Shown: piece by piece, positions 1-64,000 of the stretch | Position numbering within the stretch: position 1 is the first letter of the stretch | How the letters are laid out: every line of letters begins with the position of its first letter | Assembly (NCBI RefSeq): GCF_963675975.1 | Contig: NZ_OY780939.1 | Location: 3,038,001 to 3,102,000, forward strand | DNA length: 64,000 nucleotides | DNA from: Halarcobacter sp. | GTDB lineage: Bacteria; Campylobacterota; Campylobacteria; Campylobacterales; Arcobacteraceae | Direction of reading: 5' to 3' | The notes under the pieces: generated by a model | What the model was told of the DNA's origin: nothing | The model's input: the letters and a program-made list of their open reading frames with translations, nothing else | The model's database searches: none | Program-made: the position numbers and the translations under genes

Positions 1-1
1 A

Positions 2-604
2 AAAAAGATTATAGACATTGAAAAAAAATACTACTTGCAAAAAGCATATTTTGTGGATGATAACAATATAATTTTTGCACTACTAAGTAACCAAATAGGT
101 TTATATAATTTCACTTCTCAAAAATTAAAATATCTAATCCAAATTAGTGCATCTTCATTTTCTGATTTTGTTATAAATCAAAATAAACAAACAATTGTTA
201 CAACTGATGAAAGTGGAATTGTAAAAGAGATAAATATAAATGAAGGCAGTGTTATAAAACAATATAAAACATTGAACCTTGATAAAATATATCAATTGGA
301 TTTTAAAAACAATGTAGTAATAACCGCTGGACAAGATAGAAAATCATCTATATATAAAAATCAGTCAAGTTACAAATTGGAATTTGATTTTTTATTATAT
401 AGTTGTGCATTGAATAAAAATGGTAAATATGGTGCAATAGCATTCAATGAAGAAAATGAAGTATTAATATTTAACATAGATACAAAAGAATATCTAAAAA
501 TATTAACAGGACAAGAAGCTACAGTAACAAAAATACTATTTAATACAAAAAATCAAGTTTTTGTTAGTAGCGATAGCAATAAAATAAACTATTATAATTT
601 TTAA
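2..604 (+). CDS. napL: NapL-like WD40/beta-propeller protein, 3' part only
   Basis: The reading frame is open to the left window edge, so the N-terminus lies outside; the TTG at 35 is not a convincing start. The 200 visible residues are a run of short beta-strand-rich repeats (for example VVITAGQDRKSSIY and VFVSSDSNKINYYNF) typical of WD40-like propellers, and show no membrane segment. In Campylobacterota the periplasmic nitrate reductase cluster napAGHBFLD places napL directly before napD, and napD follows here after 10 bases. NapL is a non-catalytic accessory of nitrate reductase whose exact role is unsettled. The assignment rests mainly on this context and the repeat pattern. Another propeller protein is possible but unlikely. 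Confidence 0.75.
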   Translation, partial: KKIIDIEKKYYLQKAYFVDDNNIIFALLSNQIGLYNFTSQKLKYLIQISASSFSDFVINQNKQTIVTTDESGIVKEININEGSVIKQYKTLNLDKIYQLDFKNNVVITAGQDRKSSIYKNQSSYKLEFDFLLYSCALNKNGKYGAIAFNEENEVLIFNIDTKEYLKILTGQEATVTKILFNTKNQVFVSSDSNKINYYNF

Positions 605-614
605 GGAGTTTAAA

Positions 615-998
615 ATGAATATATCAAGTATTGTAGTACAGACTACACCAAAGTATTTAGAACAAGTAGTGGAAGATTTAAAAAACTGTAAAGCATGTGA
701 TTATCATATACATGATGAAAAAGGAAGAATCATCATAACAATAGAAGGAAATGGTGTTAAAGAAGAATTAGAAAAATTAAGAGTAATAGAAGCAATACCA
801 CATGTTATATCAGCAGATATGCAAATGGCTTATAGTGAAGATGAATTAGATGAGCATATTGAAGTTTTAGAAAACTCAGATGCAGTTCCAAAAATGTTAA
901 ACGATGATAATATCGATCCAGATAAAATAATCTATAGAGGCGATTTAAAAAGAAAAGACTTAGAAGGCTTTGCAGAAGAATTTGATAAGGTTGATTAA
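615..998 (+). CDS. napD: NapD, chaperone for periplasmic nitrate reductase
   Basis: Encodes 127 residues. The first 80 or so match the NapD ferredoxin-like fold (MNISSIVVQTTPKYLEQVVE, then GRIIITIEG and HVISADMQMAYSEDE). NapD binds the twin-arginine signal peptide of NapA in the cytoplasm and holds back export until the molybdenum cofactor is inserted. An acidic tail of about 45 residues extends beyond the usual NapD length of 80-110, with no recognised domain. A good AAGGAG ribosome binding site lies at 603-608, overlapping the napL stop. The stop codon directly abuts the start of the PAS gene, so the three genes are very likely one transcript. Confidence 0.88.
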   Translation: MNISSIVVQTTPKYLEQVVEDLKNCKACDYHIHDEKGRIIITIEGNGVKEELEKLRVIEAIPHVISADMQMAYSEDELDEHIEVLENSDAVPKMLNDDNIDPDKIIYRGDLKRKDLEGFAEEFDKVD

Positions 999-1442
999 AT
1001 GGAATTTTTACAAAGTGAATTTTTAATAGAAACAATTGTACCTGAAGATGAACTAATTATTTCAAGAACAGATTTAAAAGGTAATATCACATATGCAAAT
1101 GAAACTTTTGCATATATTAGTGGTTATACTGTAGAAGAGTTAATAGGTAAACCACATAATATAGTTAGACATCCAGATATGCCGAAAAGAGTCTTTAAAC
1201 AGATGTGGGAAAAACTTCAAAGAAAAGAAAAATGGGAAGGTGTTGTAAAAAACCTAAGAAAAGATACTGGGTTTTATTGGGTACATGCAACTATAAGTGG
1301 AGTATATAAAGATGATAAACTAGTTGAATATAAATCAATAAGAATTCCAATTTCACATACAGAAAAAATTAAATTCCAAAGATTATATGATTCATATAGA
1401 AACATAGATAAAGAAAATATAAGAAAAATCATCTACACTTAA
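999..1442 (+). CDS. Stand-alone PAS domain sensor protein (Aer/CetB type)
   Basis: A 147-residue protein made of a single PAS domain of the Aer/CetB type (GNITYANETFAYISGYTVEELIG, NIVRHPDMP, VKNLRKDTGFYWVHATI). Such domains often bind FAD and sense redox state or oxygen. In Campylobacter jejuni CetB passes the signal to a separate membrane partner, CetA, to direct energy taxis. No methyl-accepting, kinase or GGDEF domain is attached, so a partner encoded elsewhere would be needed. The start codon follows the napD stop without a gap, which suggests co-expression with nitrate reductase. Ligand and partner are unknown; FAD binding is inferred from the subfamily only. Confidence 0.8.
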   Translation: MEFLQSEFLIETIVPEDELIISRTDLKGNITYANETFAYISGYTVEELIGKPHNIVRHPDMPKRVFKQMWEKLQRKEKWEGVVKNLRKDTGFYWVHATISGVYKDDKLVEYKSIRIPISHTEKIKFQRLYDSYRNIDKENIRKIIYT

Positions 1443-1445
1443 TTA

Positions 1446-1521
1446 TGGTGCCCACAACGGGATTTGAACCTGTAACCTCTCCCTTACCATGGGATTGCTC
1501 TACCGTTGGAGCTATGCGGGC
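1446..1521 (-). tRNA. tRNA-Thr (GGT anticodon), some unusual positions
   Basis: A 76-nt cloverleaf with encoded CCA can be folded: acceptor GCCCGCA against TGTGGGC, D-stem GCTC/GAGC, anticodon loop ATGGTAA with GGT at 34-36, and T-loop TTCAAAT. It should read threonine codons ACC and ACU. Three points deviate from the usual tRNA pattern: C instead of A at position 14, an A-G mismatch closing the anticodon stem (27-43), and an A-C mismatch in the T-stem (51-63). It lies about 490 bases downstream of the 5S gene, beyond the rrn terminator, so it probably has its own promoter. Confidence 0.88.
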
Positions 1522-1658
1522 AATAAATTAAGTTGGAAATTCTAACCTTGACTTACTTAGTTTATACTTAATAGAAATATAAAAATCATTTATCCTAAAA
1601 TTTATTATTATTTATATTTAAGTTTCAATTAGTAAAATTTATTTACAAAAGGAACTTT
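1522..1658. other. AT-rich spacer, no gene seen
   Basis: This segment lies upstream of the minus-strand tRNA-Thr and of the small plus-strand frame at 1659. It must hold the tRNA promoter, but I could not single out a convincing -35/-10 pair in the AT-rich background. No repeat or structured element was recognised. Confidence 0.5.
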
Positions 1659-1823
1659 ATGGAAACTATTGACAAAAATATAAAAGATATAAAAGATATA
1701 CTATCAAGATTCAGTAAAGAGCTAAAAAAGAAAGAAGAAACACATAAAGATATAATAAAAGAGCTAAGAGGAATAAGAAGCCAATTATATAGCTATAAAG
1801 AGCAAAGAGAGGTAAGTAAGTAA
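1659..1823 (+). CDS. Small charged coiled-coil protein, 54 residues (tentative)
   Basis: An ATG frame of 54 codons with an AAAGGA ribosome binding site at 1648-1653, five bases before the start. The product begins METIDKNIKDIKDILSRFSK and is extremely rich in Lys, Glu and Ile with a heptad-like spacing, so one long amphipathic helix or coiled coil is expected. No family is recognised and there is no signal peptide. It lies alone between the rRNA operon terminator and the tRNA-Thr gene, facing the rRNA operon. The ribosome binding site and spacing argue for a real gene. Its shortness and the A-rich surroundings, where lysine-rich frames arise by chance, argue against. Confidence 0.45.
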   Translation: METIDKNIKDIKDILSRFSKELKKKEETHKDIIKELRGIRSQLYSYKEQREVSK

Positions 1824-2011
1824 AAAAGGCAATAAATGATAAGAATATAAAAGAAAGCCGCAAGAACATAAAAATACAAGTAAAAAAGCACCTAAAAAAA
1901 TATATAAAGCCTCAAGAGTAAATAAACATAACTATAGTAATAAATAAAAACTAATGAAACAAGTAAATAGAAGGTAATAATAAGCGAAGAATTCAGAGTA
2001 AAAGAAGAGGC

Positions 2012-2061
2012 TAAAAAAAAAGCTTCATCAAATACAACCGATGTTGAATTGAATGAAGCTT
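2012..2061 (-). terminator. Intrinsic terminator of the rRNA operon
   Basis: Read on the minus strand, AAGCTTCAT (2061-2053) pairs perfectly with ATGAAGCTT (2028-2020). The stem can be lengthened by a bulged TCAA/TTGA-type extension toward a CATCGG loop, and an uninterrupted run of eight T follows (2019-2012). It lies about 15 bases past the 5S 3' end. Confidence 0.85.
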
Positions 2062-2074
2062 GTTAAATACTCAA

Positions 2075-2193
2075 GAGCTGGCAGCGGCCTACGTTTCCAC
2101 AAGTGAAACCTGCAGTATTATCAGCGCAGAGGTGCTTGACTTCCGGGTTCGGAATGGAGCCGGGTATTTCCACCTCGCTATAACCACCAGCAA
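2075..2193 (-). rRNA. rrf: 5S ribosomal RNA
   Basis: On the minus strand the sequence carries the typical 5S blocks: the 5' helix I strand GCTGGTGG, the loop region CCGAACCCGGAAGTCAAGC, and the 3' strand GCCGCTGCCAGC that pairs with the 5' end. Ends are set by helix I pairing and are accurate to a few bases. It is the last gene of the rRNA operon. Confidence 0.93.
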
Positions 2194-2195
2194 TA

Positions 2196-2235
2196 TGAGT
2201 AAAGAAAGTATTTTAAAAATATATCTCTTTACTCA
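2196..2235 (-). other. Hairpin in the 23S-5S spacer
   Basis: TGAGTAAAGA (2196-2205) and TCTTTACTCA (2226-2235) form a perfect 10-bp inverted repeat with a 20-base AT-rich loop, immediately upstream of the 5S gene in the transcript. It is probably a processing or folding element of the pre-rRNA. No T-run follows, so it is not a terminator. Confidence 0.5.
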
Positions 2236-2310
2236 CATTTATGAGTTATAAAAATTAATGTTAAGTCTTTGCGTTATCTCTAACGTCTTGAACACAATAC
2301 TGAGTTAAAC

Positions 2311-2331
2311 TCAATAAGATAGTAAACCAAG
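2311..2331 (-). other. 23S RNase III processing stem, 3' arm
   Basis: This arm (TCAATAAGATAGTAAACCAA plus one G) is complementary, with one bulged base, to 5308-5327 on the other side of the 23S gene. The two arms bracket the 23S gene as the usual long RNase III processing stem does. They were identified by direct comparison of the two flanks. Confidence 0.7.
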
Positions 2332-2340
2332 AAATTATAT

Positions 2341-5220
<2,880 letters not shown>

Positions 5221-5593
5221 ATCTCCTTTAAAAATTTGCATTTTTAAAGGGACCAATTCTGAGAATAAAATAACTTTCGTTATTCTACCTTTTTTGAATA
5301 ATTATTCCTTGGCTACTATCTTATTGAATTTACTTCAATAACATAGTTGTGTCTATCTATACTTTTTATATTAATAAATCTCTTTATTAACATAATCATT
5401 TTTAGATATGAAATTTTTTTGTTTTTTTAACAATCTTCATACGAAAGATTATTAAACGAAAAAATTAAAGACTTTAACATTATGTTTTTAAATATCATTT
5501 TGACTTTAAAAGTCAAATATAAATTCAATTCTTTTATTGAACTTATATTTGATTTTTTTATCAAACTTTTTAACTTGATCTGTTCTTAATAGA
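5221..5593. other. tRNA-Ala to 23S spacer of the rRNA operon
   Basis: This AT-rich internal transcribed spacer holds no gene. It contains a short inverted repeat around 5226-5250 (CTTTAAAAATTTGC against its near complement) and the 5' arm of the 23S processing stem at 5308-5327. Nothing else was recognised. Confidence 0.7.
5308..5327 (-). other. 23S RNase III processing stem, 5' arm
   Basis: CTTGGCTACTATCTTATTGA pairs with 2311-2331 beyond the 3' end of 23S, with a single bulge. It is the upstream arm of the pre-23S processing stem. Confidence 0.7.
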
Positions 5594-5669
5594 TGGTGGA
5601 GATAAGCGGGATCGAACCGCTGACCTCCTGCGTGCAAGGCAGGCGCTCTCCCAGCTGAGCTATATCCCC
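5594..5669 (-). tRNA. tRNA-Ala (TGC)
   Basis: A complete 76-nt cloverleaf with acceptor GGGGATA, D-arm GCTC/GAGC, anticodon loop CTTGCAC with TGC, T-loop TTCGATC and encoded CCA. It lies in the 16S-23S spacer, downstream of tRNA-Ile, the common arrangement in bacterial rRNA operons. Confidence 0.97.
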
Positions 5670-5691
5670 ACATACTAATCAGATTATTATA

Positions 5692-5768
5692 TGGTGGGCC
5701 TACCAGGACTTGAACCTGGGACCTCACGATTATCAGTCGAGCGCTCTAGCCAGCTGAGCTATAGGCCC
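5692..5768 (-). tRNA. tRNA-Ile (GAT)
   Basis: A complete 77-nt cloverleaf: acceptor GGGCCTA, anticodon loop with GAT, T-loop TTCAAGT and encoded CCA. It is the first tRNA after 16S in the spacer. Confidence 0.97.
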
Positions 5769-5790
5769 TTTCTTCACCTATTATTGAAAT

Positions 5791-5817
5791 AATCTTTATA
5801 AACCGAACATGATAAAC
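5791..5817 (-). other. 16S RNase III processing stem, 3' arm
   Basis: These 27 bases are the reverse complement of 7522-7548, which lies upstream of the 16S gene, with a single mismatch. The pair brackets the 16S gene and forms the pre-16S processing stem. Confidence 0.85.
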
Positions 5818-5871
5818 TTGCTATCTTTGATAGCTTTGGAAGTTAGAAACGAATCCAACTTCTCTTCTCTG

Positions 5872-7388
<1,517 letters not shown>

Positions 7389-7521
7389 TAAAAAATTTGA
7401 TTCTCTGACTTATATTTTATTACTTATGTAACAAATATTAAATCTCATTTGTAAAGCTTAGCTTTATGTTTCTAAAATAGACAAGGATATAATTTACTTA
7501 TATTCTTGTTGTTATATTTTT

Positions 7522-7548
7522 GTTTATCATATTCGGTTTATAAAGATT
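7522..7548 (-). other. 16S RNase III processing stem, 5' arm
   Basis: Complementary to 5791-5817 over 27 bases with one mismatch, and located in the rRNA leader between promoter and 16S. Confidence 0.85.
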
Positions 7549-7570
7549 ATATTCTCTTAACAAACCTTCG

Positions 7571-7583
7571 TTTTTAAAGATCA
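7571..7583 (-). promoter_or_regulatory. boxA-like antitermination signal in the rrn leader
   Basis: On the minus strand this reads TGATCTTTAAAAA, close to the E. coli rrn boxA TGCTCTTTAACA. It lies about 45 bases after the promoter, where NusB/NusE would load. Assigned by similarity and position only. Confidence 0.5.
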
Positions 7584-7629
7584 TCCATCTCTTCAAAACT
7601 TTGTGTCGTTCCTCTGAAATTGGACGGGA

Positions 7630-7658
7630 ATTATAATAGATTTTTTTAAACTTGTCAA
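7630..7658 (-). promoter_or_regulatory. Consensus sigma-70 promoter of the rRNA operon
   Basis: On the minus strand, TTGACA (7658-7653), a 17-base spacer and TATAAT (7635-7630) match the vegetative consensus exactly. An A/T-rich stretch upstream could act as an UP element. Transcription would start near 7622, giving a leader of about 235 bases before 16S. The rest of the 450-base gap up to 7840 is T-rich and holds only the mtnN terminator-like hairpin. Confidence 0.9.
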
Positions 7659-7822
7659 GGGTTTATTCTTATTTCTGGCTTAAATTTTTAAATTCTTTTA
7701 CTGAGATTTTTAATATTATTAAAGATATTATTTTAAAACTGGCTTAGAGTGGCTTTATTATGGGGGTTTATGTGAGTTTTTTGGTTTTTTTAATGTTTTT
7801 TATATAAAATAAAATTAATTTC

Positions 7823-7850
7823 AAATAAATAGGAATTAACCTATTTATTT
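7823..7850 (-). terminator. Hairpin at the end of mtnN
   Basis: AAATAAATAGG (7823-7833) and CCTATTTATTT (7840-7850) form a perfect 11-bp stem with a six-base loop, overlapping the mtnN stop codon. The sequence after it on the minus strand is T-rich but not a clean T-run, so termination may be partial. Confidence 0.55.
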
Positions 7851-8536
7851 AATTTATCAACGATTTTGATAAGATAATCAGCTGATTCTTTTGCACTAGA
7901 TTTTAAAAATTCATCAAAATCTATATCAGCTCCACCATCTGCTGTATCTGAAATAGCTCTTAATATAAAGAATGGTACACTTAAAGAATCACATATAACT
8001 GCAACACTTGCACCTTCCATCTCTAGTGCATCTGCTTTAAATGTAGATTCTATAAATTCTTTTCTTTCAACAGAGTGTACAAATTGATCTCCTGTTGCTA
8101 TTGTTCCTTCTAATACACTTAATGAGTTTTCTACTGCAACCTCTTTTGCTATATCTCTTAGTTTTTCTGTCGTTTCAATAAATACATCTCCACCAGGAAC
8201 AAAACCATGAGGGTGACCAAAAGCTGTAATATCTAAATCATGCTGACATAATTTATCGGCAATGATTAAGTCCCCAATTTTAAGTTTTGGGTTTATAGCA
8301 CCTGCAACTCCTGAAAATAAAAGTGTATCACATCCAAATTTCTCAATTAGTGTACTAGCTGTTAAACTAGCAAATACTTTTCCTATCTTAGAGTAAGCAA
8401 TAACTATCTCTAAACCATTATAAGTTACTTCATAATACTTATTTTTTGCAAAATCTGTAACTTTTACATTATCAAAATGAGCTAATAGAGGTTCAATCTC
8501 CTCCTCCATTGCTCCCATTATTGCTAGTTTTTTCAT
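7841..8536 (-). CDS. mtnN: 5'-methylthioadenosine/S-adenosylhomocysteine nucleosidase
   Basis: A cytoplasmic enzyme that cleaves adenine from methylthioadenosine and S-adenosylhomocysteine; in Campylobacterota it may also act on 6-amino-6-deoxyfutalosine in menaquinone synthesis. About 231 residues, normal for the family. Visible signatures are the N-terminus MKKLAIMGAMEEE, the nucleoside-binding LFSGVAGAI, EMEGASVAVI (glutamate contact to the ribose) and ILRAISDTADG with the catalytic Asp. An ATG three codons upstream (8545) is also possible; I prefer 8536 because it gives the usual family N-terminus. It follows fabD with the stop and start nearly touching, so the two are co-transcribed. Confidence 0.93.
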   Translation of the reverse strand: MKKLAIMGAMEEEIEPLLAHFDNVKVTDFAKNKYYEVTYNGLEIVIAYSKIGKVFASLTASTLIEKFGCDTLLFSGVAGAINPKLKIGDLIIADKLCQHDLDITAFGHPHGFVPGGDVFIETTEKLRDIAKEVAVENSLSVLEGTIATGDQFVHSVERKEFIESTFKADALEMEGASVAVICDSLSVPFFILRAISDTADGGADIDFDEFLKSSAKESADYLIKIVDKLNK

Positions 8537-8537
8537 A

Positions 8538-9470
8538 TTATGCATTTACCTCTTCAATTACTTTTTCTAAAGATGCCATATCACTTACATTTAGTGTTGG
8601 TGTACCTTTACAAATTTTTCTATTTAATCCTTTTAAAACAACTCCATTACCAAACTCTATAAATGTATCAACATTTTGAGCATTTGCTGCAACACTTTGT
8701 TTATATTTAACTGGACTAGTTAATTGAGAAGATAATAACTCTATTGCTTCATCTTTAGTAGTATATTGTTCTGCTGTAACATTTGAGATAACTGGTAAAA
8801 ATTCATCTTTTAAATATTCATCTAAATATGGTCTTAAATTTTCTACTGCACTTGTAAGTAATTCACAATGACTTGCAACAGACATATCTAATACAATAGC
8901 TCTTTTTGCTCCAGCTTCTTTAAATATATCAACTGAATTTTCTAAATCTGCTTTAATACCTGCAAGAACTAATTGTCCATCTTGATTATAGTTAGCTGGC
9001 CAGATTTGTTTACCCTCTTTTCTTTGAGCTTCACAAATATCTTCTGCAACTTTATCATCAATACCAACTAATGCCATCATCCCTGCTCCACCATCTGAAC
9101 AAGCTTCAGTCATAAACTGACCTCTTTTATGTACTAACTCAATTGCATCTAAATAATCAAGAGCCCCAGCAGCAACTAATGCTGAAAACTCTCCAAGTGA
9201 ATGTCCTAAAACAAACTCTGGCTGAATATCACATTTATCTTTAAATATTTTATTTGCGATTGAACTTACTAATAAAATAGCAGGTTGAGTATATTCTGTT
9301 AATCCTAATTTATCATTTTCTTCAAAAAGTAGTTTTTCAAAGTCAATATTTAATCTATCACTAGCTTTTTGGATCATCTCTTTTGCAATATCACTATTTT
9401 CAAAGAAGTCTTTTCCCATACCAACTGACTGACTTCCTTGACCTGGAAAAATAAATGCAACTTTCTTCAT
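8538..9470 (-). CDS. fabD: Malonyl-CoA:ACP transacylase
   Basis: Transfers malonyl groups from CoA to acyl carrier protein to feed fatty acid elongation in the cytoplasm. The 310-residue protein starts with the family hallmark FIFPGQGSQSVGMG. It carries the nucleophile elbow GHSLGEFSALVAAGAL near residue 90 and the catalytic histidine in VASHCELL near residue 203. It is full length. A GGG-type ribosome binding site and a TATAAT hexamer at 9512-9517 precede it, downstream of the slyD terminator, so fabD-mtnN probably forms its own unit. In C. jejuni the order slyD-fabD-pfs is the same, as I recall. Confidence 0.95.
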   Translation of the reverse strand: MKKVAFIFPGQGSQSVGMGKDFFENSDIAKEMIQKASDRLNIDFEKLLFEENDKLGLTEYTQPAILLVSSIANKIFKDKCDIQPEFVLGHSLGEFSALVAAGALDYLDAIELVHKRGQFMTEACSDGGAGMMALVGIDDKVAEDICEAQRKEGKQIWPANYNQDGQLVLAGIKADLENSVDIFKEAGAKRAIVLDMSVASHCELLTSAVENLRPYLDEYLKDEFLPVISNVTAEQYTTKDEAIELLSSQLTSPVKYKQSVAANAQNVDTFIEFGNGVVLKGLNRKICKGTPTLNVSDMASLEKVIEEVNA

Positions 9471-9511
9471 ATCATTACCCTTTATAATTTGATTGTTTAA
9501 AAATGAGCAGT

Positions 9512-9517
9512 ATTATA
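9512..9517 (-). promoter_or_regulatory. -10 element for fabD-mtnN
   Basis: TATAAT on the minus strand, about 40 bases before the fabD start and just past the slyD terminator. No recognisable -35; the upstream DNA is A/T-rich, as is usual for vegetative promoters of this phylum. Confidence 0.5.
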
Positions 9518-9542
9518 CTATTTTTTTATATTCTATAAAATA

Positions 9543-9575
9543 AAAAAGCCCAAAAGGGATACTTTTGGGCTTTTT
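9543..9575 (-). terminator. Intrinsic terminator after slyD
   Basis: AAAAAGCCCAAAAG (9543-9556) pairs with CTTTTGGGCTTTTT (9562-9575). The G+C-containing stem is flanked by A and T runs, so it can work in both directions; the minus-strand direction serves slyD. Confidence 0.9.
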
Positions 9576-9593
9576 ATAAAATTTAGTTTGTGA

Positions 9594-10172
9594 TTAGTGA
9601 CAACCACATCCTCCACCACCGTGAGAATGCCCATGATCGTGTCCACCTTCACTTGAACAACAACCACCTTCACTTTCTCCGTGGCCACCGCCACCACAAC
9701 AACCACCCATTGCTGCCATTCCACCAACAACACCAGTTTGGATCTCTTCTTCTGTTGCATCTCTTAAAGATTTAATAGTTACAGAGAACATTAAAGTTTT
9801 ACCAGCCATTGGATGATTATAATCAATTGTAACATCAGAATCTGTAAAAGATTTTACAGTAACTTGAACTGTTTCACCTTGTTCACCTTGACCATATAAA
9901 GTCATACCTTCAGCTAATTCAATACCAGCAAATTGCTCTTTTGGAAGAGTTTGCATTGCTTCTTCATTGTACTCACCATAAGCATCAGCAGGTTGAACCA
10001 TTACATCAGCAGACTCATTTTCTGCCATCTCAACAAGTTTAGTTTCTAAACCTGCAATAATTTGACCTTTTCCTGAAACAAACTCTAATGGTGCTGCACC
10101 AACATTTGAGTCTAGTTGCTCACCTGAATTTGCATCTTTTAAACTATATTCAAAACCAATTACTTTTGACAT
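9594..10172 (-). CDS. slyD: SlyD-type FKBP peptidyl-prolyl isomerase with metal-binding tail
   Basis: A cytoplasmic prolyl isomerase and chaperone that in other bacteria also supplies nickel to hydrogenase assembly. Of 192 residues, the first 150 form the FKBP domain with the inserted flap (PLEFVSGKGQIIAGLE, QPADAYGEYNEE, DYNHPMAGKTLMFSVTI). The last 40 are a Gly/His/Cys tail (GGCCGGGGHGESEGGCC, HDHGHSHGGGGCGCH), expected to bind Ni, Zn or similar ions. The position after pal and cpoB and before fabD matches other Campylobacterota. A clear terminator follows. Confidence 0.93.
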   Translation of the reverse strand: MSKVIGFEYSLKDANSGEQLDSNVGAAPLEFVSGKGQIIAGLETKLVEMAENESADVMVQPADAYGEYNEEAMQTLPKEQFAGIELAEGMTLYGQGEQGETVQVTVKSFTDSDVTIDYNHPMAGKTLMFSVTIKSLRDATEEEIQTGVVGGMAAMGGCCGGGGHGESEGGCCSSEGGHDHGHSHGGGGCGCH

Positions 10173-10191
10173 ATTATTCCTTTTATTAATT

Positions 10192-11166
10192 TTATTTTAT
10201 ATTTGCTAAATTTTTAACAGCTACTTTAGCTTCTTTAGAATCTGGATAGATATCAATTAAAGAGTTATAAAAATTAGCTGCATTACTAAAATCTTTTATT
10301 TTTTCAAAAGATATAGCACTATGTAGTAGAAGCTTTGGCATGTATGAAGCTTTATCATATAACATTGCCGAAGTTTTAAAATATGAAATTGCATCATCAT
10401 ATTTTTTTCTGTAATACCACATTTCACCTAAATAAAAATTGCTTGTAGCAGGCTTATAGTTTTCAGCTACCAAGTGTTCGAACATTGGTATTGCTTTTGT
10501 AAAATAATCCTTCTTAAACAAGGCAATTGCTTCATCTAAGATCTCACCATTATCTTTTTGTGATAGTACCTTATTAGATTTACTCTTAGCTGTACTTTTA
10601 CCACTAGTTTGAATTCCTAAAGATTTTTTTAAAGCTTCAAATTCAGCTCTAGTAATAAATTGATTCATATTTGATTTAAACTCTTTATCAGAGATATAAC
10701 TATTATTTATTTTACTAACATTAGTTGATATTTTTGAAACTGCTTTTTTAAGATTTTCTAAACTTTTTGAAAAGTCTTCTTGCATTGTTAAAATTTGTGC
10801 CATTACATTTTTTAAGTCTGCAATGTCATTTGTATGTTTTTCAGATAAAGTTGAATTTTCTTCAACATTTTTAATTATTTCATTAATTTTTAATACTGAA
10901 CCATTTAATTTTTGAGAATCACCTTCATAGATTGATTCCAAACCATCAATTCTTTCACTTATAGATTCTAGTGATAATTTAACATCTTTTACTTTAGAAT
11001 CGATTGTTCCAAGTGTTTTTTTGTTATTTAAAATATTTTTTTCGGTAGAAGTTAATCCATAAGGATTTTTTGAATTTAAATCGCCAGCACCAAAAGCTGA
11101 AATCTCTTCAGCTTTTAAAAAAGTACTAGCGATAAAAAGAGTAATAAATAAAATTTTATACATCAA
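10192..11166 (-). CDS. cpoB: CpoB/YbgF, Tol-Pal associated periplasmic TPR protein
   Basis: A 324-residue exported protein. A signal peptide spans residues 1-19 (YKILFITLFIASTFLKAEE). A long coiled-coil-forming region (about 45-190) follows, then a C-terminal TPR domain (from about 205, with NFYLGEMWYYRKKYDDAISYFK and SAISFEKIKDFSNAANFY). In E. coli CpoB links the Tol-Pal machine to septal peptidoglycan synthesis. The coiled coil here is longer than in enterobacteria. It starts three bases after the pal stop, so it is translationally linked to pal. It is separated from tolQRAB by the inserted eight-gene block. Confidence 0.88.
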   Translation of the reverse strand: MMYKILFITLFIASTFLKAEEISAFGAGDLNSKNPYGLTSTEKNILNNKKTLGTIDSKVKDVKLSLESISERIDGLESIYEGDSQKLNGSVLKINEIIKNVEENSTLSEKHTNDIADLKNVMAQILTMQEDFSKSLENLKKAVSKISTNVSKINNSYISDKEFKSNMNQFITRAEFEALKKSLGIQTSGKSTAKSKSNKVLSQKDNGEILDEAIALFKKDYFTKAIPMFEHLVAENYKPATSNFYLGEMWYYRKKYDDAISYFKTSAMLYDKASYMPKLLLHSAISFEKIKDFSNAANFYNSLIDIYPDSKEAKVAVKNLANIK

Positions 11167-11169
11167 TTA

Positions 11170-11721
11170 TTATTTAACTAATTTATGTTCAGATCTTCTG
11201 TTTTTTTGCCAACAAGCAGAGTTTTTCTCAGTACAAGCTGGATTTGATTCACCAAAACTTACAACTGTTACTGCTGATTCTGAAATACCATCCATAACTA
11301 AAAAGTCTTTAACAACTTTTGCTCTTTTTAAACCTAAAGCATAATTATATTCATCAGTTCCCCACTCATCACAGTTACCTTCAACTTTGATAGTTGTACC
11401 AGCTTGAACAGCTGCTAATTTAGAAGCATTTGCTTTTGCAACTTCTTTCATATCACTTGATAAATCATATTTATCAAAAGCGAAATAGATGTTTTCAATG
11501 AAAACTTTTTCACCATTTATTGTATAATAGTATCCATTGTCAGCTTTTTCTAACAATTCATCATTTACAACCTCTTGTTGTACATTTGTTTCTTCAACAT
11601 TATTTAAAGCACTCTCAGAGTTTTGTGGTGCCGGTTCATTAGTAACTTCAACTTCTTTTTGGCTACAACCAGTAAAAAGTACAGCTGCAACTAAAAAAGC
11701 GTAAATGCTTAACTTTTTCAT
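11170..11721 (-). CDS. pal: Pal, peptidoglycan-associated lipoprotein (Omp18)
   Basis: Anchors the outer membrane to peptidoglycan as the outer end of the Tol-Pal system. The 183-residue precursor has a lipoprotein signal peptide with lipobox LFTG-Cys at residue 19 and a low-complexity linker. An OmpA-like domain follows (IYFAFDKYDLSSDMKEVAKA, VEGNCDEWGTDEYNYALGLKRA, VSFGESNP), with the conserved Asp and Arg that hold diaminopimelate. It is full length. In relatives pal follows tolB directly; here hemH and seven other genes intervene. The 64-base gap from hemH could hold its own promoter, but no strong hexamers are visible. Confidence 0.95.
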   Translation of the reverse strand: MKKLSIYAFLVAAVLFTGCSQKEVEVTNEPAPQNSESALNNVEETNVQQEVVNDELLEKADNGYYYTINGEKVFIENIYFAFDKYDLSSDMKEVAKANASKLAAVQAGTTIKVEGNCDEWGTDEYNYALGLKRAKVVKDFLVMDGISESAVTVVSFGESNPACTEKNSACWQKNRRSEHKLVK

Positions 11722-11785
11722 AATTTGCTTTCCTTTAATAAATTTTGCTTAGATTTTACAAAAGTTAAACTTAATCGGCAATTAC

Positions 11786-12727
11786 TTAAATATCAAGACT
11801 AGTTATAATTTCTTCTAATGTATCCAAAAAGTAACTGTTATGATTTACAACTTTTGCTACTCTATAGTCTTCAAAACCTTGTATTTCAGCTACTTCTTTA
11901 TACTCTATATCTAATTCAAAATCAGTTTCTGAATTATCTACTGTGAAAGATATAGGATATATTAAAACTTTCTTCGATTTTTTAATTTCTTCTAATTTAT
12001 CTTCTAAATATGGTCTTAACCATTCCATTGCCCCTACTCTTGACTGATAAGCAACATGTATATTTTTAAAATTTATATTCTGATTTTTTAATTCTTTTTT
12101 TGCACACTCTACATTTTTTAAAATATGCTCTTGATAAGGATCACCCTTATCTATAGTTCTTTGGGTTAAACCATGAGCAGAAAATATTAATTCAAACTCT
12201 TCTGCACTATCATCTTTTAAAGCCTCTTTTATTCGTTCAACAATTGCTTTGTTATAACTTGTATTATGATAGTAATAGTCTATAGTTTTAATTTCTGCTT
12301 TTAAGTTTGCCTTTTTTGCATATTTTCTAAAGTCTTCAATAGATGACTTTGTAGTAGTTGAAGAATAATGGGGATACATTGGAATTGCAAAGACTCTATC
12401 ATAATCTTCTAATTTAGATATGACTTCACTAGCAAATGGTGGCGTATATCTCATCTCATAAAATACATCAATATTTTGTAATCTTTTTGCTAATCTTCTA
12501 ACTAGTCTTTTTGTATTTCCAACTATAGGTGAGATTCCACCTAACAATTTATAATTGTTTTTTGCTTCATTTTTTCTCATACTAATAATTATAAATGATA
12601 TTAAAGCTCTAATAGGTTGAGGAGCACCAATAATATATTTATCATTAAACATATTTTTTAAGAATACTTCTACTTCATCTAAATTATTGGGACCACCCAT
12701 ATTCATCAATACAACAGCTTTTTTCAT
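11786..12727 (-). CDS. hemH: Ferrochelatase
   Basis: Inserts ferrous iron into protoporphyrin IX, the last step of the classical haem pathway, at the inner face of the membrane. The 313-residue protein shows family signatures: LMNMGGPNNLDEVEVFL at the N-terminus, PMYPHYSSTTTKS, the catalytic histidine in FSAHGLTQRTIDKGDPY, and the acidic metal site in NSETDFELDIEY. It is full length. It is the last gene of the block inserted between tolB and pal. The substrate is a photosensitising porphyrin, which fits a light-damage theme. A 63-base gap with AGC/GCT-T-run imperfect hairpin precedes it. Confidence 0.95.
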   Translation of the reverse strand: MKKAVVLMNMGGPNNLDEVEVFLKNMFNDKYIIGAPQPIRALISFIIISMRKNEAKNNYKLLGGISPIVGNTKRLVRRLAKRLQNIDVFYEMRYTPPFASEVISKLEDYDRVFAIPMYPHYSSTTTKSSIEDFRKYAKKANLKAEIKTIDYYYHNTSYNKAIVERIKEALKDDSAEEFELIFSAHGLTQRTIDKGDPYQEHILKNVECAKKELKNQNINFKNIHVAYQSRVGAMEWLRPYLEDKLEEIKKSKKVLIYPISFTVDNSETDFELDIEYKEVAEIQGFEDYRVAKVVNHNSYFLDTLEEIITSLDI

Positions 12728-12790
12728 ATGTTACCTTTTTTAAAAAAGCATATATAAAAAGCTGTTTTTTTAGTAGAAATAAAATGTTAA

Positions 12791-13246
12791 TTAATCTTGT
12801 TTTTTGGAAGACAATATTTTTTTTGTTATTTGATGCCTATACTCAAACATATTTTCTAATTCTCTTTTTATAAAAAAATCAAATAATTTTCCAAATTTTC
12901 CAAAAGGTAATTGATAAACAACTACATCTTTTAATTCAACTTGATTTCCTCTTTTAATAAAGATATGAGAATGTTCCCAGTATTTAAAAGGTGATTTTAT
13001 TGCATAATCAACTAATATATTAGGAGAATCCATTTTTTTTATCTCAACTTCCCAATATGTCGGTATAAAATTTTTTATACTTTTTATTTTTAAAATAGTA
13101 CCTGTTTCTACTTTTGATACTTCATTAAGTAAAATGACTTTCATATTAGAAGGTGTAATCTTTTTTAAATTATTAAGATCTAAATGAAAATCAAATAACT
13201 CTTGTAAGGAGCAGTTTAAAATAATACTTTTTTCAAATCTTTTCAT
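12791..13246 (-). CDS. SRPBCC-fold (START-like) ligand-binding protein
   Basis: A 151-residue cytoplasmic protein of the polyketide cyclase/dehydrase SRPBCC superfamily (COG4276-like). It begins KRFEKSIILNCSLQELFDFH and has the terminal long helix ENMFEYRHQITKKIL. Members bind hydrophobic ligands in a deep pocket; the ligand here is unknown. The same kind of gene stands beside photolyase and the TIGR01777 epimerase in light-induced clusters of other bacteria. It starts three bases after the epimerase stop, so the two are translated together. Confidence 0.75.
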   Translation of the reverse strand: MKRFEKSIILNCSLQELFDFHLDLNNLKKITPSNMKVILLNEVSKVETGTILKIKSIKNFIPTYWEVEIKKMDSPNILVDYAIKSPFKYWEHSHIFIKRGNQVELKDVVVYQLPFGKFGKLFDFFIKRELENMFEYRHQITKKILSSKKQD

Positions 13247-13249
13247 GAT

Positions 13250-14104
13250 TTATACAACCAAGTTTTCTAAACTATTTTCTATTGATGCGTATTTAAATTT
13301 AAATCCACTATCTAAGAGCTTTTGCGGTATTGCACACTGTCCATCAGTTAAAACCTTTGAACCTTCACTAAATACAAGATTTAATACAAACTCTGGAACT
13401 GTGAAAAATGTTGGTCTATGAAGAACCTTTCCTAAAGCTTTTGTTAACCCTTCATTTGTAGTTGATATTGGTGCAGTTAGATTAAATACTCCATCTAAAT
13501 CTTTATTCTCATATAGGAAATTATATGCTCTTAATAAGTCTTCAATATGAATAAATGAGAAATATTGTTGTCCATCTCCAATATTTCCCCCTAAACCAAA
13601 TTTAAAAGCAGGTAACATTTTACTTAAAGCACCACCATGACCCAATACAATTCCAAATCTAAAGATTGCTGTTCGTATTCCAATTTCATTGGCTTTTAAT
13701 GCTTCTTTTTCCCACTCTTTACATACCTTAGCTAAAAAATCATCTGAGTATTCTGTATTTTCTTCTTTAAAACAGGCTTTATTATTATATATTCCTACAG
13801 CAGAAGTTGAAATAAATAACTCAGGTTTTACTTTTGCATTTTTCATAGCTTCAACTAAAGCTTTTGTTGTATCTATTCTACTTGTATAAAGAAGTTTTTT
13901 ATATGAATCAGTCCATCTATTTATAATATTTGCTCCAGCTAAATTTATAATAAAATCTGAATTTTCTACTATATCAATAAGTTTTTTTGAATCTTTTAAC
14001 TCTTCACGTTTTATTCCTCTTACCTCAAAACCTATATTTGAAAAAAAGTTTTTAAGACTTGTTCCTACAAATCCGCTTGAACCTGTTATTGCTATTGTTT
14101 TCAT
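13250..14104 (-). CDS. TIGR01777 family (YfcH/SulA-like) epimerase, extended SDR
   Basis: A 284-residue NAD(P)-binding protein. The Rossmann motif ITGSSGFVG (residues 6-14) is followed by LAGANI, TSAVGIY and the C-terminal DUF1731 region (PISTTNEGLTKALGKVLHRPTFFTVPEFVL). These features place it in the TIGR01777 group of nucleotide-sugar epimerase-like SDRs. The substrate of this group is not known. It has a good AAAGGAG ribosome binding site and a TATAAT at 14132-14137, so an internal promoter for SDR-SRPBCC-hemH is likely. Confidence 0.85.
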   Translation of the reverse strand: MKTIAITGSSGFVGTSLKNFFSNIGFEVRGIKREELKDSKKLIDIVENSDFIINLAGANIINRWTDSYKKLLYTSRIDTTKALVEAMKNAKVKPELFISTSAVGIYNNKACFKEENTEYSDDFLAKVCKEWEKEALKANEIGIRTAIFRFGIVLGHGGALSKMLPAFKFGLGGNIGDGQQYFSFIHIEDLLRAYNFLYENKDLDGVFNLTAPISTTNEGLTKALGKVLHRPTFFTVPEFVLNLVFSEGSKVLTDGQCAIPQKLLDSGFKFKYASIENSLENLVV

Positions 14105-14131
14105 AATAAACTCCTTTTTTAGGTCTATTTT

Positions 14132-14137
14132 ATTATA
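14132..14137 (-). promoter_or_regulatory. -10 element in front of the epimerase gene
   Basis: TATAAT on the minus strand within the 77-base gap after the response regulator gene, followed by an AAAGGAG ribosome binding site. It suggests the second half of the island (epimerase, SRPBCC, hemH) can be transcribed separately. No clear -35. Confidence 0.5.
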
Positions 14138-14181
14138 TATCTATCCAAATAATTTAGTATATCTTTTCTGTAAGTTAATAC

Positions 14182-14892
14182 TTAAAGTGTTCGGCTTTCT
14201 ATGTATTCTCTAAATTCCTTTGCACCATCTTTTGAACTTGTAACAACATCATCAATATCTTCAAAACTAATCTCTAGTTTTGATTGTTCTACACTTTGCA
14301 TTGATTTTATTTTATCCACATTTACTATATATGACCTATGTACTCTAAAAAAATTCTTATCTTTTAATATATTTTCCATATCACCAATTTTTTTTCTTAA
14401 GTAAGCATCTGCATTTTTGATTTTTATTATCACTTCATCTAAATCAGCTTTTATATAATATATATCATTAATATCTATCAAATAGATTTTATTTCCTCTT
14501 TTTGCAACAATTTTTTTTGTTTCATCAACTTTTGCATTTGTATATTTATATATTTTATCAAGACTTCTTTTTATAGATTCACTAGATATAGGTTTTAGGA
14601 TATAGCCCATTCCACCTGACTCAAATGCTTCTAAAGCATACTCTTCATAAGCTGTTTGAAATACAATAAAAATATTTGGATTAATATCTAAAAGATTATT
14701 TGCCAATTCTAAACCACTCATTGAAGGCATAGAGATATCCAAAAAAGCTATATCTATTTTTTGTTTAGCAACTTCTGTAATAGCTTTAATAGGAGAATCA
14801 CACTCTACTATATCATCTATTCCTTGTTCAGTTAAAAGTCTTTTTAATCTACTTAAAGCTAATTTTTCATCATCTACAATTAATACTTTCAA
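14182..14892 (-). CDS. LytTR-family response regulator
   Basis: A DNA-binding response regulator of 236 residues. The receiver domain (1-120) has the acidic pocket VDDE and the phospho-acceptor Asp52 in FLDISMPSMSG. The LytTR DNA-binding domain (about 135-232) shows IYYIKADLDEVIIKI and FRVHRSYIVNVDKI. LytTR regulators bind short direct repeats upstream of target promoters. The start is one base from the kinase stop, so both come from one message. Being inside the photolyase operon, it is the obvious candidate to control it. The regulated genes are not shown by the sequence. Confidence 0.92.
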   Translation of the reverse strand: MKVLIVDDEKLALSRLKRLLTEQGIDDIVECDSPIKAITEVAKQKIDIAFLDISMPSMSGLELANNLLDINPNIFIVFQTAYEEYALEAFESGGMGYILKPISSESIKRSLDKIYKYTNAKVDETKKIVAKRGNKIYLIDINDIYYIKADLDEVIIKIKNADAYLRKKIGDMENILKDKNFFRVHRSYIVNVDKIKSMQSVEQSKLEISFEDIDDVVTSSKDGAKEFREYIESRTL

Positions 14893-14893
14893 A

Positions 14894-15886
14894 CTATTTT
14901 CCCTCCAAACTTATAACAAAGTTCATTTTATCATTCTTAGTATTGTAGCTTAACTTTCCAACTTTTAATAAAACTAATCTTCGCTCTAAATTACTAAGTC
15001 CTGTACCAAATATAAGCTTTTCACTTATTTTACCGTTATTTAGTACTATAATAGTATCATTATCAATTTTTATCTCAATATTTAACTTTTTTGAGTCATA
15101 TCCGTGTTTTATAGCATTTTCAACCAAAAGTTGTATAGAAAATTTAGGTACTATTATCTCTTTATTTTTTATATTTGAAATAATTATAAGCTCAATATTA
15201 TTATCAAATCTAATATTTTCAATACCAACATATGTTTTTACCATCTCAAGTTCAGTTTTTAATGGTATTAAGCTATCTTTATTTATAGCATTTCTTAAAA
15301 ATTTGGATAAATCTAATGTTGCTTTTTCTGCTTTTTGTTTATCAAGATAGATTAGTTCTGATATGGAATTTAGTGCATTAAAAAGAAAATGTGGATTTAA
15401 TTCACTCTCTAATGCTTTTATTTTACTCTCTAAAATTTCACTATTTATACTCTCATTTTTATATTTCATTGCTATAAACTGATGAAGAATCAAACCAATT
15501 AAAAAGGTTAAAAAACCACTTATAATACTTATATAAAACCAAAAATCTGAGATATACTCAATAATCGTAAAATCAGTTTTACTAAATAAATAATAATTAA
15601 AACAAAAACCTAAAAACCCTGAAAGAAAAGAGAAAATAAAACTCATAAGTATCCAAAATTTCTCTTTGATTTTTGGTAAAACTAATTCGTTTGATAAAGT
15701 TATAAAAATAAAAGCAAAAAAAGAGATACTAATTGCACTACATGTGCTAAAAACTACTGTACTTATCCCACGTAAACTTTTATCTAAAAATAAAAAGAAA
15801 AAAGATATTAAAAATCCAAAAAGTGCACCAATTAAAATAATATAAAGCCAATCTTTATAAGAAATTTTCAACTTTACACTATCCAT
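14894..15886 (-). CDS. LytS/YehU-type membrane sensor histidine kinase
   Basis: A 330-residue inner membrane kinase. About four hydrophobic helices span residues 13-35, 43-65, 77-101 and 113-140. A short coiled linker leads to the His_kinase domain with ESELNPHFLFNALNSISELI (His166), then LVENAIKHGYD (N-box) and FGTGLSNLERRL (G-box). It has no PAS, LOV, BLUF or bilin-binding domain, so a light or redox signal would have to be read by the membrane part itself or by a partner. It overlaps the upstream flavoprotein gene by eight bases and pairs with the LytTR regulator downstream. Confidence 0.88.
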   Translation of the reverse strand: MDSVKLKISYKDWLYIILIGALFGFLISFFFLFLDKSLRGISTVVFSTCSAISISFFAFIFITLSNELVLPKIKEKFWILMSFIFSFLSGFLGFCFNYYLFSKTDFTIIEYISDFWFYISIISGFLTFLIGLILHQFIAMKYKNESINSEILESKIKALESELNPHFLFNALNSISELIYLDKQKAEKATLDLSKFLRNAINKDSLIPLKTELEMVKTYVGIENIRFDNNIELIIISNIKNKEIIVPKFSIQLLVENAIKHGYDSKKLNIEIKIDNDTIIVLNNGKISEKLIFGTGLSNLERRLVLLKVGKLSYNTKNDKMNFVISLEGK

Positions 15887-17294
15887 TTAATTCCTCATTT
15901 AATACTTTCACACCAATTGCAATCCCAGGCCAACCTTGCCCAGCAAAAATTGTATCTCCCACATTATATAAACCTTTAAAAGGAGTTGTACAACTTGGTA
16001 AATTAAGTATGTTTTTAATTGTTATTGCATTTCCACCACAATTTGCTCTATTTATATATCTTCTAAAAGTTTTTGAAGTGGCACTTGATATATTAATTAT
16101 ATCTTTTTTATTAATATTCTCAAAATGTTCTAAAAAAGAGTTTATAATAAATTCTTCACAAACAGCTTTTTGTTTTATATATTCATCTTTATTTATATTT
16201 TCCCAATAAGTAGCATTTGTGTGTGTTGATATTGTAACGCTATAACCATTTTTACTCATCACTTTGTCATCTTTTGAAGAAAATGAGATAAAAAAAGAGT
16301 TGGAAATTGTATTTGGAATCTGTGAATCTAAAATTATTTGATAATGATGAAGAGGTTCTTCACTAGTTTGTAAATTAAAATTTATAACAAAGGCACTTTG
16401 ATTATTAAAAGTGAATTGCTGATAATATTCTTGAATCTTTTTATCTTCAAATAAATTTGCACTATCATATACAGTTGAATTTAAAATTAAATTTGAAGTT
16501 AAATATTCATCTTTTTTTGATATGAGTCTATATTTATCTTTTTCTTTTATTACTTTTATGATTTGTTCTTTTCTTTTTAGCTCAATATCTTTTAACAATC
16601 CTTCAAATAAACTTCCCATTCCACCATTTACATAAAAAACATCATGAAATGGATATGCTAATCCCAAAGCTAAAGATAATACTGGTATCTCTTTTGAAGT
16701 AGTTTGAAGTGTAATTAGTAATTGGGCATCAATAAAATCTTGATACTCTTTAGAGATATCACCTAAAATCTCTTTTATAAAACTTTTTGCACTTTTAAAT
16801 GTATATGTATTAAAGTTAAAAAAAAGCTCTATAAAAGAGTTTGCTGTTTTTATATATGCATTTAATGAGTATTTTGAATAGAAGAGCTTTTTTAATTGCC
16901 AAAATTTTTCATCAATATCTTTAATCTTTTGCCAAAAGATTTTATTATTTTTATTTGGATATGCTTTATTTATATCTTCTAAAAATCTATCAAAATCTTT
17001 AACCCTATCTATTATTTTTTTATTTTGTATTATTCTAATAGCAACTTCACTTTTAATAATATCTGGTTTATAATTTGCCTTATCAAAAATATCTTTTATA
17101 GGATGATTATCTTCATAACCTACAAATGTTGTAGCCCCTGTATTAAAATATGAGCCATATCTTTTATAGGTACTAGCACATCCTCCAAGATTTTTATCTT
17201 TTTCAAAAACTATTGTATTTTTATCTTTATTTAGTGAGGCAATCATACTTCCACCTATACCTGAGCCAACAACAGCTAAATCATAAAGTTTCAT
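15879..17294 (-). CDS. CrtI-like FAD-dependent oxidoreductase (COG1233)
   Basis: A 471-residue flavoprotein. The FAD-binding Rossmann motif VVGSGIGGSMIA (residues 8-19) is followed by EKDKNLGGCASTYKRYG and the C-terminal FAD motif GLYNVGDTIFAGQGWPG. This layout is that of phytoene desaturase/carotenoid isomerase/retinol saturase relatives. No other carotenoid gene lies in the window, so it need not act on carotenoids. FAD oxidoreductases of this type recur near photolyase genes. It overlaps the phr gene by 14 bases and the kinase gene by eight, so it sits inside the operon. Confidence 0.82.
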   Translation of the reverse strand: MKLYDLAVVGSGIGGSMIASLNKDKNTIVFEKDKNLGGCASTYKRYGSYFNTGATTFVGYEDNHPIKDIFDKANYKPDIIKSEVAIRIIQNKKIIDRVKDFDRFLEDINKAYPNKNNKIFWQKIKDIDEKFWQLKKLFYSKYSLNAYIKTANSFIELFFNFNTYTFKSAKSFIKEILGDISKEYQDFIDAQLLITLQTTSKEIPVLSLALGLAYPFHDVFYVNGGMGSLFEGLLKDIELKRKEQIIKVIKEKDKYRLISKKDEYLTSNLILNSTVYDSANLFEDKKIQEYYQQFTFNNQSAFVINFNLQTSEEPLHHYQIILDSQIPNTISNSFFISFSSKDDKVMSKNGYSVTISTHTNATYWENINKDEYIKQKAVCEEFIINSFLEHFENINKKDIINISSATSKTFRRYINRANCGGNAITIKNILNLPSCTTPFKGLYNVGDTIFAGQGWPGIAIGVKVLNEELNG

Positions 17295-18621
17295 TTCTAG
17301 CCTCTTTAAATTTTTCTATTGCTCTTTTTCTTGATAATGATATATCAACCATAGCTTTAGGATATGAAAGGAATAGGTCTGAATGCACACCATTTTCTAT
17401 ATGAAACAATCTTGAATCCAAATCTTTTAACTCTTTAATAACTGATTTGATAAAAATCCCTTTTTCATCAAATTTTTTTGATTGGGTATAAGGATTAAAG
17501 ACTCTAAAATATGGTGCGGCATCAGCTCCTGTACTTGCTCCCCATTGCCATGAACCTATATTTGAACTAGCTTCATAATCTAATAACTTTAAAGCAAAAT
17601 ACTTTTCACCTTTTTTCCAGTCAATAAATAAATTTTTAGTTAAAAAAGAAGCAACAATCATTCTTAATCTATTATGCATAAAACCAGTTTCATTTAAATG
17701 TCTCATAGCTGCATCAATAATTGGAACTCCTGTATTTCCTTCACACCATCTTATAAAATCATCTTCATTTTCATTCCAGTTAATATCAATCCCACTAAAA
17801 TTGTCAAATTCAGAATTAGGAAAATGAAATAAAATATAATTGTAAAACTCTCTCCAAAACAATTCTCTTATAAAAAACTCACTATCTTTCATATTTCTTA
17901 CATAATTAAATACCATAATAGGAGAAATAATACCAAAACGTAAAAAAACAGATAGATTTGAAGTTGCATCTTTATAGAAGAAATCTCTGTCTTCTTTATA
18001 ATTACTCAATTTTTTAGGAATCTCTTCTAATACTTTTTTAACACCTTTAGTTAATATTTCAGGTAAAGTAGCAGTTTTAAACCCCATACTCTCTAAAGTA
18101 GGAACTTCAATATAAGCAAAAGGGTATAAAAGTATATTATCAGAAATAGCCCTTTGTTCTATATGATTTGATTGAGTTAATAGGTTCAATGATTTATAAA
18201 ATGGAGTAAAAACTTTATAAGGTGTTCCATCATTTTTTAAATGCTTTGAAGGATCTAGTATAAAAGAATCAATGAATCTTTTTAAAGGAATTATTTTGTC
18301 TATCTCATCATCTCTTTTTTTTGCATAAGAATCAAAATCAACTGAGCATAAGACTTCATCAAAACCAAATTTTTTTAATTTTGAAAATATCTCTTTAGGT
18401 TTTCCATAAAAAATAGCCAAATCTAAATTCATTTTTAAAAGTTTTAATTTTAAATCAATTACAGACTGATAAATAAAAGTAACTCTTTTATCATCAGCAG
18501 GTAAAGATTTTAATATCTCTTCATCAAATATGAATATTGGTAAAACTTCACCCTTGGCATTTTCTAATAGAGCTGAATCTTCAACTCTTAAATCTCTTCT
18601 AAACCATAATATCTGTTTCAT
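17281..18621 (-). CDS. phrB: Deoxyribodipyrimidine photolyase
   Basis: Repairs UV-induced cyclobutane pyrimidine dimers with blue or near-UV light. The 446-residue protein has the N-terminal antenna domain (QILWFRRDLRVEDSALL, DLAIFYGKP) and the C-terminal FAD domain (RFGIISP, ELFWREFYNYIL, GNTGVPIIDAAMRHL, HNRLRMIVASFLTKNL, and SWQWGASTGADAAPYFR with the Trp and Asn/Asp region contacting flavin and dimer). This is a class I CPD photolyase rather than a cryptochrome, judged by motifs only. It overlaps the DUF523-DUF1722 gene by four bases (ATGA), a pairing also common in gammaproteobacteria. Confidence 0.95.
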   Translation of the reverse strand: MKQILWFRRDLRVEDSALLENAKGEVLPIFIFDEEILKSLPADDKRVTFIYQSVIDLKLKLLKMNLDLAIFYGKPKEIFSKLKKFGFDEVLCSVDFDSYAKKRDDEIDKIIPLKRFIDSFILDPSKHLKNDGTPYKVFTPFYKSLNLLTQSNHIEQRAISDNILLYPFAYIEVPTLESMGFKTATLPEILTKGVKKVLEEIPKKLSNYKEDRDFFYKDATSNLSVFLRFGIISPIMVFNYVRNMKDSEFFIRELFWREFYNYILFHFPNSEFDNFSGIDINWNENEDDFIRWCEGNTGVPIIDAAMRHLNETGFMHNRLRMIVASFLTKNLFIDWKKGEKYFALKLLDYEASSNIGSWQWGASTGADAAPYFRVFNPYTQSKKFDEKGIFIKSVIKELKDLDSRLFHIENGVHSDLFLSYPKAMVDISLSRKRAIEKFKEARNETL

Positions 18622-19571
18622 TTATATGCCTCAACTTTAGATCGCAATGCTAAGTCTTTTGGATATGGATTTAAAAATACTTGTGTTTTTAAATACTCAA
18701 TATCAAATTTTTTTGTATAAAGCTTTATGATTTTTATTACAGCTATTAAGGGAATAATACCTTTCTTAAAATCTTCAAGTGTTTCTAAAATCTCATCTTT
18801 TTCCTCTTTTGAGATAACTTTTTTGAAATACCCATAGATATGAAGTAAAACATTGTAAGTATTTTTAATAGTCCCTTTTTGTGCAATTGTTTCTAAAAAC
18901 AACCTCTTATACTCAAGTAATATTACTTCTAAAGATTTTTTATCTCTATTGGCAACTATATTTCCTAATTCTTTATAGGAATTATGAGACTTTGAATAAA
19001 TTAAATACTTATATGAAGTATGAAACTCAACTAAATCATTAATTGTAGGCTTTGATTCTAAAAATTCAAATAATGATTTATATGCAAATATTTGCATTAA
19101 AAAATTCTCCCTTAACCAAGGGTCTCCTAATCTACCCTCTTCTTCAATTGGTAATAAAGGAAATTTTTCTTTTAACTCTTTTGCAAAAACTCCAACTCCA
19201 ACATTTTCACTTTGTCCATTTTTTTTATCTGGATAGATTTTAACTCTTTCCATTCCACATGTTGGAGATTTTGATTTCAGAATAAAACCACATAATTGGT
19301 TATCTTCAATATTTTTTGCTAACTCTTTTGAGATTTCAGTAATTGTATTTGTAACATCTTTATTATCATTAGTTGTCCTAACTGTTACTTCACCATTACT
19401 TCTTACTAATCTTATTGCAGGTCTTGGAGTTGGAAACACTAATCTTTCAGGACAATATGCTTCAAACTCAAAATAGTTTGAAAGTTCATTAACAATAAAT
19501 CTATCTCGTGAATGACCGCCATCATATCGGCACATAGTACCTAGTAGGCAAGATGATATTCCTAGTTTCAT
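18618..19571 (-). CDS. DUF523-DUF1722 (YbgA-type) fusion protein
   Basis: A 317-residue protein joining DUF523 (1 to about 150; GISSCLLGTMCRYDGGHSRD, AYCPERLVFPTPRPAIRL, KSKSPTCGM with conserved cysteines) and DUF1722 (about 190-310; NDLVEFHTSYKYLIYSKSHN). Its function is unknown. In E. coli the DUF1722 protein YbgA sits beside phrB, and fusions like this one accompany photolyase in many bacteria. It is the first gene after tolB and has its own TATAAT and AAAGGAG signals. It opens the five-gene overlapping run DUF523-DUF1722, phr, flavoprotein, kinase, regulator. Confidence 0.88.
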   Translation of the reverse strand: MKLGISSCLLGTMCRYDGGHSRDRFIVNELSNYFEFEAYCPERLVFPTPRPAIRLVRSNGEVTVRTTNDNKDVTNTITEISKELAKNIEDNQLCGFILKSKSPTCGMERVKIYPDKKNGQSENVGVGVFAKELKEKFPLLPIEEEGRLGDPWLRENFLMQIFAYKSLFEFLESKPTINDLVEFHTSYKYLIYSKSHNSYKELGNIVANRDKKSLEVILLEYKRLFLETIAQKGTIKNTYNVLLHIYGYFKKVISKEEKDEILETLEDFKKGIIPLIAVIKIIKLYTKKFDIEYLKTQVFLNPYPKDLALRSKVEAYK

Positions 19572-19605
19572 AATAACTCCTTTGTGAAATTATATAGAAA
19601 CTAGG
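19561..19605. repeat. Inverted repeat flanking the island promoter
   Basis: CCTAGTTTC (19561-19569) and GAAACTAGG (19597-19605) are a perfect 9-bp inverted repeat separated by 27 bases. The two arms enclose the TATAAT, the ribosome binding site and the start codon of the DUF523-DUF1722 gene. One arm includes codons 2-4. It may be an operator, or in read-through mRNA from tolB a hairpin hiding the start. Confidence 0.5.
19589..19594 (-). promoter_or_regulatory. -10 element of the photolyase island
   Basis: TATAAT on the minus strand 18 bases before the start codon of the first island gene, followed by AAAGGAG. It gives the island its own start site, separate from the tol transcript. No clear -35. 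Confidence 0.55.
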
Positions 19606-19640
19606 ATATTTTTGTAAGTTTTTTTTGTTAGTTTATAATA

Positions 19641-20909
19641 TTACCAATCGATTGATTGGATTTTTCCATTTTTTAAAGGTGAAAGGAAAGATTTACCTTG
19701 ATTTAATCTAATTATACCAATAGAACTTCTACCCTTCATATTTTTCAAGAATATGATAGATTCACCATCTTCTGAAAATTTTGGAAACTGATTACTTCCG
19801 CTTGCAGTTAATCTTTCTAAGAAATCACTTTTTGTTGACATAAGAAAAAGATTAAAAGTATAAGATCCAAACTCATTATCTCTTTCTCTACTTGTATAAA
19901 CTACATAATCTTTATATGTAGTTGCAGAAGAGTTATTTCTTCCATGATAAACAAGTCTTTGAACACCTCTACTTCCTATTTTTTTAGCAAAAATATTTGG
20001 ATAACCTAATCTATCAGAGACAAAAACAATTTTAGAATCATTTTCAACAAAATGTGCACCAACATCAATTCCCTTATATGTAGTTAATCTTGTTTTTGTT
20101 TTTCTTTGAGTATCAAAAAGATAAATATCTGGTTGATAATCTGGACTAGCAGTAACTAATAATTTTCTTTTATCACTACTAACATCTGATGCTACAACCA
20201 TACCTTCACTTTTCATTATAACTTCTTTTTTTCTATTATATAAATTAGTTTTTATTAATGTAGGAATCCCATTATCATATGTAGTGTAGTAAAAATCACC
20301 TTTCTTTTTATCTGCCCATTTAGGGAAAATATTTAATCCACCTTTAATAACAGCTTGTTGGAAACTAAGTGTATAATCTGCAATAAAGATATCTGCTTTT
20401 TTTGCTTCTTTATATAAAGAAAATATTACAAATTTATCCATCCAATCAATAGATGGTGCATTTAAATGCTTATTTACAGCAATAGCAATTCTATGAGCTA
20501 AAAAAGGATATCTATCCTCTTTTGATGTAGACAAAGTTTTAGATAAAATTTGCTGTTTAGAATTTATATCAAATAATTTAAAATCTACTGAATATCCACC
20601 AAATCCACTTACATTTGAACTAATATTTAAAAATAAATCTGTTCCTTTATTTGAAAGTGCCAACATATTAGGTAATTTATTAAAACCTGTAACTTCTACA
20701 GAATCTATAACATCAAAATGTCCACTTATTTTTAAGTCTTTTTCAACTAATTGTTTAACTTTATTAGTCAACACTTTATTCATAGCACCTGGTGCAACTG
20801 AAATTTCAATTTTTGGTAAATTTGTACTTTTTTTAACAATATCAAGTTCTGCATCTGCTGCAAATAAAAAAGTAGTAAAAGCTATAATTAAAAATAAAAA
20901 TCTATTCAT
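19641..20909 (-). CDS. tolB: TolB, periplasmic Tol-Pal protein
   Basis: A periplasmic beta-propeller that docks to Pal and passes force from the TolQRA inner membrane motor. 422 residues with a signal peptide (RFLFLIIAFTTFLFAADAE). An N-terminal domain (about 25-160) is followed by propeller repeats (KKLLVTASPDYQPDIYLFD, KIVFVSDRLGYPNIFAKKI, PKFSEDGESIIFLKN). It is full length. It starts four bases after tolA. The normal next gene, pal, lies 8 kb away here. Confidence 0.95.
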   Translation of the reverse strand: MNRFLFLIIAFTTFLFAADAELDIVKKSTNLPKIEISVAPGAMNKVLTNKVKQLVEKDLKISGHFDVIDSVEVTGFNKLPNMLALSNKGTDLFLNISSNVSGFGGYSVDFKLFDINSKQQILSKTLSTSKEDRYPFLAHRIAIAVNKHLNAPSIDWMDKFVIFSLYKEAKKADIFIADYTLSFQQAVIKGGLNIFPKWADKKKGDFYYTTYDNGIPTLIKTNLYNRKKEVIMKSEGMVVASDVSSDKRKLLVTASPDYQPDIYLFDTQRKTKTRLTTYKGIDVGAHFVENDSKIVFVSDRLGYPNIFAKKIGSRGVQRLVYHGRNNSSATTYKDYVVYTSRERDNEFGSYTFNLFLMSTKSDFLERLTASGSNQFPKFSEDGESIIFLKNMKGRSSIGIIRLNQGKSFLSPLKNGKIQSIDW

Positions 20910-20913
20910 TTAT

Positions 20914-21645
20914 CTATCCTTCTGATTTAAAGTTCACAATAATATCAACTTTTGAATTAATTTTAGGTCTAGGAAATTGCTCACTTATTTGAGATTCCAA
21001 AAACTCTTTTAATGATTCATCAAAACGTTGATCATTTGAATATTTCATTATTCTATAATCAAATTGACCGCTACTTGAAATCATTACAAGAACTTTTACT
21101 ACAAGACCTGATTCTAATAGTTTTGGATTCCATCTTTGCCATAATATCTCTTTTATTTTTGAGAAATATTCATCCTCTTCACCATTTGAAGTTGAACTAT
21201 TTGATGGAAGATTAGTTGTTGTTTTAACATCTTTTAATAATTTTGAAACTGTACTATTATCTGTTTTCTTTTGTTTTTGAAATTTTGATTTAAATCTACT
21301 AGGATCTAAAGATTCTTTTACAGCATTTACCTCTTTTTCTTCAACCTTTTTTGCCGTTGTTTTTACATTTGCAAATAAAGATTTAAAATCTGCTTTTTGT
21401 TTTGCAGAACGCGAAGTTGATTTTTTAACTACCTCTTGAGCTTTTTTTTGGGTTTTAGGAGCTGCACTTCTTTTTTCTGATTTTGTAGAAATCAAATCTA
21501 ACTCTAAAACTGTTGTTTTACTAGAATCATATTTTTTAGGTTTTGGAGCATTAATATAAATTAAAAAAGATAAGCAGATTAATAAGTAAATACTAGCTGA
21601 TACAATGCCTGCTAGATAAAAGTAACCTTTTTCTTGCATAATCAC
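20914..21645 (-). CDS. tolA: TolA/TonB-like energy-transducing protein
   Basis: 243 residues with a short cytoplasmic start, one membrane helix (about 8-30, YLAGIVSASIYLLICLSFLIYI), a Lys-rich periplasmic linker and a C-terminal TonB/TolA-type domain (about 160-243, SGLVVKVLVMISSSGQFDYRIMKYS). Its place between tolR and tolB makes TolA the best call, although the sequence itself is TonB-like. The start is a GTG overlapping the tolR stop; an ATG two codons later (21639) is possible. Confidence 0.82.
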   Translation of the reverse strand: MIMQEKGYFYLAGIVSASIYLLICLSFLIYINAPKPKKYDSSKTTVLELDLISTKSEKRSAAPKTQKKAQEVVKKSTSRSAKQKADFKSLFANVKTTAKKVEEKEVNAVKESLDPSRFKSKFQKQKKTDNSTVSKLLKDVKTTTNLPSNSSTSNGEEDEYFSKIKEILWQRWNPKLLESGLVVKVLVMISSSGQFDYRIMKYSNDQRFDESLKEFLESQISEQFPRPKINSKVDIIVNFKSEG

Positions 21646-22031
21646 CCATCAGTTATTAATGCAACTTTATAAAAACCAGCCTCTTTTACTGATTTCAAAA
21701 CATGCATAATATCATCATATATTAAACTTTTTTCTGCACGAATATGTATTGGAGTTTTTCTATCTTGCCCTTTAGCAAAAAGTAAAAAGTTATCAGAAAA
21801 ATTTTCTAAATCATATCTTTTTTTATTTATTAATATTTTTCTATTTTTTGTAATTACTATATCAATCTTTTTAACTGCTTGAATCTGTTTTGAAGCACTT
21901 CCTTTTGGAAGATTAATTGGTTCTTCAAACTCAATTACTGGTGCAGTAACCATTAAGATTGCTAAAAGTACTAGCATAATATCAACCAATGGTGTAATAT
22001 TTAAATCAGGTTTTTGATTGTAATCGTACAC
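21642..22031 (-). CDS. tolR: TolR/ExbD-type biopolymer transport protein
   Basis: A 129-residue inner membrane protein with one transmembrane helix (about 13-35) containing the proton-carrying Asp in LNITPLVDIMLVLLAILMV. A periplasmic ExbD/TolR domain follows. With TolQ it forms the proton-driven motor of the Tol-Pal system. It lies two bases after tolQ and overlaps tolA by four. Confidence 0.92.
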   Translation of the reverse strand: MYDYNQKPDLNITPLVDIMLVLLAILMVTAPVIEFEEPINLPKGSASKQIQAVKKIDIVITKNRKILINKKRYDLENFSDNFLLFAKGQDRKTPIHIRAEKSLIYDDIMHVLKSVKEAGFYKVALITDG

Positions 22032-22033
22032 TC

Positions 22034-22594
22034 TTAACCTTTAGCAATTAAAATTTGTGATTGTGCCTTCAAGTAAGTATTTAACTCATAAACTTTTCTA
22101 ACTAATATTTGGTGAAAAGTATAAGCAAAAATAGCTACAAAAATACCAGCTGCTGTTGCAACTAATGCTTCACTTATTGCAGGAGCAATAACAGAAAATC
22201 CAACTTTTGATTCATTTGAAAACTTTGCAAAAGATTCCAATATACCTACAACTGTACCAAAAAGACCAACAAATGGCGATGTTGATGCAATAATAGATAA
22301 CCAAGTAATACCACTACTTGCATCTTTTATAATATTAATCTCACATGCGTGTAATATTTCTTTAGTATGAACAGAATTTGAACATTTATTTAAAGAAGAC
22401 ATTGGACTAATTGTAGAACTTCTAGATGTTAAATCATCTAAAGATTTTCTTTCGTTAAATATTAAAGATTTTAAAGATAAAAATCTATAAATAAAAAGCC
22501 AGAAACATATAATGAAGTAAAATGATAGTGTCAATAACACTAAAAGTGTTATTGCACTGCCATTATTTAAATAATTTAAAGCTGTATCAATCAT
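22034..22594 (-). CDS. tolQ: TolQ/ExbB-type proton channel protein
   Basis: 186 residues with three membrane helices: about 15-38, then after a cytoplasmic loop about 95-120 and 135-160. It carries the MotA/ExbB/TolQ signature (LSIIASTSPFVGLFGTVVGILESF, AISEALVATAAGIFVAIFAYTFHQ). It forms the stator of the Tol motor with TolR. It follows atpC after 12 bases, so the tol genes read on from the ATP synthase operon as in other Campylobacterota. Confidence 0.93.
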   Translation of the reverse strand: MIDTALNYLNNGSAITLLVLLTLSFYFIICFWLFIYRFLSLKSLIFNERKSLDDLTSRSSTISPMSSLNKCSNSVHTKEILHACEINIIKDASSGITWLSIIASTSPFVGLFGTVVGILESFAKFSNESKVGFSVIAPAISEALVATAAGIFVAIFAYTFHQILVRKVYELNTYLKAQSQILIAKG

Positions 22595-22606
22595 CTACAC
22601 TAATTT

Positions 22607-22984
22607 CTATGCGAATGAGTTGATTTTAGCTTCTACTGCTGCTAATGATACATTTGCATCTTTAACAGAGTTTACTAAGTCTTTTGCAGCTTCAATATTT
22701 TTAGCGATTTCAGAGTCAGCACCTGAAGTAAGTGCAACTGCTCCATCAACTAAAACATCTACAGAGCTTTCAGAAACTTTTACGTGTCCCCAGTTAATTG
22801 CTACTGCATCAGTTGAACCTGCTTTTTCTATAATAATTACGCCAACTGTTAATGAAGATACTAAAGACGCGTGTCCAGGAAGGACACCAAACTCACCCTC
22901 TTTTCCAGGAAGAGTTACGCTCTTTACATCATCACTAAAAATTAGACCATTTGGTGCAACTATCGATAATTTTAATGTATCCAT
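22607..22984 (-). CDS. atpC: ATP synthase epsilon subunit
   Basis: The 125-residue epsilon subunit of the F1 sector, which couples rotation and inhibits hydrolysis. The beta-sandwich domain is clear (SIVAPNGLIFSDDVKSVTLPGKEGEFGVLPGHASLVSSL) and a C-terminal helical part of about 40 residues is present. It is the last gene of the atp operon and continues into tolQ. Confidence 0.96.
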   Translation of the reverse strand: MDTLKLSIVAPNGLIFSDDVKSVTLPGKEGEFGVLPGHASLVSSLTVGVIIIEKAGSTDAVAINWGHVKVSESSVDVLVDGAVALTSGADSEIAKNIEAAKDLVNSVKDANVSLAAVEAKINSFA

Positions 22985-22998
22985 AAAGCCGCCTTTAA

Positions 22999-24411
<1,413 letters not shown>

Positions 24412-25299
24412 TTATTTTAATGATTCAACACCACTGATAATCTCTATCAGCTCTGTTGTAATTGCAGCTTGTCTAGCTTTATTATATTCTACAGTTAAAG
24501 AATTTACTCTATCTTTAGCATTATTAGTTGCAGCTTCCATAGCTTGCATTCTAGCTGAGTGTTCAGCTGCTAAAGAATCAATTAATGAGTAATACATATT
24601 GAAATCAATATATTTACCTGTTAATTCTTCTAACACTTCTTCATCATCATCTGGTTCAATTTCTAACATAGATGTTTCATTTTCAGAAACTTCAACATTA
24701 TCTAAACTAATTGGTAATAGCTCTGTTACTCTAATCTCTTGAGTAAGCATGTTTAAGAATCCATTGTAAACTAATATAACTTTATCAGTTTCACCATTTT
24801 GGAAATCTTTAACAACTTCACCAATAAACTCAGCAGCTCTGTCATAATCAGGAGCAGAAGATAAGTCTGAAACTTTTTGAGTTAATTCTTCACCTTGGAA
24901 AGTAAAATAATCAACACCTTTTCTTCCAGCCACTCTAAATCTTACAGTTGCACCTTTTGATCTATACTCAGCTGCTAGTTTACTAACTGTTTTAATTGTT
25001 GCCATGTTAAAACCACCACAAAGACCTTTGTCAGCAGTTACAAAAACTAAATCTACAGTTTTTGGATTCTCAACAGGGATAAAAGCTTTATTGCTATTAC
25101 CACCATCTTGAACATTGCTAACTCTGTTTGCGATCTCAGAAAGTACTTGGTTTATCTTCTTAGCATAACTTCTAGATTGTTCAGACAATTGTCTAGTTCT
25201 AGTAAGTTTTGCAGAAGATACAAGCTTCATAGCTTTAGTAGTCTTCTGAGTGTTCTTAACACTTCCAATTTTTAATTTAATCTCTTTTAAGTTAGCCAT
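24412..25299 (-). CDS. atpG: ATP synthase gamma subunit
   Basis: The central rotor shaft of F1, 295 residues. The two long helices at the ends are recognisable (N-terminal MANLKEIKLKIGSVKNTQKTTKAMKLV; C-terminal ARMQAMEAATNNAKDRVNSL ... ELIEIISGVESL). The Rossmann-like middle (DLVFVTADKGLCGGFN) is also clear. The normal place is between atpA and atpD. Confidence 0.97.
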   Translation of the reverse strand: MANLKEIKLKIGSVKNTQKTTKAMKLVSSAKLTRTRQLSEQSRSYAKKINQVLSEIANRVSNVQDGGNSNKAFIPVENPKTVDLVFVTADKGLCGGFNMATIKTVSKLAAEYRSKGATVRFRVAGRKGVDYFTFQGEELTQKVSDLSSAPDYDRAAEFIGEVVKDFQNGETDKVILVYNGFLNMLTQEIRVTELLPISLDNVEVSENETSMLEIEPDDDEEVLEELTGKYIDFNMYYSLIDSLAAEHSARMQAMEAATNNAKDRVNSLTVEYNKARQAAITTELIEIISGVESLK

Positions 25300-25308
25300 A
25301 GACTATCC

Positions 25309-26826
25309 TTATTTAGCATTAAAAACAGTTTTAAACTCTTCTAATGCAGCTTTTAATGCTGTTTCTGTTTCATCATCTAATTTTTTCTTAGATTTAATGT
25401 CATCTAAGATATTAGTGTATTTTTGTTCAATGAATGTGTGTAACTCTTCTTCGTATTTAACAACATCACCAACAGCAACATCATTTAAATAACCTTTAGT
25501 ACCAGCATAAATAATAACAATTTGCTTTTCAATAACTAATGGTTTATTAACACCTTGTTTTAGTACTTCAACCATTCTTTGTCCAAGTTCTAACTCTTTT
25601 CTTGTTGATTCATCAAGATCAGATGCGAACTGTGCAAATGCTTCAAGCTCTCTAAATTGTGCAAGTGATAATTTTAAAGTACCAGCAACTTGCTTAGTAG
25701 CTTTAATTTGTGCAGCACCACCAACCCTTGATACTGATAAACCAACATTAATTGCAGGTCTAATACCTGAGTTAAATAGGTTAGTTTCAAGGAAAATTTG
25801 TCCATCTGTAATAGAAATAACGTTTGTTGGAATATACGCAGCAACGTCTCCTGCTTGTGTCTCAATAATTGGTAATGCAGTCATAGACCCAGCACCTAAT
25901 TCGTCAGACATTTTAGCAGCTCTTTCTAATAATCTTGAGTGTAGATAGAATACATCCCCTGGGAACGCCTCTCTACCTGGAGGTCTTCTTAATAATAAAG
26001 ACATTTCTCTATATGCAACCGCATGTTTTGATAAATCATCATATACGATTAATGCGTGTTTACCATTATCTCTAAAGTATTCACCAATAGTAACACCTGT
26101 ATAAGGAGCTAAGAATTGTAATGCAGAAGATTCAGAAGCACCAGCATTAACAACAATTGTATAATCCATAGCACCAGACTCTTCTAGTGTTCTAACTACT
26201 GAAGCAACAGAAGATGCTTTTTGTCCGATTGCAACATAGATACAAACAACATCTTCACCTTTTTGGTTAAGAATTGTATCAATAGCAACTGTAGTTTTAC
26301 CAGTTTGTCTATCTCCAATAATAAGCTCTCTTTGCCCACGTCCTATTGGAACTAGCGCATCAATTGCTTTAATACCAGTTTGTAATGGTTCATGTACAGA
26401 TTTTCTAGCCATGATTCCAGGAGCTTTTTCCTCAACGAATCTTGATTCTGAAGACTCAATAGCACCTTTACCATCAATTGGATCACCAAGAGCATTTACA
26501 ACTCTTCCTACCATTGCTTCACCAACTGGAGTCTCTAGAAGTTTTCCTAATCTTTTACAAGAAGAACCCTCTCTAAGACCATCACCAGATCCAAGTACAA
26601 CAACACCAACTGAAGACTCTTCCAAGTTTGAAGCAAGACCTCTCTCACCATTTTCAAACTCTACAATTTCCCCAGCCATAACATTTTTAAGACCATAAAC
26701 TTGAGCAATACCATCTGCAAAAGAGATGATTTTACCTGTTTCATTTACATCTACATTTAATTCAAAGTTATCAATTCTCTCTTTTATGATAGAACTAATT
26801 TCATCTGCTTGAATTTTTGCACCCAT
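25309..26826 (-). CDS. atpA: ATP synthase alpha subunit
   Basis: The non-catalytic nucleotide-binding subunit of F1, 505 residues, full length. It shows Walker [10 protein letters not shown] near residue 170, [31 protein letters not shown] with the arginine finger region further on in [18 protein letters not shown], and the usual beta-barrel N-terminus. A GAGA-type ribosome binding site lies before the ATG. Confidence 0.98.
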
Positions 26827-26847
26827 TCAATTTCTCCTTTATAAATT

Positions 26848-27378
26848 CTAAACTGCTTTTAAAATATGATCAATCATTTGTGATTTAAGTCTCTCTTTAG
26901 AGAACGAAATCTCAACACCAAGAGAATCAATATCTACTTTGATACCATCATAATCACAAACATTTTGTGATAGTGTCAACTTAACATCAAATTTTTGACT
27001 AAATTGTTTCTCAATTGAAGAAACATAATCATTACTTAATTCTTTGTTAGTATAAACTACACCTGTATATGTATTATTCATTTTTGCGATTTTTGATTCT
27101 AATTCAGTTACAATCTCTGGAATTAGATCTAATCTTTTATTTGTTCCTAACAGTTTAATAAAGTTTTTCAACTCATCAGAACTGCTTTCTAAAAATGAAA
27201 TAACCAATTCTACTTTTTCAGTACTTTTTACTTCAGAAGAAGCAAGTATTGAATTAAACTTCTCATCACCAAAAGCTGCTGAGATAGTTTTTAAATCATT
27301 ATAAATAGCAGTTGCAGATTCTACATCTCTACCATCCAATAATGCTTTTACATATCTTTTTGCTATTAAATCATTCAT
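26848..27378 (-). CDS. atpH: ATP synthase delta subunit
   Basis: The peripheral stalk cap that ties the b subunits to F1, 176 residues. The N-terminal helical domain (MNDLIAKRYVKALLDG) and the C-terminal signature (LSQNVCDYDGIKVDIDSLGVEISFSKERLKSQM) match OSCP/delta. It overlaps atpF by one base. Confidence 0.94.
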   Translation of the reverse strand: MNDLIAKRYVKALLDGRDVESATAIYNDLKTISAAFGDEKFNSILASSEVKSTEKVELVISFLESSSDELKNFIKLLGTNKRLDLIPEIVTELESKIAKMNNTYTGVVYTNKELSNDYVSSIEKQFSQKFDVKLTLSQNVCDYDGIKVDIDSLGVEISFSKERLKSQMIDHILKAV

Positions 27379-27899
27379 TACGCTACCTTCTTAAGAACAA
27401 TGTTTGCTAACTCATCTTGAGTTAAAGAAACATTATCTGAACTTAATAGCTCATCAAGCACTTCAGAAACAATTTGTCTCTTTGTTTTTGATGTTTCAAC
27501 TTTGATTCTTTCATCAAAAGTTTTCTCTAAGTTTGCGATTTCAGCATCTACAGCATCAGAAACTCTTTTCTTAACTGAATCTACATCAGCTTTTGCACCA
27601 TCAACAATCTCTGTTGCTAAAGCTTTAGCTTCTTCAAGTTTTTTGTTAGCTTCTTCAACTTTATCTTGAGATGCTTTTAAAGAATCTTGTACTTTGTCAA
27701 GCTCAGCTTGAATAGACGCAGTTCTTCCAGCAAAATATGCTTTAATTTTATCAGCAAGTAAATACCATAAAATTCCAGCAAAGATAATAAAGTTAACGGT
27801 TCTTTGAACAATATCTGTTTCCGCACCTTCACTACTAGCAAATAACGCCATAGGAGCTAAAGCTGCTAATCCAATCAATAATAATTTTTTCAACTTCAC
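27378..27899 (-). CDS. atpF: ATP synthase b subunit, with signal-peptide-like N-terminus
   Basis: The peripheral stalk subunit, 173 residues. Two hydrophobic stretches are present. The first (about 4-20, KLLLIGLAALAPMALFASS) looks like a cleavable signal peptide. The second (about 33-50, VNFIIFAGILWYLLADKI) is the usual b membrane anchor. A long charged coiled coil follows to the C-terminus. An ordinary b subunit has only the second. It partners the b' subunit encoded just upstream. Confidence 0.93.
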   Translation of the reverse strand: MKLKKLLLIGLAALAPMALFASSEGAETDIVQRTVNFIIFAGILWYLLADKIKAYFAGRTASIQAELDKVQDSLKASQDKVEEANKKLEEAKALATEIVDGAKADVDSVKKRVSDAVDAEIANLEKTFDERIKVETSKTKRQIVSEVLDELLSSDNVSLTQDELANIVLKKVA

Positions 27900-27907
27900 C
27901 CTCCCCC

Positions 27908-28330
27908 TTAAATTGAGCTAATCTTAGCTTTTAAGCTCTCATTAAATTGAGGCATTGCAGCTACTAACGACTCTTTTAAAGCTTTTGCTTCTTCTTCTAA
28001 CTCTTTAGAAAAATTAACTGATTTAGCCTCAAGCTCTTCTTTAGCACTTGCAAGTTTTGCATCAGCTACTTCTTTCGCTTCAGTATATGCTTGTTCTCTA
28101 ACAGCAGCCGCTTCTTTTTTAGCTTCAGCAAGAATATGACTTGCTTCTTCTAAAATTCCATCTACATTTGCAGAGTTCGATTGAGCATCTTTTAAATCTT
28201 TTTTAATAGATTCTGCTCTATCGTCCATATGCTTTAATAGTGGTACGAATAAACAACTGTTTAGTCTAGCAACAACTAGAAGAAAGATGATTGCTGAACC
28301 AAGCAACAATACAGGACTTATGTCTAACAT
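27908..28330 (-). CDS. atpF': ATP synthase b' subunit
   Basis: 140 residues: one membrane anchor (about 6-25, PVLLLGSAIIFLLVVARLNS) and a long Ala/Glu/Lys-rich coiled coil. Campylobacterota carry b and b' as a heterodimer, and this gene order (atpF', atpF, atpH) is standard there. A GGAGG ribosome binding site precedes the ATG. Confidence 0.93.
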   Translation of the reverse strand: MLDISPVLLLGSAIIFLLVVARLNSCLFVPLLKHMDDRAESIKKDLKDAQSNSANVDGILEEASHILAEAKKEAAAVREQAYTEAKEVADAKLASAKEELEAKSVNFSKELEEEAKALKESLVAAMPQFNESLKAKISSI

Positions 28331-28350
28331 TCATTCCTCCATATTTTTTA

Positions 28351-28372
28351 CAGTTTAGTTTGACTAAAACTG
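28351..28372 (-). other. Hairpin between parB and atpF'
   Basis: CAGTTTAGT (28351-28359) and ACTAAAACTG (28363-28372) form a compact stem with one bulge. No T-run follows on the minus strand, so it is at most a weak terminator or a leader structure of the atp message. A TATAAT at 28393-28398 just upstream could start the atp transcript. Confidence 0.4.
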
Positions 28373-28434
28373 ACTATATATTATCGAAAAGAATTATAAA
28401 TTTTTATTAAAATGTATGATTTCGTAAAAGAAAT

Positions 28435-29307
28435 TTAAAAAGTGTTACCAAAGTAGTTGGAAATTTTCTCAATGTCCTCTTGAGACCTAATTTCTATTTT
28501 AAAATAGTTCTTTTCAGCTTTAACTTTTAAATCTGATTTTTGTAGGTTTTCAATAGCTTTTTCTAAAGGTTTAAAGTCATAAACTCTTTTTGTTTTTTTA
28601 GAAACTTTTTTATCATCATTGTCTTTATTTGACTTTAATTCTCTTACTAGATTTTCTGTTTCTCTAACTGAAAGTTTTTGTCCATAAATTGAATCTGCAA
28701 CTTTCTTTTGTAAATCTTCATCAAGGCCAAGCATAATTTTACCATGCCCTGCAGAGATTTTATTATTAGCAAGCATTTGTTGAACATATGATGATAATTG
28801 TAACAATCTTAAAGTATTTGTAATTGATGTTCTACTTTTGAATACTCTTTTTGCTAACTCTTCATGAGTAATAGAGTGTTCATTAATTAATTGTGCATAA
28901 GAGTAAGCTAATTCTATAATATTTAAATCATCTCTTTGGATATTTTCAATAAGTGCAAGTTCTCTTAACTTGAACTCTTCAATATCAATTATAGTTGCTT
29001 TAATTGTATCTAGATTTGCTAATTTATGGGCTCTTAGTCTTCTTTCTCCTGCAACAAGAATATATCCACCTTTACCATCTTCTCTTACAGTAACAGCTTG
29101 TAATAATCCATGTTGAACAATAGAATCACTTAACTCTCTTAATTTATCTTCATCAAATATTTTTCTTGGTTGGTTAGGGTTTGGTTTAATTAAATCAACA
29201 CTTAATTCCATAATGGAATTATTATGATTTGTATTATTACTATTTGAATTGCTATATGCTGTTTCAACTTCACCTAATAATTCACCTAATCCTCTACCTA
29301 ACGCCAT
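28435..29307 (-). CDS. parB: ParB, chromosome partitioning protein
   Basis: A 290-residue CTP-dependent DNA clamp that loads at parS and helps chromosome segregation. It has the ParB/Srx domain (LIKPNPNQPRKIFDEDKL and the CTPase motif ILVAGERRLRAHKLA), a helix-turn-helix region (ITHEELAKRVFKSRTSITNTLRLL) and a C-terminal dimerisation part. The N-terminal MALGRGLGELLGE is the usual ParA-contact peptide. The Asn/Ser-rich stretch at about 20-30 is low complexity. It lies 25 bases after parA. Confidence 0.95.
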   Translation of the reverse strand: MALGRGLGELLGEVETAYSNSNSNNTNHNNSIMELSVDLIKPNPNQPRKIFDEDKLRELSDSIVQHGLLQAVTVREDGKGGYILVAGERRLRAHKLANLDTIKATIIDIEEFKLRELALIENIQRDDLNIIELAYSYAQLINEHSITHEELAKRVFKSRTSITNTLRLLQLSSYVQQMLANNKISAGHGKIMLGLDEDLQKKVADSIYGQKLSVRETENLVRELKSNKDNDDKKVSKKTKRVYDFKPLEKAIENLQKSDLKVKAEKNYFKIEIRSQEDIEKISNYFGNTF

Positions 29308-29332
29308 TTGACAAATCCTAATTTAAATTTAT

Positions 29333-30109
29333 TTAACCTGCAATTGCACGTGCAAGGTTTGTATATGCTTTTGTACCAATTGCTGCTGCATCATATAGCA
29401 TAATTGGCTTTCCAAAACTTGGAGATTCTGCAAGCTTAATATTTCTTGGAATAACTACATATGAAGATTGATCTATCTTAAATAGTTTATTCTCAAAATG
29501 TTGAGCTAGGTCTGCAAAAACTTGTTTTGATAAGTTGTTTTGAGAACTATACATTGTAGGTAAAAATCCTCTTATTTGTAATTGTCTATTAATAGTTTGC
29601 TTCACTAATTTAATAGTATTTAATAATTGTGCTAAACCTTCTAACGCAAAAAATTCACACTGTATTGGAATTAATACAGAATTTGAAGCACTTAAAGTAT
29701 TAATAGTAATTGGTCCTAATGCTGGTGGTGAATCAATTATAATATAATCATAATCTTTTCTGATTGGATCAATTTTTCTTTTTAATACAAGTTCTCTATC
29801 TTTTAAATTTTTATAGAACTCTTTTTCTATACCAACTAAACCTATATTTGAAGGCGCAACTTTTAAGTTTTCAATCTCAGAGTCTAAAATTATTTCATTT
29901 AACTCTTTTGTACCTAGCATAACATGATAAATGTTATATTCATAAGTATCTCTGTGAAATCCTAAAGATGTTGTTGCATTAGCTTGTGGATCAGCATCAA
30001 TTAATAATACCTTTTTACCCTCTAAAGCTAAGGCTGCACTCAAATTAACCGCAGTAGTAGTCTTACCTACACCACCTTTTTGATTTGCAATTGCAATTAC
30101 TTCTGTCAT
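29333..30109 (-). CDS. parA: ParA/Soj, chromosome partitioning ATPase
   Basis: 258 residues with the deviant Walker A motif KGGVGKTTTAVNLSAALA near residue 11, Walker A' (LLIDADPQANATTS) and Walker B (YIIIDSPPALGPIT). It drives movement of ParB-parS complexes on the nucleoid. It overlaps birA by four bases (ATGA) and lies upstream of parB as usual. Confidence 0.96.
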   Translation of the reverse strand: MTEVIAIANQKGGVGKTTTAVNLSAALALEGKKVLLIDADPQANATTSLGFHRDTYEYNIYHVMLGTKELNEIILDSEIENLKVAPSNIGLVGIEKEFYKNLKDRELVLKRKIDPIRKDYDYIIIDSPPALGPITINTLSASNSVLIPIQCEFFALEGLAQLLNTIKLVKQTINRQLQIRGFLPTMYSSQNNLSKQVFADLAQHFENKLFKIDQSSYVVIPRNIKLAESPSFGKPIMLYDAAAIGTKAYTNLARAIAG

Positions 30110-30741
30110 CTTAAACTAAAAACCCTTGTGTTATTTATTTCTATAGAACCATCACTAAACAAAATGGCATTTTCTAAAGAAATTTTTTTATTATTTATTG
30201 TAGCTTTGAATTTTCTGCTTTTTTGAAATTCTATCTTAAATTGACTAAAAATATCCTTCCAAGAGATTCTTTTTTTTAAAGAATCGAAATAAAATTCTAA
30301 ACACTCTTTTTTATCAATTTCTATGTCAAGTTTTCCGAATTCATCAGATACATCTAATAGATTTAAGCCTATTCCACAATATACTAAATCTTTAGTAAGT
30401 GTTGTTATCGTTCCACCAATTTTTTTATCATTAATATAAAAATCATTTGGCCATTTTAGCCATATATTCGAACCTTTGGAAGATAATATATTTTTTAAAA
30501 GAAAAGAAAAATATATTGAGGCACTTTGAATTTCTAAATCTTTTGGCAAATCATCTTTTTTTAGAACAAAAGAAAAAAATAGATTTCCTTTTTTTCCTGT
30601 CCAAGAGTTACCTCTACTTCCTATGCCGTTTGTTTGCATCTCAGTACTTATACAAACTGGATAAGTATATCCATCTTTTTTTATAAGCTCTTTTAAATAT
30701 GTATGTGTTGAGTCGATTTCATCTAAAAAAATAATTTTCAT
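30106..30741 (-). CDS. birA: Biotin-protein ligase, catalytic domain only
   Basis: Attaches biotin to the carrier domain of biotin-dependent carboxylases via biotinyl-AMP. 211 residues with the ligase core: DEIDSTHTYLKELI, the GRGxRG-like loop as GIGSRGNSWTGKKGNLFFSF, and WLKWPNDFYINDKKIGGTIT. There is no N-terminal helix-turn-helix, so it is not the repressor type of E. coli. It overlaps parA, matching the campylobacterotal gene order. Confidence 0.92.
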   Translation of the reverse strand: MKIIFLDEIDSTHTYLKELIKKDGYTYPVCISTEMQTNGIGSRGNSWTGKKGNLFFSFVLKKDDLPKDLEIQSASIYFSFLLKNILSSKGSNIWLKWPNDFYINDKKIGGTITTLTKDLVYCGIGLNLLDVSDEFGKLDIEIDKKECLEFYFDSLKKRISWKDIFSQFKIEFQKSRKFKATINNKKISLENAILFSDGSIEINNTRVFSLR

Positions 30742-30819
30742 AAAACATTATAACTTATATTTTTTCAATATGGTATAAAATATAATAATTTAAAAAAAAG
30801 ATTTATATAAGCTTTTTAT

Positions 30820-31740
30820 TTAGCTTAAAACTTCCCCTATATTTAACCTTTTCCCTCTAATAAAATCTAAAGCACTTATAGCTTTTTTTGAAGGTGCTTG
30901 AATAGTTGAAATAAGAAGTTTACCCTTTTTGCATCCAACAATTACACCCTTTTCATCAAAAGAAATAATTTCGCCTTCTTTATTTATAGTACTAGTATCA
31001 AGTAATTGAATATCTTTTATTTTAAGTCCTGATTCTAAAAATATACCTGGCCAATAAGAATATGCTTTATATTTTAAAAATAGTTTTTTTGCATTTTTAA
31101 AATCAACTAAACCATACTCTTTTTTTATTTTTCTACAAAAACTAACTTCTGAATTATTCTGTTTTTTTGGACTTATTAATTCAAAATTATCTAGTGTTGT
31201 AATAGTTAATTTTGCGGCTATTATTGATAACTTATCAAAAGCCTCTTTTACTTCCATAGTATTTGTGATTTTTAAATATTGTAAGGCTAAAATATCTCCA
31301 CTATCTAATCCCTCTTCCATAAGCATTGAAGTTACACCTGTAAACTCATCATCATTTAGTAATGATTCTTGAATTGGGCTAGCACCTCTATATTTTGGTA
31401 ATAACGAAGCATGAAGGTTTATACATGGAGCGATATCTAAAACCTCTTTAGGCAAAATTTGCCCATAAGCTGCAACTATTATAAAATCTGGCTTTAAGTC
31501 TATGATTTGATTTTTTGCCTCTTCATTAGCTCTTAATTTTTCTGGTTGAAAAATTGGTAATTCTATAGAATTATCTATACAATATTGTTTAATATGTGGA
31601 GGTGTTATAACTTGTTTTCTTCCTACAGGTTTATCAGGTTGTGTAAAAAGTCCTATTACTTCATATTGACTGTTAAGTAACTCCTTAAAAATCTCAGTTG
31701 CATAATCTGGTGTTCCCATAAATAGAACTTTTTTACTCAT
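30820..31740 (-). CDS. fmt: Methionyl-tRNA formyltransferase
   Basis: Formylates initiator Met-tRNA using 10-formyltetrahydrofolate. 306 residues: the N-terminal transferase domain has MGTPDYATEIF, the SLLPKYRGASPIQESLLN active-site block with Asn/His/Asp (INLHASLLP, LDSGDIL), and a C-terminal OB-like domain from about 205. It is full length. It is 19 bases downstream of proB and belongs to the obgE-proB-fmt unit. Confidence 0.96.
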   Translation of the reverse strand: MSKKVLFMGTPDYATEIFKELLNSQYEVIGLFTQPDKPVGRKQVITPPHIKQYCIDNSIELPIFQPEKLRANEEAKNQIIDLKPDFIIVAAYGQILPKEVLDIAPCINLHASLLPKYRGASPIQESLLNDDEFTGVTSMLMEEGLDSGDILALQYLKITNTMEVKEAFDKLSIIAAKLTITTLDNFELISPKKQNNSEVSFCRKIKKEYGLVDFKNAKKLFLKYKAYSYWPGIFLESGLKIKDIQLLDTSTINKEGEIISFDEKGVIVGCKKGKLLISTIQAPSKKAISALDFIRGKRLNIGEVLS

Positions 31741-31759
31741 TATAATCCTTTTTTATATT

Positions 31760-32560
31760 TTAAAGATAATAGTTATCTACTACATTAGCTCTAAATAGTG
31801 TTCCACTATTATGATTATCTTCAACTAGAAAATCCCAAGCATTTGTTAAGTCAAACCCTGAACTTAAATACATAGGAATCCCTTTTTTCATAACATAATC
31901 TGCAGCTTTTAATTTTGTAACTATCCCACCTGTAGCAAATTCTGAATTTGGAGTATGTTTCATCTCTAATTCACAATCTTCAATTTTATCCACTATATTT
32001 CTCATCTTAGCATCTTTATTCTCATGTGGATTAGAATCATATAAACCATCTACATCAGATAAAATAACTAATAAATCTGCACCAAAGAAATATGCTGCCC
32101 TTGCTGCTAATTGGTCATTATCTCCAATCAATAATTCTTGATTTGCAATTACATCATTTTCATTTAAAATTGGAATAATATCATTTTCAAGAAGAATCTC
32201 CATAACACCTCTTGCATTTTTAGAACGTTTTCTTGAATCAAAATCCTCTTCCACTAAAAGCATTTGAGCACATTTTAAATCATGTTCTCTAAATCTTTTT
32301 TTATAAAATTTCATTAATAAAGGTTGCCCAATAGCAGCCAATGCTTGTCTATTTAAGATAACTTTTCTATCAAGATTTAGTTTTGTATTACCAGCTGCAA
32401 CTGCACCTGAACTTACAAGTATAACCTCATTATTTTTCTCTTTTTTTAATTTTGCAATTAAATCAACTAAATTATTAAGTCTAGTAACAGCTAATACATC
32501 ATCTTCTCTTAAAACTGCACTACCTACTTTAATTACTATTCTTTTACTTTTTTCTTCCAT
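31760..32560 (-). CDS. proB: Glutamate 5-kinase without PUA domain
   Basis: The first enzyme of proline synthesis. 266 residues: the amino acid kinase fold starts with RIVIKVGSAVLREDD and has VILVSSGAVAAG, ILNENDVIANQELLIGDNDQLAA and GTGGIVTKLKAA-like FATGGIVTKLKAADYVM. The C-terminal PUA domain found in E. coli (about 367 residues) is absent, as in several other campylobacterotal ProB proteins. The gene abuts obgE (one base gap). Confidence 0.95.
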   Translation of the reverse strand: MEEKSKRIVIKVGSAVLREDDVLAVTRLNNLVDLIAKLKKEKNNEVILVSSGAVAAGNTKLNLDRKVILNRQALAAIGQPLLMKFYKKRFREHDLKCAQMLLVEEDFDSRKRSKNARGVMEILLENDIIPILNENDVIANQELLIGDNDQLAARAAYFFGADLLVILSDVDGLYDSNPHENKDAKMRNIVDKIEDCELEMKHTPNSEFATGGIVTKLKAADYVMKKGIPMYLSSGFDLTNAWDFLVEDNHNSGTLFRANVVDNYYL

Positions 32561-32561
32561 A

Positions 32562-33653
32562 TTATTTGTTTTGTCCTATTAAATCATATAAAGCAAACTT
32601 AATAGAGTTTGTATTTAAATGAGTTACAGAAGAGAGTGGCAAAATAAAAAATGGTTTGCTTTCATCAAATTTATTAAATGTTAAATCTTGTACATAATAA
32701 GGTAGAGTTTTATTAAAACCATAATCATTTGATTGGGCTACTTCTAAACCTAACTCACTTATGAAAGCTTTTATATCACCTTCTAAATCTTCACCATAAT
32801 AAGCATCTATTTTTGTTAATGCAATGGCAAAATTTCTTCCACTTAACTCTTCTGAAAATTTCTTAACCTCTTCTTTTAATACTTTATATTGGTCAATTAT
32901 TGTTCTATAGTTTGCTACATCAATCATAAACAATAAAGTTTTTGTTCTTTCAATATGTTTTAAAAACTCTATTCCTAAACCTCTTCCATCACTTGCACCA
33001 TCAATTATTCCTGGAATATCAGCCATTACAAAAGAACTATATTCCCCTACTTCAACAACACCTAATTTTGGAGTTAAAGTTGTAAATTCATAATTTGCAA
33101 TCTCTGGACTTGCATTTGAAGTTGTAGAGATCAAAGTTGATTTACCAACATTTGGATATCCAACTAAACCTACATCTGCTATAAGCTTTAATTCAAGCCT
33201 TAATTCTAAACTCTGTCCGGGAAGCCCCGGTTGGAAATATGTGGGTCTTTGGTTTCTTGAGTTTTTAAAGTGAGTATTACCTAATCCACCTTTTCCACCT
33301 TCTAGAAGTAACTCTTTTTGTCCCTCTTCTAACATATCAAGAATAACTTCGCCTGTTTTATTATCGATAACTTGTGTTCCTGGAGGTACAACTAAAACTA
33401 AAGACTCTGCAGACTTTCCTGTTTTATTTCTCCCTTCACCTGGTCTTCCATTATCTGCTTTTAATACAGTTCGACCTTTAAACCATGATAGCGTATCAGT
33501 GTTATTGTCTACTAATAAATAAACATCTCCACCTTTTCCACCATCTCCACCATCAGGTCCACCTTTTACAACAAACTTTTCTCTTCTAAAAGAAGCACAA
33601 CCTTGTCCACCTTTTCCCGATGATACAGTAAATTTTACACTATCTACAAACAC
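32562..33653 (-). CDS. obgE: Obg family GTPase
   Basis: An essential ribosome-associated GTPase. 363 residues: the glycine-rich Obg domain (1-155, [36 protein letters not shown]) is followed by the G domain with GYPNVGKST (G1), the switch [11 protein letters not shown]-type [21 protein letters not shown] (G3), and TKID (G4). There is no long C-terminal tail. It heads obgE-proB-fmt; a TATAAT lies at 33697-33702. Confidence 0.96.
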
Positions 33654-33696
33654 GAATTACTCCATTCTATATTAAACATTTATACTTTTAAAGTAT

Positions 33697-33702
33697 ATTA
33701 TA
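33697..33702 (-). promoter_or_regulatory. -10 element for obgE-proB-fmt
   Basis: TATAAT on the minus strand, 44 bases before the obgE start, downstream of the rpmA terminator. The -35 region is A/T-rich without a clear hexamer. Confidence 0.45.
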
Positions 33703-33797
33703 ACTCTTTTTTAAACACTATTTTTACTAATATTCTAAATTATCATAATAATCTAAATAATACTACTTAAAACAAAATTATATTTTAGTAAACAAAA

Positions 33798-33829
33798 AAA
33801 GGGTGTAGGCAAAAAGCACTACACCCTTT
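33798..33829 (-). terminator. Intrinsic terminator after rplU-rpmA
   Basis: AAAGGGTGTAG (33798-33808) pairs with CTACACCCTTT (33819-33829). On the minus strand a run of T follows the stem. It ends the ribosomal protein transcript ahead of obgE. Confidence 0.9.
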
Positions 33830-33852
33830 AAAGACAACTACCTTTTAGCTTA

Positions 33853-34107
33853 TTAAGAAGCGTAAACAGATACTTTTTTTCTATCTTTGTCTTTTACTTC
33901 AAATTTAACTACACCGTCAATTAAAGCGTAAATTGTATGATCTTTTCCGATACCTACATTTTCACCACAGTGTACTTTTGTTCCTCTTTGTCTAACAATG
34001 ATGTTTCCAGCTCTTACAACTTCACCACCATATTTCTTAACACCTAGTCTTTTACCAGCTGAATCTCTATTATTCTGAGTAGATCCTTGACCTTTCTTGT
34101 GAGCCAT
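33853..34107 (-). CDS. rpmA: 50S ribosomal protein L27
   Basis: An 84-residue bL27 near the peptidyl transferase centre. It starts [28 protein letters not shown], the mature form without the cleavable N-terminal extension seen in Firmicutes. It follows rplU with a good AAGGAG ribosome binding site. Confidence 0.98.
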
Positions 34108-34124
34108 ACTTTATCTCCTTAAAC

Positions 34125-34442
34125 TTATGCAGCGATTTTAGTAATTCTAACTTTAGTGAAGCTTCTTCTGAAACCTCTTTTTAATTTAGAATCTTTTCTT
34201 CTTCTTTTTTTGTAAATGATAACTTTTCTATCTCTATTTACACCAGTTCCATCTAATACTACCTCAGCTTCAACTTTAGCAGTAGAAACAGCATCACCAG
34301 TTTTTAGCTCACCATCATTGATAGCTAAAACGTCAGTAATTTCTAATGTTTCTTTAGCAGCTTTTCCAGTATAGTCAATGTCAAGGATATCACCCTCAGA
34401 AACTTTATACTGTTTACCACCACACTTAATAATTGCGTACAT
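34125..34442 (-). CDS. rplU: 50S ribosomal protein L21
   Basis: A 105-residue bL21, starting [18 protein letters not shown] and ending with the RNA-binding signature [22 protein letters not shown]. It is first in the rplU-rpmA pair, with an AGAGGA ribosome binding site. The 110-base leader contains TTGGCTATTATTCC, a plausible extended -10. Confidence 0.98.
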
Positions 34443-34551
34443 ATTCCAATCCTCTAATTTATCAATCTTTTAATAACTATTACATTTAACGGGACGGAAT
34501 AATAGCCAACATTAGTTTAAACTTTCTTTAAGCGAAACTATATTTTTATTT

Positions 34552-34935
34552 TTATCTAAAATCTATTGGTAAAGCTACTGCATCCATTACAACCAATGAA
34601 TTCATCGGTAATTCCTTTGCTGCAACAGTTGTCCTAGCTGGTTTATGATCTCCAAATGCTTCAGCAAAAAGAACATTTACAACACCGAAATCATCCATAT
34701 TTTCTAAATGTACGTTAACTTTTATAACTTTATCCATTGCACTTTGAGAATCTTCTAGTAAAATTTTTAAATTTTCTAAAACTTGTCTTGTTTGTTTTTT
34801 AATATCTCTTTCTACAAGTTTACCATCTGCTGTTAATGGTATTTGTGCTGACGTATAAATAAAACCATTTGCTCTAATTGCTTGAGAGTATGGTCCAATA
34901 GCTTCTGGTAAATTTTTACTTTCTAATAATTCCAT
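34552..34935 (-). CDS. ridA: RidA family (YjgF/YER057c/UK114) protein
   Basis: Deaminates reactive enamine/imine intermediates made by PLP enzymes. About 127 residues; the start at 34935 is chosen for the AAAGGG ribosome binding site five bases upstream, giving the usual N-terminus MELLESKNLPEAIGPYSQAI. The substrate arginine lies in HKPARTTVAAKELPMNSLVVMDAVA. An ATG six codons earlier (34953) is possible. It lies downstream of dnaG. Confidence 0.93.
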   Translation of the reverse strand: MELLESKNLPEAIGPYSQAIRANGFIYTSAQIPLTADGKLVERDIKKQTRQVLENLKILLEDSQSAMDKVIKVNVHLENMDDFGVVNVLFAEAFGDHKPARTTVAAKELPMNSLVVMDAVALPIDFR

Positions 34936-34981
34936 TTTTTCCCTTTTGTTCATTACATAGAAAAAAATTTTACAAAAATTA

Positions 34982-36619
34982 TTATAAATTATAACTTACT
35001 AATTTACCTTGTTTTAATTGATATATGTTATCTTTAATTTTTCTAAGAAGATTTGCCTTTTCTCTGAAAGCTAATGTTTGATTATATTGTACGGTTCTTA
35101 ATTCATTTGTATAAAACTTTAAAAGTAAGACTAACAATTCATCTTTTAATCTTGCATCATCATATATTTCTAGTTTTTCATTTAGTAATATACCCATAAG
35201 TCTATTATCTTTATTATCTGATAATAAAATTTCAAACTCATTTCTATGAAATTCAAACATTGATGCATCTATAATATCTAAAACAGAATCTAACCTATCT
35301 GGTTTTTCTAAAATTGATTTTATAATACAAAGTTCGCCTATATCAATTTTAGTTAAGTTAGCCTCTTGTTTTCTTACATTATCAGATGAAACTTTTATAA
35401 GTGTTTCTCGTATATTTAATCTTTGGGCAATATATCTTTTATATTCATCTTGATATATCTCTCCCAATGATTTTAAATAATCATTTGCTTCAAATAGTGC
35501 TTTTTGTTTTTGGCTAGGGTTATTAATATCATATTTTGCAATTATATAATCAATTGCAAAAGGTATAAAAGGTGCTGGATTTGCAAAGATTTTATTTAAC
35601 TCTTCAACTTTTCCATCTTTTACCATATCAGCAGGATCTTTACCTTCACCAAAAATTACCACACCACCTTCAAACTCACTTTGACTTAACATAACTGAAG
35701 CTTTAAATGCGGCATTTAATCCTGCTTTATCCCCATCATATGCAACAATAACTTGTGGTTCTCCCCGTCTTAGTAAAGGTAAATGATCTTTAGTAAGTGC
35801 TGTTCCAAGTGTGGCAACTGCTGTACTAAACCCAGCTTGGTGTAACATGATTACATCTAAATAACCTTCTGTTACAATGATTCTATTTCTTTTGTATATA
35901 TCTTCTTTTGCTATGTTATAACCATATAAAAGTTTTGATTTATTAAAAACTTTTGTTTGGGGAGAGTTTACATATTTGGCATTGTGCCCAGTTATTGTTC
36001 TTCCACCAAATCCAACAATTTTCCCATTAATTGAATATATAGGAAAAGTGATTCTTTCTATAAATCTAGAGTATAAACCATTATGTCCAGTATCTATTAA
36101 ACCTAACTCTTTTGCATCTGCCAAATTAAAATAGTTGTTTTTTAAAAAATTAATCGTATCATTAGATGAAGGGGCATAACCAATTTCAAATTTTTCGATA
36201 GAAAATTCTGAAATTCCTCTACTAAGCATATATTCTTTTGCAACTTTATTATTTACAAAAAGTTTTTGATAAAATTTATTAACCTCTTCAATAACTTTAA
36301 AATCTTGTTTCTTTTGATTGTTGTTGTTATCATATTGTAAGTTCACATTATACATAGAAGCTAACTTTTCTATAGCTTCTGGATAAGAGAGTTTCTCATA
36401 CTCCATTACAAATTTTATAGAGTCTCCACCAACTCCACATCCAAAACAATGATAGATTTGCTTTTGAGGGCTAACCACAAAAGATGGTGTATCTTCACCA
36501 TGGAAAGGGCAACATGCCTTAAAATTTGCACCACTCTTTTTTAGTTCGAGAAATTGAGAAACAACATCAACGACATCAAGGTGGTTTTTAAGATTTTCAA
36601 TAGAGTCTTTTGTTATCAT
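34982..36619 (-). CDS. dnaG: DNA primase
   Basis: Makes RNA primers at the replication fork. About 545 residues: the CHC2 zinc finger (CPFHGEDTPSFVVSP ... YHCFGCG, near 30-55) is followed by the Toprim catalytic core (IIVTEGYLDVIMLHQAGF, VIVAYDGDKAGLNAA) and a C-terminal helicase-binding region. The chosen ATG at 36619 gives the standard N-terminus MITKDSIENLKNHLDVVDVV. A GTG at 36655 would add 12 odd residues. The only nearby promoter, an extended -10, would place the mRNA start at or next to this ATG. Confidence 0.95.
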   Translation of the reverse strand: MITKDSIENLKNHLDVVDVVSQFLELKKSGANFKACCPFHGEDTPSFVVSPQKQIYHCFGCGVGGDSIKFVMEYEKLSYPEAIEKLASMYNVNLQYDNNNNQKKQDFKVIEEVNKFYQKLFVNNKVAKEYMLSRGISEFSIEKFEIGYAPSSNDTINFLKNNYFNLADAKELGLIDTGHNGLYSRFIERITFPIYSINGKIVGFGGRTITGHNAKYVNSPQTKVFNKSKLLYGYNIAKEDIYKRNRIIVTEGYLDVIMLHQAGFSTAVATLGTALTKDHLPLLRRGEPQVIVAYDGDKAGLNAAFKASVMLSQSEFEGGVVIFGEGKDPADMVKDGKVEELNKIFANPAPFIPFAIDYIIAKYDINNPSQKQKALFEANDYLKSLGEIYQDEYKRYIAQRLNIRETLIKVSSDNVRKQEANLTKIDIGELCIIKSILEKPDRLDSVLDIIDASMFEFHRNEFEILLSDNKDNRLMGILLNEKLEIYDDARLKDELLVLLLKFYTNELRTVQYNQTLAFREKANLLRKIKDNIYQLKQGKLVSYNL

Positions 36620-36625
36620 TTGGGG

Positions 36626-36634
36626 ATTATACCA
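36626..36634 (-). promoter_or_regulatory. Extended -10 promoter, probably giving leaderless dnaG mRNA
   Basis: On the minus strand the sequence reads TGGTATAAT, a full extended -10, with the last T at 36626 and the A of the dnaG ATG at 36619. A typical start seven bases beyond the hexamer falls on the ATG. No Shine-Dalgarno sequence is present. Confidence 0.6.
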
Positions 36635-36694
36635 AATATATACAGAAACTATCACTTAAATTATAAGATTTTTATTTTCTATCTATTTAATTTA

Positions 36695-36703
36695 TGTTAT
36701 ATT
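36695..36703 (+). promoter_or_regulatory. Extended -10 promoter for the lapB-like to aroC operon
   Basis: TGTTATATT on the plus strand (TG at 36695-36696, TATATT at 36698-36703), 33 bases before the TTG start at 36736. An AAGG-type ribosome binding site lies between. It is divergent from the dnaG promoter. Confidence 0.5.
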
Positions 36704-36735
36704 ATCTTCTTAAAATAAAATAGATAAGGTTTTAG

Positions 36736-37785
36736 TTGGATAGTTTAGTCTTAGAGTACAGAGATCCTTTATTTGGTATTATTGTTTTTTTTACTCTTAT
36801 TTTTATTATTTCATTTCTTACATATTCATTCTCTTTATATAAAGAGAAGAAGGCACGAAAAGATTATAGAAAACTATTAAGAAGATTTGAAATAGGAAAA
36901 TTAAAAGAGGAAGACTATGTTCATTTATATAAAACATACAACCTGCCTTTTGATTCAATTATTCTATTAGCTTCAACATTTGTACACAAAGGAAATTATA
37001 CTAAAGCAATTTCTGTTTATCTAACACTTTTAGAGCATGTAACAGATAGAGTAAAAAAAGAGGAACTTCTTGAACTTTTAGGAAGTACTTATTTTAAAAG
37101 TGGATTTATGCAAAGAGCTAAAGAGATATTTTTAAGAATATTAAAATTCTCTCCAAGAAACATAAATGCTTTAAATTATCTTTTAATTATAAATGAAAAA
37201 CTAAAAGATTATCAAAGTGCACAAGAGACCATTGAGTGTTTAGAAGAAGTTGGTGTAGATATTAAAAAAGATAAAATCTATATTGATACATTAACTATTA
37301 TAAACAATCCAATTGAATCTTTTGAGAAAAAAAGTGAAAAACTTTACGAAATCTTTAAAGAAAATCCAGATATTCAAAGACTTATTGTACAGTTTTATTT
37401 ACAATACAATAAAAAGTTTTTCTGGGAACATTTAAATGAATTTGATTTTAAAAAACTTATTGATTTGATGTGGTACCTAAATTTTGATGACCTTGATTTT
37501 GATAAGATTGCACAAAATAAAATTTTAAATGAACTATACAATGCAAAAGGTTATTTAAAAACTATCAAACATAGTGATGATTTTGTATTTGATATTTTAA
37601 TCGCATTAAATAATCATGAACATAAGATTCCTGCTACTATAGATTTTGAATTTATGTGTAGTTCTTGTAAACAAATACATCCAATATTTGATTCAAGATG
37701 TCCACACTGCCACTCTATTTTAACATTAAATGTAAAACATAATTTAGTAAAGAGTTTAAATGAAACAAATCAATCTCTACAGTGA
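36736..37785 (+). CDS. LapB/YciM-like TPR protein with membrane anchor and zinc ribbon
   Basis: A 349-residue protein with one N-terminal membrane helix (about 13-33, FGIIVFFTLIFIISFLTYSF), TPR-like helical repeats (about 70-220) and a C-terminal four-cysteine ribbon (Cys308, 311, 322, 325; CSSCKQIHPIFDSRCPHC). This layout is that of E. coli LapB (YciM), which controls lipopolysaccharide synthesis by directing LpxC to FtsH. No LpxC or FtsH gene is in the window, so the role is inferred. The start is TTG with AAGG seven to eight bases before it. It overlaps rnhA by 26 bases. Confidence 0.75.
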   Translation: MDSLVLEYRDPLFGIIVFFTLIFIISFLTYSFSLYKEKKARKDYRKLLRRFEIGKLKEEDYVHLYKTYNLPFDSIILLASTFVHKGNYTKAISVYLTLLEHVTDRVKKEELLELLGSTYFKSGFMQRAKEIFLRILKFSPRNINALNYLLIINEKLKDYQSAQETIECLEEVGVDIKKDKIYIDTLTIINNPIESFEKKSEKLYEIFKENPDIQRLIVQFYLQYNKKFFWEHLNEFDFKKLIDLMWYLNFDDLDFDKIAQNKILNELYNAKGYLKTIKHSDDFVFDILIALNNHEHKIPATIDFEFMCSSCKQIHPIFDSRCPHCHSILTLNVKHNLVKSLNETNQSLQ

Positions 37786-38200
37786 TGGTTCATCTTTAGG
37801 AAATCCTGGTCCTGGTGGCTGGGGAACAATATTAGAATACAATGGTAAAGAAAAAGAGCTTTGTGGTGGTCAATTAGATACTACTAATAATCAAATGGAA
37901 TTAAAAGGTGTAATTGAAGGACTGAAAGCTTTAAAAGAACCTTGCAGTGTTCAAATTATTTCTGATTCAAGTTATGTTGTAAAAGGGATAAATGAATGGC
38001 TAGCAGGTTGGGTTAGAAATAATTGGAGAAATGCTTCAAAAAAACCTGTAAAAAATGTTGAGCTTTGGCAAGAGTATTTAGAGGTTTCAAAACCACATAA
38101 AATCTATGCAAAGTGGGTTAAAGGTCATGCAGGGCATGAACATAATGAAAGATGTGATATACTTGCGCGTACATTCGCAGAAAAATTAAAAGAGGAATAA
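37760..38200 (+). CDS. rnhA: Ribonuclease HI
   Basis: Removes RNA from RNA-DNA hybrids. 146 residues with the catalytic acidic residues in INLYSDGSSLGNPGPGGWG, NNQMELKGVIEGL and IISDSSYV, and the basic handle region WRNASKKPVKNVELWQ, then KGHAGHEHNERCDILAR. It is full length. The gene begins inside the end of the lapB-like gene, so translation is coupled. A second type of RNase H (rnhB) is at 58307. Confidence 0.96.
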   Translation: MKQINLYSDGSSLGNPGPGGWGTILEYNGKEKELCGGQLDTTNNQMELKGVIEGLKALKEPCSVQIISDSSYVVKGINEWLAGWVRNNWRNASKKPVKNVELWQEYLEVSKPHKIYAKWVKGHAGHEHNERCDILARTFAEKLKEE

Positions 38201-38203
38201 AAA

Positions 38204-38881
38204 ATGACGGACTATTCAAAGTTAGAAAAGTGTTTGGCTTATCAGTTTAAAAACAAAGATCTGATAATCGAAGCACTTACACATAAAAGTTATAAGAAAC
38301 CTTATAACAATGAGAGATTGGAATTTTTAGGTGATGCTGTTCTTAACTTAATTGTTGGAGAGTATCTTTTTAAAAAATTTCCAAGTTCAAATGAGGGTGA
38401 TTTATCTAAAATCAGAGCTAGTTTAGTAAATGAAACTGGATTTACTAAACTTGCAAATGAGATAAAATTAGGTGAATATATCTTTATTTCAAATGCAGAA
38501 GAGAGAAACAAAGGTAGAAGCAAAGCTTCTATTCTATCAGATGCATTTGAAGCTATTATGGGTGCTATATATTTAGAATCAGGATTAGAAGTTTTAAAAC
38601 CAATTATTTTAAAACTATTAGAAGACTCATACGATAAAATCAATTTAGATGTATTATTTAGTGATTATAAAACTGCTTTACAAGAGATAACACAAGCTGA
38701 GTTTGGAACAATTCCTGAGTATAAAATTGAGGGTTCATATGGACCTGACCATAAAAAAGAGTTTGAAGTATCAATTTGGATTGATGGGAAAACTTATGGT
38801 AAAGCTATAGGAAAAAGTAAAAAACTTGCTCAACAAGCAGTTGCAAAAATCGCTATTGATAAATTAAAAGGACAAAATTAA
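38204..38881 (+). CDS. rnc: Ribonuclease III
   Basis: Cleaves double-stranded RNA, including the rRNA processing stems seen in this window. 225 residues: the catalytic domain has the signature [22 protein letters not shown] and [18 protein letters not shown]. The double-stranded RNA binding domain (about 152-222) contains [10 protein letters not shown] and [18 protein letters not shown]. Its stop overlaps the aroC start by one base. Confidence 0.97.
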
Positions 38882-39954
38882 TGAATAGCTTTGGAGAAAA
38901 ATTTAGATTTACTACTTTTGGGGAAAGCCATGGAAAAGCATTAGGTTGCATTGTTGATGGTGTCCCAGCTGGAATAAAAATAGATGAATCATTTATCCAA
39001 GAAGAGATGGACAGAAGAAAACCTGGTAAAAATGCCTATGCAACAGCTAGAAGCGAAGGTGACAGAGTTGAAATATTAAGTGGAGTTTTTGAAGGACAAA
39101 CAACAGGAACACCAATATCTATGGTGATATTTAATGAAAATCAAAAAAGTAAAGATTATACAAATGTAAAAGATCTATTTAGACCAGGGCATGCTGATTT
39201 TACTTATTTTCATAAATATGGAATTAGAGATTATAGAGGTGGAGGAAGAAGTAGTGCAAGAGAAACAGCAGCAAGAGTAGCAGCTGGAGCTATTGCTAAA
39301 CTTTTATTAAAAGAGTTAGATATAAAAGTTCAAAGTGGAATTTGTGAAATAGATGGAATAAAAGGAAGCAAAACTGATTTTGATTTTGCAAAAAACTCTG
39401 AAATCTTTTCACTTGATAAAGATAAAGAAGATTTCCAAAAAGAAGCTATTTTAAATGCTAAAAAAGAGCATAACTCTGTTGGTGGAGTTGCCCTTGTAAA
39501 TGTACAAAACTGCCCTATTGGACTTGGAGAACCACTATATTTTAAACTTGATTCACAAATTGCAAATGCAATGATGGGAATTAATGCGGTAAAAGGTGTA
39601 GAGATTGGTGATGGGTTTGAAAGTTCAAATAAAAAAGGTCTTGAAAACAATGATGAGATAAGAGCTAATGGTTTTAAATCAAATCATAGTGGAGGAATCC
39701 TTGGTGGTATTAGTAATGGTGAAGATATAAATGTAAAAGTATATTTTAAACCAACACCATCAATATTTTTAAAACAAGAAACAATTGATATAAATAATAA
39801 TGAAGTTAATTGTGAACTAAAAGGTAGACACGACCCTTGTGTTGCTATTAGAGGTAGTATAGTTGCTGAATCTATGATGGCATTAGTTCTTGCAGATATG
39901 TTACTTCTTAATATGAGTAGCAAAGTTGAAAATATAAAAAAAGTTTACAAGTAA
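38881..39954 (+). CDS. aroC: Chorismate synthase
   Basis: The last step of the shikimate pathway, FMN-dependent. 357 residues with the family signatures [56 protein letters not shown] and [18 protein letters not shown]. It is full length. It ends the lapB-like/rnhA/rnc/aroC run. Confidence 0.97.
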
Positions 39955-39999
39955 AATAATATTTTACTCAAATTAAAGAGTTTTTTTGTAATAATCAAT

Positions 40000-40033
40000 T
40001 TTCCTTTACTTTGGTCAAGTTGAAAGGAAACCA
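40000..40033 (+). ncRNA. Possible pseudoknot RNA element before the ynfA-like gene
   Basis: TTTCCTTT (40000-40007) pairs perfectly with AAAGGAAA (40023-40030). Inside the 15-base loop, TGGT (40012-40015) can pair with ACCA (40030-40033) directly after the stem, so an H-type pseudoknot is possible. A GC-rich terminator follows at once. The arrangement resembles a small riboswitch or the 3' end of a small RNA, but no known class was recognised. Confidence 0.35.
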
Positions 40034-40057
40034 GCGAAGCTTCTGCTTCGCTTTTTT
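40033..40057 (+). terminator. Intrinsic terminator between aroC and the ynfA-like gene
   Basis: AGCGAAGC (40033-40040), loop TTCT, GCTTCGCT (40045-40052), then a T-run. Strong and clearly oriented to the plus strand. It ends the aroC transcript or an attenuated leader of the next gene. Confidence 0.92.
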
Positions 40058-40089
40058 ATTTATATTATAAACCTAACAAGGTAAATATT

Positions 40090-40419
40090 TTGTATCTAGA
40101 TTTCTTAATTTTTTTTCTAGCTTCTGTTTTTGAAATAATAGGCTGTTTTAGCTTTTGGGCTGTTTTTAAACTTCAAAAATCTTTTTTTTATTTAATTCCA
40201 GGATTTATCTCTTTACTACTATTCGCTTATCTACTTACAAAAGTTAATTTAGAATTTGCAGGAAGAGCATATGCAATATATGGTGGAATATATATCATAT
40301 CTTCTCTACTTTGGCTTCTAATTATTGAAAAACAGAATTTTAATAAATGGGATATTATAGGCTCATTAATAATATTTATTGGTATAACAATTATTCTCTT
40401 AGGAAATCAAAAAAACTAA
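40090..40419 (+). CDS. YnfA/UPF0060 family small membrane protein
   Basis: A 109-residue, four-helix inner membrane protein matching UPF0060 (ASVFEIIGCFSFWAVFKLQKS, GRAYAIYGGIYIISSLLWLLIIE, WDIIGSLIIFIGITIILLG). UPF0060/YnfA is related to small multidrug resistance transporters, but its substrate is not established. The start is TTG with AAGG eight bases upstream. It lies after a terminator and a possible leader RNA and before the dmeRF pair. Confidence 0.88.
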   Translation: MYLDFLIFFLASVFEIIGCFSFWAVFKLQKSFFYLIPGFISLLLFAYLLTKVNLEFAGRAYAIYGGIYIISSLLWLLIIEKQNFNKWDIIGSLIIFIGITIILLGNQKN

Positions 40420-40460
40420 GAACTTTACTTTTTATTTTTATTTATCTTTAAACAAATTCA

Positions 40461-40486
40461 ATATACCATAGGGGAGTATACTATAT
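40461..40486 (+). promoter_or_regulatory. DmeR-box-like operator of the metal efflux operon
   Basis: A 26-bp imperfect palindrome: AT-rich arms ATATACCATA and AGTATACTATAT around a G4 tract. It ends one base before the ribosome binding site of the regulator gene. The reverse complement differs at two positions from the DmeR box of rhizobia as I remember it. The arms-plus-G/C-tract layout is typical of RcnR/CsoR-family operators. Confidence 0.65.
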
Positions 40487-40498
40487 AAAGGAATAAAA

Positions 40499-40798
40499 AT
40501 GGCATATTGTTGTGATGTAGAAAGAAAAAAGCTTCAAAATAGAATTAATAGAATTGCAGGACAAGTAAACTCTTTAAAGAGTAAGTTTAATGATGAATCT
40601 TTTCAACTAGATAGTGACCCATATGAAACAATAAGACAGTTAACTGCAATAAAAGGTGCAGTTAATGGGATGATTACCTCATATATTGAACACTATGCCA
40701 AGGGTCATATGATTGAAAAGCTTAGAAATGGAAATAGTATTGAAGCTGAGGCACAAGTAGATAATTTACTTGAAATAATAAAAGTATATGGAAAATAA
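40499..40798 (+). CDS. dmeR: RcnR/CsoR (DUF156) family metal-responsive repressor, DmeR-like
   Basis: A 99-residue all-helical repressor of the CsoR/RcnR/FrmR family (LQNRINRIAGQVNSLKSKF, TAIKGAVNGMITSYIEHYAKGHMIEKL). By my alignment the usual Cys35 is replaced and the RcnR His60 position is Tyr, while His64 is kept. Extra candidates are the N-terminal Cys4-Cys5 and a shifted His. Co-location with a DmeF-type exporter and the operator upstream support a cobalt/nickel response. AAAGGA precedes the ATG. The exact metal is inferred. Confidence 0.78.
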   Translation: MAYCCDVERKKLQNRINRIAGQVNSLKSKFNDESFQLDSDPYETIRQLTAIKGAVNGMITSYIEHYAKGHMIEKLRNGNSIEAEAQVDNLLEIIKVYGK

Positions 40799-40799
40799 T

Positions 40800-41759
40800 A
40801 TGGAAACTTGCAAATTTGGATTAAATGAACATAAACCTTATCTAGGTGACAGCCATGAACATCACCATCATCATGATGGAGAACATCATCAACATTCCCA
40901 CGAACATGGACACTCACATGATCATAGAACAGCAGATAAAAAAGTTTTAAAATGGGCATTATCAATTACATTAATTACTATGTTTGCAGAATTTTTTTAT
41001 GGTTTTTTATCAAATTCATTGGCTTTGATTTCAGATGCTATTCATATGTTTACCCACTCTTTTGCGTTAATTATTTCATTAGTAGCGATTGTAATTGCTA
41101 GCAAAAAAGCTCCCTTAGAAAAAACATTTGGATATTATAGAATAGAAGTAATAGCAGCATTTATAAATGGGATTACTATTATTTTATCTATATTTTGGAT
41201 TTTGTATGAGGCAATAGAGCGTTTTTTTAATCCTCAAACTATTGATATAAAAATGGCAATGATTGTTGCAACAATTGGACTTATAGTAAATATAATTACA
41301 GGTGTAATTTTAATGCAAGGGGATAAAGAGAATATAAATCTAAAATCTGCCTTTGTACATATGCTAAGTGATGCTTTATCTTCAGTTGCTATTATTATAG
41401 GTTATGTAGTTATTCATTTTACTTCATGGTATTTTATAGATGTTATTTTAGCAATATTAGTTGCTCTCGTAATTGGAAAATGGGCAAAAGATATTTTAAA
41501 AAATTCAATCCATACTTTAATGGAAGGCTCACCTGTTGATTTAAAAGAAGTAAAAGAGTTTATAGAAAAACATGAAAAAGTAATAGAATTACACGATATT
41601 CATATTTGGGAAATAACTCAAGATATGTATAATATGACAGCCCATGTTAAAATTGATAAAAGTTCTTTTGAAAACTATGAAAATATTTTACATGAAATAA
41701 ATCATGATTTAAAAGAGAAATTTAAAATAGTTCATACTACTTTTCAATTTGAATGGTAA
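40800..41759 (+). CDS. dmeF: DmeF-like cation diffusion facilitator (Co/Ni efflux)
   Basis: About 319 residues, six membrane helices and a cytoplasmic C-terminal domain. A His-rich N-terminal loop (HEHHHHHDGEHHQHSHEHGH) precedes helix 1. The metal site in helix 2 is HMFTH (HxxxH) rather than the HxxxD of zinc exporters, and in helix 5 HMLSD; HMxTH in helix 2 is a DmeF feature. The likely role is proton-coupled export of cobalt and nickel. An ATG four codons upstream (40788) overlaps dmeR; I prefer 40800, just after its stop. Zinc transport remains possible. Confidence 0.82.
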   Translation: METCKFGLNEHKPYLGDSHEHHHHHDGEHHQHSHEHGHSHDHRTADKKVLKWALSITLITMFAEFFYGFLSNSLALISDAIHMFTHSFALIISLVAIVIASKKAPLEKTFGYYRIEVIAAFINGITIILSIFWILYEAIERFFNPQTIDIKMAMIVATIGLIVNIITGVILMQGDKENINLKSAFVHMLSDALSSVAIIIGYVVIHFTSWYFIDVILAILVALVIGKWAKDILKNSIHTLMEGSPVDLKEVKEFIEKHEKVIELHDIHIWEITQDMYNMTAHVKIDKSSFENYENILHEINHDLKEKFKIVHTTFQFEW

Positions 41760-41760
41760 A

Positions 41761-41787
41761 TATAAAGAGAGAAGTTCTCTCTTTATA
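41761..41787. terminator. Bidirectional hairpin between dmeF and the NifX-like gene
   Basis: TATAAAGAGAG (41761-41771) and CTCTCTTTATA (41777-41787) form a perfect 11-bp stem with a five-base loop, directly after dmeF and between convergent genes. It lacks long T-runs. Confidence 0.6.
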
Positions 41788-41801
41788 AGAAAAATATTAT
41801 A

Positions 41802-42140
41802 TTATGCTACTTTTACCAATTTGTCTTGTACGAAATCACTAAAAATACTTAATATTATGTCATCTTTTTTTGTATTATAAACAGATACACCACACTTAGA
41901 TAACTCTTCAAGTGGTAACCTTTCTTCATCATGTGATACTAATACATCAAAGTGTTTTGATTTGCAATATTTACAAAAACCTTCTAAATCATCATAAAAA
42001 GGATTTTTTATAATATCAATACCATCGATATTTTGGCCTTTACAGTGTAATACTGTAAGATAATTTGCATGATAAAAACTATTTTCAACTTTTGAAATAT
42101 AGCTTAATTTTTCTTGTGTAGGAAATACAACTTTAGTCAT
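41802..42140 (-). CDS. NifX/MTH1175-like small protein (dinitrogenase Fe-Mo cofactor fold)
   Basis: 112 residues. The strand-helix pattern (VVFPTQEKLSYISKVENSFYHANYLTVLH, then FDVLVSHDEERLPLEELSKCGVSVYN) resembles the dinitrogenase iron-molybdenum cofactor-binding fold. Proteins of this fold often neighbour DUF134 regulators, as here. Cysteines are at CKYCKSKHF in the middle. No nitrogenase genes are in the window, so it is probably not about nitrogen fixation. Function unknown. Its AAGGAG ribosome binding site can be masked by an upstream CTCCTT (42165-42170), and a large structured region precedes it. Confidence 0.65.
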   Translation of the reverse strand: MTKVVFPTQEKLSYISKVENSFYHANYLTVLHCKGQNIDGIDIIKNPFYDDLEGFCKYCKSKHFDVLVSHDEERLPLEELSKCGVSVYNTKKDDIILSIFSDFVQDKLVKVA

Positions 42141-42145
42141 ATTCT

Positions 42146-42170
42146 CTCCTTGTAGGAATTAAAAAAGGAG
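42146..42170 (-). promoter_or_regulatory. Hairpin sequestering the ribosome binding site of the NifX-like gene
   Basis: On the minus strand CTCCTT (42170-42165) is exactly complementary to the AAGGAG ribosome binding site (42151-42146), with a 13-base loop. Formation would block translation of the gene starting at 42140. Confidence 0.5.
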
Positions 42171-42174
42171 TTTA

Positions 42175-42261
42175 AAACATCAGCTTATAGTCAGGATGAG
42201 TGAAAAAAAGTAATGACTAGGGAAAAGACAATTATTTGTTATCCTAACGCAACTGATGTTT
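42175..42261. ncRNA. Candidate structured RNA with internal pseudoknot
   Basis: AAACATCAG (42175-42183) and CTGATGTTT (42253-42261) make a 9-bp closing stem. Inside, TAGTC (42088+100 to 42192) pairs with GACTA (42215-42219), AGGAT (42193-42197) can pair with ATCCT (42241-42245) as a pseudoknot, and ACAA (42228-42231) with TTGT (42236-42239). The pairs hold for either strand; the minus strand, leading to the NifX-like gene with its masked ribosome binding site, is preferred. No known riboswitch class was recognised. Confidence 0.45.
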
Positions 42262-42301
42262 AAAAATATATTCCATTAAAGCTTATATTTATATACTATT
42301 T

Positions 42302-42361
42302 GTACAATAACGGGAACCAAAAAGGTTACCATGAGAGAAGATCACAAATTTTATATTGTAC
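42302..42361. other. Second hairpin in the NifX/DUF134 intergenic region
   Basis: GTACAATA (42302-42309) pairs with TATTGTAC (42354-42361). Inside it GGGAACC (42312-42318) pairs with GGTTACC (42324-42330) around an AAAAA loop, with one mismatch. It has no T-run, so it is not a terminator. Orientation unknown. Confidence 0.45.
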
Positions 42362-42397
42362 TAATGTATATTTAAAGTCAAACTAAATACTGCTTTG

Positions 42398-42440
42398 TGA
42401 ACATATGACAGAATTGTATCACTTTTTTGAACATATGTCA
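42398..42440 (+). repeat. Two 13-bp near-identical repeats, 30 bp apart, upstream of the DUF134 gene
   Basis: TGAACATATGACA (42398-42410) and TGAACATATGTCA (42428-42440) differ at one base and are spaced exactly 30 bp start to start, about three helical turns. They contain the palindrome CATATG. The position 55-100 bases before the DUF134 start suggests operator sites. Confidence 0.55.
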
Positions 42441-42494
42441 AGTATTATTCAATTAATCTATGGTAAAATTGAAATTATTAAATAAGGTATTTAT

Positions 42495-43085
42495 ATGGCA
42501 AGAGAAAAACTACAAAGAAAGTTAGAATTAAAGCCTGTATCAAAATATTTTGGCCCTAAAGATATAAAGGCAAAACAAGATGTAATACTATTACACGAAG
42601 AGTTAGAAGCAATCCATTTAATGGACTCTTTTTGTATGTATCAAGAGGATGCTGCAAAAAAAATGAATGTTTCTAGAGCTACATTTGCAAGAATCATAAA
42701 AAGTGCTAGAAAGAAGATATCTTTAGCGCTAATTACGGGAAGTAATATAAAAGTTCATGAGATTAAAAATGAATTTCATGTTGCTGTATGCTCAAATAGT
42801 AATACAGAACTTGAATATGCTGGGCCTGAAGCAAAATATGTATGGATATTTTTTATTAAAGATTATAAGCTAAAATCTGCAAATTGTATAGCAAACCCTG
42901 CATACAATAATGAAGATGATGCTCCATGTAATGTCTTACCTGACATTTTATATGATTTTACAGTAAACTACTTTTTAATAGAAGATATTGATTATGATTT
43001 AAAAATCTCTTTAATTGCAAAAGGGATATATCCTATTTTACAAGAAGAAGTAACCCAAGAGGGTCTTGTAGGAATCTTTCAATAG
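42495..43085 (+). CDS. DUF134 family helix-turn-helix protein
   Basis: 196 residues. The N-terminal DUF134 region (ARE...RKLELKPVSKYFGPKD, DVILLHEELEAIHLMDSFCMYQEDAAKKMNVSRATFARIIKSARKKI) is a sigma-like helix-turn-helix DNA-binding unit. The C-terminal half (100-196) is not part of the standard DUF134 and has no recognised domain. Members often neighbour Fe-Mo cofactor-binding-fold proteins, as the divergent gene at 41802 is. It is probably a regulator of that gene and of itself. AAGG lies seven bases before the ATG. Confidence 0.8.
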   Translation: MAREKLQRKLELKPVSKYFGPKDIKAKQDVILLHEELEAIHLMDSFCMYQEDAAKKMNVSRATFARIIKSARKKISLALITGSNIKVHEIKNEFHVAVCSNSNTELEYAGPEAKYVWIFFIKDYKLKSANCIANPAYNNEDDAPCNVLPDILYDFTVNYFLIEDIDYDLKISLIAKGIYPILQEEVTQEGLVGIFQ

Positions 43086-43104
43086 AAGCTTAAAAAGCTT
43101 CTAT
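43082..43104. terminator. Bidirectional terminator between the DUF134 gene and htpX
   Basis: ATAGAAGCTT (43082-43091) and AAGCTTCTAT (43095-43104) form a 10-bp stem with an AAA loop, followed by TTT on the plus strand. It lies between two convergent genes and overlaps the DUF134 gene stop. Confidence 0.7.
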
Positions 43105-43105
43105 T

Positions 43106-43954
43106 TTATAAGTCATATTTTAGCTCTTCTAATCTAGCTATTCTATCCTCAGTTGTAGGATGTGTTCTAAATAATGAACCAAAACTATCTTTCATTCCAG
43201 AAAAAGGATTAATTATAAACATATGTGCAGTTTGTTCTGTAGCATTATGTATAGGTTGTCCTCTTCTTGCATAATTTTCAAGTTTTGATAAGGCACTTTG
43301 CAAACCTTCAACATTTCCTGTCATTCTAGCAGCACCCTCGTCTGCCATAAACTCTCTGCTTCTACTTACAGTCATCTGAATAATTGATGCTGCTAAAGGT
43401 AATAATATAGCCATAAGAATCATCACAATTGGATTTCCACCTTGTCTATTATTCCCTCCAAACATTGCTGAAAACTGCATCATATTTGCAATCATAGCAA
43501 TCGCACCTGCAAAAACTGCTGCTATTGTTCCTATTAACATATCATAATGTTTTATATGTGATAACTCATGGGCAATAACCCCTTCAAGTTCTTTTTCATT
43601 TAACATCTCATATAAACCCATTGTTACTGCAACTGCTGCATTTTCATAGTTTCTTCCTGTGGCAAATGCATTTGGTGTATGATCTGGGATCAAATAAACT
43701 TTAGGCATAGGTAAATTAGCTTTTTGTACTAATTTTTGAGTAATTCTATAAACAGGATGATGAACATCCTCAATAGGTGTTGCATTATAATGTTTTAGTA
43801 CTTGTTTATCAGAATAGTAATATGCATAAAAATTCATTCCACCTGCTAATAAAAATGCTATTAGCATCCCATTTGTACCACCAAAATAAAAACCAATCGA
43901 TACAAATAATACAGTCAAAAGAGTTAATAAAAATATTGTTTTAGCTTGTTCCAT
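43106..43954 (-). CDS. htpX: HtpX family membrane zinc metalloprotease
   Basis: An inner membrane protease acting in membrane protein quality control. 282 residues: two N-terminal membrane helices (about 7-25 and 28-46), the zinc motif [13 protein letters not shown] (HExxH near 128), two more helices (about 142-165 and 175-195), and the downstream zinc ligand Glu in [14 protein letters not shown]. It ends [14 protein letters not shown], typical of HtpX. AAAGGAG precedes the start. Confidence 0.94.
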
Positions 43955-44121
43955 AAATCTCCTTTATTGACAATTTTTAGTATTTTATCATCTTTGCATT
44001 AATAGAAATTTAATAAAAATAATTATTGAATTATTGTATAAATATGTAAATTTTTTTTTACTTAAATCCTTTAGTTAAATAAAAATTGCTATAATGATTA
44101 AACTTAAAAAAATGAGGCAAT

Positions 44122-44622
44122 ATGAAAAGACTCTATTTAATAAGACATGGAAAATCTGACTGGTCAAATGAAAAACTAGATGATTTTGATAGACCTTTAA
44201 ATGCAAGAGGAAAAAAGAATGCTCCATTTATGGGAGAAATTTTATATAAAAAAGATATTTTTCCAGATGTTATAATCTCTTCACCTGCATACAGAGCTAG
44301 AGATACTGCAAAAAAGATAGCAAAAAAAGTTGGTTATCATGAAAATATAATCTACAATGAATATCTTTATGGAGCATCATTAAAAACTATTTTAGATATA
44401 GTTACTTTTATTGAAGATGAATATGATGATGTTTTTTTAATTGGTCATAATCCTGGACTTAATCTTTTAGCTTTTTATCTAATTGACTTTAATGATAATC
44501 TTCCAACTTGTGGTATTTTAGAAATCACTTTTGATTGTGATTCATGGAGAGAGATCACAAAAAAGAACGCACAACTTGTATCTTATGAATACCCAAAAAA
44601 AATTTATTATAAAAAATCGTAA
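44122..44622 (+). CDS. sixA: SixA family histidine phosphatase, copy 1
   Basis: 166 residues with the phosphohistidine phosphatase core: LYLIRHGKSDWSN (RHG nucleophile), DFDRPLNARGKKNAPFMG, ISSPAYRARDTAKKIA and the second catalytic histidine in VFLIGHNPGLNLLAFYL. SixA removes phosphate from histidine on phosphotransfer proteins in E. coli. A homologous gene follows 80 bases downstream. The substrate here is unknown. Confidence 0.88.
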   Translation: MKRLYLIRHGKSDWSNEKLDDFDRPLNARGKKNAPFMGEILYKKDIFPDVIISSPAYRARDTAKKIAKKVGYHENIIYNEYLYGASLKTILDIVTFIEDEYDDVFLIGHNPGLNLLAFYLIDFNDNLPTCGILEITFDCDSWREITKKNAQLVSYEYPKKIYYKKS

Positions 44623-44702
44623 ATATCTTTAATCTTTCAATCTTTTTTTAACTTAAATGTTTTAGAATTTAATATAAGTTTATTTTATAATGAGTAAGAA
44701 AG

Positions 44703-45179
44703 ATGAAAGAATTATATATTGTAAGACATGCCCAAAAAGAATCTATGGCTAATTTTAGTGATGATTATGATGTTACTTTAACAAAACAAGGTAAAGAAGA
44801 TGCAAAAAACCTTGGAATAAATCTAAAAAATAAAAATATAATGCCTGATTTAATAGTTTCAAGCCCCGCAATAAGAGCAAGAGATACAGCAGAAATAATT
44901 GCAAAAGAGATTGGTTTTGATAAAAGTATAATGATCAACGAAGTTATCTATCAAGCTTTTTTAAATGAATTAATTGAATCAATTACTTATACTTTTGATA
45001 CAGTAAATAGTTTAATGATTATAGGACATAATCCTGCATTAACAGCATTAGCTATTACATTTACAGAATTTAAAGAGGAACTTCAAATGGCAAATGCAAT
45101 AAAAATTGAATTTAATTGCAATTCTTGGACTTCAATAGATAAATCAAATGCAAATTTTATTGAGCTAATAAAGTTTTAA
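44703..45179 (+). CDS. SixA family histidine phosphatase, copy 2
   Basis: 158 residues, same family as the preceding gene but clearly diverged: LYIVRHAQKESMAN (RHA in place of RHG), DYDVTLTKQGKEDAKNLG, VSSPAIRARDTAEIIA, MIIGHNPALTALAI. Catalytic Arg and both His are kept. The two genes look like an old tandem duplication. It converges on the BaiN-like gene with no gap between stops. Confidence 0.86.
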   Translation: MKELYIVRHAQKESMANFSDDYDVTLTKQGKEDAKNLGINLKNKNIMPDLIVSSPAIRARDTAEIIAKEIGFDKSIMINEVIYQAFLNELIESITYTFDTVNSLMIIGHNPALTALAITFTEFKEELQMANAIKIEFNCNSWTSIDKSNANFIELIKF

Positions 45180-46406
45180 TTACAATAATTTACCAGCTAA
45201 ATTTCCACTTGCAAAAGACCATTGAAGGTTATAACCTCCACATGGTCCATCTAAATCCATTACTTCCCCACAAAAATATAAACCTTCAATTATTTTACTT
45301 TGCATAGTTTTTGGATTTATCTCTTTTAAACTAACTCCACCTCTTGTAATCATTGCTTTTTCAAAACCTACATGGTCAATTACTGTTAATGGTGTATTTA
45401 CTAGTATTTTTACAAGTTTTTCTCTTACTTGCCCACTTAAATCTTTAAATTTCTTTGTACAATCTGCTTCAACAATAAGACATAACTCTTTAACAACAGA
45501 ATTTGGTAATAAAAGATTTAAAGTCTCTTCAACAGATTTTTCAGGATGAGATTTTATATGTTTAAAAACATCTTCTTCATTCATCCCTTTAATCATATTT
45601 ATTAATAAGGGAACTTCCCCATATTTTTCTAAAAAAGGTGTAATCTCCCTAGAAAAATCTAAAATAACTGGACCTCTTAAACCTTTTGGTGTAAAAATCA
45701 AATCCCCAATAGCTTTTAGATTTTTTGCTTTTTTTAAATCAATTTTTACAATAGCTTTTGCAATTGTGTCAGCTTTACAGTTTGCTACCCACTTCTCTTT
45801 TGTAATAACAGGAAGCATAGCAGGATAAAGTTCAGTTATTTTATGTCCTAAAGATTTAGCAAAATCAAACCCATCTCCATTTGCTCCAAGCATAGAAAAA
45901 CCTAAACCACCAGTTGCAACAACAACATTAGGTGCATAAAATTTTTCAGTAGAAGTTTGCACACCTTTGATTGTTTCATTTTCACAAATTAAATCTTCTA
46001 CTTTTGTATTATTTTTTACTTCAACATTTACATTATAAAGCTCATCTTCTAAAGCTTTAATAATAGTACCCGAATTATGACTTATGGGAAAAACTCTAAA
46101 CCCATCAGGAATATGTGTTTCTACTCCTATATCATTTAAAAAAGATATTAACTCTTTGTAATCAAAACTATTTAGTGCATCTTGCATAAATCTGCCATTT
46201 TTGCCAAATCTATTCATAAAATCTTCATTTGAAAGTGTATTTGTAAGATTACATTTGCCACCACCAGTGGCTTTTAATTTTGGTCCTAATTTCGCTTGTT
46301 GTTCACACAATAATACTTTTTTTTCATCTCTTGCTGCAACTATTGTTGCAATCATTCCTGCTGCACCTGAGCCAACAACTATTAAATCATATTCATTTTT
46401 TTCCAT
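45180..46406 (-). CDS. BaiN/YhiN-type NAD(P)/FAD-dependent oxidoreductase (HI0933 family)
   Basis: 408 residues. The FAD motif VVGSGAAGMIATIVAA near residue 12 is followed by the HI0933 family block KLGPKLKATGGGKCNLTN and the C-terminal FAD block GLYFCGEVMDLDGPCGGYNLQWSFASG. Family members are widespread flavoproteins; the name BaiN comes from a bile-acid clostridium and does not prove the reaction here. The start at 46406 (ATG) is preferred over a TTG five codons upstream. Confidence 0.88.
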   Translation of the reverse strand: MEKNEYDLIVVGSGAAGMIATIVAARDEKKVLLCEQQAKLGPKLKATGGGKCNLTNTLSNEDFMNRFGKNGRFMQDALNSFDYKELISFLNDIGVETHIPDGFRVFPISHNSGTIIKALEDELYNVNVEVKNNTKVEDLICENETIKGVQTSTEKFYAPNVVVATGGLGFSMLGANGDGFDFAKSLGHKITELYPAMLPVITKEKWVANCKADTIAKAIVKIDLKKAKNLKAIGDLIFTPKGLRGPVILDFSREITPFLEKYGEVPLLINMIKGMNEEDVFKHIKSHPEKSVEETLNLLLPNSVVKELCLIVEADCTKKFKDLSGQVREKLVKILVNTPLTVIDHVGFEKAMITRGGVSLKEINPKTMQSKIIEGLYFCGEVMDLDGPCGGYNLQWSFASGNLAGKLL

Positions 46407-46508
46407 GTGGTATATTATCAAAATATCTTTAACATGTAGTTTTATTAGTTAAAAAATATTTTATCTTATTTATTATACAATTCTTAAATATAGTTTAAAA
46501 GATAAAGC

Positions 46509-47537
46509 ATGTTAATTAATTCTTATAATGTAAATATGGAATCAGCAAGTAGTTTTGTTCAAAAACATGAGTCAACAATGTGTAGTACACTTATTACTCA
46601 AAATTTAGAAGGTTCAGAAAACAATAATAATATTAAACTTTCAACTAATTCTATTAACTATACTAAGACTATAGTTTTTAATTCAGAAGAAAATATGTCT
46701 GTTGAAGATAGAATGAAAAAACTTTTAATAGAGATATTATTAAGTAAATTAAATGGCAAAGATAAAAAAATAGATCTATATCCATTTGGGAATATGGATA
46801 AAAATAAGAAATATGATTTTAATCCCCATTTTAACAATCAAAACATAAGTATTAATGCCTTTGCAGCTTCATATGAGAGTGTAGAAACTTATTATCAAAA
46901 AAGTTCTGTACATTTTTCAACTAATGCACAAATAAATACAAGCTCTGGTTCTTTTAATATAGATTTAAATCTATATTTTTCTCAAGAATTTTATGAACAA
47001 CACAAAACAAAAATAGAAATAGCTGGTGTTACATTTCAAGATCCTTTAATAATAAACTTTGATGATAAAAATATTAACTCTTTTGATAATATTAGTAAAA
47101 AAATCACTTTTGAATTTGATTTAGATAATAATGGCACTAAAGAAAAGATTCCTTTATTAAAAGATGGAAGTGGTTTTCTTGCCCTAGATAAAAACAATAA
47201 TGGAACCATAGATAATGGAAATGAACTTTTTGGACCTAATACTGGTTATGGTTTTAAAGAGTTAGCTAAATATGATGAAGATGGAAATAATTGGATTGAT
47301 GAAGCAGATTCAATATTCAATAGCTTAAAAATCTGGGAAATAAATGAAGAAGGAGAAAATAATTTGATTACTCTTTCACAAGCTGGTGTTGGGGCTATTT
47401 ATCTATCTAGTATTGCAACTGGTTTTAATTATTCAAAAGCTTATGGGGAACAAACTGCAAGTTTAAAAGAATCAAGTATTTTTTTAAAAGAAAATGGTGA
47501 AGCTGGGCTTATAACCAGTATAGATTTAGTGGTGTGA
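46509..47537 (+). CDS. EF-hand-like calcium-binding protein, function unknown
   Basis: 342 residues without signal peptide or membrane helix. The N-terminal half is Asn/Ser-rich and not recognised. The C-terminal third holds DxDxDG-type loops: DLDNNGTKE, DKNNNGTIDNGNELFGP and DEDGNNWIDEAD, followed by LSQAGVGAIYLSS. Such a C-terminal unit is shared by many unassigned proteins of Campylobacterota and gammaproteobacteria. No function can be given. Calcium binding is inferred from the loops. Confidence 0.7.
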   Translation: MLINSYNVNMESASSFVQKHESTMCSTLITQNLEGSENNNNIKLSTNSINYTKTIVFNSEENMSVEDRMKKLLIEILLSKLNGKDKKIDLYPFGNMDKNKKYDFNPHFNNQNISINAFAASYESVETYYQKSSVHFSTNAQINTSSGSFNIDLNLYFSQEFYEQHKTKIEIAGVTFQDPLIINFDDKNINSFDNISKKITFEFDLDNNGTKEKIPLLKDGSGFLALDKNNNGTIDNGNELFGPNTGYGFKELAKYDEDGNNWIDEADSIFNSLKIWEINEEGENNLITLSQAGVGAIYLSSIATGFNYSKAYGEQTASLKESSIFLKENGEAGLITSIDLVV

Positions 47538-47558
47538 AATAGTTTAAAAAACTATTTC
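47536..47558. terminator. Bidirectional hairpin between the EF-hand gene and mnmE
   Basis: GAAATAGTTT (47536-47545) and AAACTATTTC (47549-47558) make a 10-bp stem with an AAA loop that overlaps both convergent stop regions. Confidence 0.55.
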
Positions 47559-48892
47559 CCCAAACAAAATGCCCCAAACATAACATCTAACATCTCATCA
47601 TTTTCATATGGTCTAGTGATATTAGAAATATATTCCAAAGCCTCTTTTATATGATATGCAAAAAACTCTAACTCTCCTGTTTCTAAAGGCATACTTGAAC
47701 TTTTTATATGTTCTAAAGTATTTTCTACAGAATCTACTTGTCTTTTTGAGATTAGTGTCATATCATCACTGTGAGTATTTGAATCTAAGATTGACTCAAG
47801 TTTGTATATTAAAGGATTGATTGTTTCTTTTGTACTTAATTCAATATAATCTTCAAGATTAGTCTTATCAAAATTATTATCCAAATCAGATTTATTTAAA
47901 ACTTTAATAATCTCTTTATTTGAATATTCATCAATTAAAGATAATATTTTTTCATCTTCTTTATCGCAAACTTTGCTGTTATCAAATAAAGAGATTACAA
48001 TGTCAGCTTCCTCTACAGCTTTGATTGACTTTTCTATTCCTATTTGCTCAATCACATCATCAGCTTCTCTAATACCTGCTGTATCAACTATTTTGATTAT
48101 ATGAGTACCAATTTTTACTGATTCTTCAATTGTATCTCTAGTAGTTCCTGCAATATCAGAAATAATAGCTCTATCAAAATTTAAAAGCTTATTTAAAAGT
48201 GAAGATTTACCAACATTTGGTTTACCAATAATTGCTACTTTAAAACCTTCAATTAATCCTTCTCTTCTTTTACTAGCTTCCAAAGTATTTTCAAGTTTTA
48301 CTTCAATTTTGTCTAATTTATTTTTGATTTGTTCAAAGATATCTTCAGGTAAATCCTCTTCTGCGTAATCAATATTTACCTCAGTATAAGCCAACATAAA
48401 AAGTAAATCTTCTCTAATATCATTTACGAAATCTGTCAATTCACCCTTTAGTTGTTTTGCTAAAAGTTTAACTGCATCTTCACTTCTTGCTTCAATTATC
48501 TTAGCAATTGCTTCTGCTTTTGTAAGATCAATCTTACCATTTATAAATGCTCTTTTTGAAAATTCACCAGGTTGAGCTAGTCTTGCTCCACATTTTATAG
48601 CTTCACTCATAATGATGTTTGAGATAGCAATACCACCATGGCATTGAAATTCAACAACATCTTCACCAGTAAAAGAAAAAGGATTTTTAAAATATAAAAT
48701 TAAAGCTTCATCTATAATCTCATCATTTGAATTATAAATTGAGCTAAGTGTTGCAAGTCTTGGTTTTAATTCTTGTTTTTTTGAAAGTGTTTTTGCAATG
48801 TCTAGGGCTTTGTCTCCACTGATTCTTACAATAGAGATAGACCCTACACCATTTGCAGTAGCTATTGCTACAATAGTATCATCTAAAATCAA
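47552..48892 (-). CDS. mnmE: tRNA modification GTPase MnmE
   Basis: With MnmG it makes the 5-carboxymethylaminomethyl-type modification at wobble uridine 34. 446 residues: the N-terminal folate-binding domain (TIVAIATANGVGSISIVRISG), the helical domain, the G domain with GKPNVGKSSLLN, the K-loop (DIAGTTRDTIEE) and VDTAGIREA, and the C-terminal catalytic motif FCLGK. It is full length. It lies four bases after jag. Confidence 0.97.
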   Translation of the reverse strand: MILDDTIVAIATANGVGSISIVRISGDKALDIAKTLSKKQELKPRLATLSSIYNSNDEIIDEALILYFKNPFSFTGEDVVEFQCHGGIAISNIIMSEAIKCGARLAQPGEFSKRAFINGKIDLTKAEAIAKIIEARSEDAVKLLAKQLKGELTDFVNDIREDLLFMLAYTEVNIDYAEEDLPEDIFEQIKNKLDKIEVKLENTLEASKRREGLIEGFKVAIIGKPNVGKSSLLNKLLNFDRAIISDIAGTTRDTIEESVKIGTHIIKIVDTAGIREADDVIEQIGIEKSIKAVEEADIVISLFDNSKVCDKEDEKILSLIDEYSNKEIIKVLNKSDLDNNFDKTNLEDYIELSTKETINPLIYKLESILDSNTHSDDMTLISKRQVDSVENTLEHIKSSSMPLETGELEFFAYHIKEALEYISNITRPYENDEMLDVMFGAFCLGK

Positions 48893-48895
48893 TTT

Positions 48896-49786
48896 TTATT
48901 GCTCTTTACTTCTGTACTCATTTACAAGTACATATTTGTCTCCCCTAACATTTGTTTTAACAGCAACATATTTTTCAGGGAATTCTTCTCTTAATTTTTT
49001 AAGTGCAATATGTACTAAGATTCCATCTAAAGGTTTTGTTTTGAAAGAACCTTTTTCTTTTATTGTTTCAATAACTGGCTCTAAATATGTATGGATTGAA
49101 GCCTCTTGATTTTTTAAGAACTCTGCAACTTCAAGTCTTAACATAAGTCCATATTTTTCATTTATCCAGTTAAAAAGAATATAAGAAAGTGCTTTATATC
49201 TATAACCCTCTTTTCCTATTAATAAAGCTGAATCTTCACCTGTGAATTCGATGTATAAAGTCTCTTCATCATAAAATTCAACTTTAATATTATCAATACC
49301 ATAACATGTATCTTGAAATAAAGAGATAAGACCAGAATTCACTTCTTCTAAAATATCTTGTTTATCTTTTTTTACAATAATTTTTGCAACTTCATTTTTA
49401 TTGTCAGATTCATTATAAAAGTTATCAAAAATTCTTTCTTTACCTTCAACTTTAGGTACTTTATTTAATTTAGGTTCTCTTCTTTTTTCTTCTTTTCTTC
49501 TTTTTTGTTCAGCTCGTTCATCTCTTTTATGAGAATCTTCCATTCTTTTTGAGAACTCTTCAATTTTTATATCTTTTTTCTTAAATTTATGCTCTTTAGC
49601 TCTTCTATTATCTCTTCTTCTTTTTTTAGGAATAGCTGTAATTATTGCATTTTTTTTACCTATTCCTAAAAAACCTTTTGAAGCTTGTTGAACAATCTCA
49701 ATATCTAATTCTGTGATTGAACAACCAAACTCGTTTGACGCTAACTCATAAACCTCTTCTAAATTTTTTCCCTCAAATTGTTTCAT
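48896..49786 (-). CDS. jag: Jag/KhpB RNA-binding protein
   Basis: 296 residues: the Jag-N domain (1-50, KNLEEVYELASNEFGCSITELDIEIVQQASKGFLGIGKKNAII), a long Arg/Lys/Glu-rich linker (about 50-120), a KH domain (about 140-215, DSALLIGKEGYRYKALSYILF) and a C-terminal R3H-like region. It is an RNA-binding protein encoded with yidC and mnmE in many bacteria. The charged linker is long for the family. Confidence 0.9.
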   Translation of the reverse strand: MKQFEGKNLEEVYELASNEFGCSITELDIEIVQQASKGFLGIGKKNAIITAIPKKRRRDNRRAKEHKFKKKDIKIEEFSKRMEDSHKRDERAEQKRRKEEKRREPKLNKVPKVEGKERIFDNFYNESDNKNEVAKIIVKKDKQDILEEVNSGLISLFQDTCYGIDNIKVEFYDEETLYIEFTGEDSALLIGKEGYRYKALSYILFNWINEKYGLMLRLEVAEFLKNQEASIHTYLEPVIETIKEKGSFKTKPLDGILVHIALKKLREEFPEKYVAVKTNVRGDKYVLVNEYRSKEQ

Positions 49787-49798
49787 AATAGTCTCCTA

Positions 49799-51415
49799 CT
49801 ACTTTTTAGCAGCTCTTTGTCTTTCAAATATTTTATTAATACTATATTGTTGTGCAATTGTAAATAGGTTGTTTGTAAACCAGTAAAGAGTTAACCCTGC
49901 TGGGAACCATAAGAAGAAGAATGTAAATATAATTGGTAACATTTGGAAAATCTTCTTTTGCATCTCATCTTGCATAGTATTAGGTGTAATTTTTTGCTGA
50001 ACAAACATTGATGCACCCATTAAAATTGGTAATACATAATAAGGATCCATTTCCGCTAAATCGTGAATCCATAAAATCCATTCTGCACCTTTTAATTCAA
50101 TTGAATTTAATAAAACTCTATAGATAGCAAAGAATACTGGAATTTGTAAAATTAATGGTAAACAACCACCCATAGGGTTTGCACCATGTTTTTTGTATAA
50201 TTCCATCATATGCATAGATTGTTTTTGTTTATCATCTTTATATTTTGCTTGAATCTCTTTCATTTTTGGTGCAAGATCTTTAAGCTTTTGCATAGAAACC
50301 ATACCTTTGTATGATAAAGGATATAAAACAAGTTTAATAATAATTGTTAAAATAACAATAGTCCAACCCCAGTTTCCAATATATCCATGAAGGAATTGTA
50401 AGAATGTAAACATAGGTTTAGCAATAAAAGTAAACCACCCATATTCAATAACATCTGTTAATTCTGGATTTAAAGCTTTTAAATCATTAAAGTTTTTAGG
50501 TCCCATATATCCAGAAAAACTAATCTCTCCTAATGCATGAGCAAAGGCTTGAGGATTTTTTGAACTATCTGGCATCAATGAGATTTGAAGTGACTTTTCA
50601 AAGTTATAAATAACTGTTGCATAATATCTATCAAAGTTTGAAACAAATTTAATTCCAGTATATGATTTAACTTTGTCTAAATCTTCATCTGAAGTTAATT
50701 CCATTGTTCCATCATTTTGTTTAACATATACACCATGATCAGCATACATATCTGCTAATACATTTGGTCTGAATCCATTTGTAATAAAAAATTGCTCTTT
50801 TTGAGATGATTTTACATTTAAGTCATAGTGTCCATCAGGATAAACAGTAAATTCTTTTGTTAATACTAAACCATCAACATTTTGTGTTAAAACAAATTTT
50901 TGTGCATTTTTAGTTGCATCTACATTTGAAACAGTTGATGTATAACTTGTCTGGAAAGCTTTATTATTGATATCTGTATTAGCGAATCTAACCTCTAATG
51001 GTCTTAATTGATCAGCTTCGAAAAGCTTGATTTCGTGACCTTCACCATCTTTATATATACTATCAGTTAATGTTACTTGTGCAACTCTTCCTAATTTATC
51101 TATCTCTATAATACTTTTTGCTGTTTTAATTGTTGTTATAATATCAGCTTTACCCACTGCTTTACTTGTTAAAGCATTAATCGATTTAGACATACTTGCA
51201 TCAGTTGGCGCACTTTGAACCATTGCATCAGTTGTTGAAGCTACATCAGGAGCAGCATTTTGATTTTGCTGTTTAGCTATCTCTTGTTGTTTTTGTTTTT
51301 CCTCTTGTTGAGGCTTTAATACCAAAAATTCATAAGCAATAAAAAACACAAACACGACTAACGTCATGATTAACATTCTTTTTTGCATACCATTATCTTG
51401 ATTCATATTATTCAT
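49799..51415 (-). CDS. yidC: YidC membrane protein insertase
   Basis: Inserts proteins into the inner membrane, alone or with Sec. 538 residues of the Gram-negative type: helix 1 at about 13-31, a large periplasmic domain (about 90-320) and a five-helix core (about 340-525) with the conserved arginine region YPLSYKGMVSMQKLKDLAPKMKEIQAKYKDD. It ends with a basic tail. It overlaps yidD by eight bases. The start could be the ATG three codons later. Confidence 0.96.
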   Translation of the reverse strand: MNNMNQDNGMQKRMLIMTLVVFVFFIAYEFLVLKPQQEEKQKQQEIAKQQNQNAAPDVASTTDAMVQSAPTDASMSKSINALTSKAVGKADIITTIKTAKSIIEIDKLGRVAQVTLTDSIYKDGEGHEIKLFEADQLRPLEVRFANTDINNKAFQTSYTSTVSNVDATKNAQKFVLTQNVDGLVLTKEFTVYPDGHYDLNVKSSQKEQFFITNGFRPNVLADMYADHGVYVKQNDGTMELTSDEDLDKVKSYTGIKFVSNFDRYYATVIYNFEKSLQISLMPDSSKNPQAFAHALGEISFSGYMGPKNFNDLKALNPELTDVIEYGWFTFIAKPMFTFLQFLHGYIGNWGWTIVILTIIIKLVLYPLSYKGMVSMQKLKDLAPKMKEIQAKYKDDKQKQSMHMMELYKKHGANPMGGCLPLILQIPVFFAIYRVLLNSIELKGAEWILWIHDLAEMDPYYVLPILMGASMFVQQKITPNTMQDEMQKKIFQMLPIIFTFFFLWFPAGLTLYWFTNNLFTIAQQYSINKIFERQRAAKK

Positions 51416-51740
51416 TATTACTCTTCCACTCCCGATTTTTTACTATGAGGTATCTATTGTTATCTACCGGTACTAGCCAGTATTTAACTTTTATTTTTTT
51501 GAAATTTATATTATTATGCTTTGCAACTTTTACTATTGGATAATCAAATCCACCAGGAAAAAGTTGATTACATTTTAATACGCGTGCTATTGTAAAATAA
51601 ATTGCCTTAAAGAAAGTATTGTTCTCCAATTGCCAGATGGCATAATTTGAACATGAAGGATAATACCTACAACTTCCAAATGATATTATAGACAAGTATT
51701 TTTGATAAAATTTAATTAAATATTTAAATAGAGTTTTCAT
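51408..51740 (-). CDS. yidD: YidD membrane protein insertion efficiency factor
   Basis: 110 residues with the DUF37/YidD signature FYQKYLSIISFGSCRYYPSCSNYAIWQLE and CNQLFPGGFDYP. It is located between rnpA and yidC as in most bacteria, overlapping both (17 bases with rnpA). It has a C-terminal extension of about 30 residues beyond the common core. Confidence 0.93.
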   Translation of the reverse strand: MKTLFKYLIKFYQKYLSIISFGSCRYYPSCSNYAIWQLENNTFFKAIYFTIARVLKCNQLFPGGFDYPIVKVAKHNNINFKKIKVKYWLVPVDNNRYLIVKNREWKSNNE

Positions 51741-52074
51741 TTTTAAGTAATTGTAACTTTTTCATTGCGTAAGTAAAATCTCTTTCTAACTCTTTATGTG
51801 TTTTGTTAAAAAGTGCCTGTTTAGCAACAAAAATGTATTTACCTTTTTTTATTCTATTCTCATTAGATAAGCAAATTGCTCTTAATATTCTTTTAGCTTT
51901 TGCTCTTTTTACAGCATTTCCTACTTTTTTTGAAGCAACAAATGCTATATTAAGATTTTCGTTAGACGAAAAAAAAGCGACAAATGAGTGGGTATGCCAC
52001 TTTTTGCCGCTTTTGTAAAGTTGATTGAAATCTTTAGAATTGTTTAGACGGTGTGTCTTGCTTAAACAGCTAAT
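51724..52074 (-). CDS. rnpA: Ribonuclease P protein component, probable ATT start
   Basis: The protein subunit of RNase P, which matures tRNA 5' ends. The frame gives 116 residues with the family motif [20 protein letters not shown] and the terminal [13 protein letters not shown]. Between the upstream in-frame TAG and the conserved [15 protein letters not shown] there is no ATG, GTG or TTG. The only AUN codon there is ATT at 52074-52072, preceded nine bases upstream by AAAGG. The gene overlaps the end of rpmH by 13 bases and the start of yidD by 17. The frame is intact through an eight-T run. Confidence 0.9.
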
Positions 52075-52196
52075 CTTTTTCTACCTTTAGCTCTTCTAGC
52101 TTTGATAACTTTTCTACCGTTCTTAGTTTTCATTCTAATTCTAAACCCATGTGTTCTTTTTCTTGGCGTGTTGTGTGGTTGATATGTTCTTTTCAT
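52062..52196 (-). CDS. rpmH: 50S ribosomal protein L34
   Basis: 44 residues, [20 protein letters not shown] followed by [24 protein letters not shown], the standard bL34 sequence. It has an AGAGGA ribosome binding site and a TATAAT at 52232-52237. It heads rpmH-rnpA-yidD-yidC-jag-mnmE. Confidence 0.98.
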
Positions 52197-52231
52197 AATC
52201 TTAGTTCCTCTATTCACAAATTAAGTCGCGT

Positions 52232-52237
52232 ATTATA
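52232..52237 (-). promoter_or_regulatory. -10 element of the rpmH operon
   Basis: TATAAT on the minus strand, 36 bases before rpmH. Its -35 region coincides with the 3' arm of the hairpin that follows clpB (52245-52274). Confidence 0.6.
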
Positions 52238-52244
52238 TTTAAAC

Positions 52245-52274
52245 AATACTTAAACTTTCTTTAGTTTAAGTATT
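52245..52274 (-). terminator. Hairpin after clpB
   Basis: AATACTTAAACT (52245-52256) and AGTTTAAGTATT (52263-52274) form a perfect 12-bp stem with a six-base loop, nine bases beyond the clpB stop. The following GTTTAAAT is only weakly T-rich, so termination may be incomplete. Confidence 0.6.
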
Positions 52275-52283
52275 TTATAATAA

Positions 52284-54869
52284 TTAACTAATATTTGTTA
52301 TAACCTCATCCCCTTGAATATCAAACTCAACACTAGAACCTTCTACTATTTTATCTTCTAAAATCAAGTCTGCCAATCTATCTTCAACCACCTCATATAT
52401 GGCTCTTTTAAGAGGTCTTGCACCATACACTGGATCAAATCCAACTTTTGCAATATACTCTTTTGCTTTTTGTGTTAAAGAAATTTTTATATCTTTTTGT
52501 TCAACTCTTTTTTTAATATTTGCAAATAAAATATCTACAATATTTGTAATTGCATCTAATCCTAACTGCTCAAATATCACAATATCATCAAGTCTATTTA
52601 GAAATTCTGGTCTAAAATGTGTTTTTAAATCATTTAGAACCTCTTTTCTTCTTTCCTCTTTATCTGATATTTCTATAATCTTTGCACTACCTATATTTGA
52701 AGTTAAGATGATTATTGTGTTTTTAAAATCAACTGTTACACCTTTGTTATCTGTTAATCTTCCATCATCTAATACCTGTAATAATATATTAAATACATCA
52801 GGATGTGCTTTCTCTATCTCATCAAATAGTATTACACTATATGGTTTTCTTCTTACAGCTTCAGTTAACTGTCCACCCTCTTCATATCCAACATATCCAG
52901 GTGCTGCACCAACAAGTCTACTTACAGCATGTTTTTCCATATATTCACTCATATCAAATCTAATAAGAGCTTTTTCATCATCAAATAAAAATCTTGCTAA
53001 TGTTTTAGCACTTTCAGTTTTACCAACCCCTGTTGGTCCTAAGAACATAAATGAACCAATAGGACGACTTTCCTCAGATAAACCTGCTTTATTTCTTTTA
53101 ATTGCTCTACTAATAGCTTTTAAAGCTTCATCTTGCCCTACTACATCTTTTTTTAGTTCATCTTCAACTTTTAAAACCCTTTGTTTTTCTGAATCCATCA
53201 TTTTATTAACTGGAATTCCTGTCCATCTGCTAACTATACTTGCAATTGCCTCTTCATCTACAGAGTTTCTAAGAAGAGTTCCCTCTTTTTGCATTCTGTC
53301 CCATTTCTCTTGGTTCTCTTTAATTTTATCTTCTAATGCTGGAATCTCACCATACTCAATAGAAGCTGCTTGCTCAAAGTTTGATTCTCTCTTAGCTCTC
53401 TCAGCTTTTGTTCTAAGTTCATCAATTTTTGCTTTTAAAGAACTTTCTGCATTAAATGTCTCTTTTTCTGTTTGGAATCTTACTTCTAAACTCTGTTTTT
53501 CTTCATTTAGATTTGCCAGTTCCTTCTCAATCTCTTCTAATCTATCTTTATTTTTTTTAGATTTTTCCATTTTAAGAGCTTCTTTTTCCACATTAATTGT
53601 TTGAATCTCTCTTTTTATATTAGACAATGCTGTTGGTTCCGATTCTATTTGCATCTTAAGTTCTGCTGCTGCTTCATCTATCAGGTCAATTGCTTTATCT
53701 GGTAAAAACCTATCACTAATATATCTATCACTTAGTTTTGCAGCTGCTACTAATGCTGAGTCATTAATAGTAACATTATGGTGAGTTTCTAATCTCTCTT
53801 TTATACCTCTTAAGATTTGTAAAGCTTCATTTACACTTGGCTCATCAACATTAACTGGTTGAAACCTTCTTTGCATAGCTGTATCTTTCTCAAAATATTT
53901 TCTATACTCTTTTAATGTTGTTGCACCAATAGTGTGAAGTTCACCTCTTGCAAGACTTGGTTTAAGAATATTTGCAGCATCCATAGAACCTTCACTAGCC
54001 CCTGCTCCAATAATTGTATGTATTTCATCAATAAATAAAATTATGTTTCCAGCTTTCTTTACTTCATCAATAACTGATTTTAATCTATCTTCAAATTCAC
54101 CTCTATATTTTGCACCTGCGATCATTGAACTCATATCAAGTGTCACAACCCTTTTATTTAAAAGTGAAGTTGGTACATCTTTATTTACTATTCTTTGAGC
54201 CAGTCCTTCTGCTATTGCTGTTTTACCAGTACCTGGTTCTCCAAGTAAGATTGGATTGTTTTTTGTTTTTCTAATTAAGATTTGCATCATTCTATTGATT
54301 TGTTCATCTCTACCTATAACTGGGTCAAGTTCACCATCTATAGCTTTTTTATTTAAATCAATTCCATATTTATCTAAAGCTTCGAGATTTTCATCTGCGC
54401 TTGCACTATTTATTGTAGCACCTGCTCTCATAGCTTCAAGCTCTTTTTTTGCTTCATGTAGATTTATATATTTTGCAAGAACATCTTTCACGGCATTTGA
54501 ATCAAAGTTTGATATAAGCCAAGTATCTACAGCTATAAATTTGTCTCCATTTTTAGCCATAAGTCCTTCAGCTTTTTGTAAACTGTCAACAAAATTTCTT
54601 GATAACTTAATATTTTCTTTTTTAAGATTTGATACAGCTGGAAGTTTAGCTGCATAAGATTTTGCTTCAAGTTCAATTGCTGCTTTATCAATATTCATTT
54701 TATTTAATAATTGATTTAATACAGAATTTGTATTTGTTAATAATGCCCATAATAAATGGATCACTTCAACTTCTTGGTTTTTATTATGTAATGCTAAAGC
54801 TACTGAAGAATCAATAGTTTCATGCATTTGGTTTGTTAGTTTTTCGAATAGTTTATTCATATTTAGCAC
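52284..54869 (-). CDS. clpB: ClpB disaggregase chaperone
   Basis: An AAA+ hexamer that rescues aggregated proteins together with DnaK. 861 residues: N domain (1-145), NBD1 with [16 protein letters not shown] near 205, the long coiled-coil middle domain (about 395-525, which distinguishes ClpB from ClpA/C), and NBD2 with [17 protein letters not shown] near 605. It is full length. It has a consensus promoter (TTGACA, 18 bp, TATAAT) and a CIRCE-like operator between the -10 and the start, so HrcA repression and heat-shock induction are expected. Confidence 0.97.
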
Positions 54870-54889
54870 TCCTATACTTTAATTGCTAA
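54863..54889 (-). promoter_or_regulatory. CIRCE-like HrcA operator of clpB
   Basis: TTAGCACTC (54863-54871), nine bases, AATTGCTAA (54881-54889). The first arm matches the CIRCE consensus fully and the second differs at two of nine positions; the spacer is the canonical nine. It covers the expected transcription start of clpB. Confidence 0.8.
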
Positions 54890-54893
54890 TAGC

Positions 54894-54923
54894 ATTATAG
54901 CAACTTGAGTGATAATTTGTCAA
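54894..54923 (-). promoter_or_regulatory. Consensus sigma-70 promoter of clpB
   Basis: On the minus strand TTGACA (54923-54918), an 18-base spacer and TGCTATAAT with TATAAT at 54899-54894. Both hexamers are perfect and the -10 is extended. It lies directly after the stop of the kinase gene. Confidence 0.85.
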
Positions 54924-54924
54924 G

Positions 54925-57087
54925 TCATATTTCGTATGTATAGTTATGAGTACTTTCTCTTGGCAGTTTAATTGTAAAAGAACAACCTCTATAATTTATA
55001 TTTTCATATTTAAAATTAACATTTTTTACGTATAAATTCCCTTTCATATGATCTGTAATAATCTGATGTGACATATAAAGCCCAATACCAGTACCCTGTG
55101 ATTTATGTTTAGTAGTAAAATATGGATCAAATATCTTATATAAAATATTATCAGGAACTCCTCCTGCATTATCAACTATTCTAAGTTTATAACAATCATC
55201 ATACAGTTCTTCTTTTATCTCTATAACTCTACATTGAATCTGATTTGATAAAAATGCATCTTTTGAATTATTAAACATATTAATAAGAACTTGCATAAAT
55301 TCATTTGGATAACCTTCAACAGTAAACGCCTCTTCTAAAAAACTCTTTTTTATAATTATATTGTGATTTTTTATACTAGATTGGATAAGTTTTAAAGCCT
55401 TTTCAACCACTGTTTTTACTTCAAAAACTTCTAAACTCTTATCTGTTTGAAAAAAGTTTCTAAAATCATCAATTGTTCTTGAAAGATATAAAGCATTTTG
55501 TACAATCATATCCATTGATTCATTTAATTGTTTATCATCTAAGATACCAAACTCTTTTTCAAGTTTTACACTACTTGCACTTGTACTAATCACATTTAAA
55601 GGTTGTCTCCATTGGTGAGCAATATTACCTATCATCTCACCCATAGATGCCATTTTAGTTTGTTGATATAGTAACCTATCTTTATTTTTTAATTCTGTAA
55701 TATCAATTAAAGCAGAAACTCTAACTTGTTCATTATCTAGTTCTAAGAATTTACCTTGTACTAAAGAGTGAAAGATATCTCCATCCTCTTTTATAAATTC
55801 AACCTCATAAGGAACATCAACATTTTTTTTAAAATTTTCTGCAACTAACTCTTTATAATCATCAACTATATAATCTAAAACATTTCTTCCAATTGCATCA
55901 TTTTTTGATTTAAAGCCAAATAGTTTTACTGTTACATCATTTACATCAACTATTTCATAACCTTTGGATAAAATTACACACTCCATAGTTGAATTAAAAA
56001 GAGATTTAAAACTATTTAATGATTTTTCTAAACTATCCTCTCTTTTATCAATCTCTGTTTGCATCTTATAAAAGCTGTCTAATAACATATTAAATTCTTG
56101 AAAATCACTATCTTCAACTTTTGTCTCATAATCACCATTTGCAATTTTTGATGTTACTGTATAAATTTTATCAAAAGAACTAAATATCTTTTTAGAGATT
56201 TTAAAAGTCAGAAATATTCCTAAAATCATAAATAAAAAAATTAAACCTAAGTATAAAAATATAATGTTATTCAATGATTTTAAAATATTATTATAATTTT
56301 CTCTTACAACAATATTCCAATCTGTTTTTTCATTTTTAAAATATGAACCATATTGCTCTTCATTATCAAGTATTGAATAATAAATTGCTTCTTCATTTAC
56401 CTCTTTTGTATTTATTAGTTTTGTAAACACTTCTGAAGAACTTGCATTAAAACGTTGTAAAACAAGTTGAATATTTGTAGGATCCATAATTAATGCACCA
56501 TTTCTATCAAATACCCTAATCATATAACTATCATCTTGATTTTTAAATTTTAAGATAAAATTTGAAATCTCAGTTAGATCTATAAGTATTACACCTATTT
56601 TATTTTTAATTCTAAAACTATAGGAAATAGTTGGAGTTTCATCTAAAGAGGATAAAAAAACATTAGACCAATAATTTTTTTTATCTTTTAATTTTTTATA
56701 ATACTCTTTATTTGAGTAATCAAAACCTTTATATATATTTTGTTTTTCTTTGTTTTTTATGTATATCTCTTCTAAAGTACCATTTTGATTAAGTATTAAA
56801 ATTGAAGAAATATCTTTGTTTGTTTCTAAAATATTATTAAATGCTATATCTCTATTTTCCATGTCAATTTTATTTTCTATATGGCTTGATAAATACTCTA
56901 TTTGATTTAATAAAGAATCGATTCTATCATTTACTTGTTTTAAAACAAGGTTTTGATTAAATTTAATCAAATCAATTTTTGTGTTATAAATATTTGAAAT
57001 AGACAAAACACCAATAACTACTATAACTGAAATAATAAACAGCGCCAAACTTCGTATAATCTGCTTTTTAAAACTACTATTTTTCAT
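54925..57087 (-). CDS. Membrane sensor histidine kinase (periplasmic sensor, HAMP, PAS)
   Basis: 720 residues. Membrane helices at about 10-30 and 275-297 bracket a dCache-type periplasmic sensor domain (SSILILNQNGTLEEIYIKN, YWSNVFLSSLDETPTISYSF). Then come a HAMP domain (about 298-345), a PAS domain (about 365-475, LFNSTMECVILSKGYEIVDVNDVTVKLFGF), and a kinase core with ASMGEMIGNIAHQWRQPLNVI (phospho-His near 498) and a HATPase (DNAGGVPDNILYKIFDPYFTTKHKSQGTGIGLYM). There is no receiver domain and no adjacent regulator. The solute-binding protein gene 11 bases upstream suggests a shared ligand signal. Confidence 0.9.
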   Translation of the reverse strand: MKNSSFKKQIIRSLALFIISVIVVIGVLSISNIYNTKIDLIKFNQNLVLKQVNDRIDSLLNQIEYLSSHIENKIDMENRDIAFNNILETNKDISSILILNQNGTLEEIYIKNKEKQNIYKGFDYSNKEYYKKLKDKKNYWSNVFLSSLDETPTISYSFRIKNKIGVILIDLTEISNFILKFKNQDDSYMIRVFDRNGALIMDPTNIQLVLQRFNASSSEVFTKLINTKEVNEEAIYYSILDNEEQYGSYFKNEKTDWNIVVRENYNNILKSLNNIIFLYLGLIFLFMILGIFLTFKISKKIFSSFDKIYTVTSKIANGDYETKVEDSDFQEFNMLLDSFYKMQTEIDKREDSLEKSLNSFKSLFNSTMECVILSKGYEIVDVNDVTVKLFGFKSKNDAIGRNVLDYIVDDYKELVAENFKKNVDVPYEVEFIKEDGDIFHSLVQGKFLELDNEQVRVSALIDITELKNKDRLLYQQTKMASMGEMIGNIAHQWRQPLNVISTSASSVKLEKEFGILDDKQLNESMDMIVQNALYLSRTIDDFRNFFQTDKSLEVFEVKTVVEKALKLIQSSIKNHNIIIKKSFLEEAFTVEGYPNEFMQVLINMFNNSKDAFLSNQIQCRVIEIKEELYDDCYKLRIVDNAGGVPDNILYKIFDPYFTTKHKSQGTGIGLYMSHQIITDHMKGNLYVKNVNFKYENINYRGCSFTIKLPRESTHNYTYEI

Positions 57088-57098
57088 TTTTTCCCGTG

Positions 57099-58208
57099 TT
57101 ATTTTATTTTTACAAACTTATTATCTTTTACAATTGTTAAATTTTGTTTTCTATGAATATCTCCAAATTCATCAAAAGTAATAAATCCTTGCAAACTTTT
57201 AAACTCTTTTATTTCTAATAAATTCTTTTTAAAATTTTCTAAATTATCATCTTTTTTTAATATTTCAATAATAACCTTCCCCGCTTCATAACCTTGAGCT
57301 GAAAAAATTGTTGGTTCTGTTTTAAACTTTTGTTTATAATCATTCACAAACTTTAAGTAACTTGGATCTTTAGAGTTTTCATCAAAAGAATCTAAAAAAA
57401 TTGTACCATTAACAGCTTTTCCACCATCTTCCAAAAATTCAGAACCTTTTGCCCATCCTGAGACAAAAATAGTTTTATTTATATCTTTTATCTTTAAATA
57501 TTGTATCAATCTAGAAGAATCTAAAGAATTACCAATTATAAATAAGCCATCAATTGAATTATTTGATTTAATCTCATCTGCAATCAGACTGAAGTCTTTA
57601 TTTATTTTTAATTTTTTTAAAAAAGGTTTACCACCTTTTGATAAAAATGACTTTTCAAAATTATTCATATAATTATTAACATAATTACTGTTTTTCTCAT
57701 CATAAATAGCATACATATTTAAAACATTGTTTTCTAAAAAGTAATTTGATAATTCATTAAACTTCTCTTTTGTTAAGGCACCTTGAACTCTAAAGAAATT
57801 ATCATCTTTTTTTGAAAATTCACCACTACTAGCGGTTGGAGAAAATAAAAATATATTGCTGTTTTTTGGTATTTCTAATAAAGAGATTTTTGTCATTGAA
57901 CTTGTTGTATTTCCAACAATTAAATTAATTTTTTTATCAATAAAAGAGTTAATTATATCTTTTGCAACTTTTTCATCTTGCATATCATCTTTAATATCTA
58001 CTCTAATTTTTTTACCATTAACTGTATATTCAATATCTTCAAATGCTAAAATAAGCCCATTTAAAGTTGAATGACCTAAATTTGAATATTTTCCACTTAA
58101 ACCACCCACAAAGCCTATCTCAATAGTTTGGTCTTTTTTAAAAAAATATATCAATGAAAGAATAAATGTGATAATAATCACAATAATAACAAAAATCTTT
58201 CTACTCAT
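57099..58208 (-). CDS. LivK-type (type I) periplasmic binding protein, membrane-anchored
   Basis: 369 residues. An N-terminal hydrophobic helix (about 4-23) without lipobox is followed by the type I binding fold (IEIGFVGGLSGKYSNLGHSTLNGLILAFEDIE, VNGKKIRVDIKDDMQDEKVAKDIINSFIDKKINLIVGNTTSS, FVNDYKQKFKTEPTIFSAQGYEAGKVI). The family usually feeds branched-chain amino acid or amide transporters, but no ABC transporter genes are nearby. It lies just before a sensor kinase, so it probably serves as the kinase's ligand receptor. Ligand unknown. Confidence 0.85.
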   Translation of the reverse strand: MSRKIFVIIVIIITFILSLIYFFKKDQTIEIGFVGGLSGKYSNLGHSTLNGLILAFEDIEYTVNGKKIRVDIKDDMQDEKVAKDIINSFIDKKINLIVGNTTSSMTKISLLEIPKNSNIFLFSPTASSGEFSKKDDNFFRVQGALTKEKFNELSNYFLENNVLNMYAIYDEKNSNYVNNYMNNFEKSFLSKGGKPFLKKLKINKDFSLIADEIKSNNSIDGLFIIGNSLDSSRLIQYLKIKDINKTIFVSGWAKGSEFLEDGGKAVNGTIFLDSFDENSKDPSYLKFVNDYKQKFKTEPTIFSAQGYEAGKVIIEILKKDDNLENFKKNLLEIKEFKSLQGFITFDEFGDIHRKQNLTIVKDNKFVKIK

Positions 58209-58248
58209 TTCTTCTCCAGCATAAAACTTTATTATACAATTAATAAGC

Positions 58249-58254
58249 TATAAT
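58249..58254 (+). promoter_or_regulatory. -10 element for rnhB
   Basis: TATAAT on the plus strand, about 52 bases before the rnhB ATG. No clear -35 hexamer; the region is A/T-rich. Confidence 0.4.
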
Positions 58255-58306
58255 TTTACTACTATAATAAAATAATAAACTTTTTTGATAATAAATAGGA
58301 ATAGAT

Positions 58307-58873
58307 ATGTTATGTGGAATTGATGAAGCAGGTCGTGGACCACTAGCTGGCCCTTTAGTTGTTGCAGGTGTAGTAATTATAAATAAAATTGATGAATTAG
58401 ATGATTCAAAAAAGCTTACTGAAAAAAAAAGAGAAGAATTATATCCAAAAATAATTGAAAATACAAAATATCATATTGTATTTAAAAGTGCGAAAGAGAT
58501 TGATGAAAAAGGGATTAGTAGCTGTTTAAAAAGTTCTATCCAAGAGATAATGGAAAACCTTGAAGCAGTTGAATATCTAATGGATGGCAATACTTCTTTT
58601 GGAATTTCAAATTTAGCTCATAAAATAAAGGCCGATGCAACAATAAAAGAAGTAAGTGCAGCTTCAATATTGGCAAAAGTTAGTAGAGATAGATATATGT
58701 ATGAAATTGCACCGCAATTTAAAGATTATGACTTTGATAAACATAAAGGATATGGAACTAAAGCCCATATTGAAAAAATTAAACAATATGGGCGTTCTAG
58801 TGAACATAGAAAAACTTTTAAATTAAAAGCTTTAGGGGAAGAAAATATTGGGGTACAAAAAAGTTTATTTTAA
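58307..58873 (+). CDS. rnhB: Ribonuclease HII
   Basis: Removes single misincorporated ribonucleotides and RNA primers. 188 residues with LCGIDEAGRGPLAGPLVVAGV (catalytic Asp-Glu), IEYLMDGN-type VEYLMDGN, and ADATIKEVSAASILAKVSRDRYM with HKGYGTKAHIEKI. It is full length. It converges on the thiamine-binding-family gene with no gap. Confidence 0.96.
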   Translation: MLCGIDEAGRGPLAGPLVVAGVVIINKIDELDDSKKLTEKKREELYPKIIENTKYHIVFKSAKEIDEKGISSCLKSSIQEIMENLEAVEYLMDGNTSFGISNLAHKIKADATIKEVSAASILAKVSRDRYMYEIAPQFKDYDFDKHKGYGTKAHIEKIKQYGRSSEHRKTFKLKALGEENIGVQKSLF

Positions 58874-59188
58874 CTATTTTGATACTTCTCCTATCTTATT
58901 CTCAATAGATTCCACTTTTCCTTTTAATCTATTTTTATGACCTTTTCTAATATCAAATGTAATTGGAGCATATACTCTATTGCAATCTAATTTATCTAAA
59001 GTATCATAACACTTTTGAATTATATTTAAAGCATCTGATAATTTTTCAGTTTCTATAATAGTTGCCATAGGTGTTAATTGATAAGGAAATCCCGATTCTC
59101 TAATAACTTTTATAACTTCTGCAACATATTCACTTTTGCTTTCACCATGATCTGTAGGGAACATTGCCATTTGTAATAATACACTCAT
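58874..59188 (-). CDS. MTH1187/YkoF-like (DUF77) thiamine-binding family protein
   Basis: 104 residues of the ferredoxin-like MTH1187/DUF77 family (LLQMAMFPTDHGESKSEYVAEVIKVIRESGFPYQLTPMATIIE, NIIQKCYDTL, CNRVYAPITFDIRKG). Related proteins bind thiamine or its pyrimidine moiety, but no thiamine genes are nearby, so the ligand is uncertain. AGGA precedes the start at a slightly long distance. Confidence 0.8.
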   Translation of the reverse strand: MSVLLQMAMFPTDHGESKSEYVAEVIKVIRESGFPYQLTPMATIIETEKLSDALNIIQKCYDTLDKLDCNRVYAPITFDIRKGHKNRLKGKVESIENKIGEVSK

Positions 59189-59369
59189 AAATTTTCCTAA
59201 TATTTTTTATTTACAATTTTAAAAATTTTATCTAAAAAAATATGAATATATATAAAAGCTAAATTACTATATTTAAGAAGAGTTTTTAAAAAATATAATA
59301 AAATACATAATAAAATATATTTTCTACATTTAAACACAAGAAAATATTAAAATGCTTACAAAAAGGGAT

Positions 59370-60332
59370 AAAATGTCTACTGAAGGAGACTACTTTATCA
59401 ACAAATACTATTTGATAGACAAAGTAATAATAAATAAAAATGAAAAATTTGATTTTGATATTTATGCTAAAAATACAATTGAAGAGCGAGTATCTTTAGT
59501 TTTATGCAAAAATTACAAAATATTGAAAAATCGTGTAGATGAGCTTATTGCATATAGATATTTATATGTTCATGAAAGTGAAAAAAAATTTTATGATAAA
59601 TATTTTAATGGTTTTATGAACCAAAAAGTTATACCAAATGATATGGATAAGTTTTATGAAGAAGTTGGCTTAACAATTGACAAAATGTTTAAAGACCCAG
59701 AATCTTTAGCTAATTATAGTGAAGTAAAAAATATTGTTACTAATATGGTTAAAATTATTTTAGATAAAAAATTTATGATTAATTCTTTTATTTCAATACT
59801 TGCATCAAATTATTATACCCATACACATTCATTAAATGTTAGTGTATATGCCATCTGTTTAGGAAAACATCTAGGTTTAAAAGAAAATGATATTCAAGAT
59901 TTAGGAATATCTGCATTATTACATGATCTAGGCAAAAGCAAAATCAAAGTGAGTATTTTAAATAAAGTTGGAACTTTAACAGAATATGAATTTAATGAGA
60001 TGAAAAAACATCCACTTTTAGGATGGTTATTAGCAAAAAGACTGGGTATTACAAATAGAAATATTTTAGCAGGAATTAGAAATCATCATGAAAAAATGGA
60101 TGGAACAGGATATCCAGACAGACAAAAAGATGAAGATATTCATCTCTTTGCAAAAATAATAGGAATTTGTGATGTCTTTGATGCATTAACTACGAAAAGA
60201 GTTTATAAAGATGCAGTAAGTACATTTGAAACTTTAATTATGATGAAAAAAGAGATGTCTCAACATCTTGATCCTAGAATAGTGGATGATTTTATTAAAA
60301 TATTTAAAGAAGAAAAAAGAAGAACAGCATAA
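59370..60332 (+). CDS. HD-GYP domain protein (putative c-di-GMP phosphodiesterase)
   Basis: About 320 residues. The N-terminal 130 residues are not recognised. The HD-GYP domain (about 145-305) has the metal ligands HTHSLNVSVYAI, LLHDLGKSKI and the family block RNHHEKMDGTGYPD, then IGICDVFDALTTKRVYK. Intact HD-GYP domains degrade c-di-GMP. The start at 59370 is chosen for AAGGG seven bases before it; an ATG six codons upstream (59352) lacks one. There is no receiver domain, so input comes through the unknown N-terminal part. Confidence 0.88.
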   Translation, partial: KMSTEGDYFINKYYLIDKVIINKNEKFDFDIYAKNTIEERVSLVLCKNYKILKNRVDELIAYRYLYVHESEKKFYDKYFNGFMNQKVIPNDMDKFYEEVGLTIDKMFKDPESLANYSEVKNIVTNMVKIILDKKFMINSFISILASNYYTHTHSLNVSVYAICLGKHLGLKENDIQDLGISALLHDLGKSKIKVSILNKVGTLTEYEFNEMKKHPLLGWLLAKRLGITNRNILAGIRNHHEKMDGTGYPDRQKDEDIHLFAKIIGICDVFDALTTKRVYKDAVSTFETLIMMKKEMSQHLDPRIVDDFIKIFKEEKRRTA

Positions 60333-60462
60333 AAATATTAAATTATATTTTATAAAAAAGAAAATAAGTTAAAATAGATAAGTTCTATATTTAATATATT
60401 TATTTCAAGTCATATTCATAATTTTTTTGATATTATCAAATTAAATAATTAAAAGGAGCAGT

Positions 60463-60804
60463 ATGCATTTAGAAGTTTCACCTGAAGTTTTACTTTCACA
60501 ACTAGGTTATACAAAAAGTGAATCATCATTAAAACAAGCGGAAACAATGATTAAACAAACTAAGGATTTTGAAAAATTTTCAAAACATGTAATTAGTTTA
60601 AATGACAATTTAAAAAAGATGAACGCGTATGTTGGATTATCTAACTCATCAGAATATTTAAAAATCAAATGTGATGAGAATGATGCAGATGAAATTTTAG
60701 AAGAATTCCACAATGAAGTAAAGCATTGGGCGGAAAAATATAATGTAAATGTACAAAAACTTGATAAAAAAGAAGTTTATTATATCTTAGGAACAAAAGA
60801 ATAA
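60463..60804 (+). CDS. Conserved-looking hypothetical protein, 113 residues
   Basis: A well-formed gene with an AAAAGGAG ribosome binding site six bases before the ATG. The product is soluble, mixed alpha/beta and acidic (HLEVSPEVLLSQLGYTKSES, DNLKKMNAYVGLSNSSEYL, YYILGTKE), with no recognised domain, signal peptide or cysteine. A perfect hairpin follows its stop. Function unknown. Confidence 0.75.
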   Translation: MHLEVSPEVLLSQLGYTKSESSLKQAETMIKQTKDFEKFSKHVISLNDNLKKMNAYVGLSNSSEYLKIKCDENDADEILEEFHNEVKHWAEKYNVNVQKLDKKEVYYILGTKE

Positions 60805-60826
60805 GTTACGTTTTAGTAACTTATTC
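60799..60826. terminator. Hairpin after the 113-residue hypothetical gene
   Basis: GAATAAGTTAC (60799-60809) and GTAACTTATTC (60816-60826) form a perfect 11-bp stem with a six-base loop between convergent genes. T-rich sequence follows without a clean T-run. Confidence 0.6.
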
Positions 60827-60846
60827 AAACTACTTTAAACTTTTTC

Positions 60847-61701
60847 TTAAAAAATCTTTCTATAAGTGTGACAATAAGGCACTTTTCCAGTTTTCTTATA
60901 ATAATCTTGATGATACTCTTCAGCTTCATAAAATTTAACAACTTCATATAAAGATGTTGCAACTTTATAACCTTTCTCTTCTAATTGATCAACTAATTCA
61001 AGTGCAGCTCGCTTTTGTTTCTCATCTAAATAAAATATTGCAGATAGATATTGGTTTCCAATATCTGGACCTTGTCCATTTGTTTGAGTAAAATCATGTA
61101 TTTCAAAAAAATGTTGTGCTAACTCTTTAAATGAAACTACACATTCATCAAATTCAATTCTAACAGCTTCTAAATGTCCAGTCATACCAGTGCACACAGC
61201 TTGATAAGTTGGGTTATCAAAATGTCCACCCATATATCCAGAAACAGCAGAGTGAACACCTCTAAAATTTTCAAAATGATGCTCTACACCCCAAAAACAT
61301 CCTGCTGCAAAATATGCAAAAGCGTGCTCCTCACAACATTTTTCTTTATCTTCAAATTTTAAAGATATAGAGTTTACACAATGTCTTGTATTTTTAGGAG
61401 TAAAACCTTCACCTTCAAAAACATGACCTAAATGTGCTCCACAATTTGCACATACAATTTCTACTCTTCTTCCATCTTTATCAGGAACTCTTTTTACTGA
61501 ACCTTTAATTTCATCATCAAAACTAGGCCAGCCACATCCAGAGCTAAACTTATCTTCTGATACATATAACGCAGAGTTACATTTCTTACAAAGATAAGTT
61601 CCTTCTTCATAAAAATCATTATATTTTCCAGAGAAAGGTCTTTCAGTACCTTTATTATCTATAACGTAAGATTCTTCAGGAGATAATTCATTATATTTCA
61701 T
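60847..61701 (-). CDS. msrBA: Methionine sulfoxide reductase MsrB-MsrA fusion
   Basis: 284 residues joining MsrB (1 to about 120) and MsrA (about 128-284). MsrB has four zinc cysteines (CKKCNS, CANCG) and the catalytic Cys in RHCVNSISLKF. MsrA has the catalytic Cys in YFAAGCFWGVEHHF and SGYMGG. Together they repair both epimers of methionine sulfoxide. The order B-A is less common than A-B. The start at 61701 has GAGG five bases upstream; a frame extension to 61740 lacks one. No signal peptide, so cytoplasmic. Confidence 0.96.
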   Translation of the reverse strand: MKYNELSPEESYVIDNKGTERPFSGKYNDFYEEGTYLCKKCNSALYVSEDKFSSGCGWPSFDDEIKGSVKRVPDKDGRRVEIVCANCGAHLGHVFEGEGFTPKNTRHCVNSISLKFEDKEKCCEEHAFAYFAAGCFWGVEHHFENFRGVHSAVSGYMGGHFDNPTYQAVCTGMTGHLEAVRIEFDECVVSFKELAQHFFEIHDFTQTNGQGPDIGNQYLSAIFYLDEKQKRAALELVDQLEEKGYKVATSLYEVVKFYEAEEYHQDYYKKTGKVPYCHTYRKIF

Positions 61702-61803
61702 ATTTTCCTCAAAATTGTTTATTTTTGCAAATTCTATCAAAACAAAACAAGTTAAGAATTAATTTAATATATAATTTTTTGTTTTAATTGTTTTTAAAAC
61801 TTT

Positions 61804-62418
61804 CTAAATAGCTTTAAAAGTTTGTTCTACAATCACTTCATCTTCATAAAGAATTTTTCCTACAAATATATCTCCAACTTTATATTCACCAACACCGCTA
61901 GGAGTACCACTCATCAAGATATCTCCATCTTCGAAAGTTAAAAAGCTATTTGCCTCTTTTATAATCTCATCTGGTTTATTAATCATCAAAGAGTAATCCC
62001 CTTTTTGTTTTAACTGAGAGTTTATATATAACTCAATTGATAGTTTTGTAATATCTTTATTAAAAGGTATAAATTTTGAAAAAACTGCTGAGTTATCAAA
62101 AGCTTTTGCTCTTTCCCAAGGTAAACCTTTCTTTTTAAGTTTTGATTGTATATCTCTTAAAGTCAAATCTAAACCAAATCCCACAGCACTTATTTTGTTT
62201 TCTTCAATCATAAAAGATATCTCTGCTTCATAATGACAGCTTTCATGACCTTTTGGAAATATAAGATTATTAGAAACTGAAGAATTAGGCTTTATAAAAA
62301 AAACCATTTCATCTGGAGTTTCATTGTTTAATTCTTTTATGTGTTCAGTGTAGTTTCTCCCTATACAAACTACTTTTGAAGGATATATGTGTTTATTGTC
62401 TATTGTTATGTATTGCAT
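61804..62418 (-). CDS. Fumarylacetoacetate hydrolase family protein (YcgM-like)
   Basis: 204 residues with the FAH fold: KVVCIGRNYTEHIKELN, FFIKPNSSVSNN, the metal-binding ESCHYEAEISFMIEE, and DGDILMSGTPSGVG. Family members are acylpyruvases, decarboxylases or hydratases acting on beta-diketo acids. The exact substrate cannot be read from the sequence. The gene is single, without pathway neighbours. Confidence 0.88.
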   Translation of the reverse strand: MQYITIDNKHIYPSKVVCIGRNYTEHIKELNNETPDEMVFFIKPNSSVSNNLIFPKGHESCHYEAEISFMIEENKISAVGFGLDLTLRDIQSKLKKKGLPWERAKAFDNSAVFSKFIPFNKDITKLSIELYINSQLKQKGDYSLMINKPDEIIKEANSFLTFEDGDILMSGTPSGVGEYKVGDIFVGKILYEDEVIVEQTFKAI

Positions 62419-62480
62419 AAAAACCCTTTGTTCCTAAATTTTTAAAGTATTATAACCAAAGGATTTTAAAAGATATATAG

Positions 62481-63134
62481 TTAGATTTTTTTTAATAAAT
62501 CATTTATTATAACAGCTGTTAATCCCCAAATTATATCACCTTCATAATCATATACCCATACTTTATGCTTTCTATGTCCCCAAGGTTTATGATAAGCTTC
62601 AGGAAGACCTAACTCTTCAACTGGAAAATGGATAACTTTTTCTCCATTTTCATCAAAAGTATAGGGATGAACCTCATATTTTAGAGTGTATTCAACTGCT
62701 GGATTTTCTTTAAAAAATTTAATTGGTATCAGAAGTGTTTTTTCAACTTCATTTTTATCAATTTTCATTTTCTTTAAAGCTTTTTTCTTAACTCTTGCAA
62801 CAAAAGGTTCAACAACAGCTCCTATTGGTGCAACATATGTATCTAATTGACCAAATATTTTTATATCTTTTTTTTCAATACCTAATTCCTCTTTGATCTC
62901 TCTAAGAGCTGTATGTTTAAATGATTTGTCAATCTCTTCATATCCACCACCAGGAAAACATATATCTCCCCCTTGTCTTATATGTTTTGCTCTTTTTTGA
63001 AATAAAATATAATACTCTTTATCTATTTTAATAATAGGTATTATAACTGCTGAATTAAAATATTTATCCCTTGCCATAACACTAGGATTTTTAGGTAAAT
63101 TATTAATTAATTTTTTAAACTCTTTTTTCTTCAT
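62481..63134 (-). CDS. NUDIX hydrolase, probable coenzyme A pyrophosphatase
   Basis: 217 residues. The CoA-type signature FQKRAKHIRQGGDICFPGGG is followed by the Nudix helix TALREIKEELGI with the metal-binding glutamates. This is the NudL/PCD1 pattern, which cleaves CoA and its derivatives. The C-terminal part (about 140-217, FPVEELGLPEAYHKPWGHRKHKVWVYDYEGDIIWGLTA) also fits. It lies eight bases upstream of the next minus-strand kinase stop, i.e. just after that gene. Confidence 0.88.
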   Translation of the reverse strand: MKKKEFKKLINNLPKNPSVMARDKYFNSAVIIPIIKIDKEYYILFQKRAKHIRQGGDICFPGGGYEEIDKSFKHTALREIKEELGIEKKDIKIFGQLDTYVAPIGAVVEPFVARVKKKALKKMKIDKNEVEKTLLIPIKFFKENPAVEYTLKYEVHPYTFDENGEKVIHFPVEELGLPEAYHKPWGHRKHKVWVYDYEGDIIWGLTAVIINDLLKKI

Positions 63135-63142
63135 TTCTAACT

Positions 63143-64000
63143 CTATTTTTTTAACTTAATTAAAAAAGATGCACCTTTATGTAATTTATCTTTATATGTA
63201 TATTCTTTATTATGAACTTCTATTGAACCATGCATATGCTTATCAATAATTTGTTTACACATATATAAACCGATACCTGTTCCTTGATATTGATGTTTTG
63301 TAGTAAAATATGGTTCAAAAATTTTATCAATAATCTCTTCATCTATACCACCAGCACTATCTTTTATCTCAATAACAACCTCATCTTTTTTACTTTTAAC
63401 ATCTATAAAAATATACATTTCTGAACAATTTTCTTCTTTGAATGCATCTTTTGAATTATTTACTATATTAATAATTATTTGAATAAATTCACCTTGGAAA
63501 CTATTCAAACTAACATCATCAATATTCTTTATAACTTCAATTTTTTTATTGTTTATATTGTAATTAAAGATATTAAGTGTTTTATCTATTGCGTCTTCTA
63601 TTTTAAATATTTGTTTTTGTTTATTTGGTTTGAAAAAATGCATAAAATCATCTATCGTTGTTGACAAATGATTTGTAGTATCAATAATTTTAACTAAAGT
63701 TTCATCTAATAATTTCTCATCAATTTTTCCTTCAATCTCTTTTTTAACTTTTAGTCCACTAGCTCCAGTTGAGATTACAGATAATGGTTGTCTCCATTGA
63801 TGGGCAATATTTTGTATCATCTCACCCATTGCTGCAAACTTTGATTGTTTTGTTAAAAGAGTATCTTTTTTAAGGTTTTCATTTACCTCTTTTTTTACTC
63901 TTTCTTCTAGTTCAAGATTTATTTGCTGTAACTCTTTTGTTTTTTCATCAACTTTATCTTGTAATGTGTTATTCATCTTTCTTAGAAGTATTTGTTTATA
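63143..64000 (-). CDS. Sensor histidine kinase, C-terminal part (gene runs off the window)
   Basis: The frame stays open to the right window edge, so the sensor part is missing. The visible 285 residues hold a coiled coil (about 1-45), the HisKA domain with AAMGEMIQNIAHQWRQPLSVI, the N-box (IIINIVNNSKDAF) and the HATPase G-boxes (DSAGGIDEEIIDKIFEPYFTTKHQYQGTGIGLYM). The kinase core closely resembles that of the kinase at 54925-57087. No regulator is adjacent. Confidence 0.9.
   Translation of the reverse strand, partial: YKQILLRKMNNTLQDKVDEKTKELQQINLELEERVKKEVNENLKKDTLLTKQSKFAAMGEMIQNIAHQWRQPLSVISTGASGLKVKKEIEGKIDEKLLDETLVKIIDTTNHLSTTIDDFMHFFKPNKQKQIFKIEDAIDKTLNIFNYNINNKKIEVIKNIDDVSLNSFQGEFIQIIINIVNNSKDAFKEENCSEMYIFIDVKSKKDEVVIEIKDSAGGIDEEIIDKIFEPYFTTKHQYQGTGIGLYMCKQIIDKHMHGSIEVHNKEYTYKDKLHKGASFLIKLKK

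Follow-up and report, generated by a model that had tools for sequence, protein, structure and literature searches.

The genome of Halarcobacter sp. studied here (3.27 Mb, single contig) contains a 354-bp gap between a gene for a NifX-like protein and a gene for a DUF134 protein. This gap houses a structured element at positions 42175-42261 of the window, that is, of the whole 64,000-nucleotide stretch of DNA that was analysed. The initial annotation had read the element as a pseudoknotted RNA acting in cis on the minus strand, possibly as a metal or cofactor sensor for the NifX-like gene, and we asked which kind of RNA it is and what it would act on. Comparison with related genomes makes it quite probable that the element represents domain B of a small RNA that acts in trans and controls the mRNAs of propionate and acetate enzymes by base pairing. 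The features next to the element are the following.

41802-42140, minus strand: gene for a NifX-fold protein, downstream of the RNA and missing at this locus in g3 and g18
42146-42170, minus strand: hairpin AAGGAG/CUCCUU that would mask the ribosome binding site of the NifX-like gene, clear in the window genome and the nearest relative only
42175-42261, minus strand: domain B of the proposed small RNA, the element under study, with closing stem P1 (42253-42261 with 42175-42183)
42190-42248, minus strand: helix P2 (42241-42248 with 42190-42197), nested in P1
42198-42232, minus strand: unpaired loop AUUGUCUUUUCCCUAGUCAUUACUUUUUUUCACUC, almost invariant, through which base pairing is proposed, with its core at 42217-42226
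42495-43085, plus strand: gene for a DUF134 helix-turn-helix regulator (PF02001, 9.6e-16), divergent from the RNA

A conserved two-helix RNA domain on the minus strand

An alignment of 16 genomes of the window genus (g1; 15 distinct rows) revealed a conserved nested two-helix RNA domain. P1, the 9-bp closing stem that had already been drawn in the initial annotation, is paired in 100% of the cells and supported by covariation, with double changes at 2 pairs and, in one genome, a compensatory double change from ACAUCAG/CUGAUGU to AUGUCAG/CUGACAU. P2 comprises 8 bp (GUUAGGAU/AUCCUGAC), has 96% of its cells paired and shows double changes at 4 of the 8 pairs, G-C being replaced by A-U among other changes at several pairs. 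Taken jointly, the two helices have 98% of their cells paired and both-side changes at 6 of 17 pairs, a value that none of 500 shuffles reached, and the same nested fold was recovered independently by RNAalifold. The strong covariation among these 16 genomes thus concerns P1 and P2, but not the pseudoknot. The AGGAT/ATCCT pairing, which had been taken to cross another stem, does form inside the covarying P2, but this helix is nested within P1; the proposed crossing helix, TAGTC/GACTA, shows no covariation, with 67% of its cells paired and 365 of 500 shuffles as high. Its TAGTC arm is part of the invariant loop and never changes, the GACTA arm varies between genomes, and 11 of 15 rows have lost the C-G pair. 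The ACAA/TTGT hairpin is not conserved as drawn either: 14 of 15 rows lack one of its four pairs.

The wobble pairs allowed us to assign the strand. The helices of domain B contain 21 G-U cells against 2 A-C cells when read on the minus strand, and a plus-strand RNA was rejected because the 21 G-U pairs would become A-C mismatches. In folding energy, the minus strand of 42175-42261 beats all but 1 of 200 shuffles (z -3.7) and the plus strand beats 200 of 200 (z -3.2). Conservation, covariation and the G-U signal together uphold the earlier view that a functional minus-strand RNA lies upstream of the NifX-like gene. The non-coding position of the element is likewise confirmed; the sole candidate for a small ORF beside domain B, ATGGAATATATT, was rejected, its ATG not being conserved in the 16-genome alignment. 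Across the 16 genus members, the DNA of the interval is 68-95% identical and the NifX-like protein mostly 44-59%, so the non-coding stretch is better kept than the gene behind it. The pyrimidine-rich loop of domain B, AUUGUCUUUUCCCUAGUCAUUAC-U(5-8)-CACUC, hardly varies among the 16 genomes.

A g1 covariance model of domain B found the element once in every g1 genome, each time at the DUF134 locus, and outside g1 a single marginal match elsewhere in genome G048 (E 0.046), because the other genera diverge in sequence. Rfam 15 gave no match above gathering scores in the window region or in the relatives, in line with the earlier statement that no known riboswitch class is recognisable, and a permissive search of the window region (E up to 10) returned only terminator-like and miRNA-type chance matches. 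At 41759-41816 of the window, a weak match to STnc290 (30 bits against a gathering score of 60) coincides with a simple AT-rich hairpin after a cation efflux gene and is read as a terminator. As for the flanking proteins, the NifX-like label proved right at the level of the fold: Foldseek matched the protein to NifX and, with TM scores of 0.7-0.8, to PH0822, TM1816 and MTH1175, which places it in the NifX/Nitro_FeMo-Co fold, while only a distant homologue matches Pfam PF02579, below the cutoff. As a possible NifX-like domain, the C-terminal half of the DUF134 protein gave only a weak profile comparison (probability 13%, E 0.002) and a structural model of too low quality for comparison (pLDDT 44).

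Promoter, operator-like palindromes and distribution of the proposed small RNA

On the minus strand ahead of domain B, twin TGAACATATG palindromes bracket a near-consensus promoter that is divergent from the DUF134 gene, an arrangement kept in 16 of 16 genomes of the genus. The additional features are listed below.

42302-42361, minus strand: domain A of the RNA, an 8-bp stem GUACAAUA/UAUUGUAC around a C/U-rich segment and an inner hairpin
42398-42409, plus strand: operator-like palindrome TGAACATATGAC, downstream of the -10 box
42413-42441, minus strand: predicted small RNA promoter, TTGACA, 17 nt, TACAAT, with TG ahead of the -10 box and 11 of 12 matches
42428-42439, plus strand: operator-like palindrome TGAACATATGTC, which overlaps the -35 box of this promoter
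42175-42406, minus strand: proposed small RNA of about 230 nt, its 5' end deduced from the promoter and its 3' end from the end of P1

The promoter element TTGACATATG is kept in all 16 genus members and also in other genera, in which the -10 boxes are similar, and the palindromes are conserved across genera as well. From the promoter we infer a transcription start near 42406. Domain A folds on the minus strand with a z of -2.6 against shuffles, and no clear terminator follows the RNA in the 16 genomes of g1. Exact matches to TGAACATATGNC number four in the own genome against none for the reversed control, and the palindromic operator sequence at the promoter, TGAACATATGTCA, is a candidate DUF134 site; that the DUF134 protein binds the palindromes we infer from its divergent position and their co-occurrence.

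The operator pair also occurs elsewhere. In the own genome and three close relatives, twin TGAACATATG operators lie at the promoter between a nifJ-type gene and porG (G000:C1, about 969743-969787), which makes the promoter of por (pyruvate:ferredoxin oxidoreductase) a likely second member of a DUF134 regulon. In a lineage of DUF134 paralogues, the same pair precedes a small DUF4492 gene followed by cydA (cytochrome bd oxidase) and overlaps the promoter; the cydA-linked paralogue is divergent from the DUF4492 gene in six genera (g2, g8, g12, g15, g19 and g20), and in the g2 genomes the DUF134 lineage stands at this cydA-linked locus, which differs from the RNA locus. These positions suggest that DUF134 controls cytochrome bd oxidase. 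The occurrence of one operator pair before both cydA and por suggests a redox/respiration regulon and points to the DUF134 protein as a regulator answering respiratory, redox or Fe-S state. In G014 and G002, one operator copy precedes two paired genes for small membrane proteins (163 aa; DUF6394).

The RNA was found in 5 of the 20 genera examined, always at the DUF134 locus, and the DUF134 gene stands at the locus in every genus having the RNA. Its layout (5' domain, domain B) is kept in the four other genera with a different sequence, and a strong A/T-rich terminator follows domain B in g3, g4, g15 and g18. In g4 and g15 this terminator sits ahead of the NifX-like gene. In g3 and g18 the operator-promoter-RNA unit is retained and closed by an intrinsic terminator, the NifX-like gene is missing, and the next gene read is aroC in most cases. 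The RNA is therefore separable from the gene and is most readily taken as a small RNA in its own right: in these two genera it is independent of a downstream gene, as a trans-acting small RNA should be, and lacks the constant cis coupling to a regulated gene that a riboswitch should have. A predicted loop of the g3 RNA contains a C-run of 10, 9 and 5 in three g3 sequences; such a variable run may mean phase variation or targeting of G-runs.

This distribution bears on the alternative that the element belongs to the 5' UTR of the NifX-like gene, as a riboswitch, a thermosensor or a leader bound by a protein, for which the CUCCUU/AAGGAG hairpin would be the expression platform. Such a cis-acting element would fit the position of the RNA directly before the NifX-like gene in 16 of 16 genomes, without a strong terminator, and the hairpin that covers the ribosome binding site in the window genome. 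The masking of that site (42146-42151 with 42165-42170), noted in the initial annotation, is indeed obvious in the window genome and the relative closest to it, but not in the others, and the hairpin is not conserved. Given also the terminator-closed unit of g3 and g18, the terminator preceding the gene in g15 and g4, and the match of the pyrimidine-rich invariant loop to other mRNAs, we consider a cis-acting element unlikely. The more specific proposal of a metal or cofactor sensor for the NifX-like gene finds no support, given the same absence of the gene from the terminator-ended RNA locus of g3 and g18, the failure of the crossing helix, and the complementarity of the invariant loop to prpC and ackA mRNAs. 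A link to redox or Fe-S status may instead run through the DUF134 regulator, not through ligand binding by the RNA. It is also possible that the RNA has a dual role, as a small RNA and as a cis element of the NifX-like gene.

Predicted pairing with prpC and ackA mRNAs

For the trans-acting small RNA, targets were looked for by sequence searches and in limited genome stretches. A first scan for TAGGGAAA before an ATG in three genomes, followed by inspection of 20 contexts, gave two metabolically sensible candidates, ferredoxin and prpC. The ferredoxin mRNA was rejected as a conserved target, with a site in only about 4-5 of 16 genomes. The leader of prpC, which encodes 2-methylcitrate synthase within the prpB-prpC-acnD operon, carries, 9-37 nt before the ATG, an exact complement of 12-13 nt to the RNA loop in 15 of 16 genomes; this site persists though the rest of the leader varies and prpC itself comes in two versions. 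For each leader, a match of this length was reached by 0-27 of 2000 shuffles. In the own genome, GAAAAAAAGTAAAAACTAGGGAAAA of the RNA matches GAAAAAAAGTAATGACTAGGGAAAA of the prpC leader at 23 of 25 positions, GAAAAAAAGTAA included, and the predicted duplex of -30.6 kcal/mol lies below all 5834 background windows taken from the 64-kb window. The other prpC leaders mostly fall within the lowest 0.1-2% of the 5834 windows by energy, and that of G008, in which the site is degraded, within 8%. Two versions of prpC, about 51% identical, occupy the same prpB-prpC-acnD position in different species of one genus, which by sequence is a gene replacement in situ.

To guard against a biased choice of candidates, every CTAGGGAAAA in the 16 genomes was then listed and the contexts were read; as the seed was a chosen one, the targets found are a lower bound. 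Outside the RNA gene there are 118 sites, against 41 for the reversed control, and two non-coding loci recur. One is the prpC leader, with an exact copy in 14 genomes and, in G004, a one-base variant plus a second matching block. The other is the 3' UTR of ackA, where CTAGGGAAAAG lies between the stop codon and the terminator in at least 7 genomes; this copy could be a sponge or an mRNA-stability site. The remaining sites examined are mostly within coding frames or confined to single genomes, those in coding frames often being in-frame Leu-Gly-Lys or Ala-Arg-Glu codons. No long near-perfect target (18-mer, at most 3 mismatches) was found at a conserved locus outside the RNA itself. Domain B thus exposes an accessible, conserved region complementary to distant mRNAs, as expected of a small RNA, and since its invariant loop matches the mRNAs of propionate and acetate enzymes, base-pairing control is probable rather than metal sensing.

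The prp operon of other genera was inspected in the same way. In the g3 genome G047, the operon leader lacks the g1 word, and ACUCCUUUGUUAUCUAUU of that genome's RNA, which has another sequence than the g1 RNA, is complementary over 13 nt to AATAGATAACAAA in the genome's own prpC leader, the pairing extending past a short bulge to the ribosome site AAGGAG. The RNA segment has three distinct 13-nt matches in about 600 kb of strand sequence, so that a hit in a 50-nt leader has a chance probability of about 2.5e-4, uncorrected for the small number of segments that were tried; the pairing ranks only 79th of 23,940 windows by energy. The pairing segment of g3 belongs to domain A, not domain B, and the poly-C loop was rejected as a partner of the g3 prpC leader, with which it is unmatched (rank 3768). 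In the g15 genome G079, the prpC leader has no seed, and domain B fits the 3' end of prpB, more weakly, at rank 3 of 31,920 windows and unsupported by conservation. The dcuA leader of G079, after aspA, ranks fourth of 31,920 windows against g15 domain B, again unsupported by conservation; both fits lie in or close to metabolic genes.

A further explanation is that CTAGGGAAAAG is a DNA-binding site or mRNA element of another factor, common to the RNA gene, the prpC leader and the ackA 3' UTR, and the recurrence of the word at few loci only is indeed operator-like. We regard this as rather improbable, because the word is antisense to the RNA at all target loci, forms the unpaired part of a covarying structure in the RNA and, in the ackA copies, sits past the stop codon and ahead of the terminator, where an operator would be unusual; moreover, the own-genome match spans 25 nt with 2 mismatches, including GAAAAAAAGTAA, and g3 has a different matching sequence pair. 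A 6S RNA or another housekeeping RNA, which would share the closing stem, the large internal loop and the single copy per genome, is very improbable: no 6S match was obtained from Rfam (E up to 10 for the window region, gathering scores for the relatives), and the 6S RNA of Campylobacter and Helicobacter sits before purD (PMC3847290), whereas the RNA described here occurs in 5 of 20 genera and always at the DUF134 locus. Hairpins are common in AT-rich intergenic DNA, but a remnant or chance structure without function hardly deserves consideration, given that 6 of 17 pairs show compensatory changes, a level reached by 0 of 500 shuffles, and that the loop has barely changed in 16 species beside a protein that is mostly 44-59% identical.

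Proposed circuit and comparison with known systems

As a trans-acting small RNA, the element would work as follows. The DUF134 protein would repress or activate the small RNA according to redox, Fe-S or respiratory state, and the RNA, once made, would pair with the prpC mRNA at its ribosome site or immediately ahead of it. Because of this position, pairing would most likely lower prpC translation, although positive control, as reported for Bns1, is possible. The propionyl-/acetyl-CoA node would thereby be coupled to redox, Fe-S or respiratory state. Pairing in the ackA 3' UTR may affect the ackA mRNA, or the ackA mRNA may titrate the small RNA, and the NifX-like gene would be transcribed by read-through from the small RNA. 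A wider picture, in which the RNA is the small-RNA arm of a DUF134 redox/Fe-S regulon of Campylobacterota, with pairing sequences swapped between genera while tracking prpBC, an ackA sponge and an independently evolved Neisseria counterpart directed at these enzymes too, is offered only tentatively and is in our view doubtful as a whole.

Within this phylum, experimental work on small RNAs has centred on Helicobacter and Campylobacter. The RNA would be a previously uncatalogued small RNA of marine Arcobacter relatives, and would give the marine Arcobacteraceae a small RNA family with conserved, testable targets. If the proposal is true, DUF134 regulators gain a first defined role in Arcobacter relatives, at cydA, por and the small RNA, and have a post-transcriptional connection to the propionate/acetate node. 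That g1 and g3 use different pairing sequences against one and the same target operon would be a natural experiment in target tracking. A full-text literature search found no published work on a DUF134/small RNA circuit, and in an earlier systematic survey of a single Arcobacter genome, intergenic candidates confined to the genus were left unnamed (PMC6429828).

Among known systems, RNAs of the RyhB/FnrS/FsrA type are made under a redox or iron regulator and repress metabolic mRNAs near the ribosome site; here, the regulator would be a DUF134 protein, and there is no relation of sequence. RepG of Helicobacter pylori is a trans-acting small RNA that pairs with mRNA leaders, its targets being tlpB and hp0102 (PMC8295292). 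The RNA described here belongs to the same phylum, is likewise predicted to pair with an mRNA leader and has a variable C-run (5-10) in g3, but it differs in targets and locus and shares no shown sequence relation with RepG.

The closest parallels lie in Neisseria. Bns1 of Neisseria meningitidis, described as a positive regulator, is divergent from an operon with a GntR protein reported as its repressor and is linked to prpB-prpC (PMC4423775). Our RNA is also divergent from a transcription factor gene and, by prediction, linked to prpB-prpC, but the regulator gene is DUF134 and not GntR. The two systems also differ in family, genes and organism, and no relation of sequence to Bns1 was found. 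The sibling RNAs NgncR_162/163 of Neisseria gonorrhoeae have prpC, prpB, ack and gltA among their validated targets (PMC9973317), and prpC and the acetate kinase gene are the predicted targets here. Unlike these two siblings of an Hfq-containing betaproteobacterium, the present RNA occurs once per genome, differs in sequence and structure, and has its ackA site in the 3' UTR. Nothing indicates common descent with the Neisseria RNAs, and the overlap in targets (prpC, ack) suggests that RNA control of the same pathway evolved independently.
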